From Methanobacteriota archaeon (GTDB lineage Archaea > Thermoplasmatota > Poseidoniia > Poseidoniales > Poseidoniaceae), in contig PSPT01000001.1 of NCBI GenBank assembly GCA_004195635.1, positions 1-64,000 on the forward strand: DNA of 64,000 nucleotides, written 5' to 3'. Below the pieces are notes generated by a model that saw only the letters and a program-made list of their open reading frames with translations, ran no database searches and was not told the origin of the DNA. Position numbers and translations under genes: made by a program. Shown here piece by piece: positions 1-64,000 of this stretch; the first letter of the stretch is position 1; every line of letters begins with the position of its first letter.

Positions 1-90
1 GCAGGGGTAATCATAGATGTTCTTGAAGAAGGATACATGTATAACGGGCGTTTAATTAGAGCGGCAAGAGTAGTTGTAGCGGCTGAATAA
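1..90 (+). CDS. grpE: GrpE nucleotide-exchange factor, C-terminal end (partial)
   Basis: Only the last 29 codons are in the window, open at the left edge and ending in TAA. The visible peptide reads DVLEEGYMYNGRLIRAARV, which matches the end of the GrpE beta domain, where family members carry a 'VLxxGY..ngRllRpAxVxV' strand pattern. GrpE is the exchange factor of DnaK/Hsp70. In archaea the DnaK-DnaJ-GrpE set is thought to have been acquired from bacteria and is common in Thermoplasmatota. The gene points towards NMN adenylyltransferase and converges with it after a 17-nt gap. dnaK and dnaJ would have to lie off-window. The call rests on about 30 residues, so it is good but not certain. Confidence 0.75.
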   Translation, partial: AGVIIDVLEEGYMYNGRLIRAARVVVAAE

Positions 91-107
91 TATTCACGAA
101 ATTCTAA

Positions 108-653
108 TTATCCCGGTGTTTCAACATTTGGGCCTAAAAAGGCAAGTCGTCTTATTCTCTCATTATCGGCAAAAAACCAATTTATTATTTCATCCGGCAA
201 AGACTCCTGCAAGACATTCCGCAGAACATCTTCCTCCTGTATCATTGAAATCATTTTCATCGTTTGCCGTACCCGCCATCCTTGCAAGTTTTCCCGCAAG
301 GACATTGGAATTTCATGTACTTTCCATCCTGCTTGGCGATAGAGTTGAGCAGTTATTTCATCACTTGTTGCTAAGGCTCCATCGCCATGGTAATCTGTTG
401 CGTGCTTAACCCAATTAGGTGGGTCGTTGATATCTGGGATACAAACAACCTCTATCTCAATACCTTCACTATTTGCCCACGCCCTCACCATTGCAGTTCT
501 TTCTTCCCTTGACCATGGGTTATCTGGGTCCTGTTCTGCTTCAGAAGATCCGATTGCGATTGTAACTTTTCCGAGGCTTGCGGCGCTTTTGACTAGATGC
601 TCATGCCCTTTGTGAAAGGGCTGAAATCGGCCAAGAACCACTATTTTTTCCAT
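108..653 (-). CDS. Nicotinamide-nucleotide adenylyltransferase (archaeal NadM type)
   Basis: This enzyme joins NMN and ATP to give NAD+, the last step of NAD synthesis, in the cytoplasm. The N-terminus holds the nucleotidyltransferase signature GRFQPFHKGH, the ATP-binding HxGH motif preceded by the glycine-rich turn, and the later NPWSREERTAMV segment fits the archaeal NMNAT counterpart of the ISMTxxxR region. Length (181 aa) is usual for archaeal NadM. The ORF track starts at a GTG (662), but the ATG at 653 gives the typical MEKIVVLGRFQPF start and sits 5 nt after the stop of the upstream aminotransferase, so the two genes are probably co-transcribed. TGAGG just before the ATG could serve as a ribosome site. 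FAD- or riboflavin-specific relatives share the fold, but the motif set favours NMN. Confidence 0.88.
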   Translation of the reverse strand: MEKIVVLGRFQPFHKGHEHLVKSAASLGKVTIAIGSSEAEQDPDNPWSREERTAMVRAWANSEGIEIEVVCIPDINDPPNWVKHATDYHGDGALATSDEITAQLYRQAGWKVHEIPMSLRENLQGWRVRQTMKMISMIQEEDVLRNVLQESLPDEIINWFFADNERIRRLAFLGPNVETPG

Positions 654-658
654 ATGCC

Positions 659-1873
659 TCACTCAAAATGCGCTTCGACGTCGATGTTTTCAATTTCCAT
701 TCCAAAGTCAATAAAACATTCAATCATGCGTTTACACCCTTCAATCATTTCGGGAATTGGTGTTTCACCCATAGAGCCAACTCTAAACATCTTACCCTTC
801 ATGTGATCTTGTGCACCGATTACTTGGGTTGAATATTTCTCCATCAACGCGGCCCTCCATTGGTCGTTAATTCCTTCAGGGTATAGAATAGCCGTGACAG
901 TAGAGGATAATTGTTCTTTATCAGCAAATAATTCAAGTCCAATGCTAGAAAATAAAGAACGCACGCCAGCAGCCATTTTTTCGCATCTCTGCCAACGCCC
1001 AGCAAGTGTTTCCTCATCCAAAATTCGCAATGCAGCAACCCACCCAATGGCTAAATTAATGGCCGGTGTCCAAGGGGTTTGATCATCTCCTCCTTTCTTT
1101 AGTGCCGGTAAAATGTCAAGATAGTAAACTGGATTTGCAGTTGGTTTGCTTCTGCGCGCCTTAACTCTCTCAATGAAATCCTCTGAAACTGCTATGGCGG
1201 CAATTCCGCTTGGACCAGCCGTACACTTTTGAGCGCCAACAACCACTGCTTCAGCCTTCCATTTCTTTGGGTGAACAGGTAATCCACCTACGCTGGTAAT
1301 CCCATCGAGTATCAATGAAACGCCATGCTTTGCAGCAATTATTGAAAGTGCCTCTGCATCTTGGACAATTCCTGATGATGTTTCGTTGTGGCAAAATGCA
1401 AGTGCAGTATGCTCTCCCCTTGCAAGTATTTCATCAATTTCATCCAAGTCAAATGCTTTCCCCCATTCACCCTTGAGGTGAGTGACTTCGGCAAATACAT
1501 CTCCAAGAAGAGCAACTCTTTCTCCAAATTTACCATTGGTTGGGACAAGCACCTTCTCATCTTTTGAGAAGCGGTTAGCCATTACCATCTCCATTGCTGC
1601 AGTGCCCGAGCCCGAAACTACAATTATTTTGTATCCATCTTCACCAGTCCAAGATTCCTTTCCTCTTTGGCTTGGGCTTGGGCTCAAATTGAATGTCATT
1701 CTAAGTAAACTATTCAATTCAGCCATAACATCACGATACTCGGTTCCCCTTGCAGTCATCGTTGGGGTTGCCATTGCAGAAAGGGTTGATTGCGCAAGTC
1801 GAACGGGACCCGGGACAAGAAAACAGTCGCCTTGGTATCTTTCCATGAGTAAGGGGGGGTGAACTCGGTTCAT
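659..1873 (-). CDS. Class V PLP-dependent aminotransferase (serine/alanine-glyoxylate type)
   Basis: A fold-type I, class V aminotransferase of about 404 aa, which is normal for the alanine-glyoxylate / serine-pyruvate group (COG0075). Features seen: an N-terminal substrate loop LVPGPVRLAQ, a glycine-rich phosphate-binding SGSGTAAMEM, the cofactor-stacking stretch FCHNETSSGI, the PLP-binding aspartate in LILDGITSVGG, and the Schiff-base lysine in VVGAQKCTAGPSG near residue 215. The exact donor and acceptor cannot be read from sequence; serine-glyoxylate, alanine-glyoxylate or phosphoserine chemistry are possible. ATG at 1873 is preferred to the track's TTG three bases earlier; GGAATTG lies just upstream. 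The internal Met at 1846 is an alternative. It lies 5 nt upstream of the NMN adenylyltransferase on the same strand. Confidence 0.85.
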   Translation of the reverse strand: MNRVHPPLLMERYQGDCFLVPGPVRLAQSTLSAMATPTMTARGTEYRDVMAELNSLLRMTFNLSPSPSQRGKESWTGEDGYKIIVVSGSGTAAMEMVMANRFSKDEKVLVPTNGKFGERVALLGDVFAEVTHLKGEWGKAFDLDEIDEILARGEHTALAFCHNETSSGIVQDAEALSIIAAKHGVSLILDGITSVGGLPVHPKKWKAEAVVVGAQKCTAGPSGIAAIAVSEDFIERVKARRSKPTANPVYYLDILPALKKGGDDQTPWTPAINLAIGWVAALRILDEETLAGRWQRCEKMAAGVRSLFSSIGLELFADKEQLSSTVTAILYPEGINDQWRAALMEKYSTQVIGAQDHMKGKMFRVGSMGETPIPEMIEGCKRMIECFIDFGMEIENIDVEAHFE

Positions 1874-1940
1874 CAATTCCGCGCTTGGAGCAACTCCTTA
1901 ATGGGTGGTATTGATGTTCTATGCCTTCGCCGGTCTATTT

Positions 1941-3839
1941 ATGGCGATTCGGGTCGGGCTGGCAATGCTACAGGGCGCCCGACACGAACATGCTCAGGCA
2001 ATTATTGCTGCATCAAAGCAACTTGATCTAAATATTAAAGTCATTTCATTAAGGACTGCAAGTGATTTGAAAGATGGTATTGATTGCCTTATTTTACCTG
2101 GTGGTGAAACAACGGCAATGCGAATTGCTAGTAAATCTGAACGGCTCTATCCTGCACTCTTTGAGTGGATGAAAGATAATCCACATTCGCCTGTTTTGGG
2201 CACTTGTGCCGGAGCAATTCTAATGTGCCAACTTGGTGAAGAAACAGAGTGCATTGTTGATGCAGTAATAAGTAGAAACTCATATGGTCGGCAAAAGGAA
2301 TCCTTCCAAGCCGATGTTCAAATCAGTGGTTTGACATTTGAAGTGGAAAAAGAATTGTCAAACGAGATGACGCTACCTATTACGCCATTGGATAATTCAT
2401 TCCAGAATATTATTGGTGAGACCTCTCTCAATCATCGTCCATTAATTGTATCCAGCAGTTTGATTGAATCACATGATGAACATATTTTCCCGGCAATATT
2501 TATTCGTGCACCGCGCTTTGGTCAAATAGGTGAAAATGTTAGCGTAATTGCTACAAATGGCGACGAAGTAGTCGGAGTATTAGAGGGGAATAAAATGGCT
2601 CTTACATTTCATCCCGAATTGACTTCAGATTACCGTTTTCATCGCTGGCTCCTGCAAAAAAGCAATGACGGGGATGCCCCCACCCACCGATTGAGCAAGA
2701 TGGACCAAGTACTGCCGATGGCGTCAAGTGTATTCCCCCCAGAAAGAGGCGAAGCCGAGGGTTGTGTTCAGTGTCAAAAGGGTAGCAAGTTAGTACTTTT
2801 TGTGACGGGTGAGTGCCATTGGAAGTGTGATTACTGCCCGCTTTCAGAGAACCGTCGCGAAATTGATATCATGTATGCAAATGAGCGCCCCTGCACTCAA
2901 ATGAGCGAGGTTGTTGAAGAAGCAAGAGCAATGCGGGCAACCGGTACTGGAATCACTGGAGGAGACCCGATGATGGCTCTCGAAAGGACACTTGATGCTT
3001 GCCGCATTTTGAAGTCAGAATTTGGCCCTGACCATCACATCCACATGTATACAAGTTTACCCTTTGATCCACGCCATGCCTCAAGATTAGCGGAGGCTGG
3101 TTTAGATGAAATTCGTTTTCACTTGCTTGATCTAAAGATGGAAAAATATATTGGAACAATGCAAGCATGCACAGAAGCCGGACTTTTCGTTGGAGTGGAA
3201 ATACCTGCAGAGCCGGACAAAGAGGTTGAATTATTTGCTCTTATTGAGGAATTACGCAGCGCCCCAATTCAATTTCTAAATCTCAATGAACTTGAAATCA
3301 CTACTGGTAATCAGGAAAATATGGAAATTAGAGGGTACAATCTGTCCATGGAGATTACTGCAGGTGCTGCGGGAAGTGCGGAACTTGCCATCGCCCTAAA
3401 AAAGCGAGTAAATAATGCCTTGCGGGGCTTGCCAGATAACATAGATAATGCAATCCATTTACCCTTTGGTTTTCATTTAAAGTTCTGCACAGCCAAATTC
3501 AAGGATGCAGGTCAGTTAAGGTCACGCTTTCGCCGGCGGGCAGAAATGTCTATGCGGCCATATGAAGTTCTAACCGAGGATGATACTTTGTGGTTTGGAG
3601 CATTATACTGTCCTCCTGAACATGCACAGGATGATATTGCAGAAATAGCAGAATATTACGAGATTGACAAATCTTGGTTGCATTGGGATGCGAAGAATTT
3701 ACGAATTGAATTGCCTTTATTTTTGGCCGAGGAAATAGCAGAAACTGTTTCAGTGGCAATTGCTGCGGTTGAAGTTCATCCCACGCACGAGCGTTTGGAG
3801 GTTGGATTAACTTGGCTCAATACCCATCGGCCCAAATGA
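1941..3839 (+). CDS. PdxT glutaminase - radical SAM (COG2108-like) fusion protein
   Basis: One uninterrupted frame encodes two enzymes. Residues 1 to about 235 are the class I glutamine amidotransferase PdxT, which feeds ammonia to PdxS for PLP synthesis: LPGGETTAMR, nucleophile Cys89 in GTCAGAI, RNSYGRQKESF, FIRAPRF, and His224/Glu226 in FHPELT. About 45 extra residues sit between the RNSYGRQ strand and FIRAP compared with ordinary PdxT of about 190 aa. Residues about 270-632 form a radical SAM domain with Cys292/Cys296/Cys299 in CHWKCDYC, resembling archaeal COG2108 proteins related to pyruvate formate-lyase activase; its substrate is unknown. A linker of roughly 30 residues joins them. The ATG at 1941 gives the PdxT-like start MAIRVGLAMLQGA; the track start at 1905 adds 12 unlikely residues. 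An internal ATG at 2701 could give a separate radical SAM product. Confidence 0.85.
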   Translation: MAIRVGLAMLQGARHEHAQAIIAASKQLDLNIKVISLRTASDLKDGIDCLILPGGETTAMRIASKSERLYPALFEWMKDNPHSPVLGTCAGAILMCQLGEETECIVDAVISRNSYGRQKESFQADVQISGLTFEVEKELSNEMTLPITPLDNSFQNIIGETSLNHRPLIVSSSLIESHDEHIFPAIFIRAPRFGQIGENVSVIATNGDEVVGVLEGNKMALTFHPELTSDYRFHRWLLQKSNDGDAPTHRLSKMDQVLPMASSVFPPERGEAEGCVQCQKGSKLVLFVTGECHWKCDYCPLSENRREIDIMYANERPCTQMSEVVEEARAMRATGTGITGGDPMMALERTLDACRILKSEFGPDHHIHMYTSLPFDPRHASRLAEAGLDEIRFHLLDLKMEKYIGTMQACTEAGLFVGVEIPAEPDKEVELFALIEELRSAPIQFLNLNELEITTGNQENMEIRGYNLSMEITAGAAGSAELAIALKKRVNNALRGLPDNIDNAIHLPFGFHLKFCTAKFKDAGQLRSRFRRRAEMSMRPYEVLTEDDTLWFGALYCPPEHAQDDIAEIAEYYEIDKSWLHWDAKNLRIELPLFLAEEIAETVSVAIAAVEVHPTHERLEVGLTWLNTHRPK

Positions 3840-3843
3840 TATT

Positions 3844-6800
3844 CTATTGCTGCCAAACTTGCCACTTTTCATCTCCGGAACGGAAATAATTTTTTCCAGA
3901 ATTTTCTGGCCATTGCACCCATTCATAACCGGAGTCATCTTTGGTGCCTCGTAATTCGTAGGGAGGGCTTTGGTCTATTTCATTGTCCATGGAATTTGAA
4001 TCACTGTTTATCTTTTCGCTCTGATTAGAAGCATCAATGATACCTTCTTCCTTTGCAGGCTCCCCATCTTTTTGTTCAGTAGTTTGTGAAGTTGGTGGTA
4101 CTGAAGGCGGAGTTGAGGGGGGTAGGGCCGATGGAGAGTCACCACCGAAATCGGATTCCGGTGGTTTTTTCCGTTCAAATTCGCTCTGGGCAAACTGCTC
4201 TTCATCCTGCCAATCAATATCCTTCTCTTGCCGTTGCATTTGCAAAACTACAATTGAAATCAATATGACAATAAATATTCCTGCTCCCATCAATACCCAA
4301 TCCATTTCCCCTCCGCCTTCGATTTGTTCATCCAATTTTGCAGTTGAGTTGTCAGGGCTGGTTTGATTGACAGTTGTATTAGTAATATTTTGGTTCAATA
4401 CGGAGGTATTGAGATTTGTTGTGTTGAGGAAATCGTTATCAATAAAGGTTTGATTCTCCCATGACTCATTAAGGAAACTATTATTGGTGTAAGATTGGTT
4501 ATTGAATTGGTCGGTATTATTGACAAAGGTATTGTTTACCCATGTGGTGTTATTATGATAGTGATTTTCGTTAACTACGGTTGTTGAATTTCCCGAATCC
4601 CCACCAACTGAGCCAACGGTTTGGATATCTCCCTCAGCGCACCCTGTTTCATCAACAACAGAGTTCGAAGGGGTTATTTGACAGAGGTCAATTAAGTCAT
4701 TTACTCCGTCACCATCATCGTCCCAATCCTCATTGAAGTCATGACAACCATCCTCGTCAAAGTCAACGCTTGGGTTTGTCCTCCATCCGAGTGGACTCCT
4801 TGGACAATTATCATTTACATCTAATACTCCATCGTTATCATCGTCCAAGTCTTCATCAATATCTCTACAACCGTCTCCATCATAGTCGGTAACTGCACCT
4901 GAGGGCCAACGAATTACTCCGCTAGCACAATAATCATCTTGGTCCAAGAAATCATCATCATCATCATTATCGTCTTCGCTAATGTCCTGACATCCATCTC
5001 CATCGTTATCACTTGCACTTCCGGATGTCCAATTTAGCACGCCAGCGGCACAAGCATCATCAACATCAAGGATAGAATCTCCATCGTCATCATTGTCTTC
5101 TCCGGAGTCACGACAGCCATCTCCATCTCTATCTGTTGCGGCTGAACTTTGCCATCCAATTTCGCCGAGAGGACACATGTCAAGTGAATCAAGGACTGAA
5201 TCCGCATCGTCGTCAAGGTCTTCACCCGAATCCTGACAACCATCAGCGTCGTGATCAGTTGAGGCTGAACTTATCCAGCCAGTTGAGCCAATTGGGCATT
5301 GATCGTTACTGTCTTCCAACCCATCATTGTCATCATCAGTATCCTCGCTACTATCTTGGCATCCATCACTATCGTGGTCGGTCAGTGCTCCACTTTGCCA
5401 TCCAATTTCGCCATAAGGGCAAGAATCATTGGAATCCAATATTAAGTCTCCATCATCATCTGGATCACATAAATCTCCTGTGCCGTCCGTATCAAGGTCT
5501 GCTTGATTGTTATTGTATATGCTCGGACAATTATCCAAATTATCTGTGATTTCATCACCATCTTGGTCTGCACTCATTTTTGCAATAAAAATATCGACTC
5601 CACGGGATGTTGTTAGCGTACTTAATCCGGCAGATGTAGTTTCACTAATTTCTCCAGCCACAACAAGAGTTCCATTTGCAGCAGATGCAATTGCACGGGC
5701 ATATGAATAACCTGGATTTTGTCCAACATTGTGTAAATGTGAGGCCCAAGCCCACCCTCCGGCTGATGTTGCAACAGCAACGAAAGCACGGCCATTTGAT
5801 GCCAAGGTGTTCAACCCGACACTTATCGTTCCAGTCTTCATCCCGCTAACTCCAATCGTATTATTTGCCAACAAGGCAATATCGATTATTTCATCTTCGC
5901 TATTTCCTCCAAGTGATATTGCCCATTTCCAAGAACCTGTTGAATTAGCCTTGGCTAAAAAGCCATCTTGGTATCCACCACTTTGGATGCCAATATTTGA
6001 GTTAAAAGTGACTCCTTGAGTGAAATAGCCACCTACATATACATCACCTTGATTACTAATTGCAATAGATTTGGGGTTGAAATATTGATAACCGCTGCTA
6101 TCAATTGGCCATGTGTTGACATATGTTCCATTATCCAATACTTGAATTAATCCTCCATAGCTAAATACGGAAGACGAAGATGACGTGCCGTAAAAACTAC
6201 ATCCACTCTTTCCTCCAAAAATAGCACCATAATTAGGATGTGCTTCCAACGCCAATATTTGACAATTTGAATTTCCGCTTTTATGCACCCAATCCCATCC
6301 GCTTGTGCTTCGCTTAGCAATACATGAACGCACCCCATAACCGGTATTTAAAGCCCCAAATGTGCCATAGGAATAGCAAGAACCTGTGACAAAAACGCTA
6401 CCGTTTGAATCTACTGCTATTTGCGGTTTAGAGTCGTATTGAAGAGGGAGATTTTCAGCATGAGTCCATCCAATTAGTGGATCCCAAATTGCCAAAAAAG
6501 TTTGATATGTATATGTCTCGGTAAGTTTAGTTGAGCCAAACTGAATCCATTGGTCGTATATTCCAACCATATATACAGTGCCATTTGGCGCCACATCCAG
6601 ATCTCCCTGATACCAATCAACATTATTTGAATTAGTCCATTTTTTTGCAAATGGCGCAGTTCCTCCACTAAGCCAATTACCATTAGAATCAGTCCTCGAA
6701 ATAAAATAAGCACCTCCTTCTCCTTCTGGATTATCGCCACCATGTAATATGTGGTTTCCCATTCTTAATGAATGGCTTTGCATCATTCCTCCTACAGTCG

Positions 6801-8412
6801 TTACGCCAGATGTTGCGGAAACATCAAGTCCAAAAACCACATCTTTTCCGGCACCTCCAATACTAGTTTGCCACTGTTGATTATATCCATTGCTGGATGA
6901 ATTTACTATCATTACCGCTGGTGAGTCGGTAATAAGGTCCGCATATGCATTTGTGGATGAAGATTTACCATGACGGTCAAGGATAGTAATCATTTTGCTG
7001 GACTGTTGTTGGTATACTGCCCCTCTGACAGATGTATCATATGCCGTAAAACAATCATTATAATTTGCCGTACTAGCGGAAAGTCTGAGAATTGTTGTAC
7101 TCATGTAATTGTAGTTTGAATTTCCACAACTGCTCCAATAATTAGAACCGTATGACCTAATAGAGTATGTGTTTTCACTCCCGACTAATAGAGTAGAGCC
7201 GGACAAATTTAGGCTTGTTAATTCAGCATGATAGTTAGAATTTCCATTATTGTATGTTGTGCAGTAATATTGCGCCCAGCCAACAGTTCCAGCCGTTGAA
7301 ATTTTTGTTACATAAAAACCGAATGAACCTCCATAGCATCCAGCGGTAACTGCCCCCCATGTCATTGAATTGCCAGTAGTGTATTTCCCGCCAACAAAAG
7401 TATTTCCAATGCTGTCAATAGTGATGTGAGTTGCCTTGTCCTCTTTAGTGTAAATTGGCTTTCTCACCCATTCTACTGCCTGATCTGTAGAGCGTAATAC
7501 TATGCTATCCTTACCAGTACCTCCTCCATGAGATACTGTAGATGAATTAAATTGAAGTGAAGCACTATCAAATTCTCCAACAGCAACAAATTTATTATTT
7601 GGGCCCCATACAATATCGTTTGCTCTTTCATCGCCACTATTGCCATAATGAGTAGACCATGACCAAACTCCGCTATTTGAAATGCCGGCAAAGAACATAT
7701 CTTCACCGCCGTTTGAAGTAAAGTTTTGTAATCCAACTTGGGCAAAGGAGCCATCAAACCAACCTGATAATACTAATCCTCCCGATGAATTCACATCAAC
7801 TCCAGTGACGTTTTCATTTCCATCTCCGGTAACAGTTACAAGAGATTGCCAGCCCCCACTTGAGTTTTGATAATTTGCAATAAAACCATCAAAGCCGCCG
7901 GTATTTGCAATTGTTGTGCTTCCCGCTGAAACTGAGGTGGAATTTGTTGAGCCAACAAGGGTAATCACATTATTTGAATCAAGTACCATGTCCTCAATGA
8001 AGTCATCACCAGTTCCGCCAAAACTGATGCCCCATTTCCAGTTCCCTAAATAATCCAGTTCACCAAAATAAATATCATATCCTCCTTGATTATACAACAT
8101 GGTATTGCCAAGAGTTAAACTACCTCCTGAAAAGATTCCTGCAACAAAACTATTGCCTGCCGCATCAACTGATAGAGCCCTTGAATAGGCAAATCCTGCA
8201 TTTTGATCTTTAGTCGCCCATTCCCAACCGAGTTGGTTTATTGAGCGCGCACCGACATCTTGTTGCTTGACAACAGGCCTTTCAGTTTCAGTTAGGATAT
8301 TTTCTTCATTTTCAACATATGGTGCTTCACCAACTTGTCCGGCGAAAGAAGAAAACACCATTAATGAGAGGATTGCTAGGGTCAATACGGGTTTCAATTG
8401 AGGATACATCAT
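3844..8412 (-). CDS. Giant anchored surface protein: SBBP/beta-propeller-like repeats, TSP3 repeats, sequon stalk
   Basis: A 1,522-residue exported protein. A signal peptide (LTLAILSLMVFSSFAG) is followed by about 900 residues of repeats of the kind 'GGxGxDxxxDxxxDxxGNxxVxG', as in SBBP/beta-propeller proteins. Then come about seven thrombospondin type 3-like calcium-binding modules (about 35 residues, e.g. DHDADGCQDSGEDLDDDAD ending in a CP pair), a roughly 90-residue stalk packed with N-glycosylation sequons, one membrane helix (VLMGAGIFIVILISIVVLQM, about 1372-1392), and a 130-residue Pro/Ser/acidic cytoplasmic tail ending in an aromatic-rich motif (GKNYFRSGDEKWQVWQQ). It is a paralogue in layout of the protein at 22617. 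No enzymatic domain is seen; adhesion or an S-layer-like role is inference. The minus-strand upstream region contains CCAATAAAGTAAAG, a possible TATA element about 35 nt before the ATG. Confidence 0.85.
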   Translation of the reverse strand: MMYPQLKPVLTLAILSLMVFSSFAGQVGEAPYVENEENILTETERPVVKQQDVGARSINQLGWEWATKDQNAGFAYSRALSVDAAGNSFVAGIFSGGSLTLGNTMLYNQGGYDIYFGELDYLGNWKWGISFGGTGDDFIEDMVLDSNNVITLVGSTNSTSVSAGSTTIANTGGFDGFIANYQNSSGGWQSLVTVTGDGNENVTGVDVNSSGGLVLSGWFDGSFAQVGLQNFTSNGGEDMFFAGISNSGVWSWSTHYGNSGDERANDIVWGPNNKFVAVGEFDSASLQFNSSTVSHGGGTGKDSIVLRSTDQAVEWVRKPIYTKEDKATHITIDSIGNTFVGGKYTTGNSMTWGAVTAGCYGGSFGFYVTKISTAGTVGWAQYYCTTYNNGNSNYHAELTSLNLSGSTLLVGSENTYSIRSYGSNYWSSCGNSNYNYMSTTILRLSASTANYNDCFTAYDTSVRGAVYQQQSSKMITILDRHGKSSSTNAYADLITDSPAVMIVNSSSNGYNQQWQTSIGGAGKDVVFGLDVSATSGVTTVGGMMQSHSLRMGNHILHGGDNPEGEGGAYFISRTDSNGNWLSGGTAPFAKKWTNSNNVDWYQGDLDVAPNGTVYMVGIYDQWIQFGSTKLTETYTYQTFLAIWDPLIGWTHAENLPLQYDSKPQIAVDSNGSVFVTGSCYSYGTFGALNTGYGVRSCIAKRSTSGWDWVHKSGNSNCQILALEAHPNYGAIFGGKSGCSFYGTSSSSSVFSYGGLIQVLDNGTYVNTWPIDSSGYQYFNPKSIAISNQGDVYVGGYFTQGVTFNSNIGIQSGGYQDGFLAKANSTGSWKWAISLGGNSEDEIIDIALLANNTIGVSGMKTGTISVGLNTLASNGRAFVAVATSAGGWAWASHLHNVGQNPGYSYARAIASAANGTLVVAGEISETTSAGLSTLTTSRGVDIFIAKMSADQDGDEITDNLDNCPSIYNNNQADLDTDGTGDLCDPDDDGDLILDSNDSCPYGEIGWQSGALTDHDSDGCQDSSEDTDDDNDGLEDSNDQCPIGSTGWISSASTDHDADGCQDSGEDLDDDADSVLDSLDMCPLGEIGWQSSAATDRDGDGCRDSGEDNDDDGDSILDVDDACAAGVLNWTSGSASDNDGDGCQDISEDDNDDDDDFLDQDDYCASGVIRWPSGAVTDYDGDGCRDIDEDLDDDNDGVLDVNDNCPRSPLGWRTNPSVDFDEDGCHDFNEDWDDDGDGVNDLIDLCQITPSNSVVDETGCAEGDIQTVGSVGGDSGNSTTVVNENHYHNNTTWVNNTFVNNTDQFNNQSYTNNSFLNESWENQTFIDNDFLNTTNLNTSVLNQNITNTTVNQTSPDNSTAKLDEQIEGGGEMDWVLMGAGIFIVILISIVVLQMQRQEKDIDWQDEEQFAQSEFERKKPPESDFGGDSPSALPPSTPPSVPPTSQTTEQKDGEPAKEEGIIDASNQSEKINSDSNSMDNEIDQSPPYELRGTKDDSGYEWVQWPENSGKNYFRSGDEKWQVWQQ
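4340..4593 (-). repeat. Sequon-dense stalk with five-residue periodicity (coding repeat)
   Basis: This part of the giant protein lies between the TSP3 modules and the membrane helix. By hand count it holds about 15 N-x-S/T sequons in roughly 90 residues. Many fall in a five-residue rhythm of the type x-N-x-[ST]-[aromatic/aliphatic], for example VNNTF, TNNSF, LNESW, ENQTF. The spacing suggests either a heavily glycosylated rod or a pentapeptide-repeat-like solenoid close to the membrane. Confidence 0.7.
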
Positions 8413-8513
8413 TTGCGGAAAGCGCCTTGATACTTTACTTTATTGGCCCCTACTAATTGAAGGGCTTGGGCAAGTTTGAGTGAGATTCAATACCTTTGCC
8501 CTCTCCGCCAAGG

Positions 8514-9971
8514 ATGGTTGACATGTCATTTGGGCAAAGATTCGGCATGGATTTCACAATTTTCAAGGAAAAACAAACTTGGAAGGCTTTCGCTATTTCA
8601 GTCGTGCTATTCAGTATTATTGCCTATTCTGCATTAGGCGTAACGAATCTTTCATCATCCTTCCAAACATCAGATGATATCAAACCAGTTGCTGATTTTG
8701 AATTACAAACAGTTAATCGAACTGGGATTGAGGATAATGTTACTAATGAAACCGGATGGTTTAGATTATCTGAACATCGCGGCAAAGTAATTGTTCTTGA
8801 TTTCATGGCGCATGATTGTAGTGCCTGTCATGTTGCCCAAGAGCATCTTGAGGCAAACATGGACGAATGGCAATCCCGAGATTCAGAACATGAATTGTTG
8901 ATTATTGGAGTTGGCTCATGGTATCGAGGTGATGCTGCTGAAACTCTAGGATATCTTAATACCAGTGATAATGAATATCATGTACCTCACTATCCAACGG
9001 GATTAGCAAGTACTGAAGCGGTTATTGTCAATGCTACAAGTGATGAAAGGGCGGATATGAGAGAGAGATACGGAATTATTGCAATCCCTGTATTAATGGT
9101 CATTGATGACGAAGGTTATGCCTTGAATATCAAATTGGGTGGTGTGGGTGATTGGGGAGATTTTGATTCTGCTATTACTACTGCGATGGACGGAAAGGGT
9201 GAGGACATTCGCATAGGGGTAAAAGCTACTGAAAATAACATGACAGGGGTGCTATTTTTCGGCCTCATGTTGTCAATATTAGTTTATTTTTCACCTTGTG
9301 CATTTCCAGTTCTCCCCGGTTTCATTTCATATTATATTTCTCTCGGGGCACGCGAGGATGAGTTGTTAGAATCCGGGAAAATAAAAAAGCCTATGCCTAA
9401 TTCCGTCACTATAGGCTTGATGTCTGGGTTAGGAATGTGGACTTTTTTCCTGTTCATAGGAATTATTGCATTGATAATGGGTGATGCATTTGCCAGGTCT
9501 GGCTTGATACATTATTTGGCTTTAGGGATCGCTATATTATTACTAGTCCTCGGTTTTTTCATGCTGACTGGAGGAACTGCTCATTTCATGGGTTGGGTGC
9601 AAAAAATTGTTGATAAATACTCTACAACTGAAACAGATGAGGTATTTACTCCACGAAGAAACATGTATCTATACGGACTTGGATACGCAGCAGCAAGTAT
9701 TGATTGCACTGCTGCAGCCGTACTTCCGTCTATTGTTTGGTGGTCAACTCTTGGTGGAAATGCAGTAATGATTGGCCTTGGTTCTCTAATGTTTGGCCTA
9801 ATGGTAATGATGGTATTAGTGACCGTTTTCGTAGGACTCGGAAGAAATATGATGGTTGATTTCTTACGCCGCTCTACAGGTACAATCAAGATGATAGGCT
9901 CATGGATGATGATGTTTGCTGGTTTTGGGCTGATACTATTCCTGACAAATCCAAAGTTGTTCAGTTTCTAA
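8514..9971 (+). CDS. TlpA-like thioredoxin domain fused to CcdA/DsbD membrane domain
   Basis: A 485-residue membrane protein that probably moves reducing power across the membrane to extracytoplasmic thiols. After one N-terminal anchor helix (about 18-40) comes an extracellular TlpA/peroxiredoxin-like domain with the redox pair Cys102/Cys105 in HDCSACHVA. Residues about 245-485 form a six-helix CcdA/DsbD transmembrane domain carrying the two expected cysteines, Cys262 in FSPCAFPVLPG and Cys398 in SIDCTAAAVLPS. In classical DsbD the thioredoxin domain follows the membrane part; here it precedes it. The track start (8496) is TTG; the ATGs at 8514 and 8523 are better, with AAGGATGG nearby. It is divergent from the giant surface protein, whose paired CPx cysteines in TSP3 modules are plausible clients (inference). 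Confidence 0.85.
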   Translation: MVDMSFGQRFGMDFTIFKEKQTWKAFAISVVLFSIIAYSALGVTNLSSSFQTSDDIKPVADFELQTVNRTGIEDNVTNETGWFRLSEHRGKVIVLDFMAHDCSACHVAQEHLEANMDEWQSRDSEHELLIIGVGSWYRGDAAETLGYLNTSDNEYHVPHYPTGLASTEAVIVNATSDERADMRERYGIIAIPVLMVIDDEGYALNIKLGGVGDWGDFDSAITTAMDGKGEDIRIGVKATENNMTGVLFFGLMLSILVYFSPCAFPVLPGFISYYISLGAREDELLESGKIKKPMPNSVTIGLMSGLGMWTFFLFIGIIALIMGDAFARSGLIHYLALGIAILLLVLGFFMLTGGTAHFMGWVQKIVDKYSTTETDEVFTPRRNMYLYGLGYAAASIDCTAAAVLPSIVWWSTLGGNAVMIGLGSLMFGLMVMMVLVTVFVGLGRNMMVDFLRRSTGTIKMIGSWMMMFAGFGLILFLTNPKLFSF

Positions 9972-10021
9972 GATAATCTTTGAGAATAAACACGTTGCCG
10001 TAAATTGTTGGTGCGGAAATG

Positions 10022-10894
10022 CTAATTATCGTCCCATTTTGCAGTGTATTCACTGGCCTCAATTGTTGCGGCCCAATGCAAACTTGGCTTCAATAAATAA
10101 TTCCAAGCCAATAGGCCAACTGCTAGTCCAGTGATAAAATCAAAGATATAGTGTTGTTTGGTGAATAGAGTTGATAGAGCCAGCAACACCCACATGAATC
10201 TCAGCAAAGTTATTCTAATGAATACGGCCTTTTCACTTAATCCAGAGGGGGAGTCTTGCTGTATTGGTTCTACCTGATGCCCCCTCTGTTTCCACCAATA
10301 TTCTATTGTCAAACCTATTAGAACACTATGTATAATGTGAAGGCTTGGCCATGCATTCCATGGATAATCCACTCTGTGCAAAGAACTGCCGTATACCCAT
10401 CCCCAGACGCCCTCTCCCATCCTAATGTCAAGTGGAATTTGCTGGCGCAAAGTAATCTCGGTAGGGAATATAATGAATATCATGAAAGTAGCCCAACTCG
10501 CCAGCAGGAGACACTGGAGGAGCGCTATTACCTCCCTCCCCCCTCTGTCAGTTCTCGGTGCGAGAAAAGAGCCAGCCGGATAGAAGATATATAGGAATGA
10601 ATACGGAATAATCATCCAAGCGACAAAGGGTATTGAAGTGTCTAAAGGTGTTGTCAAGTCAAAAAAAGAGGTATCTCTCTCATTCATTAGTTGATTAATT
10701 GCCGAATAAGGAATGCCAATAAAAATACAAATTGAACTGATTATTGCAAGGGGCAAAAACCAACCGTTCCATTTTTCTCTTTTTCGCCAAATTGGTTTCC
10801 AACATGGCCAAGTGAGCAACAACTTGTGTATATTGCCCATATTTATCGGAAATGCTATTGGTTTAATACAGTTGCATATTTTTTCAATAGTCAT
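10022..10894 (-). CDS. PAP2-superfamily membrane phosphatase/transferase
   Basis: A 290-residue integral membrane protein with about six hydrophobic segments and the PAP2 catalytic signature. WPSLHIIHS supplies the central PSxH motif, and STLFTKQHYIFDFITG supplies the final S-x(6)-H-x(3)-D motif whose histidine attacks the phosphate. RTDRGGREVIALL lies earlier, where the first basic motif would be expected, but it is not a clean KxxxxxxRP. The layout resembles the inositol-phosphotransferase (AUR1/IPT1) branch of PAP2 proteins, which would suit a role in archaeal phospholipid or polyprenyl phosphate metabolism. Substrate cannot be determined. It is transcribed divergently from the 176-residue protein at 10971. 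Confidence 0.8.
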   Translation of the reverse strand: MTIEKICNCIKPIAFPINMGNIHKLLLTWPCWKPIWRKREKWNGWFLPLAIISSICIFIGIPYSAINQLMNERDTSFFDLTTPLDTSIPFVAWMIIPYSFLYIFYPAGSFLAPRTDRGGREVIALLQCLLLASWATFMIFIIFPTEITLRQQIPLDIRMGEGVWGWVYGSSLHRVDYPWNAWPSLHIIHSVLIGLTIEYWWKQRGHQVEPIQQDSPSGLSEKAVFIRITLLRFMWVLLALSTLFTKQHYIFDFITGLAVGLLAWNYLLKPSLHWAATIEASEYTAKWDDN

Positions 10895-10970
10895 TGATTT
10901 GTTTAATCTTTTCTAACATCGTAACAAAAGCACTAATATGTAGTAGGGCACAGAAGGTTATGGGATAACT

Positions 10971-11501
10971 ATGATTGGACTGCCGACAGATGCTTTGCCG
11001 TATGTGCGCGGGATTCAATTAGTAATCTCTGGATATAGCGGTTATACCAAGGATAAACGACGTGAAACAGATTTGGCAGTGAGGCATGAAATTATTCGCG
11101 CTGCTGGTCGTGCACAAGTCCATTTGGAAAATGTTCATGATCAATCCTATCGCGATGGCAACTTGGATATTACGCGCTCTTGTAAGCAGGCTATGGAAGA
11201 AATTGACCAATTTCGAAATGAATTGGATAAAGCCGAAACCGGGCACGACCATCCGTTCTTTTCTACTCACAAAAGTATATCAAAATCGGATTTGAAGAAA
11301 TTAATAAAGCATGACCATGATGTGATTGAAATGGTGACAAAAAGCGTTAACATTGCAAATAGTTGTGAGCATGCCCATTCGGGTGGTTCGGATAAAGTAG
11401 ATGTAATAAAATATGCAAGGCAATGTCAGCAAATGATTACAAGTTGCAGGGGATTTTTCAATGCAAGGTCAAGTATATTGAAAGGAATGAAAAGGACGTG
11501 A
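10971..11501 (+). CDS. Uncharacterised helical protein paired with SPFH/zinc-ribbon protein
   Basis: I do not recognise this 176-residue protein. It has no signal peptide or membrane helix and is mostly charged and helical, with several histidines and cysteines (HDHPFF, CEHAHSGG, RQCQQMITSC) scattered through it, so metal binding is possible but not shown. The start LPTDALPYVRGIQLVISGYSGY is more hydrophobic than the rest. The stop is 4 nt from the start of the next gene, an SPFH-domain protein, so the two are almost surely translated from one message and may work as a pair. A helical adaptor or regulator of the SPFH oligomer is a reasonable guess only. Confidence 0.6.
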   Translation: MIGLPTDALPYVRGIQLVISGYSGYTKDKRRETDLAVRHEIIRAAGRAQVHLENVHDQSYRDGNLDITRSCKQAMEEIDQFRNELDKAETGHDHPFFSTHKSISKSDLKKLIKHDHDVIEMVTKSVNIANSCEHAHSGGSDKVDVIKYARQCQQMITSCRGFFNARSSILKGMKRT

Positions 11502-11505
11502 AATC

Positions 11506-12744
11506 ATGACTCAACACAGATGGAGAGATAGCCCCGATGTAGTGGCAAGATTGATTGATAAGGACCGCATTATTTCTTGGAAAAGCAAAGATATTGTTCT
11601 AAAACCAAATGAGGCTTGTGCAATCATTCAAGATGGAAAAATTAGAGATATTATTACCGAGACAGTTATGAAAAATCAAGTTGGGGGATTTGGCAGTTGG
11701 CTGGCAAATTCAATGGGTTTAGGAAAAATCGATAATAAGTTGCTTTTTGCAATTACTGGTCCAGTTACACTTAATCTCGCAATGATTGGGCAATTAGCAA
11801 ATGGTGAAGAAGTCAAAGGAGTTGCTTCACTTCGCATCCAATTTCAACGAGACCATTTGCCCAAGTTACTCAATCTGTTTACAAATGGGCCGCGAGAGAT
11901 CACGCGTAGTTGGTTATCCTCACAATTACAGCGAGAGTTTGACACAAGAGTTGTTCATTCGCTTCTTTCAACAACCACTGATGTTAGTGCACTTCGTTCC
12001 CCTTCTTTTCAAGAGAATTTTGAAATGCGCACGGAGGTTGAAATGCGAAATGTCTGCCAATTATGGGGTGTTACATTACTGAAATCATTTTGTTCAACCG
12101 ATCCTACAGATCTTGAACGGGTTGAAAAACTTCGTGCCAAAATGGCTGCGAAAACTGAGCAGGGACAAGTCATGGCAGATGCTGAAATCGCAGCACTTGA
12201 GCGCCATGAGTTGGTTATGCTCCGGCGAATTGAAGTTGAATATTCTCAAGCACAAGCTCGTGCGCGAGGTCAAGTTGCGGTTGAAGTTGAAGCCGAATTG
12301 AAAGAATTACGTGCTGAGGAAATACGATGGGAAGCCGAGTTAAAGGTTGAACGTCAACGGCATGAGATGAATAAGGATGATCGTCAGCACAAAACAAAAC
12401 AAGCAATGGATTTGTTTGCTCAAGTTCAAGAAGCAAAGCGAGCACGGATGTCTCAGCATTCTGACTCAAACTTAAAACGTCAACAACATACAGATGAGGT
12501 TCAAACTCAAATGATGGCATTAGCCGCTGAAAAAGGCGCACTCACGCCCGAAGTAATGCAAACTTTCCTTGATAATCAAAGTACACAGAAGCAAGCCGAT
12601 CAACCTGGGCAAACTTCAGTTGCAACACCCTCTACTACAGAAACCGGCACAATAATCCCTCAGGCAACAGTGCAAATTTGTAATTGTGGGCAAGTTCTTC
12701 AAAATACTTGGTCTGCATGCCCAATGTGTGGAAAGCAATTGTAG
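11506..12744 (+). CDS. SPFH/band 7-like protein with coiled coil and C-terminal zinc ribbon
   Basis: A 412-residue cytoplasmic protein. Residues about 15-215 resemble the SPFH (band 7) fold: the opening strands ISWKSKDIVLKPNEACAI, the loop GKIRDIITE, and a later segment with the SSQLQREFDTRVVHSLL helix. Residues about 215-340 are a long Ala/Glu/Arg-rich coiled coil, as in stomatin-like oligomers, and the C-terminus ends with a zinc ribbon of two CxC/CxxC knuckles (ICNCGQ and CPMCGK). No N-terminal membrane hairpin is visible, which separates it from classical stomatins and places it nearer the soluble YdjI/virion-core-like SPFH proteins with ribbons. It forms a two-gene unit with the 176-residue protein upstream. 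The function of this class in archaea is not established. Confidence 0.75.
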   Translation: MTQHRWRDSPDVVARLIDKDRIISWKSKDIVLKPNEACAIIQDGKIRDIITETVMKNQVGGFGSWLANSMGLGKIDNKLLFAITGPVTLNLAMIGQLANGEEVKGVASLRIQFQRDHLPKLLNLFTNGPREITRSWLSSQLQREFDTRVVHSLLSTTTDVSALRSPSFQENFEMRTEVEMRNVCQLWGVTLLKSFCSTDPTDLERVEKLRAKMAAKTEQGQVMADAEIAALERHELVMLRRIEVEYSQAQARARGQVAVEVEAELKELRAEEIRWEAELKVERQRHEMNKDDRQHKTKQAMDLFAQVQEAKRARMSQHSDSNLKRQQHTDEVQTQMMALAAEKGALTPEVMQTFLDNQSTQKQADQPGQTSVATPSTTETGTIIPQATVQICNCGQVLQNTWSACPMCGKQL

Positions 12745-12775
12745 GCGGCCCATATCGCCAAAGTTTGCATTAATC

Positions 12776-12826
12776 CCTACCTTTTCAAAAAAAGGTTAGG
12801 CTGAAAATAGAGGTTTTTTCATTCAA
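12776..12826 (+). terminator. Probable terminator: hairpin plus T-rich tract
   Basis: Downstream of the SPFH gene, CCTACCTTTT and AAAAGGTTAGG form a stem with one bulge and a CAAA loop (12776-12800). A GGTTTTTTC tract follows about 15 nt later. Archaeal termination mostly needs the T-rich stretch, so the hairpin may serve the 3' end rather than release. The rest of 12745-12997 holds no convincing gene. Confidence 0.4.
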
Positions 12827-12997
12827 CTATAAACATAATTTGTCAAATTACCATCTGGAAAGGCAATCAATACTACAGGCAACGAAACGCATTTAGTGTT
12901 TCAACAAATCGCAATCTGATGTGTTCAATGGGTCTATCCGAATACGCATCAAATGTAATTGTTGCTTGAATGGGCTTTGCGTGGGGCTTTCTATTCC

Positions 12998-13642
12998 CTA
13001 TGATTTGCTCATTTGGACAATTCTATCCGCAAATAATTCCGCTTCTTCGAGGTCGTGAGTTACCAATATTGCAGTGATGTTCTTTATCTTTAGAAGGTCT
13101 CTAGTATCGCGGATTAATTTATTCTTAAGATCTTTATTTAGTGCACTAAAAGGTTCATCAAGCAGTATGATTTTCGGCTCGGAAAGAAGTGTTCGTGCTA
13201 ACTCAACTCGCCTCGCTTCACCTCCCGAAAGACTAGCAACATCGCGTTTCTCAAATCCCTCTAAACCAATTTCAGTTAGAATATTGCTCGCCAGTTCAAG
13301 TCTTTCATTTGCATTATTATTTTTGTTTTTACTTATGCCTAAAAGCAAATTCCCTTGAACATTTTTGTGAGGGAAAAGTGTGTTGGACTGAAAAACCATT
13401 CCAACATCTCGTGACTCAGGAGGAATATTTGCGCAGTCTTTGCCGGTCAATTTTATGTAGCCTGAATCAATTTCCTCAAAGCCACAAAGGCATCTTAGTA
13501 GAGTAGTTTTTCCACATCCCGAGGGGCCAAGGAGAGCAATTATTTCGCCTTCATTCACCTTCAAACAATAGTCATTAAGCACATTATTATCTAAATAGGA
13601 TTTTCGGATATTTTCAATTTCAAGAATTATTTTATTACTCAT
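12998..13642 (-). CDS. thiQ: Thiamine ABC transporter ATP-binding protein
   Basis: A 214-residue ABC ATPase with Walker A GPSGCGKTT, the Q-loop in MVFQSNTLFPH, the signature LSGGEARRVELAR, Walker B IILLDEPFSALN and the switch histidine in LVTHDLEEA. It powers the permease encoded immediately upstream; its ATG overlaps the permease stop by one base. By sequence alone it could be an Fe3+ or spermidine-type ATPase (FbpC/PotA group), but the short length, close to bacterial ThiQ, and the ThiB-like binding protein and ThiR-like regulator in the same operon support thiamine. It is the last gene of the operon. Confidence 0.85.
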   Translation of the reverse strand: MSNKIILEIENIRKSYLDNNVLNDYCLKVNEGEIIALLGPSGCGKTTLLRCLCGFEEIDSGYIKLTGKDCANIPPESRDVGMVFQSNTLFPHKNVQGNLLLGISKNKNNNANERLELASNILTEIGLEGFEKRDVASLSGGEARRVELARTLLSEPKIILLDEPFSALNKDLKNKLIRDTRDLLKIKNITAILVTHDLEEAELFADRIVQMSKS

Positions 13643-15435
13643 CAGAATTCACCACCGGCCCCATCGGGGCGATATTTTTCAACCATTACATAGAGAATTA
13701 ATGTAATTGCCATTAGTACAGATGCGCCTGCCATAGCAGTAGGGGTAACCAAGGGGTCAAATCCCGGTTTGGAAAACAAGGCATCAATATGAACGGGTAA
13801 TGTAGATGAGGCACCATTTCTCAACACAACCCATGTTGCGCCAAATTCACCAAGGGATATTGCAAGTGCAAGACTTGATGCGACAACAATTGGTCCGCTG
13901 AGTAAGGGTAATGTAATTTTGAACATTCTTTCAATGGGTCCCAGCCCAAGTAGTGCTGCTGCTTTTGAATAATCAGGATTTAGGCTTCTTATTGCGGGAA
14001 GAATGGAACGAACGACAAAGGGAGTTGCAATGAGTATGTGTCCTATTGCAGGGAACCACCACTTCTGTGACAAACTCGGCCATGTGTTGAGGAGACCTAA
14101 ACTAACTCCCAGACCAATTAGCACTGCGGAAATGGCTAATGGAAACATCACTAGTAAATCGTTTCCTCTTGCCCAGTATTTCCAAAAAAACCTTTTCCCC
14201 CTCGTTCTTGCATTTGTTGCTAATTCATCGCTCAAATGAATATTGTGGGCAAAAATTATTCCCAATGGCACTGCTATTAATAGAGTTAATGCAGCATATC
14301 CGAGTGAGTTGAATAGGGCCTCAGTGATAGTTGTTTGATTCCAAGAGAGAGTGCTAAGTGAGTTCCAACCTTCAAGGGTCCATTGTTGCGTGAAGCCTAC
14401 ATCCCCTGTGCGAACTCGAATCCGAAATGATGAGCGGAATACTGCAATCAGGGGTGCCATAACAAAAATCAAGATTGAAATAAAGTAAAAGGTTTTGAGA
14501 ATGGAAGTAAAACTCATTTCTCTAAACGGTTTTTGTCTATTTTGTCCCTTTGATAAGGCAAAAGGCACTGCGGTGCTGTTTCTTTTTTGCAACCAATTTA
14601 GCAAGATCAATGAAATCATTATTGTGATTAATTGAATAGTGGCACTACCTAATACAATCTGTGCATCACCCATGCCGTAATCTGGAATCCCTGCTGCACC
14701 TCCATGCTCGGCCATTAACCGCTCTAGTGTGTAGGATGAAGGGGTTAACCATCTTACCAATGCGAAACTTGTGAAACTAAAAATAAATGTCATTACGCTT
14801 GCTGCTGCAATATTAGGCGATAATAACGGCAGCCAAAGGTTTTTCATGCGTGAAAAAATATTATTTCCTCCTGGTAATAATTTAATACTCTCCTCAATAT
14901 TCGGGTTGAGATTTGACAATGGTGGTTCTAGGAAGCGTATTGTGAGGGCGAGGTTGAACCAAATGTGCGCAGCAATTAGTGCAATGAAATGCCCAGGGTT
15001 TTCCCAACCGGTTGCATCAGAAATCTCGCCAATAATTCCGTTTTGTTGTCGCAAATCAATACCAAGAGGATACAAAGGTCCATCGGTTCCAATTAATGCT
15101 AAAAAACCAACTGCAGCAATAATTGAAGGCATTACGAAGGGCATTGTGAAGATGGCTCTAAGGTAAATGCGCCCCGGCCAATTATCTCGGGCAAGAGTCC
15201 AAGCAATCGGGATGCCCAGTAGAATTGTGATAATTGTAGAAATACTGGCTTCAATAAAAGTAAAAGCAATTGCTCCTGTACCAGATGGTCTAGAATCAAT
15301 TTGCCAAATGGCGGCGAATGGGCTCAACTCTGCAACTGTAATTAATCTCGTAAAGCCGAGATAAAGTGGGAAAAAAACTAGAACTGAAAATAGTAATGTG
15401 GGTGCCACATGGAGCAATAGGGCTCCTTTTCGCAT
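13642..15435 (-). CDS. thiP: Thiamine ABC transporter permease (double-length)
   Basis: A 597-residue membrane protein formed by two fused permease halves, each with about six helices, as in ThiP and FbpB. The EAA-type cytoplasmic loops that contact the ATPase are visible, most clearly in the second half (AAALLGLGPIERMFKITLPL), with a weaker first copy around EESIKLLPGGNNIFSRM. The track begins at a TTG; the ATG at 15435 is preferred because GAGGTGA, a near-perfect archaeal Shine-Dalgarno, lies 6 nt upstream. thiB stops 14 nt before this start and thiQ starts at its stop codon. Substrate identity comes from neighbours rather than from this sequence. Confidence 0.83.
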   Translation of the reverse strand: MRKGALLLHVAPTLLFSVLVFFPLYLGFTRLITVAELSPFAAIWQIDSRPSGTGAIAFTFIEASISTIITILLGIPIAWTLARDNWPGRIYLRAIFTMPFVMPSIIAAVGFLALIGTDGPLYPLGIDLRQQNGIIGEISDATGWENPGHFIALIAAHIWFNLALTIRFLEPPLSNLNPNIEESIKLLPGGNNIFSRMKNLWLPLLSPNIAAASVMTFIFSFTSFALVRWLTPSSYTLERLMAEHGGAAGIPDYGMGDAQIVLGSATIQLITIMISLILLNWLQKRNSTAVPFALSKGQNRQKPFREMSFTSILKTFYFISILIFVMAPLIAVFRSSFRIRVRTGDVGFTQQWTLEGWNSLSTLSWNQTTITEALFNSLGYAALTLLIAVPLGIIFAHNIHLSDELATNARTRGKRFFWKYWARGNDLLVMFPLAISAVLIGLGVSLGLLNTWPSLSQKWWFPAIGHILIATPFVVRSILPAIRSLNPDYSKAAALLGLGPIERMFKITLPLLSGPIVVASSLALAISLGEFGATWVVLRNGASSTLPVHIDALFSKPGFDPLVTPTAMAGASVLMAITLILYVMVEKYRPDGAGGEF

Positions 15436-15449
15436 TAATCTCACCTCTT

Positions 15450-16559
15450 TCAAATTGCAGCATCCCAGTTGTTAAGCCACTCATCGATATGTGATTCAAT
15501 ATCTTCCGAACTAATTTGTATATCAATAGGGCTTACAGAATGATGACGGTATCCATTTTCTTCAGGAAGAGAATACCCATCCAATACACTGTACATGAAA
15601 TTTTGAGTGGGCATTTGTGAATTTACCTCAGGGGATATCAAATATTCAATAAATGACTTTGCCTGACTAATATCTCCTGCACCATTAGGTATTGCAGCGT
15701 ATTCAATTTGTAGAAACGAAGCGCCAGATAGGTTTAATGCAGCAGATTGAGTCCAATTATCCCCATACCATGCTTCTACGCCAGGGCTATGGCAATACGA
15801 AACCACGGCCTGAGCATCACCAATATAGCCGTCCATCCATGGTCCATATCCACCCGAATAATGAGTCTCATAAGCCTCAGTCCAACCACTACTTACTATT
15901 ACGTCATTAGCAGACATTGCTGCCCACCAATCAGTATAGTCTGTACTTTCATCTGCATCTTCTGCAAAGTATTGTGTTGTTGCAATAAGGAAACTTCTGC
16001 CTGGGCTTGAAGTACGTGGATTTTGAACTGCAACCCTTCCCTCCCATTCCGATTCAGTAAAATCCCACAGACTCGTAGGAGTAGTGACATTTTCCCCATC
16101 TACAAATGAGGTGTCATAATTGATGCAAATGCTTCCCATGTCATAAGGCACAGCGTACGAACCATCATGTGAGGAAAGTGCTTTTTGCGAAATATTTTCG
16201 ACGTTTACATCATTTGCTTTAAACAAAGAAAAGGCCAAGGCATCACCTAAAAAAGAATTATCGATGCCGATAATCAAATCGTATTGGGGGTTGGCTTTGT
16301 TTAGAATAGCAGTTTCCAATACTCCACCTGCATCATTTGCTCGAATGAACTCCACAGAAATACCAGTTTGGTTTGTATAAGCACTAATCATTTCATCAGA
16401 GAGTGCCATAATGTCATATGTGAGAATTCTGAGTGTATCGCCTCCATTGTCTTTTTCAGCCCTTTGCAAATTGGAATTCCACGGTCCTTCAATACAACCT
16501 GAGAGGGGTGTTGATAGCATACACAAAATTAGAAATGCTGCAGAACAAATCTGTCTCAC
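15450..16559 (-). CDS. thiB: Thiamine-binding lipoprotein of ABC transporter
   Basis: A 369-residue extracellular binding protein. The N-terminus has a signal peptide with a lipobox-like LSTPLSGC, so it is probably lipid-anchored. From memory of the family, similarity to ThiB/TbpA runs along the chain: an opening LRILTYDIMA, YDLIIGIDNSFL, VQNPRTSSPGRSFLI, SSGWTEAYETHYSGG, VVSYCHSPGVEAWYG, and PTQNFMYSVLDGYSLPE. The PRTSxPG, GWxEAY and SYxxSPxxE elements are those expected around the bound pyrimidine and phosphate in ThiB. It starts at GTG, and GTGA overlaps the thiR stop, so translation is coupled. Thiamine, its phosphate, or a pyrimidine precursor are all possible ligands. Confidence 0.85.
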   Translation of the reverse strand: MRQICSAAFLILCMLSTPLSGCIEGPWNSNLQRAEKDNGGDTLRILTYDIMALSDEMISAYTNQTGISVEFIRANDAGGVLETAILNKANPQYDLIIGIDNSFLGDALAFSLFKANDVNVENISQKALSSHDGSYAVPYDMGSICINYDTSFVDGENVTTPTSLWDFTESEWEGRVAVQNPRTSSPGRSFLIATTQYFAEDADESTDYTDWWAAMSANDVIVSSGWTEAYETHYSGGYGPWMDGYIGDAQAVVSYCHSPGVEAWYGDNWTQSAALNLSGASFLQIEYAAIPNGAGDISQAKSFIEYLISPEVNSQMPTQNFMYSVLDGYSLPEENGYRHHSVSPIDIQISSEDIESHIDEWLNNWDAAI

Positions 16560-17428
16560 GGATCCACCGCCTTTAATGCAGAAATAAATTTATGAGTATT
16601 ATCCACTAATTCAAGAGGATTATTGGCTAAGAGGTACATTGTTGGTTCCCATCCAAATCCACCAGTATCAAGAAGCATGTCACAAAATTCGGGAGTGCCA
16701 GATATTTCACCACGCGGTGCTTCAACAAGAGTCCAGTTTAATTGAGAACAGGCACTGCGAATGGAACTAGTATCAACACCATCTCCCTTACTAGCCAGAG
16801 GGGGGCGCAAATTTAGGATTGAGCCCTTATCGCGGTCAATTTCCCTCGCACGAAGTAATACTCCTGCTAAATGATTACTAGTTCCAAAAGAAGCAGCCTC
16901 AATTGGCTTAAGTTTGCCATTGATGAAAACAAACCGGCCTGGAAACGCGCAAACATCGTTTTTCCCATCTGGGTTTTCTGTGCAAGCGGCAATATTCATC
17001 CCCACCTCTGGCAAATATGGCTGAATAGTTTCGGCCATTATTCTGCTACTCGCCCAGTCCAATCTTCTTAATAGAGCAGTTCTCATTTGCCCCTTATCAA
17101 GGTCTGTGCCAGTTAATGTTGAATCAAAGCGAATAATTTGGTTTCCACTCAGTTGAAATTCGGTGACAAACCGTTGCCTAATCACCTTAGTTTTTGGGCC
17201 CAACTGAATCAATGCTTGTGCAAGTTCATTGGCCCACCCATCAATTACCGCCTCGTCGGCACTTCCCGGAAGTGAAGGCAATTGCCTTGATACTAGACGC
17301 GAGATTGTACTTTGCGTTGTGCCCAATATTTTTGCCGTTTCAGATTGTGACCAGTCGGTTGCGAGTAATTTTTTTGCAACCAACATTTGCAATCTTGTCA
17401 TCCAGTCAGTACCGCCATCTCCTAGCAT
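16556..17428 (-). CDS. thiR: HTH-ThiN transcriptional regulator of thiamine genes (ThiR-like)
   Basis: A 290-residue protein with an N-terminal helix-turn-helix (about 24-46, WSQSETAKILGTTQSTISRL) and a C-terminal ThiN domain (about 130-285). The ThiN end LDTGGFGWEPTMYLLANNPL matches the 'D.G.wG.EPmi.ilg.nP.E' signature of thiamine-phosphate synthase ThiN. In archaea, HTH-ThiN proteins without a ThiD kinase domain are known as ThiR, a repressor that senses thiamine phosphate or pyrophosphate (established knowledge of the family). The middle region, including AACTENPDGKNDVCAFPGR, is longer than a minimal ThiN and its role is unclear. It is the first gene of the thiR-thiB-thiP-thiQ operon, with a 4-nt GTGA overlap, so it probably regulates its own expression together with the transporter. 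Residual synthase activity cannot be excluded. Confidence 0.85.
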   Translation of the reverse strand: MLGDGGTDWMTRLQMLVAKKLLATDWSQSETAKILGTTQSTISRLVSRQLPSLPGSADEAVIDGWANELAQALIQLGPKTKVIRQRFVTEFQLSGNQIIRFDSTLTGTDLDKGQMRTALLRRLDWASSRIMAETIQPYLPEVGMNIAACTENPDGKNDVCAFPGRFVFINGKLKPIEAASFGTSNHLAGVLLRAREIDRDKGSILNLRPPLASKGDGVDTSSIRSACSQLNWTLVEAPRGEISGTPEFCDMLLDTGGFGWEPTMYLLANNPLELVDNTHKFISALKAVDP

Positions 17429-17508
17429 GAAAGGCCCTGTGGGTGGAAGTTATTCAACTTGCCTCTGCTTTGATGCAAGATGCATTGGTTGTAAGACACC
17501 CTCTACTA

Positions 17509-17542
17509 TTCGGTATTTGCCGAAGTTCTTCAATTGGCCAAT
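17509..17542. promoter_or_regulatory. Two palindromes between thiR and the decarboxylase gene; candidate ThiR operator
   Basis: The 168-nt divergent gap contains TTCGG-(6 nt)-CCGAA at 17509-17524 and the perfect palindrome ATTGGCCAAT at 17533-17542. A dimeric HTH repressor encoded beside the gap could bind one of them. I do not recall a firm ThiR consensus to compare with, so this is position and symmetry only. Confidence 0.3.
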
Positions 17543-17596
17543 CAGCACGTTATTGCTGGGGAAGTTTGTTGAACCCCCTCCCTCCCCCTTGCATCT

Positions 17597-19024
17597 ATGA
17601 CTGGTGAAGACGAGGTAGAAGTTTTTCTCAATTCGGTCTTTGTCCGCGTAAAATCATGGCTCAAAGAGGCAGATGGCTCAGAGGTTCATCTTGACGAAAC
17701 GCCTTCTGACATTCGCCGTCAAGTTCGTCTAAGCCTACCTCTAGAAGGTGAAGGATTAGAGGGCGCTTTGGAAGGTATTGATGATTTTCTTCTCCATAGT
17801 GTTAGGACTCACCACTCCAATTTCATGAATCCACTTTGGGGTGGTTTTTCAGCATCAGCATTTGCGGGTGAAGTAATTTCAGCCGTGGCTCAATCGTCAA
17901 TGTATACCTTTCAACTCGCCCCTATTGCCACTTTGGTAGAGCAAGAAATAATTTCCCGAATGTCTGAAATTATTGGTTTCAGTGATGGAAATGGGGTTTT
18001 GACTACAGGAGGATCAAATGGTAATATGCTTGGGTTGCTTTGTGCTCGCCATTCGCATTATCCTATTGGAATGAAAACAGGAGTTGATGGTAGAAATTTG
18101 GTCATGTATGTTTCCGCGGAATCTCACTATTCCGCATTAATGGCTGCTAATGTGATTGGAATTGGCCATGATAATGTGGTCAAAGTATCCACCGATGAGG
18201 ATGGGCGGATGAATTGCAACCGTCTGGAGGAAGAAATTGAGATTACCTTGACCGAAGGAAAAACTCCTCTTTGCATTATTGCGACATCTGGAACAACAGT
18301 TAGGGGTGCATTTGACCCCATTGCGGAAATCGCAGAAATAGCGAATCGGAATGGAATTTGGCTTCATGTGGATGCTGCATGGGGAGGCGCCTGTCTTTTT
18401 TCAAACACTCATGCAGAATTGATGAGAGGTGTTGAATTGGCCGACTCAATATGTTGGGATGCACATAAAATGATGGGTGTGCCACTTATCTGCTCCGCAT
18501 TTATTATCAAGAACCCACGGATTCTGAGACAAACTTGTAATCATACTAGGGCTGCTCATTACCTATTTCATTCCAATACTGAGGATTTGGATCTTGGGCA
18601 CATGTCATTACAATGTGGAAGAAGAATTGATGCGCTTAAATTATGGTTGGCATGGAAGGAAAAGGGCGATGCAGGTTGGGCCAAATTAGTAGATGGCTAT
18701 GTGGAATTGGCTGAATATCTTGAGAAATTAGTAGTAGATGAGCCAAGCCTTGAATTAATGTCAACCCGCATGTGGGCAAATGTTTGCTTCCGCTACAATC
18801 CTAGTTCAAGTGAGAGGAATTCAGAGATTGATTTAAATCTCCTAAATAGTAAGTTGCGAGATGAATTGAGTGCAACAAAGCAGTTTTTAATCAGCCGCTC
18901 AAATATTGCTGAGGATGTTATACTACGCCCAGTTATTGCTAATCCCGGAGTCTCCCTTGAAGTATTAGACAAATTAGTTTCTGAAATTGTGCGAATAGGA
19001 GACGAGTTAATCGCCGCCGATTAA
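17597..19024 (+). CDS. Group II PLP-dependent amino acid decarboxylase
   Basis: A 475-residue fold-type I decarboxylase of the glutamate / cysteine sulfinate / 2,4-diaminobutyrate group. Seen are the substrate entry region HSNFMNPLWGGFSASAFAG, LTTGGSNGNMLGL around the phosphate site, the PLP-contact aspartate in WLHVDAAWGGACLF, and the Schiff-base lysine in ICWDAHKMMGVP. It is longer than archaeal MfnA (about 380-400 aa) and closer in length and start to bacterial and animal GAD/CSAD enzymes, so transfer from bacteria is plausible. Glutamate, aspartate (for beta-alanine and CoA) or cysteine sulfinate could be substrates. It diverges from thiR, and a glutaredoxin follows on the same strand. 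Confidence 0.82.
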   Translation: MTGEDEVEVFLNSVFVRVKSWLKEADGSEVHLDETPSDIRRQVRLSLPLEGEGLEGALEGIDDFLLHSVRTHHSNFMNPLWGGFSASAFAGEVISAVAQSSMYTFQLAPIATLVEQEIISRMSEIIGFSDGNGVLTTGGSNGNMLGLLCARHSHYPIGMKTGVDGRNLVMYVSAESHYSALMAANVIGIGHDNVVKVSTDEDGRMNCNRLEEEIEITLTEGKTPLCIIATSGTTVRGAFDPIAEIAEIANRNGIWLHVDAAWGGACLFSNTHAELMRGVELADSICWDAHKMMGVPLICSAFIIKNPRILRQTCNHTRAAHYLFHSNTEDLDLGHMSLQCGRRIDALKLWLAWKEKGDAGWAKLVDGYVELAEYLEKLVVDEPSLELMSTRMWANVCFRYNPSSSERNSEIDLNLLNSKLRDELSATKQFLISRSNIAEDVILRPVIANPGVSLEVLDKLVSEIVRIGDELIAAD

Positions 19025-19114
19025 TATCATTTGCATTACTTTCTAATCAATAATTCTCAAGAGCAGTATGCGAAAGGGATAGAAGATAGAGCCTTCGGCA
19101 AGAGGTTGAGTGAG

Positions 19115-19441
19115 ATGAGTGGGCGAGTGAATATACTCCTGCAAAAGGACAAGGTTGACTTTGTTCTTTTTGCAACAAGCACCTGTCCCTTTTGCCACAA
19201 GGCAAAGAATTTATTGAGTCAGTCAAAACTATCTTGGAAGTCTCATGATGTTCGAAAAAATCAGAAACTCCAGATGGAGGTCATTCAAATGACAGGACAA
19301 AGAACGGTTCCAGCGGTATTTGACACAAGAGGTGAAACGCCACAATTTATTGGTGGCTTCGATGACCTTCATGAATTTCTAAGGATAGAGTTTGGCGGTG
19401 AAAAAAAGAGAGGCTTCCTTGCTCGTTTCTTCGGTTTTTGA
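19115..19441 (+). CDS. Glutaredoxin-like protein
   Basis: A 108-residue thioredoxin-fold protein with the dithiol active site CPFC after FVLFATSTC and the cis-proline strand RTVPAVFD followed by FIGGFDDLHEFL, both standard in glutaredoxins. It would reduce disulphides or glutathione-type mixed disulphides in the cytoplasm; archaea of this type often use other low-molecular thiols. The C-terminal tail GEKKRGFLARFFGF is basic and amphipathic and could touch a membrane. The track starts at TTG 19031; ATG 19115 gives the normal family start and has GAGGTTGAG about 8 nt upstream. It follows the decarboxylase by about 90 nt. Confidence 0.83.
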   Translation: MSGRVNILLQKDKVDFVLFATSTCPFCHKAKNLLSQSKLSWKSHDVRKNQKLQMEVIQMTGQRTVPAVFDTRGETPQFIGGFDDLHEFLRIEFGGEKKRGFLARFFGF

Positions 19442-19556
19442 ATTTGCTAATGTTTCATCCTAATCAGCCGTTGTGCCCATTCACATTCCCAAATCCGCAA
19501 TAATAACGTGCATTAACAGTAAAGCAGCATTCGTGATAGAAATTGGGTTTGCAATA

Positions 19557-21176
19557 TCACTCATCAGGTTGTAAGAATCCATATCTCCAATCCTGCGGTG
19601 TGTCTAAAGTTCTCTTGACTGAACGGGGTGAAATCCACCGAAGGAGGTTGAGTGGGCTACCTGCCTTGTCGTTTGTTCCAGAGGCTCTTGCTCCTCCAAA
19701 AGGCTGTTGTGCTACTACTGCACCTGTTGGTTTATCGTTAATGTAAAAATTCCCCGCAGCAAAGCGCAGTGCATCAAAGGCAGTTTGGATATTTTCCTCT
19801 GAACTTGAGAATATTGACCCGGTAAGTGCATACGGTGAAGATTCATCACACAGTTTCAATGTCGCATCAAAGTCTTCATCTTGGTATATGTAAATTGACA
19901 TTACTGGGCCAAATATTTCCTCACACATACTCTCATATTTTGCATCGGTAGTGACAATTGTCGTAGGCTCAATAAACCATCCTTTGGAACCATCATACCC
20001 CCCTCCAGTAATGATTTCACAACTCGGTGATTTATGTGCCCTGTCAATGTATCCAGTAATATTAGCAAATGATTTTTCATCAATTACTGCAGTCATGAAG
20101 TTTGTAAAGTCGCGAGGGTCGCCCATGGTTATTTTTCCTACCTCTGTCACATAGTCGTCCTTTATTGCGTTCCAAACACTTGTTGGGACATATGCTCTAC
20201 TTGCTGCACTACACTTCTGGCCCTGAAATTCAAATGCCCCTCTAAGTAATGCCACTAGTAATCCTTGGCGGTCACAATCCGAGTGGGCTACGATGAAATC
20301 TTTACCTCCAGTTTCTCCAACTATTCGCGGATATGACCTTATCTTCGGTAATGCTGCTGCAACATCAGACCAGATCCCCTGAAAAACTTTGGTGGAACCT
20401 GTGAAGTGAACTCCGGCAAAGTCTGGGTCGGCCATAACAATACTTGAGACCATAGATGCTTTACCTGGAATGAAGTTGATGACTCCAGCAGGCAGTCCGG
20501 CTTCAATTAACAATTCCATCAATTTCCAATTGGAGAAAATACTATTGCGGCTTGGTTTCCAAATAGCGGTATTGCCAAGCAACGCTGGAGCAGTTGGTAA
20601 ATTGCCTGCAATGCTGGTGAAATTGAATGGTGTGACTGCAAAAACAAATCCCTCTAATGGTCTAATTTCAGTAGAATTCTCAACGCCAGTCGGACTAACT
20701 AATGGTTGATATTCATCATGGAAGTTGCGGGAGTAATATGCATTAAAACGCCAAAAGTCAATTAACTCGCATGCCGCATCAATTTCTGCCTGATATGCGG
20801 TTTTGCTTTGGTTGAGCATCGTTGCTGCATTCAGCACTTTTCTCCATTCCCCTGCTAATAAATTGGCCGCCTTTTCAAAAATTGCTGCCCTTGCTTCCAA
20901 TCCAATGTTAATCCACTCTTCTTGCGCTGCAACAGCACTCGCACAGGCCGCTTTTACTTCGGCCTCTCCAGCTAAATGCACATTTGCTAATACATGACTA
21001 TGGTTGTGTGGCATTACTTGAATAACAGTATTTCCAGTGAATATTTTCTCCCCATTGATAATGCAAGGAATCTCAATAACTTCTGCTGATTGACGGTCTA
21101 ATTCTTCTTGAAGTTCCTTTCGTTCAATACTTCCTGGCAGAAATTCGAGGATGGGCTCATTCACAGGGTGGCTCAT
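19557..21176 (-). CDS. pruA: Delta-1-pyrroline-5-carboxylate dehydrogenase
   Basis: A 539-residue aldehyde dehydrogenase that oxidises glutamate semialdehyde (P5C) to glutamate with NAD+, the second step of proline breakdown. It has the family landmarks FAVTPFNFTSIAGNLP (oxyanion and cofactor strand), WKPSRNSIFSNW, HFTGSTKVF, VGETGGKDFIVA with the general-base glutamate, and the catalytic cysteine in FQGQKCSAASR. The length and the FNFTSIAGNL and QKCSA forms are typical of the animal/ALDH4-like group rather than the shorter archaeal ALDHs. The track's Met at 21260 adds 28 unlikely residues; MSHPVNEPILEF at 21176 is the natural start. A proline dehydrogenase is not in the window. Confidence 0.88.
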   Translation of the reverse strand: MSHPVNEPILEFLPGSIERKELQEELDRQSAEVIEIPCIINGEKIFTGNTVIQVMPHNHSHVLANVHLAGEAEVKAACASAVAAQEEWINIGLEARAAIFEKAANLLAGEWRKVLNAATMLNQSKTAYQAEIDAACELIDFWRFNAYYSRNFHDEYQPLVSPTGVENSTEIRPLEGFVFAVTPFNFTSIAGNLPTAPALLGNTAIWKPSRNSIFSNWKLMELLIEAGLPAGVINFIPGKASMVSSIVMADPDFAGVHFTGSTKVFQGIWSDVAAALPKIRSYPRIVGETGGKDFIVAHSDCDRQGLLVALLRGAFEFQGQKCSAASRAYVPTSVWNAIKDDYVTEVGKITMGDPRDFTNFMTAVIDEKSFANITGYIDRAHKSPSCEIITGGGYDGSKGWFIEPTTIVTTDAKYESMCEEIFGPVMSIYIYQDEDFDATLKLCDESSPYALTGSIFSSSEENIQTAFDALRFAAGNFYINDKPTGAVVAQQPFGGARASGTNDKAGSPLNLLRWISPRSVKRTLDTPQDWRYGFLQPDE

Positions 21177-21351
21177 GGCACACGGGGGCGGTTCGGACTC
21201 CTTGATGATTACCGTTGGATAAATTTTCAATGCAATTACACATATGTTCAAATGTTGCAAAATAATTCTTCCTGCCCAGAAGTAAGATTATTTCAAGATT
21301 CTAATAAGAGGTTTGAAAGACTGAACACACACGCCAAGGACGGGTTCAAAC

Positions 21352-22560
21352 ATGAGTGGCGTGGCAGTAAGAACGGCACTTTTTGATGATCATGTCGCAC
21401 TGGGTGCAAATATCGTTGATTTCCACGGTTTTGAATTACCAATTTGGTATAGCAGTATTACTGAAGAGCACATTGCTTGCCGCACCGGTGCAGGTCTCTT
21501 TGATGTATCTCACATGGGGTTTTTCCGCTTTTCAGGAAGTGGATTATTGCCTTGGCTCGAATCTCTTGCCACACAGAAAGTCAGTGCAATTAGTAATGGG
21601 AGATGTGCATATACAAATTTCCTCGATGAAAATGGGCATATTATTGATGACATGATTTTTGCAGTAACCGATGATGCCGAAATAGAACTAACTGGGTGCA
21701 ATGAGTGGACTGTAACTTCGGAGCCAGTCATATTAGGAGTTCCAAACGCAAGCATGGTTGAGGTCATGTGGGATCATTTTCATGAATATTTGCCTTCAGA
21801 TGGTTCTGTAAAAATAGAAAATTTGTCTGCGGCAACAAGTATTCTCGCATTGCAAGGTCCAAATGCACCGGCGATTTTGGCTGATATTCTCGGTCCGGAT
21901 AATATCATTGGCCGCTTTAGGGGCCAAGCCATTCGTGAGAATGATCTTGGAATCACGGGGTGGATTCAAGGAACTGGATATACTGGTGAATCTGGTGCAG
22001 AAATATTCATTCCAAATGATCAAGCCTCTGTACTTTGGCAGGCAATTATTAACTGTGATCCATCTCATGGATTAGTTCCAGTTGGTCTTGGAGCCAGAGA
22101 TACTCTACGCTTGGAAAAGGGATATTTACTATCGGGGCAAGACTTTTTGTGGCCTAAACTCGGTTCTGCTGAAGGTGACATACCAAGTGATTTTTTAGCA
22201 AGAAATACCTGGGAAACAAATGTTCCCTTTGGACTCAACTTAGAGCATGATTTTATGGGCAAGTCTGCAGTACTCTTGAGCAAGGAAAATAATTCATCAC
22301 GATGGTGGGGGATAAAGTATATTGCAAAAGGTCCATTACCCCGCCCCGGCAAGGCAGTTGCACGATATTGCCAAGACGTTGATGCTTCAAATTGTCAAGT
22401 AATTGGCTATGTCACTTCTGGCGGCCCTTCTCCGAGTTTAGGCAGAGTTGGCATCGGCATGGCCTATCTTGAAGGCGTATCGGAAGGTGACAAAGTATTG
22501 GTTGTTGCAAGTCCGCGAAAATTAGTTGAGGCTGTTGTCATTTCGCCACCATTTGTATAA
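21352..22560 (+). CDS. gcvT: Aminomethyltransferase (glycine cleavage T protein)
   Basis: A 402-residue folate-binding aminomethyltransferase. It moves the methylene group from aminomethyl-lipoyl H protein to tetrahydrofolate and releases ammonia. Recognised by FHGFELPIWYSSITEEHIA at the start, GLFDVSHMGFF, the folate-site aspartate region YTNFLDENGHIIDDMIF, LALQGPNAP, GTGYTGESGAEIF and the late ARDTLRLEKGY and VGYVTSGG-like VIGYVTSGGPSPSLG. The P-protein genes gcvPA and gcvPB lie about 5 kb downstream on the same strand; no gcvH is visible. YgfZ-type relatives lack these T-protein motifs, so the call is firm. Confidence 0.92.
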   Translation: MSGVAVRTALFDDHVALGANIVDFHGFELPIWYSSITEEHIACRTGAGLFDVSHMGFFRFSGSGLLPWLESLATQKVSAISNGRCAYTNFLDENGHIIDDMIFAVTDDAEIELTGCNEWTVTSEPVILGVPNASMVEVMWDHFHEYLPSDGSVKIENLSAATSILALQGPNAPAILADILGPDNIIGRFRGQAIRENDLGITGWIQGTGYTGESGAEIFIPNDQASVLWQAIINCDPSHGLVPVGLGARDTLRLEKGYLLSGQDFLWPKLGSAEGDIPSDFLARNTWETNVPFGLNLEHDFMGKSAVLLSKENNSSRWWGIKYIAKGPLPRPGKAVARYCQDVDASNCQVIGYVTSGGPSPSLGRVGIGMAYLEGVSEGDKVLVVASPRKLVEAVVISPPFV

Positions 22561-22567
22561 TGTTGAG

Positions 22568-22588
22568 ATTCACCCCTTAGGGGTGGAT
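22568..22588 (+). terminator. Hairpin after gcvT
   Basis: ATTCACCCC-TTA-GGGGTGGAT forms a nine-pair stem with one G-T pair, 7 nt after the gcvT stop and 28 nt before the next start. There is no T tract, so it may be a processing or 5' leader element rather than a terminator. Confidence 0.4.
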
Positions 22589-22616
22589 TGATGAATGAGC
22601 CCTCACACCGCAATTT

Positions 22617-25600
22617 ATGTCCGACCGCCCTAGACTGCTGGCCTTATCACTGGTTATTTTGTTCGTACTCTCGACTTCTTCAATGACGGGCTTGCAATTT
22701 GTTGATCAAAAACCCTCCATTTCGGGTGAACCGGACGCGGAAGATATTCAATACCGTAATGGGCGCTCAGACCTTATTCTCAATCCTGCTCAAGAAACAT
22801 CATTTTCTGCAACTGGGCTTGGTAGGAGTAGCATCACTGCTTGGGCTGCGTCTGGCGGTTCTGAAGGAGATGATACAATTTACGAAATGGCATTTGATAG
22901 TCAAGGGAATGTGCTAATATGTGGTTCAATATTTGTTGATTCGTTATTTGGCACAATACAAGTTTATTCCGAAGGCTTGGGTGACATATTGGTCGCAAAA
23001 ATGGATTCAAATGGCACCTGGCTTTGGGCGGCGACTGCAGGTACAGCAACTGCATGGGACGAATGCCGCGGTCTATATGTTGACAAAAATGATGATGTAT
23101 ATGCCAGCGGTTATATCCTCGGAACAGTTGCTTTTGGTCCAAATTATACTCTTGAGCCTCAGGTCTATGATGGGTATGTTGCACGTTTAAACGGTAGTAC
23201 TGGTGCTTGGGAATGGGCGATGCGTTATGGTGGATTTGATGTCGATGTAGGTTGGGATTTATTGGTTGATGATAATTTGGATATTTATGTCACTGGCTAT
23301 TTCCAAAACACTACAGAATTTGGTTCGACAGTTCTTGGAGGTGGTGTGCAGCCGAGTGAAGACCCAAGGCTTTTTGTTGCAAAATATAACACTTCTGTGA
23401 GTATGTGGGATTGGGCAAAAACTTCCACAGGGAACGGTTTAGCGTCATCATTCCAAATGGCTTTTGACCAAAATGGCGATATCTATGTGGTCGGTTACAA
23501 TACAGGGACTGAGTCATGGAATAGCAATTTTACTTCCACTGCACAAGGAACTTGGGCTGGTGTACTATTGAAATATGATACAGATGGAAATTTGATTTGG
23601 GGGAGAAGCGTGGGTTCTCCTTCATGTCCCTTTGGAATTAGTTCATGCGGGGTATATTTCAATAATATTGTTGTAGATTCACAAAACCGTGTGGTACTCG
23701 GTGGTAATTTTCTTTATCATGCAGAACTAAATGGGCAAATGTATTACGGCTCGGGCAATTGGGATATCCTAATTGTGCGATATCTTTCAGATGGTACTTT
23801 TGATTGGTCTGCACGAGCGGGTGGTGCAAATGATGACAGAATTCAAGCGCTTACTGTAAATCCAAATGATGAGGTAATCGTCGGTGGCTATTTCCTTGGT
23901 TGGATTAAATCGACGCCAAACAAGTGGAATGTAACGAGTGGTAGTGGCACTTATTACGAAGCGTTCGTCGCTAATTTAGACTCAAATGGGAATTGGGCAT
24001 GGGCAACTTCCTTTGGCGGTGGAGCAAATGATTCAACAGAGGCCCTCCTTGCTTTCTCCGATGGTAGTTTGTTGGCAGGAGGTTATTTCTCAGGTTCATA
24101 TACCTTTGGAAATCAACAACATTACGCCACAGATGAAGATGTTTTCGTTTGGCGTTTCCAATGGGATTCTGATGATGATGGAGTTCACGATTATACTGAT
24201 AATTGTGATTTCATACAAAATGCAAATCAATCTGATTTTGATAATGATACAATGGGTGATGCTTGTGAGACCGATGATGACAACGATTTACTTCACGATG
24301 TTCTAGACGATTGCCAATATGGCGATATTGGTTGGGATAGTTCCAACCTAACATTAGACCATGACGAGGATGGTTGCCGTGATGCCGGTGAAGATACAGA
24401 TGATGATAATGATGGCATCTTGGATATTGATGACCTTTGCACACCTGGTGAATTAGATTGGATTTCAAGCAATCTTACCGATCAAGATGGTGATGGTTGT
24501 CAAGATGATAGTGAAGATCTCGATGATGATGCAGATGGAATTGAGGACCTAATTGATAATTGCGCAATCATTTATAATCCCTTGCAAGAGAATTATGACT
24601 TAGATATTTTTGGTGATATTTGCGATCTTGATGATGATGATGACCAAGTTAACGATGTTGACGATAATTGCCCAATGAATGAAACTAATTGGTCAAGTAA
24701 TGGAGCAACCGATAATGATGCCGATGGTTGTCAAGATAGTGGTGAAGACTTGGATGATGATAATGACGGTATGCTAGATCTTGACGGCGATGATTGTCCA
24801 AGGGGTAATATTGGCTGGCTAGTTTCTGAAGAAACTGATTTAGATTGGGACGGATGTCAAAATAATAGTGAAGATATTGATAACGATAATGATGGCTTGA
24901 TTAATTCCGAAGACGACTGCAATATGGGCTTCACAAATTGGACCCGAGATTCAAATACAGACCAAGATGGAGATGGTTGTCATGATGATATTGAGGATTT
25001 GGATGATGATAACGATAATTTCCCCGATATTGAGGACGACTGTCCCAACGTAGCAGGAAGTTCATACCTCGGCGGAGCCAAGGGTTGTTCTGATGATGAT
25101 GAAGACGGATGGGGAGATATCTCCGACGCTTTCCCCTTTGATGGAACTCAATGGGATGATGGAGATGAAGATGGTTATGGAGACAATCCATTTGGCTCAT
25201 ATCCCGATTCATGCCCACTTGTTGGGGGAAACTCCTCCGCTGACCGCTATGGTTGCCTCGATAGTGATGGAGATAGCTACTCTGACCCGGATGATAATTG
25301 GGGGGTGACTGACGGCGCTGATGCATTACCTTTCGTTTACGACCAACAAGTTGATGGCGATGGTGATGGATTTGGAGATAAATATCTTAATAACGCAGGT
25401 AATCTAGCAGAAATGGCTGACTTTTGTGAATTTGTAACTGGGACTTCAACAATTGATCGTCAAGGTTGTTTGGATAGTGATGGAGATGGATATTCAGACC
25501 CCGATAATTTCTGGGTGTATGAAGATGGTGCAGACCATCCTTCATATGTTTTTGACCCAACGCAGTGGGCTGACACAGATGGTGATGGCTACGGAGATAA

Positions 25601-26234
25601 TTGGGCAGACCCAACTTGGAATGAAACTCGCAATGAAAGTGGAATTGGGCAATGGATAGAGGGTGCAACAAAGCCAGATTTATGTCCGACCCTTGAAAAT
25701 TCCTATGCAGATACTGCTGGTTGCCCCTTGGATAGTATTCCAGTTATTGATGATGGTTCGGATAGTGAAAATTCTTCTGTTGAAGATGAAAAGGATAGTA
25801 GCACTCCTGTATTAGTATTCGCAGCAATTGGAGGAGGCCTACTGGTCATCGGTCTTGGAGTAGTTGTGATGATGTTGCTTAAGCCAAAAGCAAAGGCCAA
25901 AGGACGTCGGTCAACAAAGTCAAATCCAGATTCAACTGATGTACCGGCAAAGGTGGCAACTGGTGGAGAAATTGGGGACAAATCCTATGAAACTTATCTC
26001 GATGAATCCTTTTCAGGAGATGCAGAAGAAATTGAAGGAACGGAGAAATTATCTGAGCAATCAGATTTGGTTGAATCAGCAATGGAACCTCAAACAGTTG
26101 ATTCATGGGAAAAGTTACCTTCGGGTGGTGAATATTTGGACCCAGATGACTCGGGCACTATTTGGTATCTTGATGCACAGGGTATGCATTGGTTCCAAAA
26201 TGCAGATGAATCTTGGACTCAATATTTCAATTAG
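22617..26234 (+). CDS. Giant anchored surface protein with SBBP-like and TSP3 repeats (paralogue of 3844-8412)
   Basis: A 1,205-residue exported protein built like the one at 3844-8412. The signal peptide (LLALSLVILFVLSTSSMTG) is followed by about 450 residues of SBBP/beta-propeller-like repeats (GGSEGDDTIYEMAFDSQGNV, GGYFSGSYTFGN). About 500 residues of Asp-rich TSP3-type calcium-binding modules follow, the later ones changing to a 'DSDGDGYSDPDD' form. One membrane helix lies at about 1065-1088 (VLVFAAIGGGLLVIGLGVVV), then a basic stop-transfer KPKAKAKGRR and a cytoplasmic tail of about 115 residues ending GTIWYLDAQGMHWFQNADES plus a few residues. It lacks the sequon stalk of its paralogue. 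No enzyme domain is seen; surface adhesion or calcium-stabilised coat are guesses. Confidence 0.85.
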   Translation: MSDRPRLLALSLVILFVLSTSSMTGLQFVDQKPSISGEPDAEDIQYRNGRSDLILNPAQETSFSATGLGRSSITAWAASGGSEGDDTIYEMAFDSQGNVLICGSIFVDSLFGTIQVYSEGLGDILVAKMDSNGTWLWAATAGTATAWDECRGLYVDKNDDVYASGYILGTVAFGPNYTLEPQVYDGYVARLNGSTGAWEWAMRYGGFDVDVGWDLLVDDNLDIYVTGYFQNTTEFGSTVLGGGVQPSEDPRLFVAKYNTSVSMWDWAKTSTGNGLASSFQMAFDQNGDIYVVGYNTGTESWNSNFTSTAQGTWAGVLLKYDTDGNLIWGRSVGSPSCPFGISSCGVYFNNIVVDSQNRVVLGGNFLYHAELNGQMYYGSGNWDILIVRYLSDGTFDWSARAGGANDDRIQALTVNPNDEVIVGGYFLGWIKSTPNKWNVTSGSGTYYEAFVANLDSNGNWAWATSFGGGANDSTEALLAFSDGSLLAGGYFSGSYTFGNQQHYATDEDVFVWRFQWDSDDDGVHDYTDNCDFIQNANQSDFDNDTMGDACETDDDNDLLHDVLDDCQYGDIGWDSSNLTLDHDEDGCRDAGEDTDDDNDGILDIDDLCTPGELDWISSNLTDQDGDGCQDDSEDLDDDADGIEDLIDNCAIIYNPLQENYDLDIFGDICDLDDDDDQVNDVDDNCPMNETNWSSNGATDNDADGCQDSGEDLDDDNDGMLDLDGDDCPRGNIGWLVSEETDLDWDGCQNNSEDIDNDNDGLINSEDDCNMGFTNWTRDSNTDQDGDGCHDDIEDLDDDNDNFPDIEDDCPNVAGSSYLGGAKGCSDDDEDGWGDISDAFPFDGTQWDDGDEDGYGDNPFGSYPDSCPLVGGNSSADRYGCLDSDGDSYSDPDDNWGVTDGADALPFVYDQQVDGDGDGFGDKYLNNAGNLAEMADFCEFVTGTSTIDRQGCLDSDGDGYSDPDNFWVYEDGADHPSYVFDPTQWADTDGDGYGDNWADPTWNETRNESGIGQWIEGATKPDLCPTLENSYADTAGCPLDSIPVIDDGSDSENSSVEDEKDSSTPVLVFAAIGGGLLVIGLGVVVMMLLKPKAKAKGRRSTKSNPDSTDVPAKVATGGEIGDKSYETYLDESFSGDAEEIEGTEKLSEQSDLVESAMEPQTVDSWEKLPSGGEYLDPDDSGTIWYLDAQGMHWFQNADESWTQYFN

Positions 26235-26314
26235 GAAAATCCGAGTTGAAGAATCACTCAGGGGCACTGCTGCCTTGGTAAGAGACCACTATTTCCGCAG
26301 AAATGTGCCGGATG

Positions 26315-27163
26315 TCAATAGGGATTGTCTACTGCATAAGCAACTGCTTCAGTTAATATTTCTTCAAGGCCTATTTGAGGACTCCATTCTAAGCGACACA
26401 TAATCTCTCGAGGATCAACAGGGCCCCATAGTTCATCAACTTCCTTAGCGAATAATTGTAAATCAGCCCCATTTTGTTGTGCAATTGACTGAGCAAGTTG
26501 GGCAATATTTGCTCCACAACCTATTCCAATTGCATGTGCTTCCCGAGTGGGTGGCGGATTTTTTGCTACTTCAATAATGACATTTATCAAATCTGAAATG
26601 TGAATTAAGTCCTTGATATCTTCGCCGCTTCCTTGTACTGCAATCCAACCAGTCATTGCTTGGCGAGCAAATTCATGCAAAAACCCTCTACCTTGCCCCC
26701 CTCCAGGAGGTGTGCCATGTAGGTTACTCACTCGAAGAACCGAGACCGGATGTGAATCCTTTGCATGTTCAAGACACCTCTCCTCAGTCCATAATTGTCC
26801 TTCAGCGGCAGCATCTCTTGGCGCAAGGGTTGAATCTCCTGTAAATGGATCAAATAAATTATCTGCATGAACTCGCAAAGAGCCTATCAATATCAAATGT
26901 AGTCCCTGGTGGCGATTCTTTGCATTTGCAATCTTCAGCGCCCGGCTTCGCATTATTGCGACAACTTCAGGGTCATTCCGGTCCATTTCGGCTTTGGGTG
27001 CATGACCATTAAGGTGAACGAGACAACTGCAACCAGCCAAGGCTGCGTCTAACATTTTTTCATTTTCAAAAATATCGTCATCAATAACTACAGCGTCATT
27101 GCCAAGAGCATCAATAAGATAGGTGCTAATGAATCCATCATCACCCGAAATGCCGACTTTCAT
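26315..27163 (-). CDS. NAD-dependent epimerase/dehydratase-like SDR protein
   Basis: A 282-residue extended short-chain dehydrogenase-like protein. The Rossmann start MKVGISGDDGFISTYL contains the GxxGFI dinucleotide motif, and HLNGHAPKAEM, LILIGSLRVHA and VLRVSNLHGTPPGGG occupy the places of the usual LAA, SS.vY and R..NvyGp segments. The catalytic YxxxK is not obvious: after the GSLRVHADN strand the expected Tyr-Lys pair is not in register, so it may be a binding protein or an atypical member. Sugar-nucleotide metabolism for the abundant surface glycans is a possible role. The ATG at 27163 follows GGGGAAGGGG; the track start is TTG. It converges with the TSP3 protein. Confidence 0.7.
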   Translation of the reverse strand: MKVGISGDDGFISTYLIDALGNDAVVIDDDIFENEKMLDAALAGCSCLVHLNGHAPKAEMDRNDPEVVAIMRSRALKIANAKNRHQGLHLILIGSLRVHADNLFDPFTGDSTLAPRDAAAEGQLWTEERCLEHAKDSHPVSVLRVSNLHGTPPGGGQGRGFLHEFARQAMTGWIAVQGSGEDIKDLIHISDLINVIIEVAKNPPPTREAHAIGIGCGANIAQLAQSIAQQNGADLQLFAKEVDELWGPVDPREIMCRLEWSPQIGLEEILTEAVAYAVDNPY

Positions 27164-27193
27164 CCCCTTCCCCATATTGGTCTGTAACTTCAA

Positions 27194-27660
27194 CTAAATA
27201 TATTATTGGTTTAAATAAGTAGTTGTAAAAGAGTCAAAAAATTCTAAATTTGTCGAAGAATAATTCCCCTTGAGGTATCATATATTTTGTGGCTTTACCT
27301 TTGCAGTGAGTCGATTAATGACGTTATTCTTACAATCTTCATAATGCCAATAAACTGCAATTCCCGAAAAACCTTCAGTCATTAGCAAATTTTCCACCAA
27401 GCAACTAGAATTACAAATAACAGGTCCCCCACAATTTCTTCATCGGAGTCGAATTCTTCATTTCGTTCAAAAGTAATTACTTCAATATCACGGCCTTTGG
27501 GGTGCAGCACAATGGCTACCCAGCGTGCCCTCGGGCTAGGGCGAGCCGTTTGAAACCAGCATTGCCACTTCGCAATAATTGCCTGTGAGCGGATTAGTGC
27601 ACCAATCCTTTCACAAGTATTGTGCTTTTGAATAACAAATGTTCATGAGTAGTCAGCATC
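27194..27660. other. Intergenic stretch with one possible unlisted small ORF
   Basis: About 500 nt between the divergent SDR gene and gcvPA. The minus strand from 27382 (TAA) is open up to 27642 without an ATG; from an in-frame GTG at 27510 it gives 42 residues (HPKGRDIEVITFERNEEFDS then a hydrophobic end). A GC-rich patch at about 27520-27550 (GCCCTCGGGCTAGGGC) could fold as a short hairpin. The rest is AT-rich and shows nothing I can assign. Confidence 0.3.
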
Positions 27661-27665
27661 CGGTT

Positions 27666-27700
27666 GCACCTGTTCGGTGCGAGCACCGGGTGGTGAGGCC
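27666..27700 (+). promoter_or_regulatory. Overlapping alternative hairpins and strong RBS before gcvPA
   Basis: GCACC-TGTTC-GGTGC (27666-27680) and CGGTG-CGAG-CACCG (27675-27688) share bases and cannot form together. They are followed by GGTGGTGAGG, a strong ribosome site 2-5 nt before the ATG at 27701, which can itself pair with the CACC arms. This is what a small translation switch would look like. It is not a recognisable glycine riboswitch. Confidence 0.4.
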
Positions 27701-29083
27701 ATGACTGACCAATTACCAAATCTTGGTCGCGAAGCAGAAATGCTTAGCGCGATGAATCTAAATTCCATAGATGAGTTATTTGCAGATGTTCCTCTTGAGG
27801 TGCGATACAAGGGAGAATTGCCTCTACCTGAGCCACAATCAGAGGAAGAATTATTGCGCGATGCAAAGCGATTGCTCGGCGCTAATCGCCCGCTCTCAGA
27901 ATCAATTTCATTTCTTGGCGCAGGGCTTTATCGAAATTACGTTCCAGCATTAGTTGGGCAATTGATTCGAAGAGGTGAATTTCTTACTGCTTATACTCCA
28001 TACCAACCCGAAGTGTCTCAGGGAATGTTACAGGCAATGTGGGAATTTCAAACATTAACTTCTGAATTATGTGGTTTGCCAGTGGCTAATATGTCTCTGT
28101 ATGACGGTTCAACTGCTGCTGCTGAAGCCTTAACCTGTGCAGTTAGAGTGCACAATCGCAAGGCAACTCAAAAAGATGTAGTTTATGTTTCAGAATTAAT
28201 ATCTCCCGCAAAAAGAAGTGTTATTTTCAACTACACCCAAGGTGGAGGGATAGAAGTTAGAACTCTCAAACATACCAGTGATGGTTTACTTGATTTGTCC
28301 TCCTTAAGTTTGGCCAAAGGTGCTTGTGGAGTATATGTTGAACAACCTAATCCACTTGGATTATTGGATGGTGGGCTTACTCAAATCAAACAAATAATTG
28401 GCGAAAATACCGCCCTAATTGTAGGAGTTCAGCCAACCAGTTTAGGAGTCGTCGAGGCCCCAGGAAACTATGGCGCAGATATTGTAGTTGGTGAAGGGCA
28501 AGTCTTTGGAACTCCTATGACTGCTGGTGGACCGCTATATGGGATTTTCACATGTACTGAGAAGTATTTACGACAAATGCCAGGACGCATCGTTGGTCGT
28601 ACAATTGACAACAAAGGAGCCGAGGCATACTGTTTGACCCTCTCGACTCGAGAACAACATATTCGCCGTCATCGGGCGACATCCAATATTTGCACAAATG
28701 AGACTCTAATTGCCCTAATGGGTGCGATGCATATGTCACTATTGGGTCCAGATGGGCTCAATCGTTTGGCATTGAGAAACATGGCTTCTTGTCAATTAAC
28801 AAAGCAGAAAATTGCTGAGTTGACTTCTGTTGCAATTCCTCATATTCATGGTCATCATTACAATGAGTTCGTAGTCGAATTACCCGGGTCTGCTGCAGAT
28901 TGTTTGTCCTATTTAGATACGAAAGGGATAATCGGTGGTTTTGATTTATCCGGTTGGTATCCTGAGCGAAAAAATTGGTTATTAATAACAGCAACTGATC
29001 AAAATACTTCTGCCGAAGTAGAGTTATTAGTCGCTCATTTAGCTGCGTGGTCAAGTGCCAAAATACAGGGGTTGAGTGCATGA
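27701..29083 (+). CDS. gcvPA: Glycine dehydrogenase (decarboxylating) subunit 1
   Basis: A 460-residue N-terminal half of glycine decarboxylase (P protein) in the two-subunit form. With subunit 2 it decarboxylates glycine and loads aminomethyl on the H-protein lipoyl arm. Recognised by SISFLGAGLYRNYVPALVG, the hallmark YTPYQPEVSQGMLQAMWEFQ, MSLYDGSTAAAEA and the late GRTIDNKGAEAYCLTLSTRE with REQHIRRHRATSNICTNE. The track start at 27677 is a GTG; the ATG at 27701 follows the GGTGGTGAGG ribosome site. The stop overlaps the gcvPB start (ATGA), so the two subunits are translationally coupled. The PLP lysine is in subunit 2, as expected. Confidence 0.93.
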   Translation: MTDQLPNLGREAEMLSAMNLNSIDELFADVPLEVRYKGELPLPEPQSEEELLRDAKRLLGANRPLSESISFLGAGLYRNYVPALVGQLIRRGEFLTAYTPYQPEVSQGMLQAMWEFQTLTSELCGLPVANMSLYDGSTAAAEALTCAVRVHNRKATQKDVVYVSELISPAKRSVIFNYTQGGGIEVRTLKHTSDGLLDLSSLSLAKGACGVYVEQPNPLGLLDGGLTQIKQIIGENTALIVGVQPTSLGVVEAPGNYGADIVVGEGQVFGTPMTAGGPLYGIFTCTEKYLRQMPGRIVGRTIDNKGAEAYCLTLSTREQHIRRHRATSNICTNETLIALMGAMHMSLLGPDGLNRLALRNMASCQLTKQKIAELTSVAIPHIHGHHYNEFVVELPGSAADCLSYLDTKGIIGGFDLSGWYPERKNWLLITATDQNTSAEVELLVAHLAAWSSAKIQGLSA

Positions 29084-30573
29084 GTCACTTATTTGATTCA
29101 CATGGAGCTGCTGGTTCGGGCTGGAGTCAACCGGAGCCACTTCTTCCGGAATCAAGGATATCTTTGCCAGCAAATCTCATTCGTCGCAAAATGCCACAAT
29201 GGCCTAGGATCTCAGAATCTGAAGTTGTTCGCCATTTCACTTGGCTGAGTACAAGAAATTTTGGCATAGATACTGGTTTTTATCCACTTGGGTCTTGTAC
29301 AATGAAACATAATCCAAGAGTAAATGAAACAATTGCCGACATTTCAGGAATCGCCGAAATCCACCCGATGCAACCTGAGCATCACATCCAAGGCATGATG
29401 GCTATTTTCAGTGAAATGCAGAAAATGCTTTCAATATGTGCCGGCATGGACGAAGTTACTTTGCAACCTGTTGCTGGTGCCCAAGGTGAATTTGCTGCTA
29501 TGCGTTGTATTCAAGAATACCACCGCGCAAATGGAGATGAAATGCGGGACAAAGTCATCGTCCCTGATTCTGCTCACGGCACAAATCCAGCAAGTGCCGT
29601 AATGGCTGGTTATCAAATCGTTGAAATACCAAGTGGCCCAGGTGGCTTCTTAGATTTAGAAGTGCTACGTTCAGTTGTTGGTGATGATACGGCTGCAATG
29701 ATGATAACTAATCCAAATACACTTGGAATCTTTGAACCTGAAATTACGGAGGCAGCCGAAATTGTTCATGCCGCTGGAGGGCAAATGTACTATGATGGAG
29801 CAAATTTCAATGCAATTCTTGGAAAAGCAAATCCAGGCTTGATGGGCTTTGATGCAGTTCATTACAACCTTCACAAGACCTTTGCCCAACCCCATGGAGG
29901 TGGAGGTCCGGGTTCTGGCCCAATTGGCGTCAAGTCTCATCTTGCAGAGTTCCTCCCCGGGCCGATAGTAAAGCGAAGACCTTTGGTTGAAGGTGATATT
30001 ACCGAGGCATCTGACGAATGGTGGTTCAGTTGGTATGAGCCTAAGAATAGTATCGGCAAGGTACATCAATGGCATGGAAATGCCGGTGCAGTAATTCGAT
30101 CTTGGGCTTTTTACAGGCGTTATGGACGCACCCTGAAGCAAATGAGTGAGCATGCAGTCCTCAACTCCAATTACCTACGCCACCGCATCCATCAACTTGC
30201 AAGTGAAGCGGGAATTGGTTCAATGATAGTTGATGGTTCTTCAGCAAAATTTGTGAAACATGAGTTCACCCTTTCTCTCTCCCCTCTAAAAGAGGCAACA
30301 GGCATTAGTGCATTGGATATTGCAAAGGGTTTGTTAGATCAAGGATATATGGCTCCGACAATATATTTCCCTCTAGTTGTGCCTGAATGTATGATGGTAG
30401 AACCAACCGAAACTGAATCAATAGAAACACTTGATAAATTTGCTGAAAACTTTGTGAAAGTATTGCAAGAAAGCCCAGAAGTTCTGCATGCAGCACCTGT
30501 TTCAACTCCCGTTGGGCGCGTCGATGAGGTTCATGCAGCACGAAATCTTACACTACGGCACCCAATGGAGTAA
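29080..30573 (+). CDS. gcvPB: Glycine dehydrogenase (decarboxylating) subunit 2
   Basis: A 497-residue C-terminal half of the P protein that holds the cofactor. Landmarks are YPLGSCTMKHNPRVNE, MHPMQPEHHIQG-like IHPMQPEHHIQGMMAIFSEM, QPVAGAQGEFAA, the PDSAHGTNPASA phosphate-site loop, MYYDGANFNAILG with the pyridine-contact aspartate, and the Schiff-base lysine in VHYNLHKTFAQPHGGGGPG. It starts at ATG 29080 within ATGA shared with gcvPA; the track start at 29047 runs into the upstream gene. H protein and dihydrolipoamide dehydrogenase are not in this window, and gcvT is about 5 kb upstream. Confidence 0.94.
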   Translation: MSHLFDSHGAAGSGWSQPEPLLPESRISLPANLIRRKMPQWPRISESEVVRHFTWLSTRNFGIDTGFYPLGSCTMKHNPRVNETIADISGIAEIHPMQPEHHIQGMMAIFSEMQKMLSICAGMDEVTLQPVAGAQGEFAAMRCIQEYHRANGDEMRDKVIVPDSAHGTNPASAVMAGYQIVEIPSGPGGFLDLEVLRSVVGDDTAAMMITNPNTLGIFEPEITEAAEIVHAAGGQMYYDGANFNAILGKANPGLMGFDAVHYNLHKTFAQPHGGGGPGSGPIGVKSHLAEFLPGPIVKRRPLVEGDITEASDEWWFSWYEPKNSIGKVHQWHGNAGAVIRSWAFYRRYGRTLKQMSEHAVLNSNYLRHRIHQLASEAGIGSMIVDGSSAKFVKHEFTLSLSPLKEATGISALDIAKGLLDQGYMAPTIYFPLVVPECMMVEPTETESIETLDKFAENFVKVLQESPEVLHAAPVSTPVGRVDEVHAARNLTLRHPME

Positions 30574-30703
30574 ATTCCATTGATGCAAATAGCAGAGCCC
30601 AAATTAGTAAAGGTTGTTGTATTTTCCCTTCAAAGATTCTGTGTGTCAAGTAAAGCCATTGCCGCATTTCCTTGCAAAAAAATTGAACTTGATGTTAAGA
30701 ATC

Positions 30704-31642
30704 ATGGGTGATTATCAAGGCCTTAGTCCGCCACGGCCTGCTATGGTCGGTGGTCCTAGTGTGGGGGGTAGATCGCCCGGTCATTTTCTTAATGGCGAAG
30801 TGAAATGGTGGGTTCCACCCGCAGGAAAACCATTTTCAAAAGAGCGCAAAGAAGAAGATCCGAATGACTACCTTGGCCGCAAGAAGCGCATTTTAGATGC
30901 AATTGCCGCAAGAGAAATGGCGGTGCCAGATGGATGTCAGCATTGGAGGAGACAACGCCTTCGTCCACTAGCAATCAGCATGCTTTTACCAACTTCATAT
31001 TCACTTTTTTTCGTAGCCTTAGGTGGAATGTTGACAATATTTTCTTTTATTGGTACGACTCCTCCCCAATACGGTGTCTATTCGTGTTATTTTGCCGCAG
31101 CACTGTTATCAATTGTCTGGCTTCTTGTTCTTAACAAACGCATGGAAGGAGTTCATCCGAATGCATTTACCTTGCCATTTGCAATTTTACTCGTCGCATC
31201 AATGTGTACCTCAGTAATAATTGCCCTTGCATCTACAGAGGCAAATCTTCTTTTCATTGCTCCAACCGCATCTGCCATATTGCTTTTCACATATTATTTG
31301 CTGTTTGTTATTGTGCTTGAAGGAGGGCCGATTCAAGGCGCTCGTTGGTTATTACCCATTGAAGGTAGCAAGAATAAATTGCTTTGGAAAAATGAAGTTA
31401 TTCGTCGGACTTCATTATCAAAAGGCCCAGTCGTTACAGTAGAAGGAATGCTTTTCCACGGGCAAAAATTCATTTCACTTTCATATCAGCCAAGACCTTT
31501 TTTACCGCGTAAAGACCCGTTTTCTATTGATACTTCAGAGAATGTTAAGTCGCATATTACTGCCATAATGCACAGTTATTTACCGATTTGTTGTGAGTGG
31601 CCCAAATGGGCTGAGCCAATAATTAGTACCGAAGAAGAGTAG
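30704..31642 (+). CDS. Uncharacterised four-helix membrane protein
   Basis: I do not recognise this protein of about 312 residues. From the ATG at 30704 (MGDYQGLSPPRPAMVGG) there is a Gly/Pro-rich soluble N-terminus of about 90 residues, then a basic segment (HWRRQRLRP). Four hydrophobic helices follow (ISMLLPTSYSLFFVALGGML, YSCYFAAALLSIVWLLVL, FTLPFAILLVASMCTSVIIA, LLFIAPTASAILLFTYYLLF), and a soluble C-terminus of about 110 residues ends in an acidic EEE. The track's earlier start (30614) adds a stretch with no ribosome site. It lies between gcvPB and the purE-guaAb group on the same strand. Confidence 0.6.
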   Translation: MGDYQGLSPPRPAMVGGPSVGGRSPGHFLNGEVKWWVPPAGKPFSKERKEEDPNDYLGRKKRILDAIAAREMAVPDGCQHWRRQRLRPLAISMLLPTSYSLFFVALGGMLTIFSFIGTTPPQYGVYSCYFAAALLSIVWLLVLNKRMEGVHPNAFTLPFAILLVASMCTSVIIALASTEANLLFIAPTASAILLFTYYLLFVIVLEGGPIQGARWLLPIEGSKNKLLWKNEVIRRTSLSKGPVVTVEGMLFHGQKFISLSYQPRPFLPRKDPFSIDTSENVKSHITAIMHSYLPICCEWPKWAEPIISTEEE

Positions 31643-31739
31643 TTGTTTACTTTCACTTTCACCTTACCCCCCATAGTAAATACTGTGGTGTCCTTAATGC
31701 CCCAAATGGGATATGCAAGTCAAGAAAATGGTTCTACCA

Positions 31740-32348
31740 ATGAGTCTCGAAGGTCTTATCCAAAAGTGGATATTTTGTCAACAGAGGCGTTTACAAGTCG
31801 AATGGGTACCGCCATATGTAATGTCGCACAGGAAATTACGGGTTTCAGATTTGCAATCAGTCGGTTTCCATGGGCGCAAGAGAATTCATCGCCTTTTCGC
31901 TCTCGATGGCGCACCAACTGGGCCATGGATGGGGAGGGCTATTGGCGCCTGTGCGAGAATGGGGCGTATCGCTCTAGCAACATCTCTCCTTGAATGCTGG
32001 ATTGAAGCATTAGAACCGGATGCTTGGACCGCTGCAAGAGGGCGGCGTATTCTAGAGGTAGAGGTCCAACGCTGCCGCAATGTAATGCATTGGCAGCGCG
32101 AATGGCCGCGCGGAGTATTGCATTTGGAAGACCAACCTTCTTGGATGATAATTCCAATGGTTCGCTACTTTAGGAATCTTAAAGTTAGATCTGACATAGA
32201 AGTTCTTAGCGGAGGTCATCGCCTTCTTCCTGAACGAATGCAATGGTCCTTTCCCGAATCATCAATCACTCCAAAAAAGGTTAGTATTATTGATTGTTCA
32301 GGAGAGTTTGAGGCCTTTACGGATAATATAATTCTCGCGGCAGTTTGA
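31740..32348 (+). CDS. Uncharacterised soluble protein upstream of purE
   Basis: A 202-residue protein I cannot assign. It is rich in Arg and Trp (HGRKRIHRLFALDG, RRILEVEVQRCRNVMHWQRE) with no signal peptide or membrane helix and a compact alpha/beta look. MSLEGLIQ at 31740 is a reasonable start; the track's 31713 is possible. Its frame continues well past the overlapping 116-residue ORF at 31643 and ends 27 nt before the PurE ATG, so it is likely in the purE-guaAb message. A nucleic-acid-binding or regulatory role would fit the basic composition but is not shown. Confidence 0.55.
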   Translation: MSLEGLIQKWIFCQQRRLQVEWVPPYVMSHRKLRVSDLQSVGFHGRKRIHRLFALDGAPTGPWMGRAIGACARMGRIALATSLLECWIEALEPDAWTAARGRRILEVEVQRCRNVMHWQREWPRGVLHLEDQPSWMIIPMVRYFRNLKVRSDIEVLSGGHRLLPERMQWSFPESSITPKKVSIIDCSGEFEAFTDNIILAAV

Positions 32349-32374
32349 TGAACCTGCCTCACTGGGCATTTATC

Positions 32375-32854
32375 ATGCGAGTAACCATACTCATGGGCAG
32401 CGCGTCGGATATGCCGGTAGTAAACAAGTGTACTGCCATTCTAAAAAAATTCAATATTGACTTTCAAGCCCGAGTTGCAAGTGCTCACCGCTCACCTGTT
32501 TTTGTTGAAGAGATTGTTAGGCAGGCCGAGGCCGATGGGTGTCAAGTATTCATCGCTTTTGCAGGTCTTGCCGCTGCACTTCCTGGTGCGGTTGCGGCAT
32601 TGACTACAAAGCCTGTCATTGGAGTTCCAGTTGGAGGCAGAGTCCCTTTCGATAGTTTGCTTTCAATCGCTCAACTCCCTCCGGGCGTCCCTGCAGCAAC
32701 AGTAGGTGTTGACCGCGGCGATAATGGAGGTCAATTGGCGGCTCAAATTCTTGCCCTAAAAGATCCAATTCTCGCTCAAGCATTACTAGATGATAAAATA
32801 GCACAGGTTGAACGCGTAAAGAAGCAAGATGCCGATATTCAGGTGGATCTCTGA
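32375..32854 (+). CDS. purE: PurE-type 5-(carboxyamino)imidazole ribonucleotide mutase / AIR carboxylase
   Basis: A 159-residue purine biosynthesis enzyme. Seen are the phosphate-binding start ILMGSASDMPV, the catalytic SAHRSP loop, FAGLAAALPGAVAALTTKPVIGVP and the SIAQLPPGVPAATVGVDRGDN segment. PurE class I uses N5-CAIR from PurK, while class II carboxylates AIR directly; the loop after SAHR would decide. I lean to neither, since no purK is in the window. The ATG at 32375 gives the normal MRVTILMGSASD start. The stop overlaps the start of guaAb by one base, so purine genes are coupled here. purD is 22 kb away. Confidence 0.9.
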   Translation: MRVTILMGSASDMPVVNKCTAILKKFNIDFQARVASAHRSPVFVEEIVRQAEADGCQVFIAFAGLAAALPGAVAALTTKPVIGVPVGGRVPFDSLLSIAQLPPGVPAATVGVDRGDNGGQLAAQILALKDPILAQALLDDKIAQVERVKKQDADIQVDL

Positions 32855-33801
32855 TGTTCGATGTAAAGCAATTTGTGGATGATGCAGTTGAATCTTTGCG
32901 AGCCACAGTAGACCAAACTGCAATCATCGCTTGCAGCGGAGGTGTTGATAGCACAGTTGCTGCGGCAATCGCAAATATCGCCGTTGGTGACAAACTTCAC
33001 TGTGTATATGTTGACACAGGTCTAATGCGCAAAAATGAAACCGCAGAAATTGAAGCCATGCTAAAGGAAATAGGCGTAAACCTCACGACTGTTTATGCTG
33101 CCGAGAGATTCTTCAAGGCTCTTGCCGGAGCCACTGAGCCCGAAAGAAAGCGTAAAATCATTGGCGAGATGTTTATCCGTGTTTTTGAGGAAGAGCAGGA
33201 AAAAGTTGATGCGAAATATTTGCTACAAGGCACAATCGCCCCCGATTGGATTGAATCCGGAGGCGGTGTCCGCGACACAATAAAATCTCATCATAATGTA
33301 GGTGGCCTGCCAGATGACATGACTCTTGAAATCATTGAGCCACTCCGCGATTTATACAAAGATGAAGTTCGTCAAGTCGGTGCTTATCTAAAAATAGAAT
33401 CTTCTTCACGCCAGCCATTCCCCGGTCCTGGCCTTGCAGTAAGGTGCCTTGGAGATTTAACTCCTGAACGCGTTGAAATTGTCCGTGAAGCATGTCATAT
33501 CGTTGAGGAAGAATTAGAGGCCGCTGCTGCCGAAGGGAAAATGGAATTGCCATGGCAATATTTCGCAGCCCTCCTCCCTGTTCGTTCAGTTGGAGTTCAT
33601 GGTGATGTGAGAGCATATGGCGAGACAATCGTTGTACGAGCAGTTGCAAGCCTTGATGGAATGAGTGCAAGGTATTCCACAATTCCTCATGAGGTGTTAC
33701 AGAAAATCAGTAATCGTATCACTAATAAGGTCAAAGGGGCAGTAAACCGAGTTGTTTATGATATTACTCATAAACCACCAGGTACCATTGAATGGGAATA
33801 A
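32854..33801 (+). CDS. guaAb: GMP synthase subunit B (ATP-pyrophosphatase subunit)
   Basis: A 315-residue synthetase half of GMP synthase in the split archaeal form. It adenylates XMP and accepts ammonia from the glutaminase subunit GuaAa. The PP-loop IIACSGGVDSTVAA binds ATP pyrophosphate; CVYVDTGLMRKNE, LLQGTIAPDWIESGGG, IKSHHNVGGLPDDM, LEPLRDLYKDEVR-like IEPLRDLYKDEVRQVG and RQPFPGPGLAVRCLG are diagnostic, and the chain ends in the dimer tail DITHKPPGTIEWE. GuaAa is not adjacent; it must lie elsewhere. The start overlaps the purE stop by one base. Confidence 0.95.
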   Translation: MFDVKQFVDDAVESLRATVDQTAIIACSGGVDSTVAAAIANIAVGDKLHCVYVDTGLMRKNETAEIEAMLKEIGVNLTTVYAAERFFKALAGATEPERKRKIIGEMFIRVFEEEQEKVDAKYLLQGTIAPDWIESGGGVRDTIKSHHNVGGLPDDMTLEIIEPLRDLYKDEVRQVGAYLKIESSSRQPFPGPGLAVRCLGDLTPERVEIVREACHIVEEELEAAAAEGKMELPWQYFAALLPVRSVGVHGDVRAYGETIVVRAVASLDGMSARYSTIPHEVLQKISNRITNKVKGAVNRVVYDITHKPPGTIEWE

Positions 33802-34016
33802 TTACAAGCAACTTCTAATTGCACTGATGGCTACATTGCAGTAATATTGTAATGCATTGATGTGTGATTGAAATAATCATTGTCAATATATTCAATTCCG
33901 AGGTGCATCCAAGCAATTTCACTCAATTTTCCGCTCTGAAAACCAAGATGCTCGCGAGGGCGCATTCGCACGCGAGAGGGGCAGAATTGAAAGAGGACCG
34001 CCTAGAGGTCAATTCA

Positions 34017-36791
34017 ATGCGGAAGGTGCTATTTGCGGTTTTTCTCGTTGCCACCTTGCTGGCTATGAGCGCCAGTGCGCCTTTGGCAAGCCAAAACTTG
34101 GATGCTAATTCACCCCAAACTCCTTTTGCTGATGAAGCCACACCGGCAAAGGCTACTCTCGCAACTCATTCAGATCCAATTGACCAAGCGCTTAAACATA
34201 TTTTGCAGCAATCTTCACCTGAAACTTCGTTACAAGTAATGATTCAATTTACAACTGGAGCTACTGAAGAAAAGTGGGATTTTCTGCGTATTCGGGGGAT
34301 TACTCCACTCCATAATACACGGGTCGTGCCTTCGGTTTTTGCGGTTGGACCTGCACGGGCGATAGAGGAATTAGCAACTTCCTCCGAAGTTCTTTGGGTT
34401 GAATGGAATTCTCCAATTGAGCAATATATGAATCAAACCGTTGATACTATTCTCGCCCGAAATGTGTGGAATCGCGAGGTACTTTCCAAATCGGGAACAA
34501 CTACTGCTGAAAGCACAAATTTACGCGGTGATGGTGTCACAGTGGTAGTTTTGGATAGTGGTATTGATGCAACCCATCCCGATTTAGATTACAATCCTCA
34601 GAGCCCTGCATCCCCCGATGTTCCTGATGCTTCTGACAAGGTTATTTACAATGCTAAATTGGACCAGGGAAGCGGTTCATCTACTCCAAACTTTGTGTGG
34701 TTGCCATTGCAGAACACCGATACAACGAGTGGCCACGGCACTCATGTTGCCGGGACTGTTGCGGGGAATGGTGATGCAAGTGCAGATGACAAATTAGGTG
34801 TGGCACCTAATGCCTGGCTAATTGGATTATCAATGGGCGAAGCCGTTTTCACTATTGATGAATATTCAGGATTAGAATATGTCTATGATTTATCAGAACC
34901 TGGGTCTGCTACTCAAGATGCTTGGAATATTCGCGTAGTTAGCAACTCATGGGGTCCAGGTTTTCCTTTTGATTCAGCAGATAGCAACGATTTAACTGTG
35001 AAAATTATTGATAGGTTATCATGGGAAAATAATGTTGCAGTAATTTTTGCTAATGGGAATGATGGCGGTGATGGTTCAGAAGACAAATCAAATATTTTCG
35101 CTAAAGTTCCAAGTGCAATTGGAATTGCTGCAGCAAATAGAAATGGCGTAGGTATGTCAGATTTCAGTAGCAGAGGTATTGATTCTGATATTACGACTTG
35201 GCCGGATATTGCAGCACCAGGTGTGGATATTTGGAGTGCCGCAGCCCGCGTAACAATGATCGGTGGAGCAATAGGTGCAGGTGATACCGCATCAGGGGAT
35301 TTAGATTACTACTATCTCGCAATATCAGGTACAAGTATGGCGACTCCACACGTTGCCGGTTTGGTTGCAATCATGTTCCAAGCCGCACCGAGTTTGCATA
35401 TGAGTCAAGTCGACGAGGATCTTTCAGAAGATGGAGATCCAGCACTATACGATCCGACTGGTACTGCACCTCCAGCTACCGCTTCGCGACAAATACATGA
35501 AGCGGAATTAATTCTCAAATTAACCGCAGACCGAATAGTCAGTGGAGAAAATTTGGCCGCATTTAATGAAACGGGAATAATGGGGCTGCCATTTGACTAT
35601 GCTCAAGGGTACGGGATGATAAATGCAGACAAAGCAGTTGCAACTGCCCTTGCTCTTCAGCAATTAAGAGACCCTAATGGTGATGGTGAGATTGACTACC
35701 CCGACCTAACTGTTTGGGATGCGATTAACCGTACAGCGCATATGTTGCTTGAGGAGGAAATTGTTCGCAACGGAGATATGCTTGAGAGTGAATGGGATGG
35801 GGAGTTTGCAGTATTCAGTACTGGTGCTGACTTCCCCCCTGCGAGTGCCCATCGAAAAGAGATTTGGATTCCGGCTGGAACAACTAGAGTACGTGCTGAT
35901 ATGGATTATTCACCTCTTCCGACAAGCATTTTGTGCCCAACGAGTGCAAATTTACGGCTCGCCCTCGATAAGGATGGAGATGGGAATTACGAGGAAAACG
36001 ATATTGCTGGTGTTGAACTTACCTTTACAGGCGGAACTGAAGAAGGCGCATGGTGGGGTTTTGATGTTCAAGGAAATGCTGCTGGAACTTGCTTGACACC
36101 TAATCCAAGCACAAGCGGCCCTCGTTCACCATATGCAATTGATGTAATTGCCTGGCTGAAGCCAGGTGAGTATTCTTTGAATTTGAATCAATCAGAAGAT
36201 TGGATTGTGTCGGGCATAGAAGGCCCATCAGTTCATCTTGACCGACTTTGGTACAAACATGTAAATGATGATGTGGTAGCAAATGAAGAAGAAGGCAGTG
36301 GTTTTGCAGGCATGTTCAAGTGGATGCAAAAGAATTGGTGGGTGCCGACAATAATCGCCTTGATTTTTGCAATGATGATAATTGTACTTAATGAGAACTC
36401 CCGAGAGATGATAAATAACTGGCGCACAAAGGACGACTACGATGAAGATGAGTACAGCGGGGATGTCTTGGACGGAGAGGTTTTGGAAGCAGAGGTCTTG
36501 AACGAAATGCCTAAGTTGCCATCTTTTCCAGTTTCCACTCAAAATGTTGCACCGGTGGTTCAACCATTATTGGATTTAGGAGAAGAAGTTGTTGAGACAG
36601 AAGTCGTTGAGGCAGAAGTCGTTGAGGCAGAAGTTGTTGAGACAGAAGTCGTTGAGGCAGAAGTCGTTGAGGCAGAAGTCGTTGAGGCAGAAGTCGTTAT
36701 TGATCCGCTAGAAGTGGAATTTGTTGAGGCAGAAGTCGTTGAGGCAGAAGTTGAAGATGATGAATTGGATGCCTTTTTGGATGATTTTTAG
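34017..36791 (+). CDS. Membrane-anchored subtilisin-like serine protease (S8) with repeat tail
   Basis: A 924-residue exported protease. The signal peptide MRKVLFAVFLVATLLAMSASA is followed by an I9-like propeptide region, then the S8 domain with Asp180 (VVVLDSGIDATHPDL), His240 (SGHGTHVAGTVAG) and Ser440 (SGTSMATPHVAG), plus the oxyanion Asn in IFANGNDGG. A beta-rich domain follows, then one membrane helix (WVPTIIALIFAMMIIVL, about 777-795) and an acidic cytoplasmic tail built from five-residue VEAEV repeats ending DELDAFLDDF. All catalytic residues are present, so it should be active outside the cell. The ATG at 34017 is chosen over the track's 33864: AGAGGT lies just upstream and the signal peptide begins there. 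Processing of neighbouring surface proteins is a guess. Confidence 0.92.
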   Translation: MRKVLFAVFLVATLLAMSASAPLASQNLDANSPQTPFADEATPAKATLATHSDPIDQALKHILQQSSPETSLQVMIQFTTGATEEKWDFLRIRGITPLHNTRVVPSVFAVGPARAIEELATSSEVLWVEWNSPIEQYMNQTVDTILARNVWNREVLSKSGTTTAESTNLRGDGVTVVVLDSGIDATHPDLDYNPQSPASPDVPDASDKVIYNAKLDQGSGSSTPNFVWLPLQNTDTTSGHGTHVAGTVAGNGDASADDKLGVAPNAWLIGLSMGEAVFTIDEYSGLEYVYDLSEPGSATQDAWNIRVVSNSWGPGFPFDSADSNDLTVKIIDRLSWENNVAVIFANGNDGGDGSEDKSNIFAKVPSAIGIAAANRNGVGMSDFSSRGIDSDITTWPDIAAPGVDIWSAAARVTMIGGAIGAGDTASGDLDYYYLAISGTSMATPHVAGLVAIMFQAAPSLHMSQVDEDLSEDGDPALYDPTGTAPPATASRQIHEAELILKLTADRIVSGENLAAFNETGIMGLPFDYAQGYGMINADKAVATALALQQLRDPNGDGEIDYPDLTVWDAINRTAHMLLEEEIVRNGDMLESEWDGEFAVFSTGADFPPASAHRKEIWIPAGTTRVRADMDYSPLPTSILCPTSANLRLALDKDGDGNYEENDIAGVELTFTGGTEEGAWWGFDVQGNAAGTCLTPNPSTSGPRSPYAIDVIAWLKPGEYSLNLNQSEDWIVSGIEGPSVHLDRLWYKHVNDDVVANEEEGSGFAGMFKWMQKNWWVPTIIALIFAMMIIVLNENSREMINNWRTKDDYDEDEYSGDVLDGEVLEAEVLNEMPKLPSFPVSTQNVAPVVQPLLDLGEEVVETEVVEAEVVEAEVVETEVVEAEVVEAEVVEAEVVIDPLEVEFVEAEVVEAEVEDDELDAFLDDF
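36591..36752 (+). repeat. 15-bp tandem repeat encoding VEAEV/VETEV units
   Basis: Seven head-to-tail copies of GTTGAGGCAGAAGTC (some with A for G or a final T) run from 36591 to 36695. Two more copies lie at 36723-36752 after a 27-nt non-repeat spacer. The copies are nearly identical at DNA level, including wobble positions, which indicates recent slippage expansion. They form the acidic cytoplasmic tail of the subtilase. Confidence 0.92.
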
Positions 36792-36827
36792 TGGATTTGA
36801 AAACGCTTTGGAAGCATATGATTTGAG

Positions 36828-36900
36828 CGCCGCTTGCCGGGTTCGAACCGGCGACCTTGGGATTAACAGTCCCACGCTCCACCATCTAAGCTAAAGCGGC
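36828..36900 (-). tRNA. tRNA-Asn (GTT)
   Basis: A 73-nt cloverleaf. The acceptor stem is GCCGCTT/AAGCGGC with discriminator G. The anticodon stem TGGGA/TCCCA encloses the loop CTGTTAA, giving anticodon GTT, and the T arm is GCCGGTTCGAACCCGGC. No intron and no encoded CCA. It faces the end of the subtilase gene, 37 nt away. Confidence 0.95.
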
Positions 36901-37057
36901 AACAAGCCGCCGAAATGACCCACCCTTATCACCTCATCGCCCAAAATGTGAGAACACCAAAAAGCATTTTTTGCAAGAATAAACACAAAAAGAGGTAAGA
37001 GTAGAAAAAATGATTTAGCCGTTTTACTATTATCCTTCCCAAAGAATTGTGAGTGCA

Positions 37058-38374
37058 TTAGCCAATAGTATCTATGAGGCGTTCCAATTTCATTACCTTT
37101 TCACTGCTCAATGAAATGGAATTATCAAGAAGCCTAGAATCCTCCATGCTAAGATTTCCATTGTGATAAACACTAACCCAGGCCTGCCCGGGATGAAGTT
37201 CCATACCAATTTCACAATGAAGGGCCAAGCCAACGCCGGCGTCAATATCATCTGATATCATAAAGCGGCCAGCACCCAAACGGCGAGTAATTTCAGCCAT
37301 ATTCAAGGCATTTAAATCAGCAACCCATCCTCCAGTATTGGTAGTGAGTGTGGTAACTTGACTAGCCAGCGGAAGAACCTCACTTGGTCTTTCACACAAT
37401 TTTCTCGCCACCACCTCATTAACCCCTTGGGCCACACACATTTGACGAAACTTATTCAACGCAGCGCCGCTTTTTAGCGCATTTCTTATCATTGCTTCAC
37501 CTTCTGAATCATTTATTGATACTCCGGCCATTTTCAAAAGGCTACCACCCTGTAAGGCAATAATATCTTCCGAATCAAGAGGTCCTTTTCCCTGCATTAA
37601 TTCTACACTTTCAATAATCTCGAGGCTATTTCCAATCATTCTGCCGATTGGGTGATCCATTCTAGTCAATTGGGCCTTCGTACTTATTCCAAGCCCCTTT
37701 GCAGTGTTGACCATTGCTTCTGCTAATAGTCGCGCATCCTCTTCGGTTTTCATGAATGCGGCACGTCCGCATTTGACATCAAGGACTAGTGATTTCGGGT
37801 TTTCTGCTGCTTTTTTTGATATGATTGAAGCGCAGATTAAGGGTATGCTATCTACAGTGTCAGTAACATCTCGAATTGCATATAGGATTCCGTCAGCAGG
37901 TGCGATAGCAGCATTTTGTGCAGCGATACAACAGCCAATATTTGCTATTATTTTTTGCATATTTTTTGGACTTTGTGAAGTATTGAATCCCGGAATTGCC
38001 TCCAGTTTATCAACAGTGCCTCCGGTATGGCCGAGACCTCTCCCAGAAAGCATTGGCACTTTCAAGCCACAGGCAGCAAGAGCAGGCGCAAGGGGAATTG
38101 ACATTTTGTCGCCGACTCCACCAGTACTATGCTTGTCAACGATAAGTGGATGTGAATTGCCCCATTCAAAAACAATCCCAGATCTCATCATTGCACTGGT
38201 TAAGGTTGTGGTTTCATCAATGTTTATTCCATATTCGTGTACTGCCTTCAACCAAGCCTCAATCTGAGTTTGGTCTATCTTGTGTTTCGCAACTAAATCA
38301 ATGAATTCCTCAATGTCCTTTGCTGACATTGGATTATTATCTTTGATTTGCTCAACCAATTTTGAGATGTCCAT
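37058..38374 (-). CDS. deoA: Thymidine / pyrimidine-nucleoside phosphorylase
   Basis: A 438-residue nucleoside phosphorylase that splits thymidine or other pyrimidine nucleosides with phosphate. The N-terminal helical domain is followed by the phosphate-binding DKHSTGGVGDKMSIPLAP, the signature LSGRGLGHTGGTVDKLEAIP, the catalytic stretch AIRDVTDTVDSIPLICASI with ASIISKKAA, and LDVKCGRAAFMKT. These are the bacterial/eukaryotic TP forms. The archaeal AMP phosphorylases of the Rubisco nucleotide pathway are about 500 aa with an extra N-terminal domain, which is absent here. So this is salvage or use of dissolved nucleosides, likely of bacterial origin. It has its own ATG and is followed by nothing on its strand before the tRNA. 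Confidence 0.9.
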   Translation of the reverse strand: MDISKLVEQIKDNNPMSAKDIEEFIDLVAKHKIDQTQIEAWLKAVHEYGINIDETTTLTSAMMRSGIVFEWGNSHPLIVDKHSTGGVGDKMSIPLAPALAACGLKVPMLSGRGLGHTGGTVDKLEAIPGFNTSQSPKNMQKIIANIGCCIAAQNAAIAPADGILYAIRDVTDTVDSIPLICASIISKKAAENPKSLVLDVKCGRAAFMKTEEDARLLAEAMVNTAKGLGISTKAQLTRMDHPIGRMIGNSLEIIESVELMQGKGPLDSEDIIALQGGSLLKMAGVSINDSEGEAMIRNALKSGAALNKFRQMCVAQGVNEVVARKLCERPSEVLPLASQVTTLTTNTGGWVADLNALNMAEITRRLGAGRFMISDDIDAGVGLALHCEIGMELHPGQAWVSVYHNGNLSMEDSRLLDNSISLSSEKVMKLERLIDTIG

Positions 38375-38439
38375 AATATCACACTCGTCAGCAATAATTT
38401 TTCATCAGCCGAAAGTGGAAAGACGGAATAATTGCACCA

Positions 38440-39213
38440 TCATCTTCTTCCTGACAATTTTATCAAAAGGCGTAGAATTTCTATGTATAGCCAAATTAAG
38501 GTAACAAGTAATCCAAATGCACCCCACCATTCCATTTTCTTTGGTGATCCATTTCTAATTCCCTCCTCAATGAAATTGAAATCAATAATGAAACTCAATG
38601 AGGCGATTACAATGACGACTAGTGAGAAACCAATTCCAATGAGTCCTGAACTATGGATAAAAGGTATTTGAGGTAATCCGGGTATTAGGTATAGGATAAA
38701 CGAAAACATGTAGATGAGGACAATTGCTCCAGTTGCCGCAGCAATTCCCATGTGCAAGCCTTTTGAGTAAGGAATAATTTCCTTTTTGTAAAGGAATAGC
38801 ATCATCCCAAAGATCCCTATTGTAAGGCCCATTGCTTGAATTGCCGCACCTGGGACAAACATCTCTGCCATTGCAGAAAAAGTTCCAACTACAAGTCCTT
38901 CAAAACCGGCATAAATGAACATCAGAGTTTTTGGATTTTCAGGGCGTGTGAACCAAAGGATCATTGCACTGACTAAGCCGCCAAATATTCCTACAAGCAT
39001 TAGAATAATAGTCATGCCTCCCGCACTACCGCCGGCCTGCATTGCCTCGATTTCATTCCATGAAACTATCCACGAAAGGCCAGCAAAGAAAATAACAACG
39101 GTAAGTAGCATTGCTGTGTTGTTGATAACTCCCCCCATGCTCATACGTTCTTCCTGGAAGCCGTGTGAACCAAATTGTGAGTCCTTCAAAAACGGATTAC
39201 TTGAGCGAAACAT
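38440..39213 (-). CDS. Bax inhibitor-1/YccA family membrane protein
   Basis: A 257-residue protein with seven hydrophobic segments after a cytosolic start MFRSSNPFLKDSQF. That 'SNPFLK' opening, the EERMSMGGVINNTAMLL segment before the first helix, FIYAGFEGLVVGTFSA and the final FNFIEEGIRNGSPKKMEWWG are typical of the YccA/COG4760 branch. The acidic residues that form the calcium/proton site in Bax inhibitor-1 relatives would be in IIDFNFIEE. Members are thought to be pH-sensitive calcium leak channels or quality-control partners; the role in archaea is unknown. It precedes the thymidine phosphorylase on the same strand, with a 65-nt gap. Confidence 0.85.
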   Translation of the reverse strand: MFRSSNPFLKDSQFGSHGFQEERMSMGGVINNTAMLLTVVIFFAGLSWIVSWNEIEAMQAGGSAGGMTIILMLVGIFGGLVSAMILWFTRPENPKTLMFIYAGFEGLVVGTFSAMAEMFVPGAAIQAMGLTIGIFGMMLFLYKKEIIPYSKGLHMGIAAATGAIVLIYMFSFILYLIPGLPQIPFIHSSGLIGIGFSLVVIVIASLSFIIDFNFIEEGIRNGSPKKMEWWGAFGLLVTLIWLYIEILRLLIKLSGRR

Positions 39214-39260
39214 ACCTATCCCTAATGAAGCCGAGCGTGTGGGTCATTCTTCAACCTTGC

Positions 39261-42200
39261 TCAACTATTATTGTCGTACCATTCCTTCAATTGAGAAACA
39301 GTCCATCCTTGGTCCAAGTATGCTTGAACAACATCTTCTGTCCACCCAGAGAATAATGTCATGTCCATTTGGTCTTGCTCAGGCAAGACTAAATTTTGTG
39401 TTTGAGCCCCCAAATCAACAGTTGCTATTTGAGCCGCTTCAACAAATGGTACTTCTTTGGAGCCATCAAGAATAGGCCCTGTTGAAGCGTCGAGAGTTGG
39501 TATTGACCAAACATCATCGCCCTCTCCAGCAAGTTCCTGCCCGCTATCGACCATTCCACCAATGTCGTCCATTGCATCAAGTGAATTCTTTTTATTCATG
39601 AACATGCCTCCAAGTGCACCAATTAATAGTAATGCTGCCAAAGCAATAATGATGAGTAATGGAGTTGAAAGGCTTTCTTCAGATTCTGCATTTGTTTCAT
39701 CCTCTGCCTTCTGCCTCAGTTGTTCATCCGAACATCCCCTTACGGTAACAGATGTGTCAAGTGGAGTTTGTGGGCAGTCATCATTCTCATCAGGAACATT
39801 ATCGCGGTCAGAGTCAAGAGGGCCGGTCTGTACACAACCAAAATCATCTACTACTACACCCGTGCCAGTGCCTGGGCATTGGTCATCAACGTCTGCAACT
39901 CCATCATCATCCGCATCAGGAGGTATGAATACTACTTCCTCGTCAAAGTCTGAACCACATTGGTATTGCGTTCCATCATTAACTCCATCTTCGTCGGCAT
40001 CAACACTCCTCATCGCCTTTCGCGCAAACTGTATTTTTACTTCTTCACTTACACCAGTTAGGCTTGTTGCCCAACTTAATTCAAGGTCATCTGAAATACA
40101 GTCTCCGTCTGTGTCATTTGTAAATGGGTTGCCATCATAAATGAATTCTTGAGAGTTAATTAATCCATCACCATCTGTGTCAAATCCTTCCTCGCCAATT
40201 GTGCTATCAAGTATTAGGGCATTGGTTCTGTTTAGTCCAACTGAGACTTCCCACCAGTCAGGCAATCCATCACCATCAGTATCGGTTCCCTCTGGCCAAA
40301 TTAGATTGTTATCTTCATCTCTCGCTTGATTTTCAATATCAGTTCGGTCCCAATCTTCCAACCAACTTTGGCGGTAAACATCTGCAACCGCAGGGCTATC
40401 TATCATCAATCCCATTTCACGATTTCGCATGATTGAGTTCGCACCCCAATTTATTGAAGAGATTAATACAGATTGCCCATCAATAATCATTCCTTTGTTG
40501 TGCAATTTGGTAATGTTATCGCCTGATGACATTATGATTGCTGCGGTATCCCAACCGTTGGTATGATTCCACTGATGGTTGAAAATGTCAACTGCTTCAC
40601 GTATTTCATCATCATAATAGTAACCATTGATAATCATTCTAATACTGACTCCGCGGGAAGCCGCATCTTCAAGAGCACCAATTATTGGACTTTCACCCCA
40701 ACCCCAATACCAATCCATGTCAAGGTACTGAAGTGACAGAAGTATCTCGGAATTTGCACCTTCAATTGACTCTTTCAAACCCTCTACACAATCTTCTGGA
40801 CATGTGAGTATTTTGCCGCTAAATGAACCGCTTATTGCCGTACCTTCTACTGCTTGTGCAGTGCCATCCGGCGCAGGTGTAAACCAGCCACCGGGGGTGT
40901 CTAATGAGGGGTTGAAATGACGAATGTGTAACCGTTCTGGATCTTCATCCCATGCTAAACGATCAAGGAACATCTGAGCAAGGCTTGAACTATCTACTAT
41001 GACTCCCCAATCGCGATTTCCAATATATCCATCAAGAGGTAAAGAAGAATGTTTCCAGTTTCCAGAACCAATCCAAACACTCGAATCATCCTTTACTGCA
41101 ACTTTAGTATGAATATATTCGTAGGGGCTATCGGGTGCACTACTATCAAGTGATTCTCCAAGAATTAATACATTTATACCCGCTGCTGCAAGGTCGCTTG
41201 CGTGACCCATATTTTGTGTGCGATCATCACTACCCCACCATCCCTCTGCTTCATTCAATACAAGGGTAATGTTAACGCCTCTCCCTGCTGCCTGTCGAAG
41301 TGCAAATGCTAGCTCATTACTATGCAAATGATACATGTGAACATGAATACTGGTCGTTGCTGAGTCAATCCATGCCAACAAGTCACCAAGTCCAACATCT
41401 GGACCAATTAGTGGTGTAACCGAACCAGTAGTAGAGAAAGAAGAAACAAGACAAAGGTGACTACCACCCAACCTGCTCCACTTTTGCTCCCAATCAGCCG
41501 ATGTATTCGTGTCTGGAGCATTACCACAACCATCTCCACGAAGATGAATTAAACCCTCCTCTGAAGCATTTGGCTGGCTCATTGAAGGACCATTCCACCC
41601 ATCTATAGGCAATAATGCACCACCCCATGCAACTGCATCAATCACAGTCCCATCCGGTGAAACAAGTTGTAATGTCCCCCCCGCATCGGGTAGGTATACT
41701 GCTGAGGTCATTACATCAATTGCATTGACAGCATTAAAACCGCCATCACTTGAGAGGTGCTCTGCGTCAGGTGTGAGTGCAATCGCCCCACCTGCTGGAA
41801 TAACCATATTGGTGAATTCAGAATCATATGCAGTTCCGGTTGAAGAAGTCTTAGTTATCTTCCAACCATTTAGGTTGGCTGCTGCGTCGCCGAAATTAGT
41901 CAACTCAAAGAATTCATTATTGCGTTCACTGAAATCGGTTTGGAAGGGCATTAGGCGGCTAAACAATACCTCAGTATCAAAATTATAATCATCAGGATTT
42001 GGGTTCTCCTCTCCTGGTGTAGGCCAAAGAGTTGGTTCCCAGTCACCTCCCTCGGCAGTGGGGCCAAGTGTTCTACAATCAGTAGTTACTGTCCACTCAA
42101 TAGTTTGTATGAGGTTTCCGTAGCCATGCACATCGGGGTCCCGCATTTCAATTGTATCCCCATATCCCTTGGCGAACCAATTTGGTGCTTGGACTACTAA

Positions 42201-44354
42201 ATATTCGCTTGGGGCAATTTCGGTAACATTTGCCGCAGCTGATGAGCGATTCCAGATGGAATCGTGACGTACCACCATAGTTTCTCCATCAGAAGATGTG
42301 AAAGTCCAACGCGACATATTTATGATTCCTGTGCCATTATTGTATATTTCAATCCAATCATGATCGGGCGTAACCGAGCCATCATAACAATGAGGCAAAA
42401 TTTCAGTCATGTCAATAGTTGTACCTCCGGTATATGGACCAAATACTGGATTTGCTGCCCCAGGTGTAGGCCAAAGTGCTTGTAACCAATTTCCATTAGT
42501 GGATTGAGGAGGAGGTGCATACAAACTTTCGCCTTCAGTAGGTTGTATTGTCCAAACAATTGAGTGTACGATTTCGCCCAATTCATTTCGCAAACTTAGG
42601 CTATCACCATTGGAATTACGGATGTAAAAACTACTACTTCCATTCATCGCAATCAATGCAAAAGCACCTGATTCAAGGCTCAAATTGTCCATGTTTACAA
42701 GACGATCTACATTTAATTCAAACACCTTATTTCCACCAGCGACTAATGCCCAATTGGTCAAGTCAACAGTTTCATTTCCGGAATTAATTAATTCTACCCA
42801 TTCTCCATTAGGCCAAATTGAAACGTCTGCACCTAGGGGGTCGGACATTACTTCATTGATGAATACACTTGTGTTCTCAGCAACGGTAGTACCTGGAGTT
42901 GGTAGTCCGGGTGTAGGATAGGGAGTTGGAGTCCAAGGCTGGGAAAGGTCGGAAGTATTTGTTAAAGAGATATTTTCACCGTAGTCGTTTATCCAATGAA
43001 TCGCATCAACAATTTCCCCCATTTGATTAATTAAACAGAGACTATTATAATCATCCCAAAGTCGTGTTTCAGAAGTTAACTGAAGTAAGCGCATACCGCC
43101 TGCATCAATCAGAGTTCCTGCCTGAGTTGAATTAACAACCATACTTGAAGAGTCCAAATAAGTAATGTTGCCAATACTATCAATTATTTTCCAACCCACT
43201 AAGTCTAATGGGTTAATGTCAATATTCATTATTTCAATCCATTCTCCATCGGGGAATGCAGAGCCATCAGTACTGCTGTTAGGCATTACCTCCGTAAATC
43301 TAATCATATCGGTGCCATTAATTGTTGCAGGGATGAAAGGCACATTAGTTTCACCTGGTGAAGGGAATATTGAATACGACCAAACACCATTTGGATTTGC
43401 TGAAATCGAGACTCCCGGCTGGGTATTTGACCATTGTACCGTTTGGGCTTTGCTGCCATTTGGCCATATCAAATCAAGACTTTCTTGACCATTATTTAGA
43501 ACTCCATAATTTGCCGTAGCATTTATTGCAATTACTGCACTTTCACCTGGACTAAGTATCCATGAAGCATTATTCGCAGCATCAAATCCAACTAGGTGAG
43601 TTTCATTAAATTCTATTTCATTTCCGACAGCATCCTTTGCCATCCACCCAGTTAGGTCGAAGTTCGTAGAACCATTATTCATCACTTCAAACCATTCGCC
43701 ACCTGGCCAAATGGCGTTGTCAGATGAAGGCCAAGGGTTGGCCATTACTTCAGAAATCACGAGATCAGAAGGATAAATTATTGGAGGAGTTGCTCCCGAA
43801 TTGGATGAACCGGGAGTAGGGCCATTTGAGGTAATCCAATCAGCAGCAGGATTAGCAGTGTTTTCCACATATGATGCACCGGAAACAGCATTGGTCCAAC
43901 TGGCTTGGTCAACTGCAACTCCAGATGCATCTATGAGAGTGAGATCTTCTTGACTATTAGTGAGCCAAAAAGTTGTTGAGGCATTTCTTGCAAGCACCAT
44001 CCAATCTCCTGGTTGAATTGTCCATGTGCTACTATTGCCTGCTTCATATCCAACAATACTTGAACTATCAAAGTTCAATATTTTCCCCACTCTATTTTCC
44101 AATGTCCAACTTGAAACATCAACGGGCGAAGAACCTGTGTTGATTATTTCTGCCCATTCTCCGCCTGGCCACGCTGCATCATCCGGGGTAGAACTTGGGT
44201 TCGGCATCGCCTCATTTAGGCAAATAGTGCCAGTACAAGCATAGGAGCGTGCTCCGGTGGCTGATGCTTCTTGCATACTTGCTAAGGGGGTAAAGGACAT
44301 CCCTACCATTAACAAAATTAGTGTTGCTGTGCGTATTATTGTGTTATTATTCAT
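39261..44354 (-). CDS. Giant anchored surface protein: six lamin-tail domains plus two phospholipase D motifs and TSP3 tail
   Basis: A 1,697-residue exported protein. The signal peptide starts at the ATG at 44354 (TIIRTATLILLMVGMSFTPL); the track's start adds 16 residues. Six lamin-tail (LTD) domains follow, each opening like NEAMPNPSS / SEVMANPWP and carrying GEWxExxNxG and a DLTxW-type strand. Next is a PLD unit with two HxK halves, HTKVAVKDDSSVWIGSGNW and LHNKGMIIDGQSVLISSINW, so both catalytic histidine-lysine pairs are present. Then come calcium-binding TSP3-type repeats, one membrane helix (LLIIIALAALLLIGALGGMF) and a 120-residue cytoplasmic tail ending YLDQGWTVSQLKEWYDNNS. LTD-PLD proteins are often nucleases; extracellular DNA or phospholipid cleavage is inferred. 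It lies next to a TctA-like/OB-fold gene pair on the same strand. Confidence 0.88.
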   Translation of the reverse strand: MNNNTIIRTATLILLMVGMSFTPLASMQEASATGARSYACTGTICLNEAMPNPSSTPDDAAWPGGEWAEIINTGSSPVDVSSWTLENRVGKILNFDSSSIVGYEAGNSSTWTIQPGDWMVLARNASTTFWLTNSQEDLTLIDASGVAVDQASWTNAVSGASYVENTANPAADWITSNGPTPGSSNSGATPPIIYPSDLVISEVMANPWPSSDNAIWPGGEWFEVMNNGSTNFDLTGWMAKDAVGNEIEFNETHLVGFDAANNASWILSPGESAVIAINATANYGVLNNGQESLDLIWPNGSKAQTVQWSNTQPGVSISANPNGVWSYSIFPSPGETNVPFIPATINGTDMIRFTEVMPNSSTDGSAFPDGEWIEIMNIDINPLDLVGWKIIDSIGNITYLDSSSMVVNSTQAGTLIDAGGMRLLQLTSETRLWDDYNSLCLINQMGEIVDAIHWINDYGENISLTNTSDLSQPWTPTPYPTPGLPTPGTTVAENTSVFINEVMSDPLGADVSIWPNGEWVELINSGNETVDLTNWALVAGGNKVFELNVDRLVNMDNLSLESGAFALIAMNGSSSFYIRNSNGDSLSLRNELGEIVHSIVWTIQPTEGESLYAPPPQSTNGNWLQALWPTPGAANPVFGPYTGGTTIDMTEILPHCYDGSVTPDHDWIEIYNNGTGIINMSRWTFTSSDGETMVVRHDSIWNRSSAAANVTEIAPSEYLVVQAPNWFAKGYGDTIEMRDPDVHGYGNLIQTIEWTVTTDCRTLGPTAEGGDWEPTLWPTPGEENPNPDDYNFDTEVLFSRLMPFQTDFSERNNEFFELTNFGDAAANLNGWKITKTSSTGTAYDSEFTNMVIPAGGAIALTPDAEHLSSDGGFNAVNAIDVMTSAVYLPDAGGTLQLVSPDGTVIDAVAWGGALLPIDGWNGPSMSQPNASEEGLIHLRGDGCGNAPDTNTSADWEQKWSRLGGSHLCLVSSFSTTGSVTPLIGPDVGLGDLLAWIDSATTSIHVHMYHLHSNELAFALRQAAGRGVNITLVLNEAEGWWGSDDRTQNMGHASDLAAAGINVLILGESLDSSAPDSPYEYIHTKVAVKDDSSVWIGSGNWKHSSLPLDGYIGNRDWGVIVDSSSLAQMFLDRLAWDEDPERLHIRHFNPSLDTPGGWFTPAPDGTAQAVEGTAISGSFSGKILTCPEDCVEGLKESIEGANSEILLSLQYLDMDWYWGWGESPIIGALEDAASRGVSIRMIINGYYYDDEIREAVDIFNHQWNHTNGWDTAAIIMSSGDNITKLHNKGMIIDGQSVLISSINWGANSIMRNREMGLMIDSPAVADVYRQSWLEDWDRTDIENQARDEDNNLIWPEGTDTDGDGLPDWWEVSVGLNRTNALILDSTIGEEGFDTDGDGLINSQEFIYDGNPFTNDTDGDCISDDLELSWATSLTGVSEEVKIQFARKAMRSVDADEDGVNDGTQYQCGSDFDEEVVFIPPDADDDGVADVDDQCPGTGTGVVVDDFGCVQTGPLDSDRDNVPDENDDCPQTPLDTSVTVRGCSDEQLRQKAEDETNAESEESLSTPLLIIIALAALLLIGALGGMFMNKKNSLDAMDDIGGMVDSGQELAGEGDDVWSIPTLDASTGPILDGSKEVPFVEAAQIATVDLGAQTQNLVLPEQDQMDMTLFSGWTEDVVQAYLDQGWTVSQLKEWYDNNS

Positions 44355-44367
44355 TTTTTTCACATCC

Positions 44368-45870
44368 TCATAGGAAGCCAAAGGCGTCGAGTTTTTGTGC
44401 AAAGGTATACATCATAATAGGAACAAGTATTATCCCCATTCCATGTGACCTTCTAATGCCAATTCTTGGAGGCATCAACCCCATTACAGTTCCAACAATT
44501 AGTACTCCCATGCCAACCCACCCGGTTGATAGGTAAACAAGAATCGTAATGAAAATAATCACTGAAAAAACCATCATTTGTAGCGGAATTATCTCATGTA
44601 ATTTGAGGACACCCTTGCCGACGATAACCATCATTGGTACTGCGATTAATCCAGCGGCAATTGTAACTGCAATAAGGCGAATAAAATCTGAAGTTGGTGA
44701 AATGCCCGACCATGTGTCAATAGGATACATCATTTTTAGAGCAAGGGTTGCTCCACTTCTACTTCTGCCAACGATGTATAAGAAACCAAGAACCATTACT
44801 GTAACTGCAGTGTTTACTGCGGACAAGATTGCAATAATTTCCAAATCTTGTTCGGAGTGAGGGTCATCAATGATTTCTCCTGCTGCCTCCCTACGTGCGC
44901 GCTCAAGAATCTCTTCGTGGGAGATTATCGGTAGCATTTTGTTGTCAAAATCCATGTCCCAACCTTCCTCTCCTCTAACTTTAGCGACCACGTTTCTTCC
45001 TCCCATTACCAGCACAGTTGCTTGCGCAGCGGTCATTCCAGGTAAAATCGCCATCCATGCACCGGCGACTGAGGATAAGAAACAAGGTATCATCAGAGGC
45101 CTTGCCTCAGGCAAATCCCATTCTTGTTTTTGAGGCGGTAATTCACTTGTTGTCATGTAAATATCAATCAAGTTGGCTATGCCGAACAAGCCAGCAAGGC
45201 TCGGTAGGAGTAAACTCGCATTTGGCATTCCAACAGGTGAACGGGCAGGTAGGCTAAAAACCGCCCAGCCATAAAATCCAGCGAGTAAGAAAAAGGCCGT
45301 TGCAGCAATCATTCCAGCAACACGGGAATCTCCTCCAAGCCTCCCTCCGGAAAGCAATTGAAGCCACTTGGGCCATTCGAGTTTTGTAGTCTCAGTAACG
45401 AGCAATAGTGCGGAAATGCTGAGGAGAATCCATGGAAGTTGCCCTCTCATTTCTTCATAGAAACCAAGTTCAGGGCCGAAAAGAATTCGAGCACAGAAAA
45501 TTAGTGGTAAAGAAAGAAGCAACCCTAGTTGTGAACCTCGAGCAGAATAGCCAACACCCTTTGGTGCATTTCCGGCCAAGAGCATTCGGTGGCCGGGTAA
45601 TAAGGAGAGCGCAGTATCTCCGTCAGGTGCGCCAATTAGAGCAGAGGGAATATAATTTAGGAATGTGTGAACTACGCCACAAGATACAATGATAGCAGCA
45701 ACTGAAGAAAGAGGGATTCCTATTGCAAGCATTGCAGGCGATAGAGATAGTAATATTAATGCAACATTATTGACGTGGAAACCGGGAATTAATCCCGTCA
45801 GGCTACCAAGTAAAATACCGCCAAATAAGGCTCCGTAGAGCCACATAAGGTCAACTACCCACATTTCCAT
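44368..45870 (-). CDS. COG1784 / TctA-like multi-helix membrane protein
   Basis: A 500-residue integral membrane protein with about eleven hydrophobic segments. The start GALFGGILLGSLTGLIPGFH, with its GxxxGxxPGFH, and the second-half AILPGMTAAQATVLVMGGRN are the paired glycine-proline signatures of the TctA/DUF112 fold. This archaeal branch is not shown to work with TctB and TctC, and neither is nearby. The substrate is unknown. The ATG at 45870 is fixed by a perfect GGAGGTGA 4 nt upstream, and that site overlaps the end of the OB-fold gene (stop at 45885). Both genes are therefore one operon, with the giant LTD-PLD gene beginning only 14 nt after this stop. Confidence 0.83.
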   Translation of the reverse strand: MEMWVVDLMWLYGALFGGILLGSLTGLIPGFHVNNVALILLSLSPAMLAIGIPLSSVAAIIVSCGVVHTFLNYIPSALIGAPDGDTALSLLPGHRMLLAGNAPKGVGYSARGSQLGLLLSLPLIFCARILFGPELGFYEEMRGQLPWILLSISALLLVTETTKLEWPKWLQLLSGGRLGGDSRVAGMIAATAFFLLAGFYGWAVFSLPARSPVGMPNASLLLPSLAGLFGIANLIDIYMTTSELPPQKQEWDLPEARPLMIPCFLSSVAGAWMAILPGMTAAQATVLVMGGRNVVAKVRGEEGWDMDFDNKMLPIISHEEILERARREAAGEIIDDPHSEQDLEIIAILSAVNTAVTVMVLGFLYIVGRSRSGATLALKMMYPIDTWSGISPTSDFIRLIAVTIAAGLIAVPMMVIVGKGVLKLHEIIPLQMMVFSVIIFITILVYLSTGWVGMGVLIVGTVMGLMPPRIGIRRSHGMGIILVPIMMYTFAQKLDAFGFL

Positions 45871-45884
45871 GACTTCACCTCCAA

Positions 45885-47627
45885 TCATTCCGGTACACTA
45901 TTTTCATCAAGCGGGTCTGATTCCGCCAAATATTCTTCCGCATCGGAATGTCCATCTCCATCTGAATCAGATTCATTAATATCAGTTCCTAGGGCAATTT
46001 CCTTTGAATCAGATAATCCATCTTCATCAGCATCATCAACGACTCCTGCGGAAAGACATAGTTGCATTGAACGCGAATCCCTATCCTCAATCTCAATTAA
46101 CCTTCCAGTCCAAATTTCACTACTATCGTGTAATGCGACAATTACATTTATGTCAGCAGGGTTAATGCAAAGTTTTTCATTTGTTCCCGGCCTTTCCAAC
46201 CACCAAGAAGTTGTTTCTATTCCAGTGTCGGAAGTTTCAGTTGTAGAGTTGAGAATCCCGTCAATTGTAATCATAGTATTGGCCGAATAGCCCCATATTA
46301 GAGGTCCATTATTCCATGAAAGGCTTGAGGGTGAAGGAATTGGCCCAGCCTCATCCCAGTAATTTGCGGTAAGCACAATTTTCCCATCACTTTCACTCCA
46401 CCCAACACTAACATTGACAACCAATTCTTGCCCTGCTTCTAACCATGCATCACGGGCACTTTGAAATTCTGTTTTTATCGCAACATTTCTGCTCTGGTAA
46501 TTAGGACCATCTCCTAAATATCCGGTTGCTTCTGCTGACCCTGGCTCAAGGCTATAAACCATGTAAGCAGAAATTGTGTACATTTGTTCTGGATTTTCAA
46601 GATAATATACTGGCCTAGCTGCTATGTCGCCAAGTAAATCCTGAATATCATCTGGGTTTATTGTCACCTCATCTCCCCCGTCGTCAATACACCACATATG
46701 GCGTAATCCGGACCAGACATAGCGTCCCGACCAAGTACTTTGGTGAGACATATTTGCATTTTGAATGAATATGTCCAAATCATCTTCTGCAGGTACAATA
46801 CATGCGATCTGACCTTCAGTCGGCCCTTCTAACCACCAAAGTCCATCGTCATCAATCATTGGTACCCCTTCAATAACTACCAATTTGTTATCGTTATAAG
46901 ACCATTTTGAAATATCATCCCAGTTTAAATCAACTAGAATTGGCAATACAGTGTAATCAACTAGAATTTCAGGCCCCTGTGCATACATTACATAGCGCAT
47001 ATCTCTTTCATCATAATGGATTTCACCTACAACTGTGATTTTTGAACCTGCTTCAATCCAAGTTCCGGTTGCACTGCTTACATAGAGTTTCAATTGATGC
47101 TTGGTATTGGCGTAATTTGGATGGTCTGCAATGTAAATACTAGACCAAGTTGAATCGGGAAGAATTGTCTTTGTAAGGTAGCCTTCAATACGAACCGTTT
47201 TACCATCAAAAGCCGCAGGGTCGATGCTTATTTCAGTCAATGACTGGTCCTTGGGCTCTGCAACATCATCTTCGGACCATTGAATTGATCCACTTCCAGT
47301 TGCTTGAATCCAAAATCTTCCATTCCATTCAATTACGTCTCCAGATGCTTGGATTGTTGAACCAATTGTTGGCAACTTGCCAAATTTATACCAGCGGATT
47401 TCCATTACCCCAGAATCATCTTCAAGGATAATATCCAATCTCTGCTCGCCTTGACCATAGGGGTCCTCGACCCATGATATTATCCGCCCCTCTATTTTTA
47501 CAACTTCGTTTACATGTTCGTGCACATCGCCAATCTCTATTACATCTGGTTCTCGCTCAATGGCATACCAGTTAAGTGCGGCGACTAACAAAACGGAGAG
47601 GAAAAACATAGACCATATTTTGCCCAT
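45885..47627 (-). CDS. Exported protein with repeated OB-fold-like domains and calcium-binding tail
   Basis: A 580-residue protein with an N-terminal signal anchor (IWSMFFLSVLLVAALNWYA) and otherwise extracellular. The first domain (VVKIEGRIISWVEDPYGQGE, then LDIILEDDSGVMEIRWY) and the second (FDGKTVRIEGYLTKTIL, then KITVVGEIHYDERDMRYVM) look like OB folds of the nucleic-acid-binding type. Further beta domains follow with WWLEGP and WWLERP segments. The C-terminus has two DxDxDGxxD calcium loops (DADEDGLSDSKE, DSDGDGHSDAEE). The track start at 47648 is TTG; ATG 47627 is preferred. It is co-transcribed with the TctA-like protein and probably the LTD-PLD protein. A surface complex handling nucleic acid is an attractive but unproven reading. 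Confidence 0.75.
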   Translation of the reverse strand: MGKIWSMFFLSVLLVAALNWYAIEREPDVIEIGDVHEHVNEVVKIEGRIISWVEDPYGQGEQRLDIILEDDSGVMEIRWYKFGKLPTIGSTIQASGDVIEWNGRFWIQATGSGSIQWSEDDVAEPKDQSLTEISIDPAAFDGKTVRIEGYLTKTILPDSTWSSIYIADHPNYANTKHQLKLYVSSATGTWIEAGSKITVVGEIHYDERDMRYVMYAQGPEILVDYTVLPILVDLNWDDISKWSYNDNKLVVIEGVPMIDDDGLWWLEGPTEGQIACIVPAEDDLDIFIQNANMSHQSTWSGRYVWSGLRHMWCIDDGGDEVTINPDDIQDLLGDIAARPVYYLENPEQMYTISAYMVYSLEPGSAEATGYLGDGPNYQSRNVAIKTEFQSARDAWLEAGQELVVNVSVGWSESDGKIVLTANYWDEAGPIPSPSSLSWNNGPLIWGYSANTMITIDGILNSTTETSDTGIETTSWWLERPGTNEKLCINPADINVIVALHDSSEIWTGRLIEIEDRDSRSMQLCLSAGVVDDADEDGLSDSKEIALGTDINESDSDGDGHSDAEEYLAESDPLDENSVPE

Positions 47628-47769
47628 ACCCAGCCGAGGTGTAATCAAGGGATATGTCTTACCCTCTGTTTGGCTGGTGAATAGATTGCCTTTTCAGCAA
47701 TAAACTTGAAAAAATAAGGGTTTGATTGAAGGCACATGAGCAACCGCCAATAATAAATGGGGTTGTCAA

Positions 47770-49062
47770 ATGCGCGAGCGAGTAATTCGTGATGAAGTCC
47801 ATAAGGATATTCTAATTACGGCCAACATTGGCAAGTTAATTGACACAAGGGAATTCCAACGTCTTCGCTGGGTAAAGCAACTTTCTACCTGTTACTATGT
47901 CTTTCCAAGTGCAAATCATAATCGCTTCGTACATAGTTTGGGGGCGTATCATTTGGCCTGTGTGCTTACAGATCAGTTAATGGCAAATCATTCTAATAAA
48001 TTAAACGAAGAAGATAGTGAACTGGTGAGAATTGCCGCGCTTCTTCATGACATTGGCCACCCTCCCTTTTCTCACCTTCTTGAAACTCCTGAGGTATTTG
48101 CGACATATCATTCTCATGAGCATTGGGGGGCGTTATTATTGAGTAGCAAGGATACCGAAATTGGTGCGGCCCTTCATGAAATTCTCGGTGAAGAGAGGCT
48201 GGGCCGGCTATTTGCAATTATGAATGGTGACTTTGAATATGCAGGGAAGGCAATAGCGCCATTTTTGAAAGAAATAGTTTCCAGCCAGTTAGATGTTGAC
48301 CGAATGGATTACTTGATGCGAGATGAAGCCAATACTGGCGCTCAAATTGGCGGTTTTGATGTTGAACGAGTTTTCCGGGCTCTTCGTTTAAATGACGAGG
48401 GAAAATTTTTCGTAATGAATTGGGGGCTGCCGGCAATTGAGGCATATTTAGTCACTCGATTCCACATGTATTCTCAAGTTTATTTTCACAAAGTTAATTT
48501 GCTTACTCAAGCATATTTAGTTCGTATGTTGAATCGTGCACGAATTTTACATATGGATGGTAAACTAGAGTTGTCGAGGCCGTTGAAGAATATGCTATGT
48601 AATGATAAGTTAACGGTAAAAGATTACGTTGAACTATGCGATTCACACATCATCGTCGCCCTACCTGAATGGGCAGAACATGAAGATGTAATTTTATCTA
48701 GCAATGCAAACCGCTTAATCTCGAGGCGAGATTTCCATAAGTCCCTTAGGATTTCCAATTTAACTTTAGAAATGGTGGATGTATTTAGAGAGCAAATTGA
48801 AAAAGTTGTTGCTGAAAATGGATTTGATCCCAAGGTTGATGTGATTGTGGCGCGGATAGCCAAAACCGGTTATATGCCCTACGAAGAGGGGATTTATTTA
48901 CAGGAGGGGAAGGATGTTTCCGAAGTTTCTGATTTGATTCGTTCACTAACTATTCCTACTGAACTCGTGATGGTTTTTGTACCCGAGTCTGTCCGTGATG
49001 AATGTGATGTATTGGCTAGGTCTATCATTAAACCTAAACAAGCGAGTTTAGGAGAGTTTTGA
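47770..49062 (+). CDS. HD-superfamily phosphohydrolase (COG1078, dNTPase/SAMHD1-like)
   Basis: A 430-residue cytoplasmic metal-dependent phosphohydrolase. The metal-binding set is visible: the His in NRFVHSLGAYHLA, the HD pair in LLHDIGHPPFSH, the following HEHW, and Asp in SSQLDVDRMDYLMRD. The start IRDEVHKDILITANIGKLIDTREFQRLRWVKQL is standard for COG1078 and SAMHD1-like proteins, which hydrolyse dNTPs or other nucleotides. Substrate and any allosteric nucleotide are unknown. Such enzymes can limit dNTPs during phage infection, but the context here (tRNA, surface genes) gives no sign of a defence island. It diverges from the OB-fold gene. Confidence 0.88.
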   Translation: MRERVIRDEVHKDILITANIGKLIDTREFQRLRWVKQLSTCYYVFPSANHNRFVHSLGAYHLACVLTDQLMANHSNKLNEEDSELVRIAALLHDIGHPPFSHLLETPEVFATYHSHEHWGALLLSSKDTEIGAALHEILGEERLGRLFAIMNGDFEYAGKAIAPFLKEIVSSQLDVDRMDYLMRDEANTGAQIGGFDVERVFRALRLNDEGKFFVMNWGLPAIEAYLVTRFHMYSQVYFHKVNLLTQAYLVRMLNRARILHMDGKLELSRPLKNMLCNDKLTVKDYVELCDSHIIVALPEWAEHEDVILSSNANRLISRRDFHKSLRISNLTLEMVDVFREQIEKVVAENGFDPKVDVIVARIAKTGYMPYEEGIYLQEGKDVSEVSDLIRSLTIPTELVMVFVPESVRDECDVLARSIIKPKQASLGEF

Positions 49063-49136
49063 AAAAAATCTTCCATGCGTGTCTTACTTTTTGATTCAAG
49101 GACTCCATGGGCGAGCCATGCTGTTAATTGTTTTAG

Positions 49137-49210
49137 TGGGCCTGGCCGGATTTGAACCGACGACCACCCGGTTATGAGCCGGGGACTCTAACCAACTAAG
49201 CTACAGGCCC
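49137..49210 (-). tRNA. tRNA-Met (CAT), elongator-like
   Basis: A 74-nt cloverleaf. The acceptor stem is GGGCCTG/CAGGCCC with discriminator A. The anticodon stem CCCGG/CCGGG holds the loop CTCATAA, anticodon CAT, and the T arm is GTCGGTTCAAATCCGGC. The first base pair and D arm do not look like an initiator. A CAU tRNA could also be the agmatidine-modified tRNA-Ile2. Confidence 0.92.
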
Positions 49211-49329
49211 TACAAGGTGGGCGAGAGCATCAATGAAATGAATGATTCGCTTCAAGGGATATGAAAATAGGACATTATTTTGGGTGATAGTAGGTAGTGG
49301 GCCTATCATAGTCACACATTATTGGTAGA

Positions 49330-49370
49330 TTTTGCCCGTTTCGGCGTGGGAAAAAAGCAAATGGGCAAAA
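49330..49370. promoter_or_regulatory. Inverted repeat in the gap before the PGF-type secreted protein
   Basis: TTTTGCCC at 49330-49337 and GGGCAAAA at 49363-49370 are perfect 8-base arms separated by 25 nt. The gap 49211-49509 holds no convincing gene. The motif could be an operator or RNA hairpin. GGGCCTA occurs twice nearby, once on each side, which may be chance. Confidence 0.3.
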
Positions 49371-49509
49371 TGAGCGCATGGGCATCAAAAATAGGGCCTA
49401 CTTCGTAGCAGTTGGGCGATTAGAATGCATGTGATTAATGGCTTATGTCAATACTATGACCCATAAGGGTTATACCATTAGGACTATCCCATTTTACTTA
49501 GGTGATAGC

Positions 49510-50451
49510 ATGAAGGCAGCCAGAACTAGTATATTCCTTTTGACCATATACGTTGTAAGCATGTTAGCAGCCGCTGCTCCTGCAGTTGCTCAAGGCTCGC
49601 CAACTCCAAACATTGATATTCAATGCTCCCCCTCAAATATTGAAATAGATGTTTATCCAGGTTCATCTCGTTTAGGCTCTACCACTTGTACTGCTACAAA
49701 CCCTACAAACTATGCTGAAGATGTCCAAATCACCGTTCAATCAGATGGTCTTGGATATGCTGCCCCCGGTTCATTAACAGTTCCTCCTTTGGGTCAAATT
49801 GATTTCGATATCACGGTCCGTGGAGAACTTCGAGCACCTGAAGGAACTCGCAACCTACAAGTTACCGCAGTTGTCACCAACGCAAATGGTGTGGCAAACC
49901 CGACTCCAGTACCAAAGACTGTAGCAATCATGGTCGTATTGGTTCAATTCTCCCGCCTCCAAGTAGAAGCAGAGGAACCTTTCACTCAACTCCGCCCCTA
50001 TGTTGATTACACCTTCGTATTCAATGTTCACAACCAAGGAAATGCCATGGACAAGTTCAAGGTAGAAGTAACTGAAAACTCCATGGTTCGTCTTGAGGAT
50101 GCAGGCTTCCAAGTGCAACTTCCATTAGTTTCTACTGAAATCGAATCTCAATCTCCACCACAGAAGATCCGCGTTCTCGTTCGTACACCAAAGAATCAGG
50201 GATGGACAGACCAATACTACCAACTTGAATTCCAAGCAACAAGTGATTTCAGTTGCCGAACCGAAAATGCATGTAACTCCGAGTCACAACAAATCACGAT
50301 TTATGTCCGTGGTATTTACCTGCCTGGCTTTGAAATTATCCCAACTCTCTCAATGCTTGCTTTCGCAGCAGCAGTTGGCTTTAGACGCATCAATGATGAA
50401 GATGATGATGAAGAGAGTGCTAAAAGGAAAAAGCAGTTAAGTGCTGAATAA
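49510..50451 (+). CDS. Secreted protein with beta-sandwich domains and PGF-like C-terminal sorting region
   Basis: A 313-residue exported protein. The signal peptide ARTSIFLLTIYVVSMLAAAAP ends near AVAQG. Two immunoglobulin-like domains follow, in the style of NEW3/CARDB modules (IDVYPGSSRLGSTTCTATNP, VDYTFVFNVHNQGNAMDKF). The C-terminus reads YLPGFEIIPTLSMLAFAAAV followed by GFRR, which resembles archaeal PGF-CTERM tails handled by archaeosortase, but it is followed by 19 more charged residues (DEDDDEESAKRKK), unlike the usual short basic end. It may therefore simply be a membrane anchor with a cytoplasmic tail. ATG 49510 is fixed by AGGTGAT upstream and by the signal peptide; the track start (49438) is too early. 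A similar but unrelated anchored protein follows. Confidence 0.78.
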   Translation: MKAARTSIFLLTIYVVSMLAAAAPAVAQGSPTPNIDIQCSPSNIEIDVYPGSSRLGSTTCTATNPTNYAEDVQITVQSDGLGYAAPGSLTVPPLGQIDFDITVRGELRAPEGTRNLQVTAVVTNANGVANPTPVPKTVAIMVVLVQFSRLQVEAEEPFTQLRPYVDYTFVFNVHNQGNAMDKFKVEVTENSMVRLEDAGFQVQLPLVSTEIESQSPPQKIRVLVRTPKNQGWTDQYYQLEFQATSDFSCRTENACNSESQQITIYVRGIYLPGFEIIPTLSMLAFAAAVGFRRINDEDDDEESAKRKKQLSAE

Positions 50452-50578
50452 TTAGTATTATTGAGCGCCTTGGCGCTGATGCAACTACTTAGCCATCCAC
50501 TGTTTGTTGATACCAAATAGGGGAGAGGTTGATAACTGAGCACATTAACCGTTAGATGAATTACTCGGATGTGAAGCA

Positions 50579-51724
50579 ATGGGTGGACTACTAGATAAGG
50601 CTAATCTTGCCGATAATGATGATGACGAACAGGCTACAGATGCTGAAGGTGAGGCAAAAGTAGAACCGGAAGCAACTGGTGGCCTTCTTGCAAAAAGTGG
50701 TACTGAAATAAGCAATGATCCTTCCTCCGGAGTAAGTATTCGTGTTGATGATGACGACGATACTCCTGCTTGGCTAAAATATGGTTCAGTAGTAGGCGTA
50801 TTTCTGCTCATTGGCTTCATCGCTTATCAATTGATGTTAGGATTCAACATGGGTGGTTATTCAATTACTCTAACTGAAATTGAGATTGATGAAAATGACA
50901 ATGCTCTTCGCTTTCAGATTGCTGTCGGCACTCCAATGTTTGGAAGTGTGGCTGGAACCGATGTAAATCTCTCAATATCTTACGGAGAAGATGAAGTATG
51001 GTCTGGAGTAACTACTATTGACCGCAGCCTCAATTGGATAGAAGTTCCATTCGCAGATTTTTACCAAGGCAATTCTAGAGACTCGACTGGTTTCAACGAT
51101 CACACTTATTACACAATAACGGCAACCCAAGGTTCTTCTTCTGATGAATTAAGAATTACTCCACCTCAACAAATGGACCGTACTTTATCCGCAGCAGATA
51201 GCGAGTATATTGAGATGAAGGAAAATGGAGAATGTGACGGAGATACAGATACTACTATGGATCTTTGCCATATAGGGCTTTGGTTCCGCGTCGGAGTTGG
51301 TATTGATGACCCAATTAATGATGGGCTACTTTGGCACATTGATAGCGACTATACAATTGACGCAGTAGTAAAATATAACGGTAATCCTGTACTTACTTTC
51401 CCCCCAATAACCGTTGATGGTGCTAAGTCCTCATGGTCAAGTAGTGCTGAGGTAAATGAAGGTGGGACAATGGTAGAGAATGCATGGATGGGGATGGGTG
51501 GTACAAAATCAGTCCCAGATGTGGCTGAAGGTACATATGTTGAAAGAGACAACTTCTTTGATGATGATGGATGTTATTCTATGACAGTTACTGTCACACA
51601 CAATTCTATCTTTGGCGGTTCATATTCTGTTGATACCGAGGGAATTCACCTATACTGGGTTTACAATGAAAACCGAGGCGATAACGGCCCTTATGAGCCT
51701 AGTGTTGCCTGTGAAGATGTGTAA
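50579..51724 (+). CDS. Anchored extracellular protein, N-terminal acidic tail and single helix
   Basis: A 381-residue protein with reversed topology compared with its neighbours. An acidic cytoplasmic tail of about 68 residues (DNDDDEQATDAEGE) contains two copies of a short GGLL-x-K motif (MGGLLDKANL and TGGLLAKSGT). One membrane helix follows (LKYGSVVGVFLLIGFIAYQL, about 66-88), then about 290 extracellular residues that are beta-rich and end VACEDV. Domain hints include GTDVNLSISYGEDEVW and cysteine pairs, but I do not recognise a family. It follows the PGF-like protein by 127 nt on the same strand and converges with the CARDB-type protein. Confidence 0.68.
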   Translation: MGGLLDKANLADNDDDEQATDAEGEAKVEPEATGGLLAKSGTEISNDPSSGVSIRVDDDDDTPAWLKYGSVVGVFLLIGFIAYQLMLGFNMGGYSITLTEIEIDENDNALRFQIAVGTPMFGSVAGTDVNLSISYGEDEVWSGVTTIDRSLNWIEVPFADFYQGNSRDSTGFNDHTYYTITATQGSSSDELRITPPQQMDRTLSAADSEYIEMKENGECDGDTDTTMDLCHIGLWFRVGVGIDDPINDGLLWHIDSDYTIDAVVKYNGNPVLTFPPITVDGAKSSWSSSAEVNEGGTMVENAWMGMGGTKSVPDVAEGTYVERDNFFDDDGCYSMTVTVTHNSIFGGSYSVDTEGIHLYWVYNENRGDNGPYEPSVACEDV

Positions 51725-51792
51725 TAACGAAGAAATGATATTACTGCTAATTGCAGTCAATGATGTTGAGATTTGCTATTGAGGCCTCGTCT

Positions 51793-53526
51793 TCACTCAA
51801 CCTTTTCTTCCTCTTCAACATCGTCTTCAATAATGCCTTCCTCTTCTTCATCCTCAACTTCATCGAGGTATTCTTTTTGAGATTCTTCCTCTTCCTCGTC
51901 GGAAAAAGCACCCCTTTGTGCCATTACTCCAAGCAAAACTACTCCAATTACTGCTGCTGCTATTAAGGCGATGACCATTCCGTTTCCATCCTCTGCATTG
52001 ACTAATGCATACCAAGAAACAACTTCGGAATCAACACTTGGACTCATTTCACCCAGCCACTCTGATGGTTGTAGAATTGAACAAGATATACCATAATCTC
52101 CTTCCACGCTTCCTCTCCAAGTAAATTCAACCTGCGATACTTGGCCTGCGTTTACTGATACTTCAGGGTAAGCCGGAGAAATATGTGCATCATCCCCCGT
52201 TGTTCTAATGCATTCGAGAGATACTCCTTCTGCTGAGGTTATGCCGGTATTTTCAACTTCGACAGTAACAGTAACTGGTTTATTCACTGAAACACTTGTC
52301 TGATTCACACTTACAGTTTTCACCATTAGGTCAGGTAATTCCATATTTAGTTCACTATATTCTTCTGGTGTAAGTTGCACTTCAGTTGAGATGTTGCCCC
52401 AAGGGCCATTCCAAACCACTAGGACAGTTGCTGCTTCATACCATATTGTGCCGCTGCTATCTTGCAAAGAGATAATTCTTTCAGGCATGCTGATAGAAAA
52501 ATTGCCGGAATCATCGGTAGAACCTTGTTTTGTGAGGCCAAGCCACCCCAGACCGCTAACTAATACTCCCGCTGATTGGAGAGGAGTGTTGATTATTTGT
52601 TCATCAGCAACTACCACCCACTGGTCAACAAATCCACCGGTCCCGGTGCTATCTTGCCATATAATTTCACTATTCCACCCCGCAATAATATCCTCATCGT
52701 CCATACTTCCAATTACTGAACTATTTATTACCGCAATAGAGCCTGTGTCTGCTACAACTACTGGGCCACTCATGTGGATTACAGAATCATCCACAGTTGC
52801 ATTCCCAGCCACTATGATATTAGCCCCGACAATTGACCCCGAATTCATGTCAGCAAGACCTCCTTCTTGGATTTCCATTGTCCATGTTTTTGCACAACAA
52901 TAATACATTCCTTCTTGGACTAGATCTGCTGCATATGAGATATCAGTGTCATCTGCCCAATTTACTACAACGGTTGTGATAACTGGAATTGAATTAGGAT
53001 TATGTGTAAAGTCAACCCAAACATTATCCTCTCCACTTTGGGAAGAATAGTCAATAGTAATTTCACTACCACTGACTGCTTCAGGTGTCTCACCAGATAT
53101 TCCAACAAGGGGTGCGAAAGAAATTAGTTCTTCAGTAAAAGAAATAGTAATGTCAACCTCTCCTCCTTGCCCGTTAAGAGGTATTTGCATTCTTCCATCC
53201 TGAGCATAAAGTTTGAGGCTAGTTGGAGCATTTTGTGCAGTAAGATTTGAGTTAGTCATTTCCAACACACCGCCATCTTCAACCACAATTTTCGCATCAT
53301 CTGCAACATCAATATTACTTCTTATTGTCAACTTCGCTCCACTTGCGATGCTTACTTCACCATCAAAGACACCATCATCAGTCCAAATTTCGTCCGCAGT
53401 AATTGTTATTGATGAACCATCTGAAGGAGGTGTGCCGACGCTTGCATCGGCTAATACGCCCATGCTCATTGAAGAAAATGAAAGTAGTAAAAGCAAAGCG
53501 GTAACGGCAATTGAACTTCTGCGCAT
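51793..53526 (-). CDS. Exported protein with beta-helix-like region, CARDB domain, anchor and very acidic tail
   Basis: A 577-residue surface protein. The signal peptide RRSSIAVTALLLLLSFSSMS starts at ATG 53526; the track adds 64 residues upstream without support. Residues about 35-340 have a right-handed beta-helix flavour (SGAKLTIRSNIDVADDAKIV, NSSVIGSMDDEDIIAG). A CARDB-like domain lies at about 400-500 (SVNKPVTVTVEVENTGITSA). One helix (MVIALIAAAVIGVVLLGVMA, about 515-535) is followed by a cytoplasmic tail that is almost all Asp/Glu (EVEDEEEEGIIEDDVEEEEK). It is convergent with the gene at 50579, and carS follows on the other side on the same strand. No enzyme motif is seen. Confidence 0.78.
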   Translation of the reverse strand: MRRSSIAVTALLLLLSFSSMSMGVLADASVGTPPSDGSSITITADEIWTDDGVFDGEVSIASGAKLTIRSNIDVADDAKIVVEDGGVLEMTNSNLTAQNAPTSLKLYAQDGRMQIPLNGQGGEVDITISFTEELISFAPLVGISGETPEAVSGSEITIDYSSQSGEDNVWVDFTHNPNSIPVITTVVVNWADDTDISYAADLVQEGMYYCCAKTWTMEIQEGGLADMNSGSIVGANIIVAGNATVDDSVIHMSGPVVVADTGSIAVINSSVIGSMDDEDIIAGWNSEIIWQDSTGTGGFVDQWVVVADEQIINTPLQSAGVLVSGLGWLGLTKQGSTDDSGNFSISMPERIISLQDSSGTIWYEAATVLVVWNGPWGNISTEVQLTPEEYSELNMELPDLMVKTVSVNQTSVSVNKPVTVTVEVENTGITSAEGVSLECIRTTGDDAHISPAYPEVSVNAGQVSQVEFTWRGSVEGDYGISCSILQPSEWLGEMSPSVDSEVVSWYALVNAEDGNGMVIALIAAAVIGVVLLGVMAQRGAFSDEEEEESQKEYLDEVEDEEEEGIIEDDVEEEEKVE

Positions 53527-53618
53527 AATGCCTCTTAAGTAACACCTGTTTTTCAATAATCCCCAAGACTTGGCAAGAAAATAGACAATTTGGCTAATTA
53601 GCGTATTGCCACCCACTC

Positions 53619-54290
53619 TTAATACGGAACATCTTTCCAGCCGAGCTTGTATCCAAGAATATTGAAAGCCCTGTGAATAATTGGGGTGAGAATTAGAAGA
53701 CCTAACATCCCAATCCAAACTCCCTCAGCGGAATGATAGGTTGAGGGTAGGAAAATAAGGCCCCCTATGAAAGTAAAGATGGCAAAAGGTAAGGTGTCAA
53801 GTAAGGGTGCCTTACTACTAACACCCCCCTCTCTTTTTAATCCACGTCTGCGTTTCATAAATGAACCTGTACTATCGCCTACAAGGCTAAAAAAGCCGAG
53901 TAAGGTTCCTAAATAGAATGCACTTCCAATCCATCCAAGGTTAAGAAAACTGAATGTGCCAATACCGCTGCCATTAATTGAAATATCAATAAATGGAGCG
54001 TTGGTCAAATCGTTGCCACTAACTAACCAAACCATAAAAATGGCGAGCAAACCACTGGTTAATGACCCCCCTATTAGTCCATTCCAAGTTTTCCCATCAC
54101 CAAGAACACGATTTCCATCCTTGTGGGTTCTTCCGCCGTCAATAGGCCACGGACCATACCCTGTTTTAGGAAGCCATTTTCCCCACATCATTGCAAAGGT
54201 GTTGACCAAATAACCTGGTAAATAAAGCCACAGGACACAAAGAACCAATGTGAATATTCCGAGTTCTTCAAGGCTAACTAAACCCTCCAT
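53619..54290 (-). CDS. carS: CDP-archaeol synthase
   Basis: A 223-residue membrane enzyme that transfers CMP from CTP to unsaturated archaetidic acid, giving CDP-archaeol for polar lipid synthesis. The family landmarks are DGGRTHKDGNRVLGDGKTWN followed by GLIGG, GDSTGSFMKRRRGLKREGG and LLDTLPFAIFTFI, with about five membrane helices. The Asp/Lys pair in LGDGKT and GDSTGSF are the metal and CTP-binding motifs shared with bacterial CdsA. The ATG at 54290 gives a hydrophobic start MEGLVSLEEL; the track begins 21 codons earlier. It diverges from purD. CarS is unique to archaea and supports the taxonomic reading. Confidence 0.92.
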   Translation of the reverse strand: MEGLVSLEELGIFTLVLCVLWLYLPGYLVNTFAMMWGKWLPKTGYGPWPIDGGRTHKDGNRVLGDGKTWNGLIGGSLTSGLLAIFMVWLVSGNDLTNAPFIDISINGSGIGTFSFLNLGWIGSAFYLGTLLGFFSLVGDSTGSFMKRRRGLKREGGVSSKAPLLDTLPFAIFTFIGGLIFLPSTYHSAEGVWIGMLGLLILTPIIHRAFNILGYKLGWKDVPY

Positions 54291-54430
54291 ATTGTGTCCT
54301 ATACTCAAGCAGCCTAAGAGGTAAACCCATTTGAATGATAGATATTGAAGCACATTCTAGATGCTTTTCGAAGCGAAATAAATGAATGATTCGCCACAAT
54401 ACTATTGAGCCATGCCTTTGAGCGCACAAC

Positions 54431-55711
54431 ATGACAGGTGACGAGGGCCGAGTAGTACTTGTTGTTGGGGGGGGTGGGCGCGAACACGCTTTGACCATGT
54501 CCTTAACTTCAAGTCAAAGCGTGTCTGCAGTTCATGTTGCACCAGGTAACGCAGGAACTGCAGCAATCGCAACTAATCATCCAATTTCAGCATCAAATAT
54601 TGATGGAATGCTGGAATTAGCATTAGAATTAGCAGTAGATTTTGTAGTTGTTGGCCCCGAAGCTCCGTTGGTTGCCGGTCTTGCCGACCGATTGCGTGAA
54701 AATGGAATTGCTTGCTTTGGCCCTGATTCAGAAAATGCAATGCTCGAAGGTAGCAAAATAGTTGCCAAACAAGCAATGGCGGATTTGGAAGTCCCTACTG
54801 CAGATTATTTTGTCTTACAAGCTGGTGAGAGTCTTGAGGAAGATATTGAGGAAGCGTTGGATGTTTTTTCTGGAGAACCATGGGTTATCAAAAGAGATGT
54901 TTTGGCTGGTGGGAAAGGAGTTGTAGTTACAGAAAACCGCAATGAAGCAACCAATTTCATCAAATCTTCAATTGAAACCGATGGTGAAGTCTTGGTTGAG
55001 GCATTTCTTGCTGGTGAAGAAGTAAGTATGCTAGTAATAATGGATGAGCATTCAGCCATTTGCCTTCCTCCAAGTCAAGATCATAAGCGAGTTGGAGATG
55101 GTGATTCAGGCCCCAACACTGGTGGAATGGGCGCTTATTGTCCTGCTCCCGTTGTAACTCCCGAAATCAATTCACGAATAATGCAACGAATTGTAATGCC
55201 TATGCATGAAGGTCTTTCTTCGCAAGAAATCCCTTATCGTGGAGTCCTATTTATTGGGCTAATGATCGATGCTGAAGGTAATCCATTTGTGGTTGAATTT
55301 AATGTTCGCTTTGGCGACCCAGAGTGTCAAGTAACTCTACCACTGATTGCTTCTGATTTTGGCGACATGTTATACTGTGCAGCAACTGGAACTTTAGTCG
55401 AACATGAGGATGAGTTTAATGACTTATGCAGCCTTACTGTTGTTTTGGCTTCAGAGGGTTACCCTTCCACGCCGATAAAAGGACGAATGATAACTGGTGA
55501 GGGGATCACATCATCTGGCAATTCGTGGATATCTCATGCAGGTACAAAATTGGTAGATGGCGAATTAATTTCAAATGGCGGGAGAGTTCTTTCATGCACT
55601 GCTATTGGTGGTTCCTTACAAGAGGCTGCCGAACGTGCATATTCCTTAATTGAATCATTAAAATTGGAAGGCTCACATTATCGAAAAGATATCGGCTATC
55701 GCGCACTTTAA
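54431..55711 (+). CDS. purD: Phosphoribosylamine-glycine ligase
   Basis: A 426-residue ATP-grasp enzyme, GAR synthetase, the second step of purine synthesis. Seen are the N-terminal [43 protein letters not shown], the ATP-grasp [19 protein letters not shown], the [20 protein letters not shown] loop and [13 protein letters not shown] with the metal-binding Glu and Asn. It ends normally in [15 protein letters not shown]. It diverges from carS, and aglB begins about 170 nt after its stop. purE is 22 kb upstream, so the purine genes are scattered. Confidence 0.95.
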
Positions 55712-55747
55712 TCGTGCGCCTACGCGAGAGGGATGAAGTTTTTTTTT
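55701..55747 (+). terminator. purD terminator: hairpin across the stop codon plus T9 tract
   Basis: GCGCAC-TTTAATC-GTGCGC (55701-55719) is a six-pair stem whose loop contains the purD TAA. A run of nine T (55739-55747) follows. T-rich tracts are the core archaeal terminator element, so read-through into the aglB gene should be reduced. Confidence 0.6.
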
Positions 55748-55829
55748 CCCAATACTGCCCTTTCGTACTACTGCAATACAATTAGAGCCTTACGGGCAAT
55801 AACAACGGCTAAAAGGGGCAGTTAGTTCG

Positions 55830-55861
55830 CCAGCGTGCTCAGCCTACTGGCTGAACGCTGG
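55830..55861 (+). promoter_or_regulatory. Stable hairpin in the aglB leader
   Basis: CCAGCGT pairs with ACGCTGG and CAGCC with GGCTG, separated by a small internal loop and closed by TACT. The structure ends 17 nt before the ATG at 55879; ACGAGGG in the remaining spacer may be the ribosome site. Placement between the purD T tract and the aglB start suggests a 5' leader control element or RNA-processing signal. Confidence 0.45.
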
Positions 55862-55878
55862 ACCACGAGGGTTCTACT

Positions 55879-58800
55879 ATGGGAGAAAAAAAAATAAACA
55901 GGAATAGTCCGGCATCTTTGTTGGGGTGGCTAATAGCACCCCTAGCAATATTGCTGGCCTTTGCGACAAGCCAAATCATCGGCTTTGAATTGATGGATGA
56001 AGAAGGCACAGTGGGCTTTGGCTTGCTTGCAGTTGCTGCAATTGCAGCAACAATACCTCGCATTTTGCGTGAAAACAATATCCTCTCCCTAGGAAAGACC
56101 CGAACCTCTTTGTTGTTTTTCGCAGTATTTGTACTTGCATCTTTTGGCGTTTCGTCAATAGCTGGCCCACTCGTAGGATTGCTATTCTTTGTGCTTTCTT
56201 TTGTAGGGCACTTGTATGATAAAGGCCTTCGGCATGAAGAATACACAATCCTTACTTTTGCAGTAATTGGATTCTTCTTTGCTCTCGGAGTTGCAGGGAT
56301 GGCAGATACTTGGGCTCCAATTGACTTTGATCTAGATGGTGATGCAATGACTTATGAAAATTTCACCGATCAACATAGAGTGGTTACTGGATTCCTATTC
56401 TTTAGCACATTAATGTTGAGCATCTTAGTGGGCTCAATAATTGCAATTTTGCAACGCGGAGTTATCTTTGCTTCAGGTAGCGGCAGTTGGATGAGTTACT
56501 TGCCAAGTACCGATTCAAAGAATCCTATAAAGAGTGCTTTACCACTTTTATTGGCATTATCTGTTTGGGCTGGTGCACACATCGGCTCATTAGTACACTT
56601 CGGTATTAGCGACGAAATCGTTCGTCTTGGATTAACTGTCGAGGAAGTCTCATATGGTCACATCGGCTTCTTTTGGTCACTTTTCACGGGTATTATTGCC
56701 TGTGTTGTAGCATTATTCTATGCTGAGAGATGGTTTACCCGTGCAATGATATTGAGTTCTGTATGGATTCTTTACACTGCAGGTCTATGGCAAGAACATG
56801 GACTTTACACTGCAGATTGGTTGGAAGGAACTTGGGGTGTTGTCATGTGGGCAGCATTTACTTTCTTTGCTTTCGTAGGTGCTTTCTATCTTGCAAGCCA
56901 TGAAAAATACGGCAATTGGAATATACGTCCAAACTATGACCCAAGCCCAGCTCGCCAATGGTGGTCTGCGCATTGGGTAGGAATAATGGTCTTCTCTGCT
57001 TTCGTAGTTGCACTATGTGTGCGTATTCTATGGAATGTAATTCCAGCAATGAACGCTACTGGTACTGGCGGATGGGACCTTACTGGAGGTTCTGACCCTT
57101 GGTACATGAAGAGAGCCGTTGACTACATAATTGCAAACAATGCTCATTTCATTTTGGATGCAGACCGTGCTTACCCACTTGGGGATATCAATCCTCGTCC
57201 ACCACTATTTACCTGGTCTCTTGCACTTGGAGGGGTTCTCGTTGCTCCATTCATTGGAGAGACTCCTGAAAATGCAGTATGGTGGGGCGTTGCGGCATTA
57301 CCGGCTCTATATGGTTCTCTAACAATACTCCCTATCTTTGCAATGGCCAAAGAACACTTCGGAAAGGGTGCTGGTGTAATCGCAGCATGGTTGATTGCAT
57401 TAATGCCTGGACACGTTAGTCACAGCACTTTCGCTTTAGCAGACCACGATGCTTTCGTATTGTTATTCATGGTACTCGGTTTCCATTATTATTTGAAGGC
57501 AGTAAAGTATGGTGGATTCGCAAGACTTACGCCTGAATCTTCATTGTCTGTAAGTTATGTTAAGACTGCAATATTAGCTGTTATCGCTGAGCGTAAAGCA
57601 GCAGTAAATTATGCTATTTTGGCTGGAGTGTGTATTGGCGTAGTTGCTCTTGGATGGAAAGGTTTCGTTTATGGGCCTGGGATTCTTTTCTTAGCATTCT
57701 TTACTCAAGTTATCTTTAACCTAATTTACCGTAAAGATAGTACAATTCTTACTGTAATTACAATAATGATGTTTGCGACAACTTTTGCTTTGGTATTACC
57801 GGTTTATGCTCATTACCAATTAGGACTAATTTGGGATGCTTCTGGTATGCAGCCGCTATTCTTTATCTTTGGCTTCACACTTGCATTAGGAATAATCGCA
57901 GTTTGCTTCCGCGACAAACCATGGTTACTCGTATTTGGAACTGCTTTCTCAAGTGCAGTTGGAATTGCATTGATTCTTTGGATTCTTCAATTAGCCAATT
58001 TGTACAGTGGTTGGGATATCCTAACAACCGGTGGTTATTATTTCAGTAAGAACAAGATATTCGGAACAATTGCAGAAGCACAGGCTCCACAACGCGGAAT
58101 GCTATTCGCATCTTTCGGACCGATCGTCTTCGTATTGGCTCTTGGATCTGCAGTATTTGGATTATGGAACGGAATAAGAAATAGTAAAGGGCCGCAATTA
58201 ATTCTGGGATTGTGGCTACTTATTGCAGCATACATGGCCTGGAGTGCAGGTCGTTTCGTATTCAATGCAACACCGGCAATGGCAGTTCTTGGAGCATGGG
58301 CAATCGTAATGGTTTGGAACCTATCTGGCGTTGCAAAATTCAAAGAAACATGGAGGCGCAACGGCCTAAGAACTCCTGCAGACAGATTCAAATCTGCTCG
58401 AAAGGCTCTTTGGAAGAATCCTGCATTTGGTGCAGTATTCTTAGTTATGCTTCTACTGATGAGCCAGCACGCTACATATGGCCTTGATGCTGGTATCCCA
58501 CGTGGAGGCGAGGGGGCTGCCGAACTTGATGCTGAATTCCATAACATTGCACCTGATATTCTAAGGTATGATATTTGGGATATGTCTATTCTTGACCATG
58601 AGGATTACGATCCAGCCACAGGAAATATGTGGTATTTGGGCTCTTTTGGTCCAGGATTCAATAGTTATGGTTGGAATGTAGCATATGATTGGATGGCTAA
58701 TCAAGATACAGACCAAGCATTTGGCGAGCGCCCAGCATTCGTATCTTGGTGGGATTATGGATTCCAAGCATTGGCACAAGGACAACATCCTACCGTGTCG

Positions 58801-61800
58801 GACAATTTCCAATCTGGTATTCCCGCATCTGGTAACATGTTGTTATCAAGAAGCCAAGCAGATACAATCGCATTATTCATTTGGCAATTGTCAGATGGTG
58901 ACCAAACATACAACGACAATCGTGTTGGTGAATATGAACTCACTGAGCGCTTTGCCAATGATTTGTCGAAGTATTTAAATGCAGAGCAACTTGCCGAATT
59001 TGAAGAAATCGCAATTTCAATGGATTCTTCTATTGTAGTTGATCGTTCATTTTCAGTTGAAGTTAGCAACCAAGATGCAGTTCTTGCTAAAGGGCAGCAT
59101 CTAGTTAATGGTATACATGATGAGGATGCACCTGTTGTTTGGCAGATTTACCAAAATGAAGAACTGGTAGCATGTACTGGTGGCGATTATGATTGTGATG
59201 GCCCAGCATATGCAAATGAAGATGATGCACGTCGTATTTTTGAAAGCCCAACCTTCATCCGAACTGCTGATGAAAATGTAGTTGGCACCACTCACTATAT
59301 TATTGACGATTACTGGTATACGTCTGATATTGTTGAAGAATTTGAGAGCGTAAGCACTAATCTTCATCGCAAGAATGCTCGCCTAGCATTAACTCGTAAT
59401 TTATTGACAAGTATCCTCTCTGAACAACAATTAGTTGACTTATATGCAGATTTAATGGACAATGAAATGTACCAAGTGCAAAATAGTGAAGGCCTACCTG
59501 GAGAGATTCTAACTCGAAATCATGAAATCCGATACTTCGCAGTTGACAATCGTCTATTCCCAGTCGGTGGCCATTATACTCAAGATCGCTACTATAATTA
59601 TGGGAATCCAACTGGTATTTTCCATGCGCCAACAGGCTTGAGTGGTCAAGACCTTGACCACTTTGTTGATACTGTTTATATGACCGAAAGAGGCTCTTTC
59701 AGTGACGAAATGACTTCTAGCCAATATGATGTCGAGCAAGTATCTGACTTCATGGCTCAGCAAGCAGGGGCAGACTTCGACCCAATTCGATTAATTGATG
59801 TCCGCGTAGATCACCTATCGGCATTCTATGAAACAATGGTTGCAAGAACATACGTTGGCTATGGTGCATCAACCCTTGGTCTTGTTTCTGGTTCCAGTAA
59901 CCCCTCTCCTGCTCAGCACTTTGGACAAACCGGTACGCCTGGTTCAATTCTTTCACAAGCAGTGCCTCTGCCTGCGGCAATGATGAACCATTTTGTTATT
60001 GCAAATTGGTATGGTGCTGGAATTCCAGACGATGTTGACTTCCCAACTGAATCAGCAGATCAACGTTCGATTCAATATGCAAATACAATGGTAAAGATTC
60101 TCAAGTATTACACTGGTACAGAAGTTTGTGGCCAAGTAGAGATGAGTGACAGTGGTGAAGGAATGGATGGCACACGTGTCCTTGTTGAACGCGATGCCTT
60201 TTCTGGAGAGGATGCAGTTGATATGGATAACAATACATATTGGATTCCAATTGCTGCAGTTGATGCTGATGAAAACGGTGATTGGTGTACAACTGTTCCA
60301 GCAGGACATATTCGATTCAGCGCATATGTGGGTGATAACAATCCCGAAATGGACCGTGATGTCATCCGCACCATCGATTATGGAGGCTCATTAGGTGACT
60401 TATTGCTTGTAGATAATACTGCCCGAGAAACAAATCCATTTACTGGACTTCTTGGTGAAGTATCCAATATGACTTGGTTGACCGAATCTCACCTCAATAT
60501 TACTGGGGTTCAAGGACACTCTGGCGAAGCATACCCTACTCCGGTATCGCTTGAAGTAGAAGCATCTGGTGTTAGTGGAATTATCGCTTGGAGTGGACAT
60601 GAAGATTTCAATGGTGTTCCACTCGTAGATACAGAATTTATTCTACGTAACATTTGGAGTGAAACTGATAACCGTACTGTAATGACTACCAATGGTTCAT
60701 TCACTACCGATGAAACAAGAATTGTCCAGGGAACTGGTCAAGTAACTTTCGTTGAATCTGGTGAATTCACAAGTGACGGAATTGCAATTGCCCGAAACTT
60801 TACCGGCAATTTTACGCGTACTTTCACTGATAAGCAATCCTACACAGGTAATGGTACATGGACGGGAACCGGAACTTTAGATATGGTTTGGATAGATGCC
60901 GAAAATGTACTTGCATGTAATGGTACAGGTGAAAATCAAACAATGCCCGAGGAGGAGAGTGTTTGTTTACAAGATGATGGCGAATATTTCCTTGATGGTA
61001 CAATGACTGCTTATGGTCGTTTCACAACCAAAGGTTCAGTTTCATTCACCACACAAATGGAATCTGCAACCTTTGAAGGCAATGGAATCTATGTGGGAAC
61101 TGGAACAATTAATGGGACAGGATTATTTATTGGAATTGGAGAATTCTCTGGTGAAATGGTGGAACCGGGTTCATTCTATGTTACTGGATTAATGCCAGGG
61201 CGCTATAACATGATTGCACAATTAGCAAATGGCCGAGAAATATTGCTTCCTGACCCTGTTGATATTGGATTAGAACCAAGCTTTGACTTAGATATGTCAA
61301 TTCCGGGTTCAATATTCATGGCCGAAGAACTTCATGATATGGAAGGTGAGTTAGTAAGTAATATGACTTTTGAATTACAAGATCTCGGATTAGAAGATTC
61401 GGAAGTAGTTTACATTACTACTGATGAAAATGGTTCCTTTAGTCATGGGCCCTTGCCATCAGGTGACTATTATTATCGATTTGATATTGATTCTGATGGG
61501 TTTTATGAATTGAATAATACTTTCTACGCTATTGGTGACTCGGAGAATTTCACTATTGATTCATCAATACCGACTCATCATGATGTAACAGTTCACATTG
61601 CAAGCACTGTTTGGAATAGTTCAACTGGACAATTTGAAGTATGGGAAAATATAAACCAGACAGTTCTCTTTACTGAATCTTCTTTCCCTGATTTGACTGT
61701 TGAAGCAACATCTGACGCCAACGGAGATTTGTTGGTTGAATTGCCAATGGGCATGTGGATTGCAACCGATTTAGCTGACCCTACCTTCATCCTATATTCT

Positions 61801-64000
61801 GAATTTGAATTACTAGATGATGATTTAGATCTTGGTGAATGGAATTACACTAGAAGTGTGAATGTTACCGGACAGGTCTGGCAGCCCGAAGATTTCGCTA
61901 TAGCCGGACAAGGCATGGATATTAATTACAATTTAAAGTCTGGACTGGGTGTTGAGTTCCGTTCTGGAAACATTGTAATAACCGATGTTACCGATATGAA
62001 TGGTTCATTTGAGGTTTCATTACCCGAAGGAATGATTTTCGATGCAACTACTTTCTCCACTACTAGTTTCTCTACAGCAGGGGCACACTTTACCGTTGTC
62101 AATGAAATGGATCCACTGAATTTGACTTTGCAACTTGCAACAAATACCATTGGTTATTTGACAGTATATGATAACATGACACTTTACGAATCAAGTTTGC
62201 CAGGTTGGTCTGTAGTTGAGATAAAGGCTACAGATGCAGAAGGAATTAGTTGGTACACCGATGTTTCATCCGATGCAAGATTTGAGTTCCGCCTTCCAGA
62301 TGGGGAATATGTTCTTTCTGCCGAAGATTCAAGTTTAAATATTTCAAACCTCAATATTACAATTGATGGTGAGGGAGGAGTGGATTTGAATATGATTGCC
62401 CAGCCGGGATTAATTACTGTTTATCTCAATGTATTCCTAGATACAAATGACGACTCGGTATTTGAAAATGGAACTGCAGTCAGTATTGACCTAAAAATCA
62501 CCCCCCTACTTGCAGGACATGGCGAGCAGGTGAATCTAACTGTTTCTGATTATTCCGACATCGGTAATTTGTCAATTGACCTTGAATTGGGTCGCTATGA
62601 TGTAAGTGTCGTTGAGCAAGATGCCCGTGACGCAAATGCTACTGACCATCAAACCGCAACTGTAAATCCAATGATTGGATTAGACATTGGTCTCGACATT
62701 TCCGAAGAAGCAACACTTGTTGCACTTCAAGCATCTTGGCTTCTTGAAGCAACTATCCTAAACGCAACACTTGGGCCCATGGCGAATGCCTCAATATTCC
62801 TCCACGATGAGGATGATAGTGGTTTTGTTCTAGTAAGTTCAGATGAAAATGGAACTATTGCACAATATATTGCTCAAGGCAATTACAGTGTTGTTCTTCA
62901 GGGTGTTGATGTAAATGGCGTGCAAGAAGAATTCCGTGGATTAATTAACATCAATGAGAATTCAACTCGTCGTAATGTTTCATGGATCGCAAAGCAAAGC
63001 ACTTGGCTTGATATTCATTTGGATGAATCATCAACCGGGACAAATTTGTCAAGTTACATTATTACTGCGGTAAGCCAGGAAGGTCTAGGAAATGTAAGTC
63101 TAAGTTCAACAAATGAAACTGGTGACATGCATGTGTCCCTATTCCCTGGTGAATGGACCCTCTTCATGAATCGCACTGATTTGCAAACACGCTGGACTAT
63201 TGACGAAGGGGTATACAATCTCAATGCAAGCCAGATGCTACCAAATGAAAACATTACAATGAATGTTTCAGCACAAAGATGGGTTGAAATTGGCGGTAAA
63301 GTATTCTGGGACCTTAACGGTGATGAAGCTCCAAGTTATGGCGAGGGAATTGATGATTTCAATGTCACTCTACTAGGTAATGTGACTTCGGTAAATGCGA
63401 CTATTGCTACTGATTCAGAAGGTGTTTGGCGCCTATTTGTACCTATTGAGGACACATTCAACGTGACTGTTGAAAAAGAAGGTTTTGATACAGAATGGTA
63501 TGGCAATGAAACCATGGAAGGCTTGGTTGTTGGAGCAGATCATGTGAGCGAGGACATTATGGTTTCTGCTGGCTCAGTTAGCGCATCTGGAAACATCACT
63601 CATCTCTTTGATGATGAGGATGTCCTTAATCAGCTAGAAGTATGGTTATTCCCACAATCCGGCCAAGACCGTGATGCGATACAGATTTCTCCAGTCTTTG
63701 ACAATGGTTCTATGACTTGGTCAGCAGATGTTGAACCAGGTACTTGGATTATTTGGGCAGGCCTGCCTGAAGGCGAGCGCAATAATACTGCAGTTGATGT
63801 TGGCATTGGCTTGCTCGATGCAAGTGTTGCCACTGGAGGAGTTGTTGATATTGAAGTAAGAGATGGTGGAATTGTTAATATGGATTCCAATTGGCTTGAC
63901 TTTAACCTCGTTGAACTCAACTTTGGCGATTCAAATACTTCTGATGCCCCAATAAGTGATGCACCGGTAATTGTAAGCGTGGACCTTGGCGAAGGAATCC
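55879..64000 (+). CDS. aglB: AglB/STT3 oligosaccharyltransferase with extra N-terminal helices and giant extracellular extension (partial)
   Basis: The frame is open from ATG 55879 to the window end: 2,707 codons and still running, so the ORF track missed it. Residues 1 to about 370 hold about nine hydrophobic helices not found in ordinary AglB. The STT3 core follows, with the first-loop acidic site Asp406 in GGSDPWYMKR, NPRPPLFTW, the acceptor-site Asp522-His-Asp524 in ADHDAFVLLF and the WWDYG motif at 957-961, then the usual globular domain. After about residue 1,350 the chain continues as beta-sandwich repeats like carboxypeptidase-regulatory or Cna-B domains (EGVWRLFVPIEDTFNVTVEK, SGNITHLFDDEDVLNQLEVW), rich in N-x-S/T sequons. 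AglB transfers lipid-linked glycan to Asn of secreted proteins. Normal AglB is about 800-1,000 residues, so this is at least 2.7 times the family length. Loss of activity is not suggested by any missing motif. Confidence 0.88.
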   Translation, partial: MGEKKINRNSPASLLGWLIAPLAILLAFATSQIIGFELMDEEGTVGFGLLAVAAIAATIPRILRENNILSLGKTRTSLLFFAVFVLASFGVSSIAGPLVGLLFFVLSFVGHLYDKGLRHEEYTILTFAVIGFFFALGVAGMADTWAPIDFDLDGDAMTYENFTDQHRVVTGFLFFSTLMLSILVGSIIAILQRGVIFASGSGSWMSYLPSTDSKNPIKSALPLLLALSVWAGAHIGSLVHFGISDEIVRLGLTVEEVSYGHIGFFWSLFTGIIACVVALFYAERWFTRAMILSSVWILYTAGLWQEHGLYTADWLEGTWGVVMWAAFTFFAFVGAFYLASHEKYGNWNIRPNYDPSPARQWWSAHWVGIMVFSAFVVALCVRILWNVIPAMNATGTGGWDLTGGSDPWYMKRAVDYIIANNAHFILDADRAYPLGDINPRPPLFTWSLALGGVLVAPFIGETPENAVWWGVAALPALYGSLTILPIFAMAKEHFGKGAGVIAAWLIALMPGHVSHSTFALADHDAFVLLFMVLGFHYYLKAVKYGGFARLTPESSLSVSYVKTAILAVIAERKAAVNYAILAGVCIGVVALGWKGFVYGPGILFLAFFTQVIFNLIYRKDSTILTVITIMMFATTFALVLPVYAHYQLGLIWDASGMQPLFFIFGFTLALGIIAVCFRDKPWLLVFGTAFSSAVGIALILWILQLANLYSGWDILTTGGYYFSKNKIFGTIAEAQAPQRGMLFASFGPIVFVLALGSAVFGLWNGIRNSKGPQLILGLWLLIAAYMAWSAGRFVFNATPAMAVLGAWAIVMVWNLSGVAKFKETWRRNGLRTPADRFKSARKALWKNPAFGAVFLVMLLLMSQHATYGLDAGIPRGGEGAAELDAEFHNIAPDILRYDIWDMSILDHEDYDPATGNMWYLGSFGPGFNSYGWNVAYDWMANQDTDQAFGERPAFVSWWDYGFQALAQGQHPTVSDNFQSGIPASGNMLLSRSQADTIALFIWQLSDGDQTYNDNRVGEYELTERFANDLSKYLNAEQLAEFEEIAISMDSSIVVDRSFSVEVSNQDAVLAKGQHLVNGIHDEDAPVVWQIYQNEELVACTGGDYDCDGPAYANEDDARRIFESPTFIRTADENVVGTTHYIIDDYWYTSDIVEEFESVSTNLHRKNARLALTRNLLTSILSEQQLVDLYADLMDNEMYQVQNSEGLPGEILTRNHEIRYFAVDNRLFPVGGHYTQDRYYNYGNPTGIFHAPTGLSGQDLDHFVDTVYMTERGSFSDEMTSSQYDVEQVSDFMAQQAGADFDPIRLIDVRVDHLSAFYETMVARTYVGYGASTLGLVSGSSNPSPAQHFGQTGTPGSILSQAVPLPAAMMNHFVIANWYGAGIPDDVDFPTESADQRSIQYANTMVKILKYYTGTEVCGQVEMSDSGEGMDGTRVLVERDAFSGEDAVDMDNNTYWIPIAAVDADENGDWCTTVPAGHIRFSAYVGDNNPEMDRDVIRTIDYGGSLGDLLLVDNTARETNPFTGLLGEVSNMTWLTESHLNITGVQGHSGEAYPTPVSLEVEASGVSGIIAWSGHEDFNGVPLVDTEFILRNIWSETDNRTVMTTNGSFTTDETRIVQGTGQVTFVESGEFTSDGIAIARNFTGNFTRTFTDKQSYTGNGTWTGTGTLDMVWIDAENVLACNGTGENQTMPEEESVCLQDDGEYFLDGTMTAYGRFTTKGSVSFTTQMESATFEGNGIYVGTGTINGTGLFIGIGEFSGEMVEPGSFYVTGLMPGRYNMIAQLANGREILLPDPVDIGLEPSFDLDMSIPGSIFMAEELHDMEGELVSNMTFELQDLGLEDSEVVYITTDENGSFSHGPLPSGDYYYRFDIDSDGFYELNNTFYAIGDSENFTIDSSIPTHHDVTVHIASTVWNSSTGQFEVWENINQTVLFTESSFPDLTVEATSDANGDLLVELPMGMWIATDLADPTFILYSEFELLDDDLDLGEWNYTRSVNVTGQVWQPEDFAIAGQGMDINYNLKSGLGVEFRSGNIVITDVTDMNGSFEVSLPEGMIFDATTFSTTSFSTAGAHFTVVNEMDPLNLTLQLATNTIGYLTVYDNMTLYESSLPGWSVVEIKATDAEGISWYTDVSSDARFEFRLPDGEYVLSAEDSSLNISNLNITIDGEGGVDLNMIAQPGLITVYLNVFLDTNDDSVFENGTAVSIDLKITPLLAGHGEQVNLTVSDYSDIGNLSIDLELGRYDVSVVEQDARDANATDHQTATVNPMIGLDIGLDISEEATLVALQASWLLEATILNATLGPMANASIFLHDEDDSGFVLVSSDENGTIAQYIAQGNYSVVLQGVDVNGVQEEFRGLININENSTRRNVSWIAKQSTWLDIHLDESSTGTNLSSYIITAVSQEGLGNVSLSSTNETGDMHVSLFPGEWTLFMNRTDLQTRWTIDEGVYNLNASQMLPNENITMNVSAQRWVEIGGKVFWDLNGDEAPSYGEGIDDFNVTLLGNVTSVNATIATDSEGVWRLFVPIEDTFNVTVEKEGFDTEWYGNETMEGLVVGADHVSEDIMVSAGSVSASGNITHLFDDEDVLNQLEVWLFPQSGQDRDAIQISPVFDNGSMTWSADVEPGTWIIWAGLPEGERNNTAVDVGIGLLDASVATGGVVDIEVRDGGIVNMDSNWLDFNLVELNFGDSNTSDAPISDAPVIVSVDLGEGI

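Follow-up and report, generated by a model that had tools for sequence, protein, structure and literature searches.

A single reading frame that joins a PdxT glutaminase to a radical SAM enzyme raises the question of whether the two activities share their chemistry in a new enzyme, or whether two neighbouring genes have simply run together. The frame lies in the window analysed here, a stretch of 64,000 nucleotides from contig C25 of a 1.75-Mb MAG in 31 contigs that is 80% complete (nearest named relative: JABIHC010000110.1, Euryarchaeota archaeon isolate SI053_bin59). It runs without interruption on the plus strand from 1941 to 3839, encodes 632 amino acids, and is open from GTG 1905 or ATG 1941 through the TGA at 3837-3839. 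The genome presumably belongs to Candidatus Poseidoniales (Marine Group II), the order meant below. The frame is probably the product of a lineage-specific in-frame joining of the neighbours pdxT and a radical SAM (rSAM) gene, and not a new B6- or ammonia-using enzyme.

The PdxT (glutaminase) domain occupies 1941-2669 on the plus strand (residues 1-243). It scored 123.7 bits against Pfam SNO (PF01174; cut-off 27) and 129.5 bits against TIGR03800 (cut-off 105.55), and its triad Cys89, His224 and Glu226 was invariant in an alignment of 18 PdxT sequences, the last row of which was a Bacillus-type PdxT. A linker of ten residues, GDAPTHRLSK (2670-2699, plus strand), holds the junction, without the stop codon and the 510-524 bp found in the sister species; the peptide stretch across it reads WLLQKSNDGDAPTHRLSKMDQVLPMASS. 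The radical SAM domain (2700-3839, plus strand; 379 amino acids and the stop) starts at residue 254 of the fusion and scored 45.3 bits against Radical_SAM PF04055 (cut-off 29.5). The cysteines of its CX3CX2C motif, Cys292, Cys296 and Cys299 (rSAM residues 39, 43 and 46), did not vary in two alignments, one of 22 rSAM sequences belonging to the order and one of 16 drawn from the whole phylum. The open frame, the profile scores and the invariant residues thus bear out the earlier note, which had placed the PdxT motifs and a CX3CX2C motif in one frame. Judged by these sequence comparisons, each match stands far above chance, and only the missing stop codon is unusual.

Three further cysteines were invariant phylum-wide, at fusion positions 275, 278 and 516 (rSAM 22, 25 and 263), and Cys22 and Cys25, which form a CX2C motif, could together with Cys263 provide a second metal site. 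In an AlphaFold model of the rSAM part (pLDDT 76.9, pTM 0.65) the top fold matches were radical SAM enzymes (BlsE, MoaA, NifB and viperin), all of them partial, with TM values of 0.3-0.4 by query. The model therefore predicts a radical SAM barrel fold, consistent with membership of the radical SAM enzymes.

When 319 genomes of the order were searched for the same two-domain architecture, a check proposed in the earlier note, the matches listed included no other uninterrupted full-length PdxT-rSAM frame. In that list, every row spanning both whole domains contained at least one stop, rows covering one domain being uninformative on the junction, and two doubtful rows proved on reading to be separate genes. 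Matches came from 135 of the 146 genomes in the same family. When the junction was extracted by script, a stop codon ended pdxT in 46 of 46 other genomes, and the rSAM gene mostly followed within tens of bases 3' of pdxT; the gap was about 550 bp in G005, the sister species. Separate ORFs were also seen in five genomes of the order's second family, four of them with the pair overlapping by 4 or by 10 bases and the fifth with a short gap; in that family as a whole, pdxT lies directly upstream of the rSAM gene in every genome with an intact pair among the matches listed. In the relatives read, the two genes are thus normally adjacent, co-oriented and separate. These comparisons suggest a pair that is order-wide and a fusion that appears only in this genome. 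Two loci showed peculiarities of their own: in G025 (locus L053) the gap measured about 1.4 kb, and in L036 (G012) the rSAM gene at about 5466-6600 is split over two frames, through either a frameshift or a sequencing error.

The sister species G005 is the sole other genome of the genus, and its rSAM protein is 97% identical to the one described here. Its pdxT ends in ...QKSNDRVDY followed by a stop, then by an insert and then by the rSAM gene. The insert, of 510-524 bp (L002 2664-3187, contig C163), is missing from the window along with the stop, and the end of our linker is homologous to the sequence that directly precedes the start of the sister's rSAM gene. The roughly 524 bases between the aligned pieces have a G+C content of 36.5%, compared with 44% around them, and a 511-base piece of the insert found no match in this genome or in the five other genomes of the family that were searched. 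This A+T-rich insert also carries an ORF of 111 amino acids with no Pfam match. Either this lineage deleted the spacer, or the ancestor of the genus already lacked the stop and G005 gained the insert.

Since the fusion was found in a single genome, a MAG of 31 contigs, and the junction is 510-524 bases longer in the sister, the organism itself might possess a stop and spacer that were lost in sequencing or assembly. We consider such an artefact unlikely, because the flanks of the missing stretch have no long repeat in common that could be collapsed by a k-mer assembler, the junction carries substitutions of its own that match the roughly 6-7% divergence around it, and the frame is preserved on either side. 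Between the two species, the eight codons before ATG 2700 (APTHRLSK) differ at three nucleotides, all synonymously, so that the encoded residues are identical; with 18 of the 72 possible single changes in these codons synonymous, three of three has a probability of about 0.016 (calculated by hand). This hints faintly that the linker codons were translated before the species split and that G005 gained its insert afterwards, in which case the fusion would predate this one species. Against the sister, the rSAM half has a dN/dS of 0.057, with no amino-acid changes on this branch, seven on that of the sister and five ambiguous, and it is under strong purifying selection between the two species.

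If the sequence is right, the fusion protein would be the main product, as translation of pdxT should run on into the rSAM part where no stop intervenes at the junction. The alternative that internal initiation at ATG 2700 yields a free rSAM protein besides or instead of the fusion draws on the fact that this ATG aligns with a conserved start codon, that of the unfused rSAM genes in relatives. We find it doubtful, given that Shine-Dalgarno-like motifs peak 9-13 nt 5' of the starts sampled in this genome and none occurs in the 20 nt before ATG 2700, and that the spacer that could hold a separate rSAM promoter is gone here. The earlier note had named separate genes in relatives, combined with a strong internal start at 2701, as evidence against a fusion: relatives do have separate genes, and an internal ATG does exist, but it lies at 2700, and without a Shine-Dalgarno sequence it does not stand out as a strong start. 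Upstream of the separate rSAM genes, TTGAAACC or TTCAAACC stands exactly 36 nt before the ATG in six loci (L003, L004, L006, L037, L042 and L052), and the sister (L002) has a TTGAAACC-like element with one mismatch at -36. A role of TTGAAACC as a general promoter found no support, since sampled starts of this genome and of G011 showed no peak of the motif at -36.

A further suggestion of the earlier note was that the fusion might be a radical enzyme using PLP or the ammonia released by PdxT. The first variant, a PLP-dependent rSAM half of the lysine 2,3-aminomutase type, has in its favour that the rSAM part adjoins a gene of PLP synthesis and lies near a class-V aminotransferase gene, a member of a PLP-dependent family. 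The rSAM half nevertheless reached only 12 bits against the KamA model TIGR00238 (cut-off 199.2) and 10.9 bits against the glutamate 2,3-aminomutase model (cut-off 650), and aminomutases were absent both from its sequence matches among solved structures and from the listed 50 best matches by fold. Enzymes of the lysine 2,3-aminomutase type bind PLP through the lysine of a GGGGK motif, and this motif is absent from the rSAM half. A PLP-using aminomutase was accordingly ruled out as a candidate on the profile scores and the missing GGGGK, and we hold this reading to be exceedingly improbable.

Functional coupling through ammonia, in which PdxT would feed the rSAM reaction, could account for a pair that is tightly linked across the order, with genes that overlap in part and are now fused. 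Against this, some near-complete genomes of the phylum keep the rSAM gene although they have neither PdxT nor PdxS: in one family, at least seven genomes that are 96-99% complete (G197, G211, G278, G264, G284, G242 and G253) have rSAM but neither a match to PdxS nor an above-cut-off match to PdxT. Conversely, PdxS occurred without an rSAM match at the threshold used in five f3 genomes (G148, G218, G229, G291 and G296) and four f27 genomes (G188, G191, G194 and G203). In the genomes compared from outside the order, pdxT is either distant from the rSAM gene or located on another contig; this, together with the genomes lacking PdxT and PdxS, indicates that the rSAM enzyme does not need PdxT. Moreover, PdxS is present here as an ordinary ammonia acceptor, and we regard ammonia sharing as highly improbable. 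With rSAM occurring elsewhere without PdxT and PdxS, the KamA models failing and PdxS present, neither form of the suggestion found support.

The search for PdxS in this genome, also proposed in the earlier note, identified an intact gene of 335 amino acids on another contig (C7), which scored 445 bits against NF003215 (cut-off 395) and just under the cut-off of TIGR00343. With PdxS encoded elsewhere in the genome, the PdxT half has its normal partner and acceptor. When native PdxS was isolated from Methanosarcina, PdxT did not accompany it, and weak or transient binding was proposed by the authors (PMC11708016). By analogy, PLP synthesis would not necessarily be blocked by an extension at the C-terminus of PdxT.

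We thus favour the joining of two neighbouring genes, in which the stop codon and spacer of pdxT would have been lost at one junction, leaving the linker of ten residues, so that the ribosome would make one protein of 632 amino acids. The PdxT half would still hydrolyse glutamine, dock on the PdxS encoded elsewhere and feed PLP synthesis, while the rSAM half would independently cleave SAM via the [4Fe-4S] cluster of its CX3CX2C motif, possibly with a second metal site at Cys22, Cys25 and Cys263. The two activities would then be tethered with neither a channel nor shared chemistry, and the joining most likely has little functional consequence.

The genes around pdxT are those of a housekeeping cofactor cluster. 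A class-V aminotransferase gene (659-1876, minus strand) is divergent from pdxT, an arrangement kept in the family, and next to it lies a conserved neighbour, an NMNAT-like nucleotidyltransferase gene (108-662, minus strand); among 20 loci checked in the same family, the former stood beside pdxT in all 20 and the latter in 19. On the other side of the fusion, at 3844-8412 on the minus strand, the translation predicts an apparently secreted or surface protein of 1522 amino acids with Asp-rich (thrombospondin-3-like) repeats and a C-terminal membrane segment. The order-wide adjacency of pdxT and the rSAM gene could, as a counterpoint, mean some functional link. It is conceivable that the fusion is both made and selected, with the PdxT tether placing the rSAM half on the PdxS dodecamer and so linking it to B6 synthesis or ammonia release; this would account for the two genes staying together throughout the order, but we judge it very unlikely. 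If expressed, the frame would be a case of adjacent genes that joined naturally and in frame, observed in one species alone; nothing about it points to a new reaction.

The rSAM family is more interesting than the fusion itself. Of 243 genomes sampled from the whole phylum, 201 contained this unassigned family, which may correspond to COG2108. Our literature search returned no paper on the function of COG2108 rSAM proteins and none on a PdxT-rSAM fusion, and viral contigs, when scanned, yielded no relative. Outside the order, the rSAM neighbours compared included RNA polymerase, OMP decarboxylase, adenylosuccinate lyase, UbiA, an RNA methyltransferase and ThiN, with no one partner common to all. 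The wider lead is an unassigned family of rSAM proteins with six invariant cysteines, found in most genomes of the phylum and linked to pdxT in one order only.

Among known systems, PdxT/Pdx2 (TIGR03800, PF01174; solved structures 2iss, 1q7r and 2ywj) shares with the first half of the fusion the same triad and the GGES/T-type and GTCAG motifs, and its PdxS partner is likewise encoded in this genome. The PdxT part of the fusion differs in having about 50 extra residues (about 130-180) and the C-terminal rSAM domain. The extra stretch, at about 2322-2483 of the window, is long in some genera of the family and missing in others. For the rSAM half, the closest solved-structure sequence matches were MoaA and biotin synthase, with weak E-values, and MoaA (2fb2, 1tv7) was the best across the radical SAM core (E 1.5e-4 with a profile). 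MoaA too carries additional cluster cysteines. The match to the solved structure stops short of the C-terminal part, and with 24.2 bits against a model cut-off of 284 an identity as MoaA was rejected. The closest likeness is to the uncharacterised archaeal radical SAM family of the phylum, with which the rSAM half shares full-length homology and the invariant CX3CX2C, TGGDP, CX2C and Cys263; the difference is that the protein is here joined to the C-terminus of PdxT, whereas there it is encoded by a separate gene.
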